From contig NZ_KZ859518.1 in NCBI RefSeq assembly GCF_003382685.1, forward strand, positions 7,925 to 40,696: a DNA stretch of 32,772 nt, given 5' to 3'. Source of the stretch: Halorussus litoreus. GTDB lineage: Archaea; Halobacteriota; Halobacteria; Halobacteriales; Haladaptataceae. The notes beneath the pieces are model-generated. The model saw nothing but the letters and a program-made list of their open reading frames with translations. It was not told the origin of the DNA and did no database searches. Position numbers and translations under genes: made by a program. Every line of letters begins with the position of its first letter. Within the stretch, counting starts at the first letter, position 1. Below, one piece after another: positions 1 through 32,772 of this stretch.

Positions 1-20
1 CTGTTATCACGCCGCCGGGG

Positions 21-60
21 GGGCGGGCCGGCGCGCGCAGAACTGCGCGCCGGCCCGCCC
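21..60. repeat. Strong GC-rich hairpin
   Basis: The left arm (21-40) and right arm (43-60) are complementary except for a two-base GC bulge, around an AA loop. There is no T tract, so it is not a typical archaeal terminator. It may end a transcript that enters from the left of the window. Confidence 0.6.
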
Positions 61-125
61 GCACGGCGACCGCGAGGACGACGGGGCTGGCCCGCACGAC
101 GACCGCGAGGACGACGGGCCGGCTC
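61..125. repeat. 33-bp tandem duplication
   Basis: Two head-to-tail units start at 61 and 94. Both carry the core GACCGCGAGGACGACGGG and differ at a few bases. The repeat lies just before the promoter of the first gene and shows no coding signal. Confidence 0.6.
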
Positions 126-130
126 TCCCG

Positions 131-140
131 AAATTTTATT
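131..140 (+). promoter_or_regulatory. TATA box of the sugar isomerase gene
   Basis: AAATTTTATT is an AT island in GC-rich surroundings. Its centre lies about 30 bp before the ATG at 166, so the transcript should have almost no leader. This supports 166 as the start rather than the in-frame GTG at 151. Confidence 0.6.
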
Positions 141-165
141 CCCGACGCGAGTGGTGGTTCCGAGT

Positions 166-1134
166 ATGGATATCGGCGTCCACACACCGCCGCTGTACGG
201 AGAGTCGCTGGAGGACGCGCTGGCGTACCTCGACGGAATCGGGGTCGACGCCGTCGAACCCGGCGTCGGCGGCCACCCGGGCGACACCCACATGCCCCGC
301 GGGGAGTACCTCGACGACGAGGCCGCCCAGCAGGAACTCGCCGATCTGCTCGACGAGTACGACGTGCGCATCTCGGCGCTGGCGACCCACAACAACCCCC
401 TGCATCCCGACGACGAGACGGCCGCTGAGGCCGACACCGAGCTCCGGGAGGCCGTCGAACTCGCCGACCAGCTCGACGTGGGCACCGTGACCTGCTTCTC
501 GGGACTCCCCGCGGGCGGGCCCGACGACGAGGTGCCGAACTGGATCACGGCCCCCTGGCCCGGCGAACACGCCGAGGCCCACGACTACCAGTGGGAGGAG
601 GTCGCGATTCCGTACTGGTCGGAACTGGCCGAGTACGCGGCCGACCACGGCGTGGACCTCGCCATCGAGATGCACCCCAACATGCTCGTCTACGAGCCCT
701 CGGGCATGCTCCGGCTCCGCGAGGAGACCAACGAGCGCGTCGGCGCGAACTTCGACCCCAGCCACCTCTACTGGCAGGGCATCGAGGTCACCGACGCCAT
801 CCGGCTGCTGGGCGAACACGACGCCATCCACCACTTCCACGCGAAGGACACGAAGGTGTACGACGCCAACGCGCAGTACAAGGGCGTGCTCGACACCACG
901 CCGTACGACGAGGAGGCCGACCGCTCGTGGCTGTTCCGGTCGGTGGGCTACGGCCACGGCGAGGACCACTGGAAGGACATCGTGTCGACGCTCCGGATGG
1001 TGGGCTACGACGGCGCGCTCTCCATCGAGCACGAGGACTCGCTGACCAGTTCGAACGAGGGCCTCGAGAAGGCGGTGGCGATGCTCCAGCGCGCGGTGTT
1101 CCGCGACCAGCCCGGCGAGGCGTACTGGGCCTGA
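166..1134 (+). CDS. Sugar phosphate isomerase/epimerase family protein (xylose-isomerase-like TIM barrel)
   Basis: This 322-residue cytoplasmic enzyme has the pattern of the AP-endonuclease/xylose-isomerase-like TIM-barrel family. These enzymes use a divalent metal to isomerise or epimerise sugars, keto-sugars or inositol derivatives. Candidate metal ligands are Glu168 and His170 (IEMHPN), Asp197 and His200 (FDPSH), His225 (HHFHAKD) and Glu288 (IEHED). They fall at the ends of successive strands and the length fits the family. The start at 166 follows a TATA box at 131-140. A Gfo/Idh/MocA dehydrogenase lies in the same direction at 2416; the two families often act together in sugar or polyol catabolism. 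The exact substrate cannot be read from the sequence. Confidence 0.88.
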   Translation: MDIGVHTPPLYGESLEDALAYLDGIGVDAVEPGVGGHPGDTHMPRGEYLDDEAAQQELADLLDEYDVRISALATHNNPLHPDDETAAEADTELREAVELADQLDVGTVTCFSGLPAGGPDDEVPNWITAPWPGEHAEAHDYQWEEVAIPYWSELAEYAADHGVDLAIEMHPNMLVYEPSGMLRLREETNERVGANFDPSHLYWQGIEVTDAIRLLGEHDAIHHFHAKDTKVYDANAQYKGVLDTTPYDEEADRSWLFRSVGYGHGEDHWKDIVSTLRMVGYDGALSIEHEDSLTSSNEGLEKAVAMLQRAVFRDQPGEAYWA

Positions 1135-1222
1135 GTAGGGTTTTCGCGGAACTGTGAAACGACACTCGATTTCCCCGGAATCGCCACCAGCACTTTTCCC
1201 GGTTGGCGTCGTCGGGCGACTC

Positions 1223-1603
1223 ATGGGGGACGTAGCATCCGACGACCTCGCAGAGCAGTTAGTGAGCAGTTGCCGAACCAGCGTGGGCGACGAGCTCCGA
1301 AGCGTGACGTACTTCACCGAAGACGAGGAGGAACAGCTCTACCTCCGCGAGGACCTCGAAGCCGGCGCGGACCTCGTGGGCTTCGCCGACAACGAACGGC
1401 TGGGGTTCCGCACGCAGGCGGTGTACCACGACACCGAACTCGGCGAGTACCTGTTCAACATCCGGACGTTCGAGCGGGGCTACCTCACGCGGGTCATCGT
1501 CGACGACCACGGCGCGTTCGTGACCACCGACGAGATGGAGATGGACCAGTTCGAGGAGTTGGCCTCGGCGGTGCGGACGGTACTCGACGGCGGGACGGAG
1601 TAA
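1223..1603 (+). CDS. Conserved haloarchaeal protein of unknown function
   Basis: This 126-residue acidic, soluble protein begins MGDVASDDLAEQ. It alternates predicted strands and helices and has a Glu-rich C-terminal helix (TTDEMEMDQFEELASAV). I see no signal peptide, membrane segment, Cys cluster or catalytic motif. The start at 1223 is preferred over the in-frame ATG at 1154, because the upstream codons read as noncoding and similar haloarchaeal proteins begin near this point. It resembles small DUF-type proteins that are widespread in haloarchaea, but I cannot assign a function. It is codirectional with the isomerase, 88 bp downstream. Confidence 0.75.
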   Translation: MGDVASDDLAEQLVSSCRTSVGDELRSVTYFTEDEEEQLYLREDLEAGADLVGFADNERLGFRTQAVYHDTELGEYLFNIRTFERGYLTRVIVDDHGAFVTTDEMEMDQFEELASAVRTVLDGGTE

Positions 1604-2400
1604 GCAGACAACACATTATAAACAATTCGGTAAGGCATAGTTTTACTGTATTACGATTAGGTTTATTTAGCGGCTAAGTTTTCCCCCAGTATTTCTCCCG
1701 GTGGATATTCATAACTCGAAGAGAGATAATCCATTATGTCATCGCCGCGTGGAATCTCATATGAATTGCTTGGTGCAGACCAATCTGATTCTACTTCAGC
1801 AGTTCATTTTATGGACTGTATAATAGATTTGGAACAAGAACTCAACGAACTTGAGGAAAAATTGTAAGTGTTGAAGTTGGCAAAACCGGATACAAATCCC
1901 AGAAGGCTCTAGAACCATTAGAAAGGGAGTATGTCGAACTGCTACAAGAAATAAACGCAGCAGAGAAGGCGGTTATAACCCATACTCCTTGGGAATTCGA
2001 ACGTTGTAATGGAGATTGGAAATCAGAAGATCAAAATGACTTCCTAGAGTTCCGCCAAAGATACATCGGGCAGATCAACAATTTAGAAACAATGGCTGGT
2101 CGAATAGGACAGTTACTCAACGGCAAACAGAGTACTGCTAACTCACGGATGATTGCTGTGATTTCTGTCGGGGCAGTATTTGTTTCCACTCTAACGCTAA
2201 TCCTAAGCGCATTTGGAATTATTTGACAATCCATAGCCTGATCTAGAATAGGTTGTTAGTAACTGTTTGCTGGCTCATTTCACCACTCTTTCCAATACAG
2301 TGATGGGAGTAGAGTATTACTCCTCTCGGTAAGCGACCACAGCTTGAATTCCAAATCTTGCGACCGATTTACTCGTTCCTGAAGGACTAAGCACCTCCCG
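1604..2400. other. AT-rich island between two GC-rich metabolic genes
   Basis: Base composition changes abruptly after 1604 and returns to the GC-rich norm by about 2400. The island holds the frameshifted gene at 1736-2226. It also holds a small inverted repeat, GGAGTA/TACTCC (2306-2311 and 2318-2323). I see no transposase, tRNA or clear direct repeats at its borders. The composition suggests acquired DNA. Confidence 0.6.
1736..2226 (+). pseudogene. Frameshifted gene for a coiled-coil protein with one C-terminal membrane segment
   Basis: An ATG at 1736 opens 43 codons (MSSPRGISYELLGADQ...) ending at TAA 1865-1867. The -1 frame then stays open from 1861 to TGA 2224-2226, giving 121 more residues. 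The break falls in an A5 run at 1857-1861: one extra A would give a 163-residue protein. The predicted protein is Glu/Lys/Gln-rich and helical, with motifs such as EYVELLQEINAAEKAV. It ends in a hydrophobic segment of about 20 residues (MIAVISVGAVFVSTLTLILS). Codon use (AAA, GAA, ATA, TTA) differs sharply from the neighbours. The second part has no start codon until ATG 2092, so it needs the first part. It could be a decayed gene, a sequencing error in the A run, or a programmed -1 shift. Function unknown. Confidence 0.7.
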
Positions 2401-2415
2401 GACGAATCCCCGGCC

Positions 2416-3540
2416 ATGACAGTCAGCGTCGGAGTGCTCGGCTATCGGTTCATGGGGAAAGCTCACGCGAACGCGCTCGCGCGCCTGCCGATGTTCTTCC
2501 CGGAGGCACCGGAGGTCGAACGCAGCGTGCTGGTCGGTCGCGACGAAGAGGCCCTCTCGGACGCGGCCGACCGGCTGGGGTTCGAGCGGACGGCGACCGA
2601 CTGGCGCGACGTGATCGACGAGGTCGACGCCTTCTACAACCTCGGGCCGAACCACGTCCACGCAGAGCCGTCCATCGCCGCGCTCGAAGCCGGCACACCG
2701 GTCCTCTGCGAGAAACCGCTGGCAAACGACCTCGAAAGCGCCGAGCGGATGGCCGAGGCTGCCGCGGAGGCAGGGGACGGCGTTCCGACCGCCACGGCGT
2801 TCAACTACCGGTTCGTGCCAGCCATCCAGTACGCGAAGAACCTGATCGAGGCCGGGGAGCTCGGCGAGATCCGCCACTTCCGCGGGCGCTACCTCCAGGA
2901 CTGGCTGGTCGACCCCGAGGCCCCGTGGTCGTGGCGCAACGACGCCGAGATGGCCGGCAGCGGCGCGCTGGGCGACCTCGGCGCGCACACCATCGACCTC
3001 GCGCGCTTCCTCGTGGGCGACGTCGAGCGCGTCAGCGGGCACTGCCGGACGTTCGTGGACGAGCGGCCAGTCGAGGGTGGCGGGGATGAGGAAGAGTCTG
3101 CCGAGACGCGCGAGGTCACGGTCGACGACGCCTACTCCGCGCAGGCCGAACTGGCTGGCGGCGTGATGGCGAGCTTCGAGGCCTCGCGCTTCGCCACGGG
3201 CCACAAGAACGACCACGTCATCGAGGTCCACGGCTCGAAGGGGAGCCTGAAGTTCTCGCTGGAGCGGCTGAACGAACTGGAAGTCCTGCGGGAGGGCGAC
3301 CGAGGCTACCAGACGATTCTCGTGACCGACGAGGACGACCCCTACGTCGAGCACTGGTGGCCGCCGGGCCACGTCGTCGGCTGGGAGCACACCTTCGTCC
3401 ACGAGAACTACGAGTTCCTGAGCACAGTCGAGTCCGGCGGGGAATACCACCCCGACTTCGCGGACGGACTGGCGGTCCAGCGCGCGCTGGCGGCGATTCA
3501 GGAGAGCGACGAGCGTGGCGAGTGGGTCGCGGTGGAGTAA
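2416..3540 (+). CDS. Gfo/Idh/MocA family oxidoreductase
   Basis: This 374-residue NAD(P)-dependent dehydrogenase has an N-terminal Rossmann fold with the dinucleotide motif G6-V-L-G9-Y-R-F-M-G14. The family signature CEKPLA places the active-site Lys at residue 100. It is followed by FNYRFVPA, and the C-terminal half is the family's alpha/beta substrate domain. Relatives oxidise inositols, glucose, or glucose-fructose type substrates; the substrate here is not determinable. An Asp/Glu-rich insert near residue 220 (GGGDEEESAE) is probably a surface loop. The gene lies downstream of the sugar isomerase at 166, from which the AT-rich island separates it. Confidence 0.92.
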   Translation: MTVSVGVLGYRFMGKAHANALARLPMFFPEAPEVERSVLVGRDEEALSDAADRLGFERTATDWRDVIDEVDAFYNLGPNHVHAEPSIAALEAGTPVLCEKPLANDLESAERMAEAAAEAGDGVPTATAFNYRFVPAIQYAKNLIEAGELGEIRHFRGRYLQDWLVDPEAPWSWRNDAEMAGSGALGDLGAHTIDLARFLVGDVERVSGHCRTFVDERPVEGGGDEEESAETREVTVDDAYSAQAELAGGVMASFEASRFATGHKNDHVIEVHGSKGSLKFSLERLNELEVLREGDRGYQTILVTDEDDPYVEHWWPPGHVVGWEHTFVHENYEFLSTVESGGEYHPDFADGLAVQRALAAIQESDERGEWVAVE

Positions 3541-3590
3541 CCGCGACGAGTGGGTCGCAGAGAAGCAAACGGCGACCAGCTTCGGGGCGA

Positions 3591-4058
3591 CTACTTCGCG
3601 TCCTCGAGGTCGTCGATGTTCTCGCCGATGGGCGTCTCCTCGACGAGTTGCTCCGAGAGGAAGTCCTCCAGTAGGAGCAGGACGTTGTAGGTGAACGTGG
3701 CGTGAAAGCCCACCACCGGGAAGGCCAGCCAGTTCGGCGTCGAGAAGGCGATAACGGACCGGACCAGCAGATACGAGACGGCCAGACTCCCCAGGGTCGC
3801 GACGACGTGGACCATCGACGTGACCACGAGGTAGGTGTCGTCGCTTCTCTCGGCTTTCCGGACTATCTGCTGGAACGCGACCGCTCCGAGCAGGCCGAAC
3901 CCGGCTATCGCGCCCAAGGCAAGCAGGAGGACGTGGAACAACGTCGGCGTCTGGACCTGCGAGATGAGCATCGCTCCCGACCCCCAGATGGTGAGCGTGT
4001 AGCCGTACGCCTCCGACTCGCCGGTGAGGTTGTGCGCGAGTCGCTCCCTCGGGTTCAT
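3591..4058 (-). CDS. Multi-pass membrane protein of unknown function
   Basis: This 155-residue protein has a short cytoplasmic-type N-terminus and about four hydrophobic segments, near residues 20-37, 42-62, 78-101 and 107-128. The tail is acidic (EETPIGENIDDLEDAK). I do not recognise a named family. It is transcribed in the same direction as the eIF2B-like gene, whose stop lies 79 bp upstream of this start, so the two could be cotranscribed. No metal-binding or catalytic motif is visible. Confidence 0.78.
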   Translation of the reverse strand: MNPRERLAHNLTGESEAYGYTLTIWGSGAMLISQVQTPTLFHVLLLALGAIAGFGLLGAVAFQQIVRKAERSDDTYLVVTSMVHVVATLGSLAVSYLLVRSVIAFSTPNWLAFPVVGFHATFTYNVLLLLEDFLSEQLVEETPIGENIDDLEDAK

Positions 4059-4137
4059 CGAAAGGCGTCACGACGCCGAGGACCTTCGGCCTGCTGGCTC
4101 TGTTTCGGCCTGCTTCCCCGATGGGCCGCCAGGCCGC

Positions 4138-4989
4138 TCAGAACTCCCGGACGCCCTCGTCGGTGACCACCGAGTCGAGCAGGTCGGTCGGCGTCGCGTC
4201 GTAGGCGGGGTTCTCCACCGCGAAGCCCTCCGCGGGTTCGAGCAGCACCTCGCTGGGCGACCGGAAGTCGTTCTCGAAGCGGAACCCCTCGCCGACGAGT
4301 TTCGCGGAGGAGCCGATGACCGACACCGGCACGTCGACCTGCGCGGCGGTCGCGGCCAGCGGGAACGTTCCGACGCGATTGTAGAGGGTGTCGTCGACGA
4401 TGCAGTCCATCCCGAGCAGCACGCGGTCGCAGTCGGGCAGGAAGTGGCCCGACGCTCCGTCGACGATGAGGTGGGCGTCCACCCGATCCATCGCGGCGAG
4501 CGTGCGGGCGGTCTTGCGGCCGAGATACCGCGGGCGGGCCTCGGTGACGTACACCGTGAGGTAGCGTCCGTCGGCGACCGCGCGCTCGATGGTCTCCAGC
4601 ACCGTCGAGGAGTAGTCGTGGGTCAGGATGGTCGCGCCGTCGGGCACCAGCTCCAGCGCGTTCTCGGCCGACCGGCGCTTGGCGGTCTCGACCTGCGCCA
4701 CCACGTCGTCGACCGCCGCCCGGAGGCCCTCCTTCGCGTCGGCGACCGAGTCGTGGTCGGCGTCGGTGACCATCGAGACGACCGCGCGCTGGGTGGTCAC
4801 CAGCGACGCGTGGGAGGGGTTGGCCCGCCGGAGCGCCGACGAGTTGCGTTCGAGCGCGCGCTCGAAGTCCTCGACCGAGGCGAACTCGCGGTCGAGCAGG
4901 TCCGCCAGCGCCTCGGCGGCCTTCACCGCGACCACGGAGGAGCTGTGGGTCTGCATCTCCCGGATCTCCTCGACCGTCTCGTCTATCAT
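4138..4989 (-). CDS. eIF2B alpha/beta/delta-like protein (IF-2B superfamily)
   Basis: This 283-residue protein has the helical N-terminal domain and Rossmann-like C-terminal domain of the IF-2B superfamily, which includes eIF2B regulatory subunits, methylthioribose-1-phosphate isomerase and ribose-1,5-bisphosphate isomerase. Visible motifs are ILTHDYSSTVLETI (121-134), TEARPRYLGRKTA (149-161) and LLGMDCIVDDTLYNRVGT (191-208). The Asp of the GAD-type motif is kept (Asp195). The position that is a catalytic Cys in the sugar-phosphate isomerases is Asp125 here, so isomerase activity is doubtful. The THxYS form resembles eIF2B subunits. The start at 4989 (MIDETVEEIREM) matches the usual N-terminus; an in-frame start at 5016 adds only a low-complexity stretch. 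Confidence 0.85.
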   Translation of the reverse strand: MIDETVEEIREMQTHSSSVVAVKAAEALADLLDREFASVEDFERALERNSSALRRANPSHASLVTTQRAVVSMVTDADHDSVADAKEGLRAAVDDVVAQVETAKRRSAENALELVPDGATILTHDYSSTVLETIERAVADGRYLTVYVTEARPRYLGRKTARTLAAMDRVDAHLIVDGASGHFLPDCDRVLLGMDCIVDDTLYNRVGTFPLAATAAQVDVPVSVIGSSAKLVGEGFRFENDFRSPSEVLLEPAEGFAVENPAYDATPTDLLDSVVTDEGVREF

Positions 4990-5117
4990 ACCCGAAGCGT
5001 CTCCACCGCGGGCCAAATGTCTTGCTTCTCGGCGTGAACGGCGGTGTTCGGCTCGGGCCAGCGCGTTGGGTTTTCGAGAGAAATCAAGGACCGAACACCA
5101 TCGACGGGATACCGTAG

Positions 5118-5127
5118 AGGTTTAAAC
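5118..5127 (+). promoter_or_regulatory. Possible TATA box upstream of tRNA-Leu
   Basis: AGGTTTAAAC is the only clear AT box before the tRNA. It lies about 80 bp upstream of the mature 5' end, so a transcript from here would have a 5' leader of about 55 nt. That leader would include the hairpin at 5181-5197. Confidence 0.35.
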
Positions 5128-5180
5128 GCTCACGACCCGAACTACGACTGCGGGACGGGCCCGCGACCAAAAGACCGACG

Positions 5181-5197
5181 CGAGCCGAGACGGCTCG
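5181..5197 (+). repeat. Hairpin just before tRNA-Leu
   Basis: CGAGCCG and CGGCTCG flank an AGA loop. The stem ends six bases before the mature tRNA 5' end, so it would sit in the leader that RNase P removes. Confidence 0.5.
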
Positions 5198-5203
5198 AAG
5201 CGT

Positions 5204-5288
5204 GCGAGGGTAGCCAAGCTAGGCCAACGGCGGCGGACTCAAGATCCGCTCCCGTAGGGGTCCAAGGGTTCGAATCCCTTCCCTCGCA
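5204..5288 (+). tRNA. tRNA-Leu, anticodon CAA
   Basis: A complete type II tRNA. Acceptor arms GCGAGGG (5204-5210) and CCCTCGC (5281-5287) pair and are followed by discriminator A73. The anticodon loop CTCAAGA is closed by GCGGA/TCCGC and gives anticodon CAA (codon UUG). A long variable arm with a CCCGTAGGGG hairpin marks it as a leucine tRNA. The T arm is AAGGG-TTCGAAT-CCCTT. CCA is not encoded and no intron is present. Confidence 0.96.
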
Positions 5289-5293
5289 CTCTG

Positions 5294-5349
5294 CGTGGCT
5301 TTGCCACGTTACAACCGAGTGCAGGAAGACCGCTTCGGAGCGATCTTCC
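5294..5349 (+). repeat. Two hairpins downstream of tRNA-Leu
   Basis: The first is CGTGGC-TTT-GCCACG (5294-5308), starting six bases after the tRNA. The second has arms GGAAGA (5324-5329) and TCTTCC (5344-5349) around CGCT-TCGG-AGCG. They may define the tRNA trailer or stop transcription, but there is no T tract. Confidence 0.5.
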
Positions 5350-5399
5350 CTCGCAACACTTCTGACGCGACGACGCACTGACGCCACAGCTACGGCAGT

Positions 5400-5627
5400 A
5401 GTGTTCAGATACGCCAGTAGAATTGGTGAGATGTTCTCGAAAGCCCTCGGGCGCTCGCGATCGCTGTGCGGGATATCTGGCGTGCGCGCAGGTCTGCGCG
5501 CACGCCAGATAGTGGCCGCGCACAGGCGACCAGGCGTTGCGCGAGCGCCCTCGCCCTTTCAGTCCACCAGGACGGTGGATAGATCCACTGCTCGAAACAG
5601 GGAGTTAGCTGCGCGTCTCTGAACGCC
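5400..5627 (+). mobile_element. MITE-like palindromic element, family M copy A
   Basis: The ends are imperfect inverted repeats: AGTGTTCAGATACGC at 5400-5414 and GCGTCTCTGAACGCC at 5613-5627 (12 of 15 complementary). The core has GAAAG (5439-5443), CCCTC, arm GGGCGCTCGCG (5449-5459), then its perfect complement (5540-5550), TCGCC, and CTTTC (5556-5560). Inside is an 18-bp hairpin with a two-base loop (5474-5491 and 5494-5511). After CTTTC comes AGTCCACCAGG, shared with the other copies. No transposase is encoded. It fills most of the gap between the tRNA and the S9 peptidase gene. Confidence 0.75.
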
Positions 5628-5678
5628 GCCGTCACTGCGACCCAAAGGTTAAGCTCCCGACGGGAGACAGATGCGGGC

Positions 5679-7520
5679 ATGTCTTCGGAGTTCCCCCTCG
5701 AAGAACTAGCGAGCCTGCCCGAGTTCTACCATCCGACAGTGTCGCCCGACGGCGACCGCGTGGCGGTGTACTGGGACGGGAGCGGCAGGAACGAACTGCA
5801 CGTCGTGGACGCCACCACCGGCGAGATGTGGCAGGTCAGCGACGGGGAGGTCCCGCGGAGCGCCCGCTGGCCGTTCGCGTGGGGTCCCGACGGCGACCGC
5901 GTCTTCTTCCACCGCGACGAGGGCGGCGACGAGCAGAACGACCTCTGGGCTATCGACCTCGACGGCGAAGCGACGCGGATCGTCGGACTCGACGGCCAGT
6001 GCGCACTCCACGACGTGAGCGACGACGCGCTGCTGTTCGGGAGCGACGCCGACCGGCAGATGAACCTCTACCGGTGCGGCCTCGACGGGAGCGACGTCGA
6101 GCGCGTGACCGACTACGACCGGCCGGTGTTGCAGGCGGCGTTCTCGCCCGACGGCGACCGCATCGCCTACGCGACCAACGAGTCCGAAGACCTCGAAAAT
6201 CGGGACGCCTACGTCTCGAACGCCGACGGCACCGACCCCCGTCGACTCCCCGTCGGTGAGGAGGGTGCCGAGACCATCCCGGTCGAGTTCGACTCCAGCG
6301 GTGACCGTCTGCTCGTGGCCGACAACAGCGCGGACCTGGGCCGCTGTGGCGTCTACAACCTCGCGGCAGACGAAGTGACGTGGTACGGCGTGGACGAGAA
6401 CGGAGCGAGCGCCCCCGATGAAGATGGGTCGAGCGAGTACGAGGAGAAACCCGTCGCGTTTCTCCCGGACGGCTCGGGCTTCCTCGCCGAGCGGACTCGC
6501 GAGGCGGGCGTCCGCGCGGTCGCGTACGACCTCGACGGCGACTCGCGCGAACTCGCGTTCCCCGAGGGCGTCGCCTCCCTACCTGACGGCGCGGGGGACG
6601 GCGTCTTCTGCTCGGACGAGACGCTCGTCGTCGCGCACGGCAGGTCCGACGAGCGCGGCCAACTGTACCGCTACGACCTCGCAGCCGACGAGCGCGAGCT
6701 GCTGCTGGCGGCCGAGTACGGCGACATCGACCCCGACACCTTCGTCGCGGCCGAGTACGTCACCTACGAGTCGGTCGACGGACTGGAGATCGGCGCGCTC
6801 TGCTACGATTCGGGCGAGCGGCCCTCCCCGGCCATCGTCCGGGTCCACGGCGGCCCCCACAGCCAGTCCCGCACGGAGTTCGACGCGTTCACGCAGTTCC
6901 TCGTGAACCGCGGGTACACCGTGCTCGAACCCAACTACCGCGGGTCACTCGGACGCGGTCGGGAGTTCAAGAACCGAGTTCACGGCGACTGGGGCGGCAA
7001 GGAGCAGGACGACGTGGCGGCCGGGGCGACGTGGCTCCGGGAGCGCGACTGGATCGACGACGACCGGATCGCGGTACTCGGCGGCTCGTACGGCGGCTAC
7101 AGCGTGTACATGCAGCTCACGACCAACCCCGGCCACTGGACCACGGGCGTCGCGCGAGTCGGCATCACCGACCTGCCGGCGCTGTACGAGGAGATGATGC
7201 CCCACTTCAAGTCCACGCTCGAAGAACAGCTCGGCGATCCCGAGGAGAACGCCGACCTGTGGCGCGACCGGAGCCCCATCACCCACGTCGACCGGATGAC
7301 CGAGCCGATCCTGATGCTCCACGGCGTCAACGACCCCCGATGTCCCATCTCGCAGGCCCGCGGGTTCCGTGACGCGCTCGAAGACCGGGGCTGGACCGAG
7401 GGCGAAGACGGCGACTTCGAGTACGTCGAGTTCGGCGACGAGGGCCACGGCAGCACCGACATCGACCAGAAGATACGCTCGTTCCGGATACTGGAGGACT
7501 ATCTGGACCGGCGGCTGTAA
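5679..7520 (+). CDS. S9 family serine peptidase (acylaminoacyl-peptidase/DPP-IV-like)
   Basis: This 613-residue protein has the two-domain S9 layout. Residues 1 to about 360 form a beta-propeller with repeated TolB/WD-like blades (SPDGDRVAVYW, GPDGDRVFF, SPDGDRIAYAT). Residues from about 370 form an alpha/beta hydrolase. The likely catalytic triad is Ser470 (GGSYGGY), Asp552 (HGVNDPRCP) and His590 (DEGHGS). HGGPHSQ, near residue 389, fits the oxyanion-hole motif. No signal peptide is seen, so it should act in the cytoplasm on short peptides that enter the propeller tunnel. The ATG at 5679 lies downstream of a weak AT box (AAAGGTTAAG, about 5644-5653). A second S9 enzyme is at 11149-13236. Confidence 0.94.
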   Translation: MSSEFPLEELASLPEFYHPTVSPDGDRVAVYWDGSGRNELHVVDATTGEMWQVSDGEVPRSARWPFAWGPDGDRVFFHRDEGGDEQNDLWAIDLDGEATRIVGLDGQCALHDVSDDALLFGSDADRQMNLYRCGLDGSDVERVTDYDRPVLQAAFSPDGDRIAYATNESEDLENRDAYVSNADGTDPRRLPVGEEGAETIPVEFDSSGDRLLVADNSADLGRCGVYNLAADEVTWYGVDENGASAPDEDGSSEYEEKPVAFLPDGSGFLAERTREAGVRAVAYDLDGDSRELAFPEGVASLPDGAGDGVFCSDETLVVAHGRSDERGQLYRYDLAADERELLLAAEYGDIDPDTFVAAEYVTYESVDGLEIGALCYDSGERPSPAIVRVHGGPHSQSRTEFDAFTQFLVNRGYTVLEPNYRGSLGRGREFKNRVHGDWGGKEQDDVAAGATWLRERDWIDDDRIAVLGGSYGGYSVYMQLTTNPGHWTTGVARVGITDLPALYEEMMPHFKSTLEEQLGDPEENADLWRDRSPITHVDRMTEPILMLHGVNDPRCPISQARGFRDALEDRGWTEGEDGDFEYVEFGDEGHGSTDIDQKIRSFRILEDYLDRRL

Positions 7521-7547
7521 CCCGGTCACCGATTCCGGCTGTTTCGT

Positions 7548-8390
7548 CTACTCGAACCCCTCGAATAGCGTGGCGGGCTCGGCCCCACGGGCCGCGAAGT
7601 GCGCGTCGAGTTCCTCCTTCCGAGCCCGAATCTCGCCCGGCGCGTGCGAGTCCGACCCCGCGACGAACTCGACCCCGCGCTCGCGCAGGGCCTCGCGGAA
7701 GTCGGGCGCGGGGTGGAACTCGCCGTACTCCCGGCGCACGCGCCCGGCGTTGAGTTCGGGGACCGTGCGCGAGCGGCCGAATGCGTCGGCGACCAGCTCG
7801 TGGTGGTCGGCCGTGGTGTACCCCCGGAGTTCGGGCGTGCGCTCGGGCAGGTCGACGTGGGCCGCGACGGCGAACAGTTCCGACTCCACGAGGTCGGCGA
7901 GCGCCTCGTAGTAGTCGTCGACGTACGCCCGGCGCTCGGCTCCGGACCACTCCGAAAAGGGCGTGCTGCTCTGGACGTTCGTCCGGTCGACGCGGTGGAC
8001 GCTTCCGATTGCGTAGTCGAAGTCGACCTCGTCGAGGAAGGCCGCGATCTCGGCCTCGTCGCGGGGCGCGTAATCGAGTTCGACCGCGTCGAATATCGTG
8101 ACGTCGTAGCGGTCGCGCAGCGACTCGATGGCCTCCCGGCGGAGCGGGTGCGTCCGGTCGAGGTTGAAGCCGAACTCGCGCTTGGCCCGCTGGAGGTCTT
8201 CGTCTGCCGCGACGTTGCAGTGGTCGGCGATGCCGACGGCTTCGAGGCCCATCTCCGCCGCCGCGTCGAGCATCGGGACCAGTCGCTCGCCGTCCGAGTA
8301 GTTCGAGTGGACGTGGTAGTCGTGGACGACCGGCACGTCCGAAACGTGGCCGTCCGTCGACGTATTCGTTCGGGTTTCCGGTGGAGTCAT
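7548..8390 (-). CDS. PHP-domain metal-dependent phosphoesterase (histidinol-phosphatase-like)
   Basis: This 280-residue protein carries the PHP motifs: DYHVHSNYSDG with His26 and His28, GIADHCN with Asp56 and His57, the FDAVELDYAP segment, GSVHRVD, AAHVDLPERT and GSDSHAPGEI near the C-terminus. These His/Asp/Glu residues usually bind a trinuclear metal centre that hydrolyses phosphate esters. The length and order resemble HisK-type histidinol phosphatase, but no histidine-biosynthesis gene is nearby, so the substrate is open. The start codon at 8390 overlaps the end of repeat copy B, so the upstream regulatory sequence lies inside that element. It converges with the S9 peptidase gene. Confidence 0.9.
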   Translation of the reverse strand: MTPPETRTNTSTDGHVSDVPVVHDYHVHSNYSDGERLVPMLDAAAEMGLEAVGIADHCNVAADEDLQRAKREFGFNLDRTHPLRREAIESLRDRYDVTIFDAVELDYAPRDEAEIAAFLDEVDFDYAIGSVHRVDRTNVQSSTPFSEWSGAERRAYVDDYYEALADLVESELFAVAAHVDLPERTPELRGYTTADHHELVADAFGRSRTVPELNAGRVRREYGEFHPAPDFREALRERGVEFVAGSDSHAPGEIRARKEELDAHFAARGAEPATLFEGFE

Positions 8391-8611
8391 GTTCCGATAC
8401 GTGCGACCAGTTCTTGGCTTCGCTCGGTGGATCAACCACTACCCCTGGCGGATGAAAGGGCGAGGCGCGCTCGCGGGCCGCAGGCCCGTGGTCGCCTCAG
8501 CGGGCACTATTCGAGCGAACGAAGTGAGCGAGAATATCCCGCTGAGCGACCGCGAGCGCGCCGAGGGCTTTCGAAGATGTCTCACTTACTCCAATTCTGT
8601 ATCTGAACACG
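8390..8611 (-). mobile_element. MITE-like palindromic element, family M copy B
   Basis: Read on the minus strand it begins CGTGTTCAGATAC (from 8611) and ends GTATCGGAACA (8400-8390); 10 of the 11 core end positions are complementary. The core architecture equals copy A: GAAAG/CTTTC clamp (plus strand 8454-8458 and 8568-8572), the same five-base internal loops, but different arms, GGCGCGCTCGCGG (8464-8476) pairing perfectly with 8550-8562. The inner GCGGGATAT...ATAGTG and AGGCGACCA blocks are shared with copy A. Its left end contains the start codon of the PHP gene. Confidence 0.72.
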
Positions 8612-8677
8612 ACCGCGGATAGAGATTCTCGCTCCAGTCCCCGATGGAGGTATCCGACTGGCGACGAACGGTCGAGT

Positions 8678-9163
8678 ATGGACGAGCACACCCGCGACGC
8701 GTCGGTCGGGCCGCCGGCACGCGGGAACCCCGCCGGCTGGCGACCCGATCTGGCGCGGTGGGAGCACGGGACGCTCCGGCGAGCGGTGGTCCACGGGGTC
8801 GCGCTGTTCAACGCCGGGGCGTTCCACGAATCGCACGACTGCTTCGAGGACGAGTGGTACAACTACGGGAGCGGGACCACCGAGAGCGCGTTCTGCCACG
8901 GGATGGTACAGGTGGCGGCCGGCGCGTACAAGCACTTCGACTTCGAGGACGACGGCGGCATGCGGAGCCTGTTCGAGACGGCCTTACAGTATCTTCAGGA
9001 CGTGCCCGACGACTACTACGGCGTGAACATTTCTGACGTGTGCGCGACAATGGAGAACGCACTAAACGACCCGACCGCGTTGGATGGGTGGCAAATCGAA
9101 CTCGACGGCAGGGTCCCGGAAGCGACGAAGGTCGACCGCGAGTACGCCGACGCGCTGGAATAG
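8678..9163 (+). CDS. DUF309 domain-containing protein
   Basis: This 161-residue helical protein has the DUF309 signature [18 protein letters not shown], with His50, Glu51 and His53 in the HESH motif. A second conserved helix is [19 protein letters not shown]309 proteins are small all-helical proteins of unknown biochemical role; the conserved His/Glu residues suggest a metal or ligand site, but this is inference. The ATG at 8678 starts MDEHTRDAS. The gene is divergent from the PHP gene, with repeat copy B between them. No partner gene is evident. Confidence 0.88.
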
Positions 9164-9194
9164 GAGGCTTTGCGTGGCGATTCTCTGCTTTCAC

Positions 9195-9700
9195 ACCGGC
9201 GTACGCTCGGTCTCCATCTTGATTCCGTGTGCGCTCGGTGAAATTCTCCATCCGGCGCGTGCTGGCGCGAGTTTATCTCGCGCCAAACCGCGCGAGGGAC
9301 GAGGACCGCAAGCCGGAGCGAAGCGAAGGCTGAGGACCGCAGGAGGCTGGGGAGGTCCGAGGTCCGCGGTTGCGGTGCTGTGCGGTCTCTCACATGCCTC
9401 GGATGTAGCTAGCTTCGTGATCTCGTCGATTTTTGTTCGAAGCTATTTGGCTAGCTACTGCTTGAGCCGAGGCGTGACCGCACCGCAACCGAGACCGCGA
9501 CCGCACCTCGTCCTCCCCAACCGCTTGCGCTTCTCGGCCTGCGGCCTGCGATGCTCAGCCCTCGCGCGATTTGGCGCGGCATGAAGCCGCGCCAGCACGC
9601 GCCGGATCGGAGGTCCGGCCAGCTCGATTCGGTCGGGAAGCCGAGTCAGCGCGCGCCGGACTGGACGATGGATAGAGCGACTCCTGACTGCAAACCGACC
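9195..9700. mobile_element. Long palindromic element, family R copy 1 (complete)
   Basis: The inner ends ATCCGGCGCGTGCTGGCGCG (9250-9269) and their perfect complement (9588-9607) bracket a 358-bp palindrome. Subterminal hairpins are TGGCGCGAG/CTCGCGCCA (9263-9271, 9277-9285) and GGCGCGGC/GCCGCGCC (9573-9580, 9586-9593). The conserved box TGAGGACCGCAGGAGGCTGG starts at 9331. The middle carries TAGCTAGC motifs in both orientations. Weaker symmetric flanks (TCCATC with GCGCTC; GGATAGAGCGACTCC) extend to about 9195 and 9700. No protein is encoded. It occupies the whole gap between the DUF309 and hydrolase genes. Confidence 0.7.
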
Positions 9701-9730
9701 GAATGAACGAGACGAACTCGGCCGCTCCGA

Positions 9731-10696
9731 TCAGTCAGTTCTCGACGCGTCCGCGCTCGCGTCCATCTCCTCCTCGGTGAGCTCGTCTAGCAGCACCTCG
9801 AGGAACGGACCCGGATGCTCGGCGTGGGGAAGCAGCTTCGCGTCCTCGAACACAACCAGCTTCACGTCCGCGCGCTCGGCGAGTTCCTCGCCGTCCTCCA
9901 GCGGCGACACCGTCGCGTCCCGGCCCCAGACGATGGTCACCGGCACGTCGACTCTGGAGAGCTCCGCGCCGAGGTCCACGTCCGGGTCGAGGTAGCCCGA
10001 GACGAACGACGCGGGCGCGAAGCGCGCGCCCTTCTGGTGGGCGGTCTGCCACTGGTAGTCCACGTCGCGCTCGGTGTAGGACGCCTCCGAGGCGTACCCC
10101 TCGCGGTCGTCGAAGAAGTGCAGCGAGGACTTGCTGGTCAGCAGGTTGAACAGCGCCTGCCCGACCAGCGGCGACCGGAACAGCGACCGGAGCCACGGCC
10201 GGCGCGACCCGGTGTCGGCCGTCGGCGCGATCAGAACCAGTCGGGAGAACGCGTGGGCCTGCTGCTGGGCCAGCGCGGCGTACGCGCCCGACAGGGAACT
10301 CGCCACGCACGCCGCATCCTCGGTCAGATCCTCCGCGAAGTCCGCGACGAACGCGGTGTACAGCGCGGCGGAGTAGGTCAGCGGCGGGCGATCAGACCGG
10401 CCGAAGCCCGGCAGGTCCGGCGCGAACACGTGGTGGGTCTTGGCCAACTGGTCGAACATCTGGTCGAACTCCTTGTTCGACGCCGCGGCGTGGACGCCGT
10501 GGAGCAGGAGGACGTCCGGGTCGTCGGGGTCGCCCGCCTCGGTGTAGGCCACGTCGAACCCCCGCCAGCGGTAGGTGTTCTGCCGACCGTCGAGCGGGGC
10601 CTGGAGGTCGCTGGCCTTCCACGAGAGTAAGCGATTCCCTAACGCGGCGGCACCGAGACCGCTAGCAACCCCAGTCAGAGCGTTTCGAAGCTTCAT
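9731..10696 (-). CDS. Alpha/beta hydrolase
   Basis: This 321-residue hydrolase starts at the second in-frame ATG (MKLRNALTGVASGLGAAALG), preceded by a TATA-like CTAACTT about 25 bp upstream; an earlier ATG at 10720 lacks this. The oxyanion region is LLLHGVHA (63-70). The nucleophile elbow is V-A-S-S134-L-S-G, in place of the commoner GxSxG. The acid is likely Asp260 (WGRDATVSP) and the base His291 or His294 (LLPHAEHP). The N-terminal 20 residues are hydrophobic and Ala/Gly-rich, and may touch or insert into the membrane. The substrate is unknown; the family includes esterases, dehalogenases and lactonases. Confidence 0.88.
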   Translation of the reverse strand: MKLRNALTGVASGLGAAALGNRLLSWKASDLQAPLDGRQNTYRWRGFDVAYTEAGDPDDPDVLLLHGVHAAASNKEFDQMFDQLAKTHHVFAPDLPGFGRSDRPPLTYSAALYTAFVADFAEDLTEDAACVASSLSGAYAALAQQQAHAFSRLVLIAPTADTGSRRPWLRSLFRSPLVGQALFNLLTSKSSLHFFDDREGYASEASYTERDVDYQWQTAHQKGARFAPASFVSGYLDPDVDLGAELSRVDVPVTIVWGRDATVSPLEDGEELAERADVKLVVFEDAKLLPHAEHPGPFLEVLLDELTEEEMDASADASRTD

Positions 10697-10765
10697 GCGT
10701 GGAGATTCGGCGGCTGGCAAGTTAGCCGTTGTGCCGGAATGGAGATGAATTGGATCGAGAAGTAG

Positions 10766-11081
10766 CGGTGGTTGTGGTGCTGTGCGGTCGTGGTGTAGTG
10801 TGGGTTCGGTGCTATGCGGTCGTGGTGTTGGGAGTGGCGATGCTGTGCGGTTTCTCCTCGCTTCAAGCGATAGAGAACTCCGAGATCACGTTTCCTCTGT
10901 CGTAGATGACAGCTTGAAGCTAGCTACTGCTTGAGCCTCGGCGTGACCGCACCGCCACAGCACCGCCACAGCACCGCACTGCGACCGCACCGCTATCGCG
11001 GGCCTCGAACCTCCCCAGCCTCCTGCGGTCCTCACTGCGTTGCGGTCCTCGTCCCTCGCGCGCGTTGCTCGCGCGCGCCGG
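10766..11081. mobile_element. Family R palindromic element copy 2 (mainly right half)
   Basis: It holds the reverse complement of the family box (about 11010-11033) and the right-half motifs AGCTAGCTACTGCTTGAGCC and GTGACCGCACCGC. The subterminal hairpin is CGCGCGCG-TTGCT-CGCGCGCG (11057-11064, 11070-11077). The left side keeps only GGTGCTGTGCGGT-like inner sequence, so the outer left arm is missing. It fills the gap between the divergently placed hydrolase promoter and the prolyl oligopeptidase stop codon. Confidence 0.6.
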
Positions 11082-11148
11082 TGGTTGCTAGTTTATTTGT
11101 GGGAACTCGACCAATTCAGAATCAGTCGCGCTTTCGAGTAGTTGCTTC

Positions 11149-13236
11149 TCAGCCCAGCACGCCCAGTTGGTCGTACAGGAATGCCCAGCGATCGAGCTGT
11201 TCATCCACCAGCATCGAAGTCGGCTTCCCGATTCCGTGGCCCGTCCCCGTCTCGGTCCGGAGCAAGATGGGCTGTTCGCCCGCGTTCGCGGCCTGCATCC
11301 GGGCGGTCATCTTCCGGGCGTGTGAGGGATGCACTCTGGTGTCGCCCAGCGCGGTCTCGAACAGCACCGCCGGGTACTCGCGCTCCGCGACGTTGTGGTA
11401 CGGCGAGTACTCCCGAAGATACTCGAAGGCCTCCGGGTCGTCGGGCGAACCGTACTCGACCGTCCACGACTCGCCGAGCAGGAACTCGTTGAACCGGAGC
11501 ATGTCGAGGAGCGGGACGCCACACGACGCCGCGCGGAACAGGTCCGGGCGTTGAGTGATGGCCGCGCCGACCAGCAGCCCGCCGTTCGACCGGCCCATCG
11601 CCGCCAGCCGCTCCGGTCGGGTGTAGCCAGCGTCGACCACGCCCTCCGCGACCGCGTAGAAGTCGTCGAACACGTTCTGCTTGTTCGCCCGCATCCCCGC
11701 GCGGTGCCACTCGTCGCCGTACTCCGCGCCGCCCCGGAGGTTCGCGACGACGAACACCCCGCCGTCTTCGAGGAACGGCGTCCGGAAGCGGTCGTACGTC
11801 GGCGTCTGGGTGAGTCGAAAGCCGCCGTAGCCGTACAGGACGGCCGGGTTGTCGCCGTCGCGGGCCAGCCCCTCGCGGTGGACCACGAACGCCGGAACCT
11901 CGGTGCCGTCGGCCGACTCGAAGAAGCGCTGCTCGACCGCGAGGGCCACGTCCGAGGCGGCTTCGCGCTGATCGATGACCCCCGTCTCGCCGGTCTCGGC
12001 GTCGCCGCGGGCGACCCACGGCGACCGTTCGAACGATTGGGCGCGGAAGAAGAACTCCGGCGCGTCGGGATGGCCGGTCAGCGCGTCGCGACCGATGGCG
12101 GCGTAGCCCGGTAGCGCCACGTCGTGGCGGTGCTCCCCGTCGGGGTCGTACACCGACAGCGAGGAGTGGGCGTCACGCTGGTAGTGCGCGACGAGCGCGC
12201 CGTCGGCGACTGCGACGTCCATCAGAATTGCCTCGCGCTCGCCGATTACCTCGCGCAGGTCGTCGGGGTCGGCCGCGCGAGCGTCCGCGTCGCAGGCCAG
12301 CACGCGCGAGCGCGGGGCGTCGTAGTCGGTCGCGAGGTACACCGTCCCGGCGTCGACGCGCGCGCCGAACCACGCGTCGGTGTCGGCGACCAGTCGGACG
12401 AGTTCGCCGTCGGTGGCCGGGTCGTCGCTGCCGTCGCAGCCTGCGCTATCGCTCGGCTCCCACCGGAACACGTCCGAGTGCAGATGGCCCTCGCTGAAGA
12501 CGACGACGAGCGTCCCGTCGGCGAGTTCGAGCTGGGGCCAGACGTGCTCGCCCACCTCGTCGGTCAGCACGGGGTCGTCGCTGGCGACGGACTCGGGCGG
12601 ATCTGAGTCGCCGCTGGAACCCGACCGATCCGGCAGTTCGTGGTACCGGATGGCCTTGTCGAGTTGCGAGCCCTCGGCGGCCGATCCGGTAGTCACGTAG
12701 TAGAATCCCGAGTCGGTCCACGCCATCCCGTTCGGTCCCGTCCGGCCGCAGTCCCGGACGATCTCCACCGGGTCGCCCGATTCGGTGTCGAGGATCGTCA
12801 GGTCGTAGTTCTCCTGCCCGCCCTCGCCGACGCCGTAGGCCACCAGCGACCCGTCCGGCGAGGGGTGAAACCAGTCGAGCGACTCGCCCTCGGCCCACTC
12901 GTTCGGGTCGGCGAGGGTCGTCGGCTCGGCGTCGAGGTCCGGTCGGAAGACGAGTCGCGAGCGGTCCTCGTCGGCGTCGGCCACGCGCTGGAAGTACCCG
13001 GACTGGCGTGGCTCGATTACGCCGTACTCCGGGACCTCGGCGCGGGCTTCCATCCGGGGTTCGAGCGCCTCGCGAACGTCGTCGTCGAGCCAGCTGTCGG
13101 CGTACTCGTTCTGCCGGTCGACCCACTCGCGCACCTCGTTGGTGTCGGCCTCCAGCCAGCGATACGGGTCGCACAATTCCTCGCCGTGTCGGGTCTCGAC
13201 GACCTCCCTGCGCTCGGTCTCGGGCGAATCTGGCAT
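11149..13236 (-). CDS. Prolyl oligopeptidase family serine peptidase (S9A)
   Basis: This 695-residue enzyme begins MPDSPETERREVVETRHGEELCDPYRWLE. The HGxxxxDPYRWLE pattern is diagnostic of prolyl oligopeptidase. It has the seven-bladed propeller in the middle and a C-terminal alpha/beta hydrolase containing GYGGFRLT and GGAEYGDEWH. The triad is Ser550 (GRSNGG), Asp632 (LGDTRVHP) and His667 (TGHGIGKP). It should cleave short proline-containing peptides in the cytoplasm. The start at 13236 is placed by a strong TATA box 28 bp upstream (13258-13268). The family length is normal. It is divergent from glycerol kinase. Confidence 0.95.
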   Translation of the reverse strand: MPDSPETERREVVETRHGEELCDPYRWLEADTNEVREWVDRQNEYADSWLDDDVREALEPRMEARAEVPEYGVIEPRQSGYFQRVADADEDRSRLVFRPDLDAEPTTLADPNEWAEGESLDWFHPSPDGSLVAYGVGEGGQENYDLTILDTESGDPVEIVRDCGRTGPNGMAWTDSGFYYVTTGSAAEGSQLDKAIRYHELPDRSGSSGDSDPPESVASDDPVLTDEVGEHVWPQLELADGTLVVVFSEGHLHSDVFRWEPSDSAGCDGSDDPATDGELVRLVADTDAWFGARVDAGTVYLATDYDAPRSRVLACDADARAADPDDLREVIGEREAILMDVAVADGALVAHYQRDAHSSLSVYDPDGEHRHDVALPGYAAIGRDALTGHPDAPEFFFRAQSFERSPWVARGDAETGETGVIDQREAASDVALAVEQRFFESADGTEVPAFVVHREGLARDGDNPAVLYGYGGFRLTQTPTYDRFRTPFLEDGGVFVVANLRGGAEYGDEWHRAGMRANKQNVFDDFYAVAEGVVDAGYTRPERLAAMGRSNGGLLVGAAITQRPDLFRAASCGVPLLDMLRFNEFLLGESWTVEYGSPDDPEAFEYLREYSPYHNVAEREYPAVLFETALGDTRVHPSHARKMTARMQAANAGEQPILLRTETGTGHGIGKPTSMLVDEQLDRWAFLYDQLGVLG

Positions 13237-13257
13237 ACTACGGAATCTTCGCTCGGT

Positions 13258-13268
13258 GAAATATAAAG
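13258..13268 (-). promoter_or_regulatory. TATA box of the prolyl oligopeptidase gene
   Basis: CTTTATATTTC on the minus strand is centred about 28 bp before the ATG at 13236, giving a leaderless transcript. Confidence 0.7.
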
Positions 13269-13324
13269 TTCGGGAAGGGGCAATCACGAGTACCGGATTC
13301 CGCCGTAGGATGACTCGCGTTTTT

Positions 13325-13354
13325 GAAAGCCCTCGCGCTTTCAGTCCGCCAGGG
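13325..13354 (+). repeat. Remnant of a family M element (copy C)
   Basis: GAAAGCCCTCGCGCTTTCAG followed by TCCGCCAGG joins the left and right core boundaries of family M with the whole variable hairpin deleted. The end repeats are not recognisable. It lies in the glycerol kinase promoter region. Confidence 0.6.
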
Positions 13355-13468
13355 CCGGTGGTTGGGACACCGGGCGAACGCTCTCTGTGTCAGTTCTGTG
13401 CAGGGTGGATAGTTCCACAGGGATGCGCGAGGCGTAGAATTTTCACCTCGCGCGACACACGCCAACGC

Positions 13469-15007
13469 ATGACCGAGCGCTACGTCGCCGCGTTAGACCA
13501 AGGTACCACCGGCACCCGATTCATGGTGTTCGACCGGGCGGGCACCGTGGTCGGCGAGGCGTACGAGACCCACGAACAGCACTACCCCGAGCCCGGCTGG
13601 GTCGAGCACGACCCCATCGAAATCTGGGAGAACACCCAATCCGTCACCGAGTCTGCGCTCGCTGACGCCGGAATCGAGGCCGACCAGTTGGCCGGCATCG
13701 GCGTGACGAATCAGCGCGAGACCACTCTGCTGTGGGACCGCGACACGGGAAAGCCGGTCCACGACGCCATCGTCTGGCAGGACCGCCGGACGACCGACAG
13801 AGTTGCCGAACTGGAGGAGTTGGGGAAAGCCGACGAAATCCGCAGAAAGACCGGGCTCCAGCCCGACGCGTACTTCTCGGCGACGAAGGCCGAGTGGCTG
13901 CTGGAGAATGCCGACCCCATCAAGACCCAGCGCGCCCGGCCCGCCGACCTGCGCGACCGGGCGGCCGACGGCGAGGTGCTGTTCGGCACTATCGACTCGT
14001 GGCTCATCTACAACCTCACGGGCGAGCACGTGACCGACGTGACCAACGCCTCGCGGACGATGCTGTTCGACATCCACGAGATGGCGTGGGACGACGACCT
14101 GCTCGCGGAGTTCGGCGTGCCGGCGGCCTGCCTGCCGGCGGTCCGGCCGTCCAGCGACGACGACTACTACGGGACGACCGACCCGGAGGGGTTCCTCGGC
14201 GCGGAGGTGCCGGTCGCGGCCGCGCTCGGCGACCAGCAGGCCGCGCTGTTCGGCCAGACCTGCTTCGACGCGGGCGACGCCAAGAACACCTACGGCACGG
14301 GGAGCTTCGTGCTGATGAACACCGGCGAGCGGGCGGTCGAGAGCGACCACGGGCTGCTCACCACGGTCGCGTTCCAGCGGTCGGGCGAACCGGTCCGGTA
14401 CGCGCTGGAGGGCTCCATCTTCGTGACCGGCGCGGCCATCGAGTGGCTGGCGGACGTCGGCCTGGTCGAGAATCCGGGCGAGACCGAGCGACTCGCCCGG
14501 AGCGTCGACTCGACCGACGGGGTGTACGTGGTCCCGGCGTTCGCGGGGCTCGGAGCACCCCACTGGGACCAGCGCGCCCGGGGAACTATCCTCGGGCTGA
14601 CCCGCGGAACGCGCCGCGAGCACGTGGTCCGGGCCACCCTCGAAGCCATCGGGTTCCGGACCCGCGACGTGGTCGCGGCGATGGAAGCCGACGCGGGGGT
14701 CGAACTCACCCGGCTCAAGGTCGACGGCGGCGCGGTCAAGAACAACTTCCTCTGCCAGCTACAGGCCGACGCGCTCGGCGCGGACATCGTCCGCCCGGCG
14801 GTCGACGAGACCACCGCGCTCGGGGCCGCCTACGCCGCGGGGCTCGCAGTGGGCTACTGGGACGACCTCGACGAACTTCGGGCCAACTGGCGCGTCGACC
14901 GGGAGTTCTCCCCCGAGATGGATGCCGAGCGCGCCGACGCGAAGTACGAGCGCTGGACGGAGGCGGTCGAGCGCTCGCGCGACTGGGCGCGCGAGGACGA
15001 GCCCTAA
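13469..15007 (+). CDS. glpK: Glycerol kinase
   Basis: This 512-residue kinase phosphorylates glycerol to sn-glycerol 3-phosphate with ATP, the entry step of glycerol use in haloarchaea, which meet glycerol released by Dunaliella. FGGY-family motifs are present: the phosphate-1 loop LDQGTTGTR (9-17), the ALGDQQAALFGQ segment, the phosphate-2 motif NTYGTGSF, and VDGGAVKNNFLCQ with ETTALGAAYAAGLA near the C-terminus. The ATG at 13469 (MTERYVAALDQG) gives the normal bacterial/archaeal length; the frame is open further upstream but reads through repeat sequence. No glpABC dehydrogenase genes follow, so it appears to stand alone here. Confidence 0.97.
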   Translation: MTERYVAALDQGTTGTRFMVFDRAGTVVGEAYETHEQHYPEPGWVEHDPIEIWENTQSVTESALADAGIEADQLAGIGVTNQRETTLLWDRDTGKPVHDAIVWQDRRTTDRVAELEELGKADEIRRKTGLQPDAYFSATKAEWLLENADPIKTQRARPADLRDRAADGEVLFGTIDSWLIYNLTGEHVTDVTNASRTMLFDIHEMAWDDDLLAEFGVPAACLPAVRPSSDDDYYGTTDPEGFLGAEVPVAAALGDQQAALFGQTCFDAGDAKNTYGTGSFVLMNTGERAVESDHGLLTTVAFQRSGEPVRYALEGSIFVTGAAIEWLADVGLVENPGETERLARSVDSTDGVYVVPAFAGLGAPHWDQRARGTILGLTRGTRREHVVRATLEAIGFRTRDVVAAMEADAGVELTRLKVDGGAVKNNFLCQLQADALGADIVRPAVDETTALGAAYAAGLAVGYWDDLDELRANWRVDREFSPEMDAERADAKYERWTEAVERSRDWAREDEP

Positions 15008-15065
15008 CCCCCTTCGAGCGCTCGCGAACGACCGCTTTTTACGACTCGACTTCCCACGGCGAACC

Positions 15066-15740
15066 ATGACGCCGCCGCTCGCGCTCGACATCGACGGGAC
15101 GATGACCCGGCCCGACGACTCCATCGACCCGCGTTTCTTCGACGTGCTTCCCGAATGGGACGCGCCGGTCGTGCTCGCCACGGGCAAGTCGTTCCCGTAC
15201 CCTGTCTCGCTGTGTCACTTCCTCACGATCCCCCAGAACGTGATCGCCGAGAACGGGGGCGTCGTCCTCGCTCGCGGGGACCTGACGACGAACGGCGACG
15301 GGGAGGCCGCCCGCCGAGTCGCCGAGGAGTTCGTCGCGGCGGGCTACGACCTCGGTTGGGGAGCCCCGGACCTCATCAACCGCTGGCGCGAGACGGAGGT
15401 CGCGGTCGCGCGCGACCAGCCGCTCGGCCCGCTGGAGGAGATCGCGGCCGAGCACGGCCAGGAGGTCGTCGACACCGGCTACGCCTACCACGTCAAGTCG
15501 CCCGGCGTCAAGAAGGGGATGGGCCTGCAGTCGGTCGCCGACCTGCTCGGCCTCGACCCCGCCGCGTTCGTCGCGGTCGGCGACTCGGAGAACGACGTCT
15601 CGACGTTCGGCGTCGCCGGGGAGTCGTACGCCGTCGCCAACGCCGACGCGAAGGCGAAGGACGCCGCCGACGTGGTGCTGGACGAATCCTTCTCGGCGGG
15701 CACGCTCGCGGTGCTGGAGGACCTCCGCCAGCGCGCGTAG
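15066..15740 (+). CDS. Phosphoglycolate phosphatase, archaeal HAD type
   Basis: This 224-residue HAD-superfamily enzyme has motif I LDIDGT (Asp8 nucleophile, Asp10 acid/base), motif II LATGKS, the Lys of motif III in SPGVKKGMGL, and motif IV GDSENDVSTF (Asp173, Asp177). The C2-type cap and length match archaeal phosphoglycolate phosphatases, which remove the 2-phosphoglycolate that inhibits central metabolism. A sucrose-phosphatase-like or other sugar-phosphate substrate cannot be excluded. The ATG at 15066 follows an AT box (CTTTTTAC, 15033-15040) by about 29 bp. It lies 58 bp after glycerol kinase in the same direction, but with its own promoter. Confidence 0.9.
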   Translation: MTPPLALDIDGTMTRPDDSIDPRFFDVLPEWDAPVVLATGKSFPYPVSLCHFLTIPQNVIAENGGVVLARGDLTTNGDGEAARRVAEEFVAAGYDLGWGAPDLINRWRETEVAVARDQPLGPLEEIAAEHGQEVVDTGYAYHVKSPGVKKGMGLQSVADLLGLDPAAFVAVGDSENDVSTFGVAGESYAVANADAKAKDAADVVLDESFSAGTLAVLEDLRQRA

Positions 15741-15778
15741 TAATTTCGAATATCGGAGCGAGTTTCTCTATTTTCCCC

Positions 15779-15995
15779 CAGCGTGCGCTGAGTCGTCTTT
15801 CTATCACGGATGCGCTGACTCATCCTTCCACCCCGGCGCGTGCGGGCGCGGCCTCCGTGCCGCGCCAACCCGCGCGAGGGACGAGGACCGCAACGGAGCG
15901 TAGCGGAGTGAGGACCGCAGGAGGCTGGGGAGGTTCGAGGCCCGCGGTCGCGGTGTTGTGCGGTTTCTCATATGTCTCGGCAATAGCTAGCTTCA
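15779..15995. mobile_element. Family R palindromic element copy 3 (left half)
   Basis: The copy starts with CAGCGTGCGCTG, followed by CCGGCGCGTGCGGGCGCG. The subterminal hairpin is GGCGCGGC-CTCCGT-GCCGCGCC (15845-15852, 15859-15866). The conserved box TGAGGACCGCAGGAGGCTGG starts at 15909, and the copy ends at TAGCTAGCTTC (15984-15994), the centre of the complete element. The right half is absent; AT-rich sequence follows up to the cutA stop codon. Confidence 0.65.
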
Positions 15996-16068
15996 CGACG
16001 CAAACAACCCACAAATTGCTTTTTCAGCAGCCACCGCCACAACCCAACTCAACCGACATCAAGAAGTT

Positions 16069-16371
16069 TCACCCGACCTCCTCGTCACGCCAGACCGCGA
16101 ACGACGCCAACAGTCCGTCCTCGTCGAAGCGCTCGACGCACGGCACGTCGTAGGGATGGATCTCCTCGACTCGGGCTTCCAGTCGGTCGTACGACTCGTC
16201 GGTGGTCTTCGCCAGTAGGACGACCTCTTCGTCGCGGTGGACCTCGCCGTCCCAGCGGTAGACCGAGGTGCAGGGGAACCGGTTGACGCAGGCCGCGAGT
16301 CGCTCCGCCACGAGTCGTTCGGCGATGTCGCCCGCCGCTTCCGGCGGCGCAGTGACGTAGGCAGTCGGCAT
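16069..16371 (-). CDS. cutA: Divalent-cation tolerance protein CutA
   Basis: This 100-residue protein matches the CutA1 family in length and pattern: MPTAYVTAPPEAAGDIAERLVAER, CVNRFPCTSVYRWDGEV, then EEVVLLAKT and HPYDVPCVERF. CutA forms a very stable ferredoxin-like trimer, linked in bacteria to copper tolerance; its molecular role is unsettled. The start at 16371 is preferred because a TATA-like CCTTAAGTTAG (16392-16402) lies about 26 bp upstream and the N-terminus fits the family; the frame is open further but noncoding in character. The gene is divergent from the RNase J operon. Confidence 0.95.
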   Translation of the reverse strand: MPTAYVTAPPEAAGDIAERLVAERLAACVNRFPCTSVYRWDGEVHRDEEVVLLAKTTDESYDRLEARVEEIHPYDVPCVERFDEDGLLASFAVWRDEEVG

Positions 16372-16391
16372 ACTCGTCACTCCACGGTTCT

Positions 16392-16402
16392 CTAACTTAA
16401 GG
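16392..16402 (-). promoter_or_regulatory. TATA box of cutA
   Basis: CCTTAAGTTAG on the minus strand is centred about 26 bp before the ATG at 16371, giving a leaderless transcript. Confidence 0.6.
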
Positions 16403-16500
16403 TTCGGGCAGCGCGGGAGCCACTCCCTTATTTCCCGAGAGTATCGATCTGAATCAACGCTATCCTCGGGACGGCTTTCGGTCCGGGCCAATCCCGGCAG

Positions 16501-16509
16501 TTTTTATTA
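16501..16509 (+). promoter_or_regulatory. Likely promoter of the RNase J operon
   Basis: TTTTTATTA is the only strong AT box before the operon. It would start transcription near 16530 and leave a leader of about 280 nt before the ATG at 16816. Confidence 0.55.
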
Positions 16510-16529
16510 CCGGGACGCGTAACCCCCGC

Positions 16530-16815
16530 ATAGACCGATAGCTCGCGGGGCGTGGCTCGCGCCACCGGGCGGTCCCACCGACGGCTGCAAGACGCCGGGG
16601 TCGGGACCGCGACGCCGCGAGCAGGTTTAGGTACGTACGGACGCCACGGGACGTGGCACGCTCGTTGGGCGGTAGCGCGGCTCTGCCGTGGAAATGTAGC
16701 GCGGCTTTGCCGCGGAAGTGCGGCGCGGTTCTACCGCTGCCGACTGACGCGGAACTGCCACGGAACGCGATGTGGCACGCTACGGAACGTGGCTTTGCGT
16801 ACACAAGGAGAAACT
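16530..16815 (+). promoter_or_regulatory. Long structured 5' leader of RNase J
   Basis: The leader holds GCCACG-GGA-CGTGGC (16643-16657), then three units with an exact 24-bp period (16675, 16699, 16723). Each unit has a hairpin: CGGC-TCT-GCCG, CGCGGC-TTT-GCCGCG and GCGGT-TCT-ACCGC. The third swaps a C-G pair for T-A. GCCAC...GTGGC follows at 16757-16776. A Shine-Dalgarno AAGGAG (16805-16810) sits five bases before the ATG. Most genes here are leaderless, so this leader stands out. It is a candidate site for control or self-cleavage by RNase J. Confidence 0.55.
16805..16810 (+). promoter_or_regulatory. Shine-Dalgarno site of RNase J
   Basis: AAGGAG lies five bases before the ATG at 16816. 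It fixes this start, although the frame remains open upstream to 16552. Confidence 0.75.
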
Positions 16816-18168
16816 ATGGAAATCGAAATTGCAACCATTGGCGGATACGAAGAAGTCGGGCGGCAGTGTACAGCGGTTCGTGCGGGCGAAGACGTGGTCA
16901 TCTTCGACATGGGGCTGAACCTCTCGAAGGTGCTGCTCCACGACAACGTCGAGACCGAGAAGCTCCACAGTCTGGACCTCATCGACATGGGGGCCATCCC
17001 GGACGACCGCGTGATGAGCGACCTCGAAGGCGACGTACAGGCCATCGTGCCGACCCACGGTCACCTCGACCACATCGGCGCGATCAGCAAACTGGCCCAT
17101 CGGTACGACGCGCCGATCGTCGCCTCGCCGTTCACCATCGAACTGGTGAAACAGCAGATCGAGGGCGAGCAGAAGTTCGGCGTCGAGAACGATCTCGTGA
17201 AGATGGAAGCCGGCGAGACGATGACCATCGGCGACACGGGGCAGGTCGAACTGGAGTTCGTCAACGTGACCCACTCCATCATCGACGCCATCAACCCGGT
17301 GCTCCACACGCCCGAGGGCGCGGTCGTCTACGGCCTCGACAAGCGGATGGACCACACCCCCGTCCTCGGCGATCCCATCGACATGAAGCGGTTCCGCGAG
17401 ATCGGCCGCGAGGGCGAGGGCGTGCTGGCGTACATCGAGGACTGCACCAACGCGGGCCGGAAGGGCCGCACGCCGAGCGAGTCGGTGGCGCGTCGCCACC
17501 TCGAAGACGTGATGACCTCGGTCGAGGACTACGACGGCGGCATCGTGGCGACGACGTTCTCCAGCCACATCGCCCGCGTGAAGAGCCTCGTCGAGTTCGC
17601 GCAGGACATCGGCCGCGAGCCCGTCCTGCTCGGCCGGTCGATGGAGAAGTACTCGGGCACCGCCGAGCGGCTCGACTTCGTCGACTTCCCGGAGAACATG
17701 GGGATGTTCGGCCACCGCAAGTCGGTCGACCGCACGTTCAAGCGGATCATGAAGGAGGGCAAGGAGAACTACCTCCCCATCGTCACGGGCCACCAGGGCG
17801 AGCCGCGCGCGATGCTCACCCGGATGGGTCGGGGCGAGACGCCCTACGACCTCGAGAACGGCGACAAGGTCATCTTCTCGGCGCGGGTCATCCCCGAGCC
17901 GACCAACGAGGGCCAGCGCTACCAGTCCGAACGCCTCCTGAAGATGCAGGGCGCGCGCATCTACGACGACGTCCACGTCTCGGGCCACCTCCGCGAGGAG
18001 GGCCACTACGAGATGCTCGACGCGCTCCAGCCCCAGAACGTCATCCCGGCCCACCAGGACATGAAGGGCTTCGCACCGTACGTGAACCTCTGTGAGAGTC
18101 AGGGGTACGAGCTGGGCCGAGACCTCCACGTCACGAACAACGGGAACATCATCCAACTGGTCGAGTGA
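16816..18168 (+). CDS. rnj: Ribonuclease J (beta-CASP 5'-3' exoribonuclease)
   Basis: This 450-residue cytoplasmic nuclease belongs to the metallo-beta-lactamase/beta-CASP family. The zinc motif is T80-H81-G-H83-L-D85-H86, followed by [11 protein letters not shown] and [14 protein letters not shown] (beta-CASP motifs) and a C-terminal [14 protein letters not shown] and PAHQD. Archaeal RNase J degrades RNA 5' to 3' and prefers monophosphorylated ends, so it is central to mRNA decay. The protein lacks the N-terminal KH domains of the archaeal CPSF/aCPSF1 type, which separates it from that group. The start is fixed by a Shine-Dalgarno site. The polyprenyl synthase gene begins four bases after its stop, showing an operon. 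Confidence 0.93.
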
Positions 18169-18172
18169 GAAC

Positions 18173-19231
18173 ATGAGTGACGCGAGCGCCGAGGCACTCG
18201 AAGCGCAGGTGCTGGGTGCGGTCGAACAGCGACGCGAGGTCGTCAACGAGGCCATCGAGGCCGACCTGCCGGTCGACGAGCCCGAGCGCCTCTACGAGGC
18301 CGCCCGGTACCTGCTCGACGCGGGCGGCAAGCGCCTGCGACCGACCGTGCTGTTGCTGGTCGCCGAGGCGCTCGCGGACGACGAGGACGCTGCGGCGCTC
18401 GACTACCGCAACTTCCCCGACCTCGACGGCGAGCCCATCGACGTGATGGCCGCTGCCGTCTCCATCGAGGTCATCCAGTCGTTCACGCTCATCCACGACG
18501 ACATCATGGACGACGACGACCTCCGGCGCGGGGTGCCGTCGGTCCACCGCGAGTACGACACCGCGACCGCCATCCTCGCGGGCGACACGCTCTACTCGAA
18601 GGCGTTCGAGATACTCATCGAAGCCGACGCGCCCGCCGACCGCGTGGTGGGGGCGATGGACGTGCTGGCGACGACCTGCACCAACATCTGTGAGGGGCAG
18701 GCCCACGACATGGCGTTCGAGGAGCGGGCGAACGTGCTCCCCGAAGAGTACCTCGAGATGATCGAGCACAAGACCGCCGTGCTGTACGGCGCGGCGGCGA
18801 CCATCCCGGCAATCCTGCTCGGGGCCGACGACGAGACCGTCGAGCAGCTCTACCAGTACGGTATCGACGTGGGCCGGGCGTTCCAGATCCAGGACGACGT
18901 GCTCGACCTGACGGTGCCCAGCGAGAAGCTGGGCAAGCAGCGCGGGAGCGACCTCGTGGAGGACAAACAGACCATCATCACGCTCCACGCCCGCGAGCAG
19001 GGCGTGGACGTGGACGCGCTGGTCGAAACCGACGACGTGGAGGCGGTCACCGAGGCCGAGATCAGCGAAGCGGTCGCGAAGCTCGAAGCGGCCGGCAGCA
19101 TCGACTACGCCCGGGACACCGCGCAGGAACTCGTCGCCCGCGGCAAGAACCGACTCGCGGTGCTGCCCGACAACGAGGCCCGCGACCTGCTGGAGGGCAT
19201 CGCGGACTACCTCATCGAGCGCGGCTACTGA
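18173..19231 (+). CDS. idsA: Polyprenyl diphosphate synthase (geranylgeranyl diphosphate synthase type)
   Basis: This 352-residue trans-isoprenyl diphosphate synthase condenses isopentenyl diphosphate with allylic diphosphates; in haloarchaea it supplies C20 or C25 chains for archaeol lipids and carotenoids. Motifs: GGKRLRP, first Asp-rich motif D109-D-I-M-D113 followed by DDLRRG, GQAHDM, and second Asp-rich motif Q240-D241-D-V-L-D245. Chain length cannot be set from the motif alone. The ATG at 18173 lies four bases after the RNase J stop, so translation is probably coupled. The pairing of RNase J and idsA is conserved in haloarchaea. Confidence 0.94.
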   Translation: MSDASAEALEAQVLGAVEQRREVVNEAIEADLPVDEPERLYEAARYLLDAGGKRLRPTVLLLVAEALADDEDAAALDYRNFPDLDGEPIDVMAAAVSIEVIQSFTLIHDDIMDDDDLRRGVPSVHREYDTATAILAGDTLYSKAFEILIEADAPADRVVGAMDVLATTCTNICEGQAHDMAFEERANVLPEEYLEMIEHKTAVLYGAAATIPAILLGADDETVEQLYQYGIDVGRAFQIQDDVLDLTVPSEKLGKQRGSDLVEDKQTIITLHAREQGVDVDALVETDDVEAVTEAEISEAVAKLEAAGSIDYARDTAQELVARGKNRLAVLPDNEARDLLEGIADYLIERGY

Positions 19232-19413
19232 CCCTGTCTCGGACGCGACCGACCCACCGTGTCGAACGCGACCGGGATTGTCACGGCCGAATGCGACGGG
19301 ATTATCCCCCGCTTTTCGGCCGACGGTCTCCGAATCCTTCCGTTCTCTCGCTTCCCACGCAATCCGGGCATAGGACGCGATTCACGGCTCCTTACGCCGT
19401 GGAGCGTCGCTTC

Positions 19414-19421
19414 CATTTAAG
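19414..19421 (+). promoter_or_regulatory. TATA box of the DUF4397 gene
   Basis: CATTTAAG lies about 33 bp before the ATG at 19451. A small hairpin, CACGGC/GCCGTG (19383-19388, 19396-19401), sits just upstream. Confidence 0.5.
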
Positions 19422-19450
19422 GCCACTTCGTCCTGAGGCCCGTCTGCAGT

Positions 19451-20233
19451 ATGAATGAGAGAGAATCACACACGATGCGGCGGACGGTGACGATAGGCGT
19501 CGCCCTACTGGTGGTGCTGGGTTTCGTGGGAGCAGGTATCGCGACCGTAGGGGCGAGCGGGTCGAGCGACGCTGAGACCTCCGGGGCGGCGGAGGTCCGG
19601 GTGGCCCACCTCTCGCCGGACGCGCCCGCCGTGGACGTGCTCGTCGACGGTGAGGCCGTCCTCGAAGCAGTCGAGTTCGGCACGATAAGCGAGTACCTCT
19701 CGGTGCCGGCCGGCGAGCGCACGGTGACCATCCAGACGACCGAGGACGAGTCGGTGGTCTTCGAGGGTGAGGTGAACGTCGAGGCCGGGACGGCGTACAC
19801 CGTCGCGGCGGTCGGCGAGGTGAGCGAGGAGACGTTCCAGCCCGAGATTTACGTCGACGAGTTCGAGGAGCCCGACGAGGGCAACGCCTCGGTCAGGCTG
19901 GTTCACGCCTCGCCCGACGCGCCACCGGTCGACGTCACGGTCGAGGAGTCGGGCGCGGTCCTGTACGACAACGTGACGTTCGGCAACGCGAGCGACTACG
20001 TGACGGTGCCGGCGGGCAACTACACGCTGGAGGTCCGTCCCGCGACCGAGGACGACGACGGTGAGGTCGTGACGACGTTCGACGTGTCGGTCGAGGGCGG
20101 CACGGTCTACTCGGCGGTGGCGGCTGGCTATCTCTCGCCCGACGAGGCGGCGGCCGACGAGCCGTTCGACCTCCTCGTCGCGGTCGACTCCGGCGGGGAC
20201 TCGATGGAGGACGACGACGAGAGCGAGTCGTAA
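19451..20233 (+). CDS. Secreted protein with two DUF4397 domains
   Basis: This 260-residue protein has a Sec-type signal: basic MRRT, then a hydrophobic stretch (VTIGVALLVVLGFVGAGIA, about residues 12-30). Two DUF4397 domains follow. The first begins VRVAHLSPDAPAVDVLVDGE (about residue 49) and the second VRLVHASPDAPPVDVTV (about 148). This is an internal duplication of a beta-sandwich-like domain. The mature part is very acidic and ends DSMEDDDESES. There is no lipobox or clear C-terminal anchor, so it is probably released or bound to the cell surface. DUF4397 has no known biochemical role. An internal start at 19475 (MRRTV) is also possible. Confidence 0.88.
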   Translation: MNERESHTMRRTVTIGVALLVVLGFVGAGIATVGASGSSDAETSGAAEVRVAHLSPDAPAVDVLVDGEAVLEAVEFGTISEYLSVPAGERTVTIQTTEDESVVFEGEVNVEAGTAYTVAAVGEVSEETFQPEIYVDEFEEPDEGNASVRLVHASPDAPPVDVTVEESGAVLYDNVTFGNASDYVTVPAGNYTLEVRPATEDDDGEVVTTFDVSVEGGTVYSAVAAGYLSPDEAAADEPFDLLVAVDSGGDSMEDDDESES

Positions 20234-20271
20234 GCCGCGCGAGCGAAGCGGAGGCTTGCGACCCGAGCGAA

Positions 20272-20329
20272 TCGGCGGGCTGGCGGGGAGCCGACCGACT
20301 GGTCGTTCGGCTCCCCGCCAGCCCGCCGA
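20272..20329. repeat. 23-bp perfect inverted repeat
   Basis: Arms 20272-20294 and 20307-20329 pair without mismatch around a 12-base loop (CCGACTGGTCGT). The hairpin lies 39 bp after the DUF4397 stop. There is no T tract. It could end or stabilise the transcript, or be a small mobile palindrome. Confidence 0.75.
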
Positions 20330-20445
20330 AGCCGCAACGAGACGGGCGAGTGGGAGTGCGGTGGGGGTTCGACCTCAATGGGAGTTCTACTCCAGTACGA
20401 ATTCGAGTCAGTACGTTCTTCTCCCTGCCCGCGCAAGCCGCCGGT

Positions 20446-20901
20446 ATGACCGACGTGATGGACACGTACATCGAGAACCGTCACCTCGTCCAGCCCAACC
20501 ACACGAACAACCTCGACATGGCCCACGGCGGGAACGTGATGAAGTGGATGGACGTCGACGGCGCGCTCTCGGCGATGCGGTTCGCGGGACAGACCTGCGT
20601 CACCGCTCGGATGGATCAGGTCAACTTCGTCCAGCCGGTCCCGCGCGGGAGCACGGCGCTCGTGCGGGCGTACGTCTACGCGGCAGGCGAGACGAGCGTC
20701 CGGGTCCGACTGAAGGCGTTCCGCGAGGACCCCAAGTCGGGCGAGACGGAACTGACGACCGAGTCCTTCTTCGTCTACGTCGCCATCGACGAGGACCACG
20801 AGCCCACACAGGTTCCTGATCTCACGGCGACCAGCGAGAAGGGCGAACGACTCCGGAGCGAGGCGCTGGAGCGGGAGGCCAAGATCGCGAATGGGGAGTA
20901 A
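20446..20901 (+). CDS. Acyl-CoA thioesterase (hotdog fold, YciA/ACOT type)
   Basis: This 151-residue protein is a single hotdog domain. The helix and catalytic region is HLVQPNHTNNLDMAHGGNVMKWMD, where Asn and His-Gly-Gly fit the YciA/BACH-type acyl-CoA thioesterases. VTARMDQVNFVQPVPRGS is the typical following strand pair. It should hydrolyse acyl-CoA thioesters in the cytoplasm; chain-length preference is not visible. The ATG at 20446 (MTDVMDTYIENRH) fits the family length; ATG 20458 is an alternative. The gene is single, and the strong palindrome lies upstream. Confidence 0.92.
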   Translation: MTDVMDTYIENRHLVQPNHTNNLDMAHGGNVMKWMDVDGALSAMRFAGQTCVTARMDQVNFVQPVPRGSTALVRAYVYAAGETSVRVRLKAFREDPKSGETELTTESFFVYVAIDEDHEPTQVPDLTATSEKGERLRSEALEREAKIANGE

Positions 20902-21027
20902 GGGGGCCGAAACGAGCGGGGTGAGCGATCCGAAACGAACGGGGAGTGACCGGGGCGAACCTCTCGGTCGGTTGGTAAATCTTCGGCCATCGACAACGGT
21001 AAAAAGGGATAGCGTGTAACGCGAACG

Positions 21028-22752
21028 ATGAGCGATTCAGCCGAGTTGGGCGCGGGCGACGACGAGGGGAGCGTCCGCCTCGTCGGCACCGCCCACGTCT
21101 CCGCCGACAGCGTCGAGGAGGTCCGGGAGGTCGTCGACGCCGAGCGCCCCGACGTGGTCGCGGTCGAACTCGACGAGAGCCGTTACCGACAGATGCAAGG
21201 GGAGGTCGCCGACGACCTCGAACCCTCCGACCTGCTCGAAGGCAACACCGTCTTCCAGTTTCTCGCCTACTGGATGCTGTCGTACGTCCAGACTCGGATG
21301 GGCGAGCAGTTCGACATCGAACCCGGCGCGGACATGGAGGCCGCCATCGGGGCCGCCGAGGCGGCCGGGAGCGAGGTGGCGCTGGTCGACCGGGACATCC
21401 AGATGACCATCCAGCGGTTCTGGAGCCGGATGACGTTCGCCGAGAAGCTCCGGATGGTCGGCAGCCTCGCGCTGGGCGTGACCGACCCGATCACGCTCGG
21501 CATCGCGGGCGGGGCCGCGCTCGGCACCACGTTCGCGCTGCTGTTCGGCGTGTTCGTCGCGCCCGCCATCGGCCTCGGCGGCGCGCTGACGTTGGGTGCC
21601 GGAACGGCCGCGCTCCAACTGTTCGGCGGACTCGTCGGCGGTGCGGTTGCCGGGGGCGCGCTGGGTGCGATCTTCCTGCCGGGCGTCGTCACCGACCGGA
21701 TCGACCTCGCGCTCGGCGCGGGGCTCGGGCTGGGCACGCTTGCCGGCGTCGCGGTCGCCCTGCAGGGCGGCATCGCACCGCTGGTCGGTGTCGGAACTCT
21801 CGAATCGGTGGGCCACCTCGCGCTCCGGTCGGCCACGGCGGTTGCGGTCGGACTCGGCGGTGGGGCCGCGCTGGGCCTGCTCGTCGGCGTGGTGCTCGAC
21901 GGCGTGCTCGCCGACGCCGAGGAGGTCGACGAGGAGTTCGACATCGAGGAACTGACCGACGGCGACGTGGTGACCGCGATGATGGAGGAGTTCCGCCAGT
22001 TCTCGCCCGGCGGGGCCGAGGCGCTCATCGACGAGCGCGACGCCTTCATCGCCCACCGGCTGGTCGCGCTCCGGAAGGCCGGCCACCACGTGGTCGCCGT
22101 CATCGGCGCGGGCCACCGCGCGGGCATCGAGAAGTATCTGGAGAACCCCGAGACGCTCCCGCCGATGGAGAGCCTCGTCGGCACCGAGTCGGGCAGCCGG
22201 TTCTCGCTGTTCAAGCTATTCGGCTACCTGATGGCGCTGGGATTCCTCGCCTTCTTCTTCTTGCTGTTCATGGCGGGCGTGCAGGACGCATTCCTGCTGA
22301 AGGTGTTCGGGGCATGGTTCCTGTTCAACGGCGCGTTCGCGTTCGGGCTGGCGAAGCTGGCGGGCGCGCGCTGGACCTCCGCGGGCGTCGGCGGCGCGGT
22401 GGCGTGGCTCACCAGCGTCAACCCGCTGCTCGCGCCGGGCTGGTTCGCGGGCTACGTCGAGCTCAAGTACTCGTCGGTGAACGTCGGCGACATCGCGGAA
22501 CTCAACAATATACTTAGCGACGAGGAGAGCCCGCTCACCGACATCCTCTCCCGGATGCTCGACGTGCCGCTGTTCCGACTCATCGCCATCGTGGCGATGA
22601 CCAATGTCGGGAGCATGATCGCCAGCTTCGCGTTCCCGTTCGTGGTGCTCCCGCTGTTGGGCTCGCAGGTCGGCGGCGTCGAGCAGATCACCGAACTGAT
22701 GCTCCAGGGCGCACAGAACAGCGCGGACCTCATCGTGGAGACGCTGACGTGA
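21028..22752 (+). CDS. TraB/PrgY-GumN family membrane protein
   Basis: This 574-residue protein has an N-terminal TraB domain with the signature G20-T-A-H-V-S, followed by PDVVAVELDESRY. It resembles the Tiki/GumN metalloprotease-like fold, and a second conserved piece RKAGHHVVAVIGAGHRAGI closes the domain near residue 360. Between these, residues about 145-300 are Gly/Ala-rich and hydrophobic, an unusually long insertion with several possible membrane segments. The C-terminal 200 residues hold about four more. In enterococci TraB shuts down peptide pheromone; in archaea its role is unknown. The start at 21028 follows an AT box (GTAAAAAG, about 20999-21005). The S2P-like protease gene begins 49 bp downstream. 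Confidence 0.88.
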   Translation: MSDSAELGAGDDEGSVRLVGTAHVSADSVEEVREVVDAERPDVVAVELDESRYRQMQGEVADDLEPSDLLEGNTVFQFLAYWMLSYVQTRMGEQFDIEPGADMEAAIGAAEAAGSEVALVDRDIQMTIQRFWSRMTFAEKLRMVGSLALGVTDPITLGIAGGAALGTTFALLFGVFVAPAIGLGGALTLGAGTAALQLFGGLVGGAVAGGALGAIFLPGVVTDRIDLALGAGLGLGTLAGVAVALQGGIAPLVGVGTLESVGHLALRSATAVAVGLGGGAALGLLVGVVLDGVLADAEEVDEEFDIEELTDGDVVTAMMEEFRQFSPGGAEALIDERDAFIAHRLVALRKAGHHVVAVIGAGHRAGIEKYLENPETLPPMESLVGTESGSRFSLFKLFGYLMALGFLAFFFLLFMAGVQDAFLLKVFGAWFLFNGAFAFGLAKLAGARWTSAGVGGAVAWLTSVNPLLAPGWFAGYVELKYSSVNVGDIAELNNILSDEESPLTDILSRMLDVPLFRLIAIVAMTNVGSMIASFAFPFVVLPLLGSQVGGVEQITELMLQGAQNSADLIVETLT

Positions 22753-22801
22753 GGACCGCTTGTGACCTCGACTCTCTACTCGTAAACCCGCTTCCCTACC
22801 C

Positions 22802-23410
22802 ATGAACATCCGATTCAGCCAGCGCGAACTCCTCGACCTCGCCGTGGCGTGGACCGCCCTGAGCGTGGCGTTCGCCCTGTTCTTCGGCGGGGGCGGCAAC
22901 GCCGTCCTCGCGCGTCCGGCCCTGCTGGTCGGCCTGCTCCCCGCGAGTCTGGTCACCGCGGGGCTGGGCTTCCTGCTCCACGAACTGGCTCACAAGGTCG
23001 TCGCCATCCGGTTCGGCCAGCTCGCGGAGTTCCGGGCCGACTACGGCATGCTGTTCCTCGCGGTCGCGGGCGCGCTCGCGGGATTCCTCTTCGCCGCGCC
23101 GGGCGCGGTCCACCACCGCGGGCGCATCACCCTCAGAGAGAACGGCCTCATCTCGCTGGCCGGCCCGGCGACCAACGTAGCGCTCGGCGCGCTGTTCCTC
23201 CCGGTGGAGTTGTTCGTCGGCGGGACGCTCGGCGACGTGGCGTCGCTCGGGGTCCGGATCAATTTCCTGCTCGCGGGGTTCAACATGATCCCGTTCGGCC
23301 CGCTCGACGGCAACACGGTCAAGAAGTGGTCGCTCCCGGTGTTCGCGGCGAGCGGGCTGGTCTGCTTCGGGCTGGCCGCGTGGGCGCTCTTCGGCTTCTC
23401 GTTCGTCTGA
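22802..23410 (+). CDS. Site-2-protease-like intramembrane metalloprotease (M50)
   Basis: This 202-residue multi-pass membrane protein has the zinc motif H60-E61-L-A-H64 inside a hydrophobic helix. The second signature is N-M-I-P-F-G-P-L-D169-G, where the Asp is the third zinc ligand. About six membrane segments are seen. M50 proteases cut membrane-bound regulators within the bilayer. There is no PDZ or CBS domain, so it is the minimal form. It is codirectional with the TraB protein gene 49 bp upstream and a small membrane protein 65 bp downstream, suggesting a membrane-protein cluster. Confidence 0.92.
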   Translation: MNIRFSQRELLDLAVAWTALSVAFALFFGGGGNAVLARPALLVGLLPASLVTAGLGFLLHELAHKVVAIRFGQLAEFRADYGMLFLAVAGALAGFLFAAPGAVHHRGRITLRENGLISLAGPATNVALGALFLPVELFVGGTLGDVASLGVRINFLLAGFNMIPFGPLDGNTVKKWSLPVFAASGLVCFGLAAWALFGFSFV

Positions 23411-23475
23411 CGCAGGGCTCCTCGGTGTTCGCGGGACCCCGAACTTGATACACCGTCCGACCGAATCCCGACGCG

Positions 23476-23730
23476 ATGGCGCTCCTCGAAGCGATCCTCG
23501 TCTTCGTCGTGGGACTGCTCGCGGGAACGGTGGTCCGGTGGGTCGCAGGCCTCGCGGCCGTCGTCGCGCTCGTCCTCGCCGTCCTCGGCTTCACGACCCT
23601 CGACGTCGGACTCGTCGACTACGTCCTCGACCAGTACTACCTCGGCAACGAACTCCTGTTCGTCTCGGGGTTCCTGTTCGGCATCGACGCCGAGCGCACG
23701 AAGGAGGTCGTCGTGGAGCGCCGAGAGTAA
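23476..23730 (+). CDS. Small membrane protein of unknown function
   Basis: This 84-residue protein begins MALLEAILVFVVGLLAGTVVRWVAG. It has two long hydrophobic segments (about 4-20 and 24-42), a short polar stretch with DYVLDQYY, a further hydrophobic part (ELLFVSGFLFGI) and a charged tail (ERTKEVVVERRE). It resembles small haloarchaeal membrane proteins, but I know no function. It follows the S2P-like gene by 65 bp in the same direction and may be cotranscribed. Confidence 0.7.
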   Translation: MALLEAILVFVVGLLAGTVVRWVAGLAAVVALVLAVLGFTTLDVGLVDYVLDQYYLGNELLFVSGFLFGIDAERTKEVVVERRE

Positions 23731-23807
23731 GGACGACCACTCGTCCGACCGCCATAAGTATCGGTTCTAAGATACGTTTCCCGGTCGTCGTACACCCGTC
23801 TGACGGA

Positions 23808-23814
23808 TTTATTT
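23808..23814 (+). promoter_or_regulatory. TATA box of the ribbon-helix-helix gene
   Basis: TTTATTT is centred about 31 bp before the ATG at 23842, so the gene has its own promoter and almost no leader. Confidence 0.6.
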
Positions 23815-23841
23815 GTGTCCGTACGTCGGTGTGTCCACAAT

Positions 23842-23997
23842 ATGAACCGGGACGACCTCGACATGGAGACCGTCACCGTGGAACTCGAGGCCGACGAACT
23901 CGACGAGATCGACGACATCGCGTTCAAGCGTCACCGGGAGAACCGCGAGGCCGCGATACGCGACCTGCTCGACAGGTGGTTGAAACAGCGCGACTGA
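23842..23997 (+). CDS. Small ribbon-helix-helix-like protein
   Basis: This 51-residue protein has an N-terminal strand (TVTVELEADELDEI) followed by two helices (DDIAFKRHRE and NREAAIRDLLDRWLKQRD), the ribbon-helix-helix (CopG/MetJ) layout of DNA-binding dimers. In such proteins the strand contacts the DNA; here it is quite acidic, so DNA binding is likely but not certain. It could autoregulate. The start at 23842 is fixed by the TATA box at 23808-23814; ATG 23863 is an internal alternative. No toxin gene follows, so it is not an obvious antitoxin. The next gene is convergent. Confidence 0.72.
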   Translation: MNRDDLDMETVTVELEADELDEIDDIAFKRHRENREAAIRDLLDRWLKQRD

Positions 23998-24018
23998 AGG
24001 CCAGGTAACAAAGCCGAT

Positions 24019-24381
24019 TCAGGGCTCGAAGTCGAACCGCGGGCCGTCGCTGTCGTCCGGGCCGTCGTCCTCGGCCGGGTCGTCGATAGTCGGCCCGTCG
24101 ACCCTCGGCGGGACGAACGCCCGATCCGCGGGGTCGACCTCCTCGCCGTCCTCGAACTTCACGAAGCTCAGGTAGTACGGTTCGCCACAGCCCTCGCCGT
24201 CGGTCTCGGCCGCGCCGCAGACGATCTCGACGCCGTCCGCGCTCTCGAAGTCGTCGTACGGCGCGGCGTATTCCCAGCCGTCGAGCGGTTCGGGCGTGAC
24301 GCACTTGTCGGCGAGGTTGCCCTCCCGGTCGAGCGCGGCGATAGCCCCACACCGCGGGCAGTAGTACCGGACTGCGGTCAT
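24019..24381 (-). CDS. Zinc-ribbon-like protein of unknown function
   Basis: This 120-residue protein begins MTAVRYYCPRCGAIAALDRE. Cys8 and Cys11 form a CPRCG knuckle, and later cysteines (Cys27, and the pair in VCGAAETDGEGCG) could complete a zinc site. The C-terminus is a disordered Asp/Pro-rich tail (DDPAEDDGPDDSDGP). Small zinc-finger proteins are abundant in haloarchaea and mostly uncharacterised. It is convergent with the ribbon-helix-helix gene (21 bp between the stops), and repeat copy D lies upstream of its start. Confidence 0.75.
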   Translation of the reverse strand: MTAVRYYCPRCGAIAALDREGNLADKCVTPEPLDGWEYAAPYDDFESADGVEIVCGAAETDGEGCGEPYYLSFVKFEDGEEVDPADRAFVPPRVDGPTIDDPAEDDGPDDSDGPRFDFEP

Positions 24382-24450
24382 CGCCGGTGCTTGGGTCGGC
24401 AGCTACTTTCGACTTCTGACTGGGAGTGCGGTTTATCCTCTCGCATCGGT

Positions 24451-24744
24451 AGTGTTCAGATAAGCCAGTCGAACAGGCGAGTTGTCCTCGAAAGCCCTCG
24501 GGCGGTCGACCACCGGCAGACGGTCCTGCTCGCCTTCGGCTGCGCGGGCTGCGTCTGCCGTGGGTTCGTTCGCTACGCTCACGAACCTCCCGCGACTCGC
24601 TGCGCGCTTCCCTCACTCCCTGCGGTCGTTCGGTCCAGTGCTTGCGTCGTCGGGGTTCGTCGACCGCCCTCGCCCTTTCAGTCCGCCAGGAAATCAGTTG
24701 CTCCACCGAGCGAAGCCGGACCTAGTCGCTCTTATCTGAGCACT
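24451..24744 (+). mobile_element. MITE-like palindromic element, family M copy D
   Basis: This is the best-bounded copy: AGTGTTCAGATAAG (24451-24464) and CTTATCTGAGCACT (24731-24744) are inverted repeats with one mismatch in 14. The core has GAAAG (24490-24494), CCCTC, arm GGGCGGTCGAC (24500-24510), its perfect complement (24659-24669), TCGCC and CTTTC (24675-24679). The interior (about 150 bp) is unrelated to copies A and B but has its own nested pairings (CCACCGGCAGAC with GTCTGCCGTGG; GGTTCG...CGAACC). TCCGCCAGG and CTCCACCGAGCGAAGCC near the right end are shared with copy B. Confidence 0.8.
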
Positions 24745-24766
24745 TCCCTCGCGCGCCGACGACCAG

Positions 24767-24774
24767 CTTTTTGC
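24767..24774 (+). promoter_or_regulatory. TATA-like box of the 24798 gene
   Basis: CTTTTTGC is centred about 27 bp before the ATG at 24798 and just outside repeat copy D. Confidence 0.45.
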
Positions 24775-24797
24775 GAGGTGGGCGCGTACGTCGTCGC

Positions 24798-25259
24798 ATG
24801 ACACTCGACGTCGACGCACCCGAGCCCGCGTCGCTGTCCACGAAGGTCGACGCCTCCCAGTACGAGGACGCCGACGTGCAGGGTGACGACTACCGCCGGG
24901 ACGAACTCGAGGAGTACCTCCGGGACGGCGCGTGGGACGACGCGTTCGAGGAGTGGGCCGCCCACACCGACCTCGACGCCGAGGAGTACGCCATCGTCCG
25001 CGATCTCGACATGTTCGGCGAGTACGACTTCTTCTGGGACTCCTTCGCCGACCGGGTGGGCTACCACGCGCCGGGCATCCCCGAGGACTGGAAAGCGAAG
25101 AACTACCACCCGGACCTCGACTCGTGGAACACCGTCTCGGGCATCAACGCCGCCATGACGGAGTTCGGGCAGGTCGTCTGCGACGTGCTCGAAGACGAGT
25201 ACATCGACTGGGAGGGCGAGTACGAGGCACCCGACGACCTCCCGGACTTCGAGATCTGA
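24798..25259 (+). CDS. Conserved acidic protein of unknown function
   Basis: This 153-residue, very acidic soluble protein begins MTLDVDAPEPASLSTKVDASQYEDADVQ. It is rich in aromatic residues and Asp (EEWAAHTDLDAEEY, FGEYDFFWDSFADRVGYHAPGIPEDWK, DSWNTVSGINAAMTEFGQVV). It is probably helical, with no signal peptide, membrane segment or recognised motif. Its orderly composition and placed promoter show it is a real gene. Similar haloarchaeal proteins exist, but I do not know their role. It is followed 92 bp downstream by the FKBP gene. Confidence 0.75.
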   Translation: MTLDVDAPEPASLSTKVDASQYEDADVQGDDYRRDELEEYLRDGAWDDAFEEWAAHTDLDAEEYAIVRDLDMFGEYDFFWDSFADRVGYHAPGIPEDWKAKNYHPDLDSWNTVSGINAAMTEFGQVVCDVLEDEYIDWEGEYEAPDDLPDFEI

Positions 25260-25351
25260 GGGCCCTATCGACCGCCGCGGAGTTGCTTTTGGCGCGCGAC
25301 TGTTTCGAACGCTCACGTAGCTTCAAGTAGAACTCGGCCGAATCCTGAGGT

Positions 25352-25831
25352 ATGAGCAGGGATGGGGAGATCGCGGTGGTCCACTTCACCGGACGCGTCG
25401 CCGAGGGCGAAGACGCCGGGGCAGTGTTCGACACGACGGACGTGGACGTCGCGCTCGAGGAGGGCGTCTACCACGACCACAGGGACTACAAACCGCTGGA
25501 GTTCCGCGTGGGTGAGGGGCACGTCGTCGACGGACTGGAAGACGCGGTCGTCGAGATGGCGGTCGGCGAGGAGCGGACGGTCCGAATCGACCCGGAGCGC
25601 GCGTTCGGCGAGTACGACGAGAGCGCGGTTGTGGAGTTCCCGCGCCAGGAGATCGAGTCCCGGAGCGACGCGACCGCACAAGCGGGCGAACTCGTCCGCG
25701 CCGAGAACGGCGAAACCGGCTGGATCACCGACGTGGACGACGAGACGGTGACGGTCGACTTCAATCACGAACTCGCAGGCGTGCCGGTCGAGTTCGACGT
25801 GAAGCTACTCGACGCCTACGAGGACGGGTGA
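25352..25831 (+). CDS. FKBP-type peptidyl-prolyl cis-trans isomerase (SlyD-like)
   Basis: This 159-residue protein has the FKBP fold with an inserted chaperone flap, as in SlyD and archaeal FKBPs. Recognised parts are VVHFTGRVAEGEDAGAVFDTT, PLEFRVGEGHVVDGLEDAVVEMAVGEERTV, PERAFGEYDES (start of the insert), and VTVDFNHELAGVPVEFDVKLL at the C-terminus. It speeds proline isomerisation and assists folding in the cytoplasm. There is no His-rich tail, so the nickel role of SlyD is not expected. The start at 25352 lies about 26 bp after an AT-poor box CTTCAAGTAG (25321-25330). Confidence 0.94.
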   Translation: MSRDGEIAVVHFTGRVAEGEDAGAVFDTTDVDVALEEGVYHDHRDYKPLEFRVGEGHVVDGLEDAVVEMAVGEERTVRIDPERAFGEYDESAVVEFPRQEIESRSDATAQAGELVRAENGETGWITDVDDETVTVDFNHELAGVPVEFDVKLLDAYEDG

Positions 25832-25864
25832 GCGGCGCAACGACAGCGGGCGTGACGGGTCGCG

Positions 25865-27382
25865 CTACGACGAGGTAGTCGTGTCGCTGTCGTCCATAGC
25901 AGTCGTCTCGCCGCCGTCCGCCGCGGTCGTCGCTTCGCTCGCTGTCGTGGTTTCGCCACCAGCTTCGGTCGTGGTTCCACCTCCCTCCGCTGTCGTCGTC
26001 TCGCCGCCCGGCGTCTCGGCCTCACCCTCCTGCACGGTGACGGCCACGCCGTGGGGTTCGTAGGCGGTGTTGCAGTAGCCGCCCTGGTTCCACGGGAACT
26101 CCTCGTCGGTGATCCGAACGAGCTGGTCGTCCGGGGCGGAGACGCTCGCGGGTTGGCTGCGCCCGCGCTCGTCGGTGGCCCGCGAGTGGACGGTGTACTC
26201 GCCCGGCTCGGGCTCCCAGACGTACCGGAACTGCCGCCACGAGTACGTCCCCATCACGGGGCCGAAGAACTCGGCTTCGTTCCACGTCTCGCCGCCGTCG
26301 GTCGACACCTCGACCGCCTCCACGTCGTCGTCGCCCGCCCACGCGACGCCTACGATCTCGACGGTGCCGCCGGGACCGGGCTGGACGGTCGAGTCCTCGG
26401 GCGGATAGCCGACCAGCGACTTGACGATCTGGTCGTAGACGTACGGGTGGCGGATCTGGTCGGAATCCATCTGGTCCTGCGTGTCGTACACGTCGATCTC
26501 TTCGAACTGCTCGGTCTCCTCGTCGATCGGTGTCAGTCGGTAGGAGTACTGCTGCCAGTGGGTGTACAGCCGCTGGTCCTCGGTCTCCCACTCCTCGCCG
26601 TACACCATCCGGTCCATCACGTGCATCCGATTCACCCACTTGACGTTGTTGTTGCCGAACCAGCCGGGAACGAGCAGTCTGACCGGGAAGCCGTGGTCCC
26701 CGTTCATCGGACTCCCGTTCATCTCGTAGGCGAGCAGGCAGTCGTCCATCACCTTCGACATCGGGATCGAGCGCGTGAAAATGTCCTCGCCGTCGGGGGC
26801 CTCGCCACCCATGACCGACAGCCACGTTCCCGCCTCCGTCGTCGCGCCGTACTCCTCCAGGATATCGCTGACCGGCGTGCCGGTCCAGACCGTGTTGCCG
26901 ACCGCGCCGAACGTCCACTGGTTACCCCCGACCTGCGGCTCGAAGTACGACCGGCCGTTGCCCGAACACTGCATCGTGTGGGTGACCGTCTCGGTCGTGT
27001 AGTCTCGCCGGATCTCGTCCATCGAGAGTTCGACCTCCTCGTCGACCATCCCGGTCAGCGAGACGGTCCACTCCTCGGGGTCGATGTCCGGCGTCGCGTA
27101 GTGGTTCCGGATGTAGTGCTCCTCGCGGGGCGTGATGAAGCTCTCGTAGGTCGACCGCGAGGCGGCCTCGGCGTTCTCCGGCTCGTCCGAGAGGATCCGA
27201 AGTCCCGGATACTGTTCTTGGAGACTCGGTTCCTCGTCCTGGATGTCGGCCACGCCGCCGACGTTGCTCGACAGTACCCCGACCCCGGCCAGCCCGCCGC
27301 TCGCCATCAAGAACTGCCGCCGGTCGAGATACCGCGTTCGATTCGTCCGTTCGGTCGCGTCGTCCCCCGTCTCCCCAGACAT
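25865..27382 (-). CDS. Tat-exported sulfite-oxidase-family molybdoenzyme with Thr-rich tail
   Basis: This 505-residue protein starts with a twin-arginine signal (R21-R-Q-F-L, then MASGGLAGVGVL), so it is exported folded. The oxidoreductase molybdopterin domain follows; the expected molybdenum-ligating Cys is Cys139 (THTMQCSGNGR), with PVRLLVPGWFGNNNVKWV further on. A C-terminal Mo-co dimerisation domain (WAGDDDVEAVEVSTDGGETW) completes a sulfite-oxidase/nitrate-reductase-like protein. Residues 452-505 are a low-complexity tail of GETTT/GGTTT repeats, a likely O-glycosylated or surface segment. No heme domain is fused, so an external electron acceptor is needed; the two-domain copper protein next door is a strong candidate. 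A TATA box lies at 27411-27417. The physiological substrate is not certain. Confidence 0.92.
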   Translation of the reverse strand: MSGETGDDATERTNRTRYLDRRQFLMASGGLAGVGVLSSNVGGVADIQDEEPSLQEQYPGLRILSDEPENAEAASRSTYESFITPREEHYIRNHYATPDIDPEEWTVSLTGMVDEEVELSMDEIRRDYTTETVTHTMQCSGNGRSYFEPQVGGNQWTFGAVGNTVWTGTPVSDILEEYGATTEAGTWLSVMGGEAPDGEDIFTRSIPMSKVMDDCLLAYEMNGSPMNGDHGFPVRLLVPGWFGNNNVKWVNRMHVMDRMVYGEEWETEDQRLYTHWQQYSYRLTPIDEETEQFEEIDVYDTQDQMDSDQIRHPYVYDQIVKSLVGYPPEDSTVQPGPGGTVEIVGVAWAGDDDVEAVEVSTDGGETWNEAEFFGPVMGTYSWRQFRYVWEPEPGEYTVHSRATDERGRSQPASVSAPDDQLVRITDEEFPWNQGGYCNTAYEPHGVAVTVQEGEAETPGGETTTAEGGGTTTEAGGETTTASEATTAADGGETTAMDDSDTTTSS

Positions 27383-27410
27383 ACACCACGTGTAGCGCTA
27401 TCAACCCGCA

Positions 27411-27417
27411 TAAATCT
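27411..27417 (-). promoter_or_regulatory. TATA box of the molybdoenzyme gene
   Basis: AGATTTA on the minus strand is about 31 bp before the ATG at 27382. The gene therefore has a promoter of its own, although it follows the copper protein gene in the same direction. Confidence 0.5.
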
Positions 27418-27515
27418 CCGTCTGAGGTGGCGCGCGGCCCCCGATTAATCGAAACGCGCTCGATCGCGAAGTATTATCGAAACGCGGTCGCTCGCGAAGG
27501 ATTCGGTCCGACGAC

Positions 27516-28454
27516 CTATTCGGACACCACGACGCGGCCGATCATCCCCTGATCGGCGTGGGGCGCACAGACGTACACGTACTCGCCCGGCACCGTGAAC
27601 GTGTGCTCGAACGTCTCGCCCACTTGCAGCACCATGAACGAACGGTTGCCCTCGTACGTCGCGAACGGCTCCGCGCCGTCCGGGATGTCGACCTGCGTCG
27701 CGGCCTCGGGCTTGGCGGTGACGTTGTGACCCTCGCTCTCGGCGGTCCATCGAACGGTGTCGCCCAGCGAGATCTCGACCTCCTCCGGAACGAACTTGAG
27801 GTACTGTCCCTCGGGACCGACCGCAACGTCCACGACCTCGCCCGCGTCGGTGGTCGTTCCACCGCCGTTCTCCCCGGCGGTCGTCTCGCCCGCCGTCGTC
27901 TCGAACCCCTCGCCGGGTTCGACCGACCCCCGCATTCGCTCGGGGTGGTACTCGCAGCGGTAGTCGGCCCCGGCGTCTGGCATCTCGAACGCCGTCGAGC
28001 GGGTCGCGCCGACGCGGTCGGTCGCTTCGGTTTGGCTCACTGTGTTCCCGTCACCGTCTTCGAGAAGCCACTCGTGTCGCTCCCCGTCGAGATTGATCCA
28101 GACGAGTCTGTACCGCTCGCCGGGACGAAGCCCCAGCGTGGGGTTCGGTTCGCCGTGTATCGGTTCGGGCGCGAGTCCGACCCACTCCGAGACGCGGCCG
28201 CCGAGGACGACGGTGGTTGCGTCGTCCCTGGCGGTGGTCGTCACGTCGTCGGGAGCAGTTGTCGTCGCCCCGCCATCGCTTTCTGTGGTCGTTCCGGACT
28301 CGCCGTCTCCGGTCGTCGTCTCCTGTGCGCCCGCGAGACCGCCCACGCCAGCGAGGGCGCTCGCCGCGCCCATCACCCGCAGGAACGTTCGCCGCGAATC
28401 CGTGGCGGTCTCCTCGTTCTCGTCGGTCGTCTCGCTCGCCGTCTCTCCCCCCAT
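27516..28454 (-). CDS. Tat-exported protein with two type 1 copper (halocyanin-like) domains
   Basis: This 312-residue protein has a twin-arginine signal (DSRRTFLRVMGAASALAG, residues 19-36), then a Thr-rich stretch (about 45-80). The first cupredoxin domain (about 82-180) has the full copper set His127, Cys167, His170, Met174. A second Thr-rich linker (183-205) leads to the second domain (206-312) with His243, Cys296, His299, Met304. Both centres look intact, so the protein could carry two electrons. Halocyanins are membrane-associated or surface blue copper proteins in haloarchaeal electron transport. It lies upstream of the molybdoenzyme gene and probably accepts its electrons. No lipobox Cys is seen after the signal. 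Confidence 0.9.
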   Translation of the reverse strand: MGGETASETTDENEETATDSRRTFLRVMGAASALAGVGGLAGAQETTTGDGESGTTTESDGGATTTAPDDVTTTARDDATTVVLGGRVSEWVGLAPEPIHGEPNPTLGLRPGERYRLVWINLDGERHEWLLEDGDGNTVSQTEATDRVGATRSTAFEMPDAGADYRCEYHPERMRGSVEPGEGFETTAGETTAGENGGGTTTDAGEVVDVAVGPEGQYLKFVPEEVEISLGDTVRWTAESEGHNVTAKPEAATQVDIPDGAEPFATYEGNRSFMVLQVGETFEHTFTVPGEYVYVCAPHADQGMIGRVVVSE

Positions 28455-28479
28455 GACGCCAGTACAGTCGGCGCTATCG

Positions 28480-28487
28480 AGTAAAAG
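28480..28487 (-). promoter_or_regulatory. TATA box of the dicupredoxin gene
   Basis: CTTTTACT on the minus strand is about 29 bp before the ATG at 28454. Confidence 0.5.
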
Positions 28488-28551
28488 GGTTCGGGGACCT
28501 TGGGAGCGTCCGAGATTCGCCGTAACTTGGCCCGGCCGTCACCCAGTCCGA

Positions 28552-29226
28552 TCACGGCGTGGTCGTCGCCTCGCCCCGCTCGTACTGACCGACGTACCGC
28601 GCCCGAGCGATTGCGACGGGGAAGAGCGCGTTCAGGACCTCCTCGTAGGCCGCGCCGGGGTCGAGATCCAGCGGTGATTCGAGCGCGTACAGTTCGAACA
28701 GGTAGGTGTGTTGCGGGTCGCCCCGCGGCGGACACGGGCCGATATAGCCGAGTTCGCCGGTGCCGTTCGCGCCCTGGGTCGTGCCGTCGAGCGATTCGAC
28801 CGTCTCCTCGGCCGGAACGCCTTCGGGAATCTCGCGCGCGTCCCCGGGAACGTTCCACAGCAGCCAGTGGACGAACGGCGGGTTCGGCGCGTCCGGGTCG
28901 TCCATCACCAGCGCGAACGCCTCGGTCCTTTCCGGCGGGTTCGCGATGGAGAGCGGCGGCGAGACGTTCGCGCCCTCGCAGGTGTACTCGGTCGGAATCG
29001 TCTCGCCGTTCTCCCACGCCGGGGACCTGATCGAGAACTCTCCCTCGGCGGTCGTGGTCTGCTCGGCTGCGTCCGATTGCTCGGTCGTTTGCTGGTCCTC
29101 GGTAGTCGTCTGCTGTGCTCCGGTCGTCGTCTCCTGCCCGCCGCGGTTCCCACCTGCGCCTACGACCCCTGCTCCCCCAATCGTCGCGGCCACCGCGGCC
29201 GAGCGCAGTAGCGTGCGTCTGCGCAT
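28552..29226 (-). CDS. Exported YbhB/YbcL-type PEBP family protein
   Basis: This 224-residue protein starts MRRRTLLRSAAVAATIGGAGVVG, a Tat-like signal; the upstream in-frame ATG at 29253 only adds a polar extension. A Thr/Gln-rich segment (ETTTGAQQTTTEDQQTTEQ) follows. The PEBP domain is complete: ALVMDDPDAPNPPFVHWLLWNVP and GYIGPCPPRGDPQHTYLFELYAL contain the ligand-pocket Asp, His and Pro residues. Bacterial and archaeal PEBPs are called Raf-kinase-inhibitor-like by homology only; their ligand is unknown. It is codirectional with the copper protein gene 97 bp downstream and shares its Thr-rich design. Confidence 0.92.
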   Translation of the reverse strand: MRRRTLLRSAAVAATIGGAGVVGAGGNRGGQETTTGAQQTTTEDQQTTEQSDAAEQTTTAEGEFSIRSPAWENGETIPTEYTCEGANVSPPLSIANPPERTEAFALVMDDPDAPNPPFVHWLLWNVPGDAREIPEGVPAEETVESLDGTTQGANGTGELGYIGPCPPRGDPQHTYLFELYALESPLDLDPGAAYEEVLNALFPVAIARARYVGQYERGEATTTP

Positions 29227-29381
29227 GAACCGGGGTTCGACGCTGGTGAACAAGTAGTTACTGGGGCCACATTTTCAGTCCGAAACCCGTGACTCGGGTT
29301 CGGTCCAGGGCCGTGACACGTGTTCGCCCCGCTTTGCGACCCTCCGGGGAAACCCGGCAAACACTGAGTCAGGGGACTGGC

Positions 29382-29386
29382 TTAAG
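29382..29386 (+). promoter_or_regulatory. TATA box of the HEWD gene
   Basis: TTAAG within GGCTTAAGTGG is centred 27 bp before the ATG at 29411, which fits a leaderless transcript. Confidence 0.55.
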
Positions 29387-29410
29387 TGGTCGTGTGCCCT
29401 CCCTCCGGTA

Positions 29411-29581
29411 ATGGTCGAACTGGACCCGCCCGCCGAACGGGAGTGCGAGGAGTGCGGACGCCGGGACGTGTGGGACTCCGACGCGGCGAGTTGGCGGATC
29501 GAGACCGGCACGCGCACCGAGAACCTCCACTGCATCCACGAGTGGGACATCAACGGGACGTACAAGCCGGTCCGAGAGTAG
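29411..29581 (+). CDS. HEWD family protein (small Cys-containing haloarchaeal protein)
   Basis: This 56-residue protein reads MVELDPPAERECEECGRRD in its first part and contains LHCIHEWDING. His43-Glu-Trp-Asp46 is the signature that gives this haloarchaeal family its name. Cys12, Cys15, Cys41 and His40 or His43 could bind zinc. The function is unknown. The start is fixed by the TATA box at 29382-29386. The short length means that gene finders with a 60-codon cutoff would miss it. It is flanked by the divergent PEBP gene and the family R element. Confidence 0.88.
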   Translation: MVELDPPAERECEECGRRDVWDSDAASWRIETGTRTENLHCIHEWDINGTYKPVRE

Positions 29582-29679
29582 CACGGGTCGCGTGCGTCTC
29601 AGCCCCGAGTATCGAGGAGTGAGTAGCGAACGCGTTCGAGTTCACCGAGTTTCGGGTTCGAGAGATTCTCTTTCCGGCT

Positions 29680-30275
29680 CAGCGTGCGCTGGATTCGCTT
29701 TCCATCCGGAGACGCTGACTCCGCTTTTCACGTGGATGCGCTACTTTCGGTTTCCACTCCGGCGCGTGCTACGTGGCGTCTCGGCGAGCGACGCGAGCCG
29801 AGGCTCGTGGGAGCACAGCTCCCACGGCGCGTTTCTGCGCCACGCCAAATCGCGTGAGGGCTGCAGGAGCGACGCGGAGGCCGACGACCGCAGGAGACTG
29901 GGGAGGTCTGAGGCCCGCGGTCGCGGTGCAGTTGCGGTGCGGTTGCGTTGCAGTTGCGTTGCGGTGCGGTTACGGTGCAGTTGCGTTGCGGTGCGGTTGC
30001 GTTGCAGTTGCGTTGCGGTGCTGTGCGATTGTGGTCACGCCGAGGCGCAAACAGTAGCTAGCTTCTTCGCCGCTTTCTGTGAGTCCATAGCGACGACCAC
30101 GCCCGCCACCGCAACAGCGACTGCAGTTATCCTTGAGCAGATGAGAACCGCGACCGCAGCCGCAACCGTATCCACGACCGATACTATCCTTGAGCCTAGG
30201 AGAACCGCAACCGCAACCGCAACTGCAACCGCAACCGCAGCCGCAACTGCAACCGCAACCGCCACCACCTCCACA
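29680..30275. mobile_element. Family R palindromic element copy 4, expanded by tandem repeats
   Basis: It starts with GGCTCAGCGTGCGCTGGATTCG. The subterminal arms are CGTGGCG/CGCCACG (29772-29778, 29838-29844), with GTGGGAGC-ACA-GCTCCCAC inside (29807-29825). The family box (GACCGCAGGAGACTGGGGAGG) is near 29885-29905. Three exact-length 27-bp units start at 29934, 29961 and 29988, followed by TAGCTAGCTTC (30056-30066). On the right, AACCGC/AACTGC hexamers (about 30203-30262) complement the left GCGGTTGC/GCAGTTGC repeats. TATCCTTGAGC occurs at 30128 and 30186. The outer right arm is missing and the MinD gene begins instead. Confidence 0.65.
29934..30014 (+). repeat. Three 27-bp tandem repeats
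   Basis: Units 29934-29960, 29961-29987 and 29988-30014 begin GCGGTGCGGTT and end GCAGTTGCGTT; unit 2 differs at a few internal bases. A partial fourth follows. Confidence 0.85.
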
Positions 30276-30333
30276 ACCACCACCCGGTCGTCCACCCAAA
30301 CGTTCAAATCCGAGAGCGAGACGAATCGTTGCC

Positions 30334-31032
30334 ATGTTGGCTATCGCGGGCGGCAAGGGAGGCTGCGGGAAGACCACCACGGCGCTGGGGCTCGCGGGCG
30401 CGCTCGTCCGCCAGCGCAAGGCCGCGCTCGCGGCCGACGCCGACCGGGAGATGCCCGACCTCCACGCGCTGGCGGGCGTCGCACGCGACCCGGGCCTTGA
30501 CGCCGTGGCCGCAGGCTGGCCGCCGGAGATGGTGGCCGCGACCACCGAGGTTTCCACACCGGGCGTCCGAGTTCTCCCAGCGAGGAGCAGACGGGCGGCG
30601 CGTCGAAACTACGAGCCGAAATCCTCGACTCCACTGACTCACCTCCGGGAGTTCGACGGGGCCGTGCTCCTCGACTGTCCCGCCGGAGCGGGGCCAGATG
30701 CGGTCGCACCGCTCCGAGTGGCCGACGGGGCAGTAGTCGTCACCACGACCGAGCCGGCCTGTCTGCGCGACGCCGCCAAGACCGCCGCGATGGCGCGCGA
30801 ACTCGGCACGCCGGTCGCCGGCGCGGTCGTCTCGGGTGGAATCGTTTCCAGCGATGGGGACCCACAGCAGGCCCGAGATGTCTCCGACGGCGTAACTGAC
30901 CTGCTCGACTGCGAGGTGCTCGGAGCGGTCCCAGACGTCGGAGACGGCGCGAGTGCGGAACCGCTGGCCGACGACCGGGTCCGGGCCGCACACGACCGGG
31001 TTCTGTCAACCCTCCAGCCCAAATACTTATGA
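30334..31032 (+). CDS. MinD/ParA-like P-loop ATPase
   Basis: This 232-residue ATPase begins MLAIAGGKGGCGKTTTALG, the deviant Walker A of the MinD/ParA/Mrp family with Lys8 and Lys13. Walker B-like FDGAVLLDCPAGAG follows, then VVTTTEPACLRDAAKTAAMA. There is no clear C-terminal amphipathic membrane helix. Such ATPases position proteins or DNA; haloarchaeal MinD paralogs affect the placement of surface machinery. The ATG at 30334 is chosen because the P-loop must be near the N-terminus and the frame further upstream is repeat sequence. The stop TGA (31030-31032) overlaps the promoter of the next gene. Confidence 0.88.
   Translation: MLAIAGGKGGCGKTTTALGLAGALVRQRKAALAADADREMPDLHALAGVARDPGLDAVAAGWPPEMVAATTEVSTPGVRVLPARSRRAARRNYEPKSSTPLTHLREFDGAVLLDCPAGAGPDAVAPLRVADGAVVVTTTEPACLRDAAKTAAMARELGTPVAGAVVSGGIVSSDGDPQQARDVSDGVTDLLDCEVLGAVPDVGDGASAEPLADDRVRAAHDRVLSTLQPKYL
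31021..31029 (+). promoter_or_regulatory. TATA box of the RecA-fold gene, inside the end of the MinD-like gene
   Basis: AAATACTTA overlaps the last codons of the MinD-like gene. It is 30-35 bp before the GTG at 31058, which supports that start. Confidence 0.55.
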
Positions 31033-31057
31033 CCGACGCGTCCACCCGTGCAATTAC

Positions 31058-31684
31058 GTGGCACGCCGACTCTCGACCGGCATCGAGGTCCTGGACCGCA
31101 AGCTCGACGGCGGAGTGCCCGCGGGGAGCGTGGTCGCGCTCTCGGCACCGCCGGCGAGTCAGGCCGAGCTACTGCTCCACGAGTTCACGTCGGCGCGCAA
31201 GACGCTGTACCTCTCGACCGACCGGGACGAGACCGCCGTGGCCGAAGCGCTGGAGCGTGCGCCGGGTCGCACCGGCTCGCCCGACGTGCGCCGGGTGCCC
31301 GGCGACGCCCCGCTGGACCACTCCCAGCGGCTGTTCCGGCGGCTCCCCGAGGACTCGAACCTCGTCGTCGACCCCGTGGACCTGCTGGAGCGCCAAGACG
31401 AGAGTCGGTATCGCAACTTCCTCAACGATCTCCAGAACCACCTCCACAACACCGGGAGCCTCGCCGTCCTCCACTGTCTGGACGGCCGGTCGGTCCCGGA
31501 CGCCCGTGACCTGACCGAGCACGTCGCGGACGTGGTGTTCGAGCTTCACACCGAGTACGCCGGTGACTCGGTGGAGACCCGCCTCGCGGTGCCGAAGTTC
31601 CGGGGCGGTCGGGCGCTCCCCGAGACCATCAAGCTGGAGCTCGCCGAGTCGGTGCGCATCGACACGAGCCGGGACATCGCGTAG
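31058..31684 (+). CDS. RecA/RAD55-fold protein with a degenerate P-loop (HTR-like)
   Basis: This 208-residue protein starts at GTG with ARRLSTGIEVLDRKLDGGVPAGSVVALSAPPASQAELLL. The STGIEVLDRKLDGGVPAGSV opening is that of RadA/RAD55/KaiC-type ATPases. The expected Gly-Lys-Thr/Ser of Walker A is absent (APPASQAEL instead), so ATP hydrolysis is unlikely. Later parts (NLVVDPVDLLERQDESRYRNFLNDLQNHLHNTGSLAVLHCLDG) keep the Walker B-like strand. This fits the haloarchaeal HTR-like group of unknown role. It follows the MinD-like gene by 25 bp and may work with it. An ATG at 31029 lies in another frame and is not used. Confidence 0.82.
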   Translation: MARRLSTGIEVLDRKLDGGVPAGSVVALSAPPASQAELLLHEFTSARKTLYLSTDRDETAVAEALERAPGRTGSPDVRRVPGDAPLDHSQRLFRRLPEDSNLVVDPVDLLERQDESRYRNFLNDLQNHLHNTGSLAVLHCLDGRSVPDARDLTEHVADVVFELHTEYAGDSVETRLAVPKFRGGRALPETIKLELAESVRIDTSRDIA

Positions 31685-31791
31685 CGTCGAGTTCGGGCCG
31701 GTTCGGGCTTCGGGACTCGTTCCGATTTTGTGGGTCACGACTGGATACCGGGAACTTATGCGAGAGCCGTCCGCCAGTCGACCTGAGTTCC

Positions 31792-32538
31792 ATGCAGCCC
31801 ATCGAGGAGGTCCACGTTGCACCGCTCGGCTTCGAGTACGACCGCATCGTCGGCCCGGTACGGCGCTACGAGGCCGACGTGCTCTACCTGCTCGAACACG
31901 ACGACCCCGCCAGTAGCCCGGACTACCACGACGACCTCCGGGACGAGCTTACCGAGGTGGACGTGGAGGTCCGGACCCGGAGCGTGGACATCATGGACGT
32001 GTACGACGTGCTCGGCGTCGTGACGACGCTGGTCGCCGACCACGCCGCTGACCTCGTGCGCGTGAACGTCTCCAGCGGGTCGAAGCTTTCGGCGGTGGGC
32101 GCGACCATCGCCTGCATGGCGACCGGAGCCACGGCCTACTACGTCCACCCGGAGGGCTACCCGTACGCCGACCGCGGCGAGCGCCAGAGCTACGGCTACG
32201 CCGACGACGAGGTGCTGCCCTCCTACCCCATCGAGTCGCCGACGGCCGATCAGATCGCGGTGATGGACTTCCTCGCGGAGACGAACACCGACGCCTACAC
32301 CGCCAAGAAGAAAGACGTCATCGAGTTCGCCGAGGAGGAAGGGCTGGCGTTCGTCGCCGACAACGAGCCAGCCAACGACAAGGCGAAGTTCGCGCTCCTG
32401 AACGCGAACGTGGTCGACCCGCTGGTCGAGGACGACTACCTCGCGGTCGAGGACGTGGGCCGCCGCAAGCAGTTACGGCTCACCGAGACGGGCACGAACG
32501 CGCTCCGAGCGTTCCGGCACCTGATTCGGGACTCCTGA
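31792..32538 (+). CDS. HFX_2341-type transcriptional regulator (CARF-like domain plus winged helix)
   Basis: This 248-residue protein begins MQPIEEVHVAPLGFEYDRIVGPVRRYEADVLYLL, the start typical of the haloarchaeal HFX_2341/DUF6293 family. The N-terminal half (1 to about 145) is Rossmann-like. The loop VNVSSGSKLSAVGATIA (Ser94 to Lys98) corresponds to the ligand loop of CARF domains, which sense cyclic oligoadenylates in CRISPR regulators. The C-terminal part (about 150-248) looks like a winged helix-turn-helix (TADQIAVMDFLAE..., RRKQLRLTETGTNALRAF). No cas gene is in this window. The ATG at 31792 lies after an ACTTATG box at 31754-31760. AT-rich iterons lie downstream. Confidence 0.88.
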   Translation: MQPIEEVHVAPLGFEYDRIVGPVRRYEADVLYLLEHDDPASSPDYHDDLRDELTEVDVEVRTRSVDIMDVYDVLGVVTTLVADHAADLVRVNVSSGSKLSAVGATIACMATGATAYYVHPEGYPYADRGERQSYGYADDEVLPSYPIESPTADQIAVMDFLAETNTDAYTAKKKDVIEFAEEEGLAFVADNEPANDKAKFALLNANVVDPLVEDDYLAVEDVGRRKQLRLTETGTNALRAFRHLIRDS

Positions 32539-32606
32539 ACTCCAGTGCCAACTTTTGAATTCCACTTCTGAACGATCTGCCGTCGTTTCTGTTCGGTCGG
32601 CGCTCC

Positions 32607-32660
32607 GATAGTATAGATAGTATTCATACTATCGATAGTCAGCATTGTATCGATAGTATC
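32607..32660. repeat. GATAGTAT iteron cluster
   Basis: Four copies of the 8-mer GATAGTAT occur: forward at 32607, 32616 and 32652, and reverse (ATACTATC) at 32626-32633. The second and third form GATAGTAT-TC-ATACTATC. The AT-rich block contrasts with the GC-rich surroundings. It may be an operator, or a promoter region for a gene to the right. Confidence 0.65.
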
Positions 32661-32699
32661 CTGGTAGAATTGAATACCGCAGGGGACGTATCTATACGT

Positions 32700-32772
32700 G
32701 GAGGTCGAGACCGACCTCCCAACCACCAGCCAGTCGCTGGCGGCCCCGGTCGCCGAATTCGATTCGGCGACC
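32700..32772. repeat. Three tandem hairpins at the window edge
   Basis: The stems are GGAGGTCG-AGAC-CGACCTCC (32700-32719), CCAGC-CAGTC-GCTGG (32726-32740) and GGTCGCCGAAT-TCG-ATTCGGCGACC (32748-32772). A TATA-like CGTATCTATACG (32687-32698) lies just before. The stretch could be the start of a structured RNA, a terminator array or a repeat; the window ends here. Confidence 0.5.

What the first reader, a model, noticed from the sequence alone, without database searches (positions are those of the whole stretch)
16530..16815. RNase J mRNA has a long leader with 24-bp-phased hairpins and a Shine-Dalgarno site
Most genes in this window look leaderless, but the gene for the main 5'-3' RNA-decay nuclease seems to have a leader of about 280 nt. 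It holds three hairpins at an exact 24-bp period, with a compensating C-G to T-A change. Bacterial RNase E controls its own mRNA through its 5' leader; a similar feedback by archaeal RNase J is plausible, as stacked hairpins can block 5'-3' decay.
Basis: partly seen in the sequence, partly recalled or inferred. Interest (0 to 1): 0.65.

Follow-up and report, generated by a model that had tools for sequence, protein, structure and literature searches.

The report
Folded leader on haloarchaeal RNase J mRNA
The messenger RNA for RNase J, an essential RNA-destroying enzyme of salt-loving archaea, begins with a long folded leader that has been conserved across most of these organisms and is probably a control switch, possibly one through which the enzyme limits its own production; the three phased hairpins that drew attention are a species-variable decoration on it.

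Summary
The window is from a Halorussus species. The gene at 16816-18168 is RNase J. Its upstream region is a real, conserved, structured 5' leader of about 285 nt. Conservation among 17 Halorussus genomes jumps from background (27-28% identity) to 91% at the TATA box (16501-16509) and stays high in the leader. No TATA-like box lies near the ATG in any of 97 relatives. The leader folds into an enclosed multi-branch domain (P1-P3, core motif GACGGCUGCAAGACGCC) and a helix P4 ending 13 nt before the ATG. In Halorussus 96% of pair cells are intact and 11 pairs change on both sides; in Natrialbaceae the figures are 96% and 14. Exact copies of the core motif occur once per genome in 35 of 146 haloarchaeal genomes; all 20 examined lie directly upstream of RNase J. 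No Rfam family matches. The three 24-bp-phased hairpins exist, but they sit in a variable expansion (0 to 6 units among 17 Halorussus) at the tip of P4 and are not the conserved part. Haloarcula-type species and RNase J paralogues carry unrelated long leaders. Feedback control of RNase J through the leader is the likeliest function (about 0.45) but is untested.

The parts
16489..16511 (+). promoter of rnj: conserved BRE/TATA block, TATA at 16501-16509; predicted start 16530-16533
   Evidence: 0.91 mean pairwise identity among 17 Halorussus against 0.27-0.28 upstream; sequence
16531..16629 (+). enclosed 5' domain: P1 outer 16531-16536/16624-16629, P1 inner 16541-16547/16616-16622, P2 16552-16556/16561-16565, P3 16569-16585/16594-16610
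   Evidence: covariation in A2; pairing probabilities; MFE z -3.38 for the whole leader
16580..16596 (+). core motif GACGGCUGCAAGACGCC (P3 apical loop), the most conserved stretch across genera
   Evidence: alignment A1; motif search
16631..16802 (+). P4: lower helix 16631-16637/16796-16802, upper helix 16643-16648/16788-16793, capped by the variable array
   Evidence: covariation in A2; lower-helix pairing probability 0.85-0.86 except its top two pairs (0.75, 0.5), upper helix 0.99-1.0
16649..16787 (+). Halorussus-specific variable apical expansion of P4; holds the three 24-nt-phased hairpins (16676-16690, 16700-16714, 16724-16738)
16805..16810 (+). Shine-Dalgarno-like AAGGAG, 5 nt before the ATG
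   Evidence: conserved as AAGGTGA in most Halorussus
16816..18168 (+). rnj, RNase J (450 aa)
   Evidence: TIGR00649 above cut-off, PF22505
18092..19231 (+). geranylfarnesyl diphosphate synthase ORF (true start probably further 3'), overlaps the end of rnj; probably on the same transcript
   Evidence: NF040789 above cut-off; order rnj-ids kept in nearly all haloarchaeal loci examined

Best explanation
Shown by comparison: rnj of this Halorussus is preceded by a conserved, structured RNA leader of about 285 nt, part of a leader family spread through haloarchaea (Halorussus, Haladaptatus, Haloferacaceae-type genera, Natrialbaceae). An enclosed P1-P3 domain presents the core loop GCUGYAAGA, and a helix P4 ends 13-20 nt before the ATG. 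Inferred: the leader is a cis-acting control element for RNase J. Most likely it is a feedback sensor. RNase J, or its RecJ3/4-aRNase J complex, recognises or attacks the folded leader when it is in excess, and this lowers the stability or translation of its own mRNA; when RNase J is busy or scarce, the mRNA survives. The phased hairpins are a genus-specific, variable extension of P4 that could at most tune this.
For: Leader and promoter footprint. Covariation in Halorussus: 46 pairs, 96.4% of cells paired, 11 pairs changed on both sides, 33 such cells, 0 of 500 shuffles as high; slid controls 35-43% paired. Independent covariation in Natrialbaceae: 55 pairs, 96.0%, 14 pairs, 38 cells, 0 of 500. 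Whole-leader fold z -3.38, 0 of 200 shuffles as stable. Exclusive association: a model trained on Halorussus finds the Halorussus and Haladaptatus leaders at the rnj start; exact core motif once in each of 35 genomes, 20 of 20 fetched sites 63-183 nt upstream of the rnj ATG. Haloarcula-type genomes and RNase J paralogues carry different but conserved long leaders, which points to the gene rather than one ligand as the common factor. The paralogues examined lack the downstream prenyl synthase and still have a leader. rnj is essential in Haloferax, which lacks an exosome (PMC10470531), so dosage control is plausible. Precedent: E. coli rne and cyanobacterial rne autoregulate through long 5' UTRs (PMC10989929).
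Against: No binding, cleavage, transcription-start or reporter data. The transcription start is inferred from the TATA box. The 5' end is no less accessible than in shuffled controls. The region just 5' of the ATG is predicted open (mean unpaired 0.72), so no direct masking of the ribosome site is seen. A leader tied to a single gene could equally be read by another protein or a ligand. The leader also precedes the co-transcribed prenyl synthase.
Confidence: 0.45

Rival explanations
1. Control element read by something other than RNase J: a riboswitch-like aptamer or the binding site of another RNA-binding protein (for example an Lsm or ribosomal protein) that sets RNase J level with growth or stress.
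For: Highly conserved unpaired loop GCUGYAAGA and multi-branch architecture; long conserved primary-sequence blocks.
Against: No Rfam riboswitch or leader family matches. All examined core-motif copies sit at rnj, one per genome. Other clades and paralogues use unrelated leaders for the same gene.
Confidence: 0.22
2. Constitutive element: the fold simply stabilises the mRNA or positions the ribosome, with no feedback.
For: Open region before the ATG, Shine-Dalgarno-like site in Halorussus and Haladaptatus, very stable core.
Against: Covarying multi-helix architecture and an invariant loop over an order are more than stabilisation needs; the 5' end is not specially blocked.
Confidence: 0.17
3. 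The leader serves the downstream prenyl synthase (isoprenoid control), not RNase J.
For: The order rnj-ids is kept in nearly all haloarchaeal loci examined.
Against: Methanogens keep fni-rnj-ids with no such leader; the RNase J paralogues examined have no ids gene and still have a conserved long leader.
Confidence: 0.06
4. The region is mainly a free small RNA gene, processed from or ending before rnj.
For: Compact autonomous fold.
Against: No poly-T terminator: longest T-run 3 nt in the window leader and at most 4 in relatives. Distance to the ATG and the P4-to-ATG spacing are conserved.
Confidence: 0.08
5. Concerning the phased hairpins only: they are a neutral tandem expansion of palindromic units by slippage in a tolerant apical loop, with no function of their own.
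For: 0-6 units among 17 Halorussus, start-to-start distances 18-33 nt, absent in three. A similar array lies at the 3' end of lysS in this genome. Two of three do not form in the full-length ensemble.
Against: Stems keep pairing while letters change (pair 3: 18 U-A, 9 C-G, 6 G-C among 41 candidate units). Template-switch repair of palindromes could also produce this.
Confidence: 0.65

Closest known systems
E. coli / Synechocystis rne 5' UTR (RNase E autoregulatory leader; rne5 in Rfam)
   Same: Very long, structured 5' UTR on the mRNA of the main decay nuclease in an organism where other long leaders are rarer (PMC10989929).
   Different: No Rfam match, so no detectable sequence-structure relation. 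Different nuclease and domain of life. Feedback shown for rne, not here.
Halobacteria S15 ribosomal leader and other archaeal r-leaders (PMC7247131)
   Same: Covariation-supported leader of one gene in haloarchaea; same gene served by different structures in different clades.
   Different: Located at rpsO/recJ operons; this element is at rnj, and no Rfam family matches it.
[quoted passage not shown]
   Same: cis-acting leader RNA in an archaeon.
   Different: Ligand-defined class; no match here, no ligand known.
5' stem-loops that hinder RNase J1 in Firmicutes, and exoribonuclease-resistant RNAs
   Same: Folded RNA in the path of a 5'-3' exonuclease (general knowledge; PMC5760640 for Xrn1-resistant RNA, abstract only).
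   Different: No family match; resistance not tested; no unusual 5'-end blocking in the prediction.

Membership tests
Structured cis-regulatory 5' leader (general kind) | Lies between promoter and start codon of the gene | tested here: met
   Footprint: TATA block conserved about 315 nt before the ATG, no nearer TATA-like box in 97 relatives; the start itself is not measured
Structured cis-regulatory 5' leader (general kind) | Secondary structure supported by compensatory changes | tested here: met
   partly in the Haloarcula-type leader
Structured cis-regulatory 5' leader (general kind) | Consistent association with one gene or pathway | tested here: met
Structured cis-regulatory 5' leader (general kind) | Changes expression of the downstream gene in response to a signal | not testable with these tools
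   Needs reporter assays
rne5 (RNase E autoregulatory 5' UTR) | Match to the Rfam covariance model | tested here: not met
   No Rfam hit at gathering threshold; at E <= 5 only unrelated sub-threshold matches
rne5 (RNase E autoregulatory 5' UTR) | Encoded nuclease binds or cleaves the leader and lowers its own mRNA | not testable with these tools
   Biochemistry needed
Known riboswitch classes (Rfam) | Match to a riboswitch model | tested here: not met
Transcription-attenuating leader (terminator type) | Poly-T terminator in the leader | tested here: not met
   Longest T-run 3 nt in all 17 Halorussus, at most 4 nt in any relative
Exoribonuclease-resistant RNA | Halts a 5'-3' exonuclease | not tested
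   Needs in vitro decay assay with RNase J

The most novel reading that the evidence does not exclude
Haloarchaea control their essential decay nuclease RNase J through dedicated, nuclease-sensing mRNA leaders, and at least three unrelated leader types (Halorussus/Haloferax/Natrialba type, Haloarcula type, paralogue type) have arisen for the same gene. This would be an archaeal counterpart of rne autoregulation built from different RNAs.
Probability: 0.35. Interest if true: 0.8.

Novelty: new variant of a known kind. Interest (0 to 1): 0.62.

Why it matters
Few cis-regulatory RNAs are known in archaea (PMC7247131, PMC8241225), and Haloferax leaders were described as mostly absent or short, with structured leaders 'not typical' (PMC4983044). 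A structured leader kept through most haloarchaea on the gene of an essential decay enzyme, unknown to Rfam and not found in the literature searched, gives a concrete handle on how archaea set their RNA-decay capacity. It can be tested directly in Haloferax volcanii, where an RNase J depletion strain exists (PMC10470531).

Tried and rejected
Known RNA family: rejected. Specially blocked 5' terminus: rejected as stated (accessibility equals shuffles, p 0.92), though long-range pairing is in excess (0.52 against 0.33, p 3e-11) with an estimated start. Ribosome-site masking: not seen; the region before the ATG is predicted open. Transcription attenuation: no T-run. Upstream ORF in the leader: no positive evidence; ATG counts are at or below composition expectation. 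Genome-wide hairpin repeat family: double units are rare in the genus (4 of 18 genomes, control 0), found at rnj, at the lysS 3' end and a few other places. Element shared with methanogens: no, there rnj follows fni (type 2 IPP isomerase) in an operon. Literature searches found no description of the leader. The TSS table of the Haloferax dRNA-seq paper is a supplement and could not be read. An all-clade RNAalifold of the MAFFT alignment failed (few pairs) because variable inserts misalign; structures were therefore counted per clade.

Full report
What the window is. The gene at 16816-18168 (+) is RNase J: it scores 412 bits against TIGR00649 (cut-off 400) and carries the RNase J beta-CASP domain. 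An ORF for geranylfarnesyl diphosphate synthase overlaps its end, and a CutA gene lies upstream on the other strand. The window is therefore a Halorussus (inference).

The observation. TTTTTATTA at 16501-16509 inside CAATCCCGGCAGTTTTTATTACC is the only promoter-like block. It predicts a start near 16530-16533 and a leader of about 285 nt. In 17 Halorussus genomes mean pairwise identity is 0.27-0.28 upstream, 0.91 over BRE/TATA, 0.76 over the next 20 nt and 0.67 over the following 30. Haladaptatus, Haloferax and Natrialbaceae behave alike, and none of 97 leaders has a second TATA-like box near the ATG. The three hairpins at 16676, 16700 and 16724 are exactly 24 nt apart, with a C-G to U-A change in the third. 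Exactly this spacing occurs in 0.15% of shuffles. AAGGAG lies 5 nt before the ATG.

What is really conserved. I aligned 15 Halorussus leaders with the variable array cut out (alignment A2). The consensus structure has 46 pairs. 96.4% of cells pair, 11 pairs change on both sides, 33 cells do so, and no shuffle of 500 reaches these values; sliding the partner by 1-3 columns drops pairing to 35-43%. The structure is: P1 outer (UAGACC/GGUUUA, starting at the predicted first nucleotides), P1 inner (GCUCGCG/CGCGAGC), a small hairpin P2, a long hairpin P3 with loop UGCAAGAC, and helix P4 (GUACGUA/UGCGUAC and GCCACG/CGUGGC) ending 13 nt before the ATG. The single-sequence fold of the uncut window leader recovers the same helices, with probabilities 0.84-1.0 for P1 and P3, about 0.7 for P2, 0.85-0.86 for P4 lower except its top two pairs (0.75 and 0.5), and 0.99-1.0 for P4 upper. 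Its energy is -146.8 kcal/mol against -129.9 for shuffles, z -3.38. Related sequences can inflate the shuffle test, and the structure was derived from the same alignment; the slid control and the second clade below address this in part.

Second, independent clade. In 19 Natrialbaceae leaders (A3) a 55-pair structure has 96.0% of cells paired, 14 pairs changed on both sides, 38 such cells, 0 of 500 shuffles; slid controls 34-42%. The distal P1 pairing CCGCGG/CCGCGG there never varies, so it is not proven. A local alternative (CCCGC/GCGGG) exists and scores lower. Sequence blocks shared by all these clades are GACGnGCUGYAAGACGCCGGGG and, flanking P4, UUUCnGUGAG and GGCUUUCA.

Distribution. A covariance model built from Halorussus finds the leader upstream of rnj in Halorussus and Haladaptatus with strong scores and weakly in other genera. 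The core motif, exact, occurs once in each of 35 of 146 haloarchaeal genomes; all 20 exact sites fetched lie 63-183 nt upstream of the rnj ATG. Haloarcula, Halosimplex, Halomarina and relatives have a different leader (GUAACCGAG at the start, CUCGG near the ATG) in which the first hairpin covaries (14 cells) and CCGAG/CUCGG is invariant in 22 of 22. Second RNase J copies in some Halorussus and in a Natrinema-like genome carry a third conserved leader. In methanogen outgroups rnj follows the type 2 IPP isomerase gene closely, within 0-165 nt, with no such leader. rnj and the prenyl synthase remain adjacent in nearly all haloarchaeal loci examined.

The phased hairpins. Among 17 Halorussus the tip of P4 holds 0 (three genomes) to 6 hairpins of at least 6 bp, with start-to-start distances of 18-33 nt. 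Stems keep pairing while letters vary. In the whole-leader ensemble, hairpins 1 and 2 of the window are disfavoured because units pair with each other. A similar array overlaps the 3' end of lysS in the same genome. The array is thus a recent, variable addition.

Mechanism. Shown: conserved structured leader with its core motif found only at rnj among the sites examined. Inferred: it controls RNase J. Feedback is my first choice because the gene, not a pathway, is the common factor across three unrelated leader types; because the RNase J copies without the prenyl synthase still have a leader; because rnj is essential in an organism without an exosome (PMC10470531); and because long 5' UTRs of rne do this in bacteria (PMC10989929). 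Against specific sub-models: the 5' end is not specially occluded (0.467 unpaired against 0.463 in shuffles), although it pairs at long range more than shuffles (0.52 against 0.33, p 3e-11); the ribosome site is predicted open; there is no terminator-like T-run. Hence control of mRNA decay or of ribosome loading by a protein bound to the fold is likelier than classical sequestration or attenuation.

Known or new. No Rfam family matches at gathering threshold in the window or eight relatives, nor credibly at E up to 5 in four leaders. Searches of the open literature found no report of this leader. Haloferax work states that structured leaders are not typical of haloarchaea (PMC4983044), and only a handful of archaeal cis-regulatory RNAs are known (PMC7247131; PMC8241225). 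I therefore rate it a new RNA family within a known kind. Confidence that the conserved structured leader exists is about 0.95; that it acts by RNase J feedback about 0.45.

Noticed in passing
L002 about 1440-1600 (own genome, contig C13 near 56978-57071); also L147: Tandem GC-rich hairpins of 24-25 bp overlap the stop codon and 3' end of the lysyl-tRNA synthetase gene in this genome. A similar double hairpin in another Halorussus (L147) looks like the same place, not checked.
   Followed up: partly
L208, L209, L210, L212, L213 (300 nt before the ATG): RNase J paralogues (81-84% identical) have a conserved long leader of another type, starting near TAACCGAAAGAYGCGC and ending GGAYTGCTATGATCGGC just before the ATG.
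   Followed up: partly
L090, L103, L122 and other Haloarcula-type leaders: A late segment GCCGGTCGC resembles the 5' strand of the first hairpin and could compete for its 3' strand, suggesting alternative folds.
   Followed up: no
L194-L202: In methanogens rnj sits between the type 2 IPP isomerase gene and a prenyl synthase gene, so haloarchaea appear to have cut rnj-ids loose and given it its own promoter and leader.
   Followed up: partly
L109 1803-2003: The Haloplanus MAG leader carries a tandem duplication of the core motif region (GACGTGCCGTGAGACGCCGG ... GACGTGCCGTGAGCAGCCGG).
   Followed up: no
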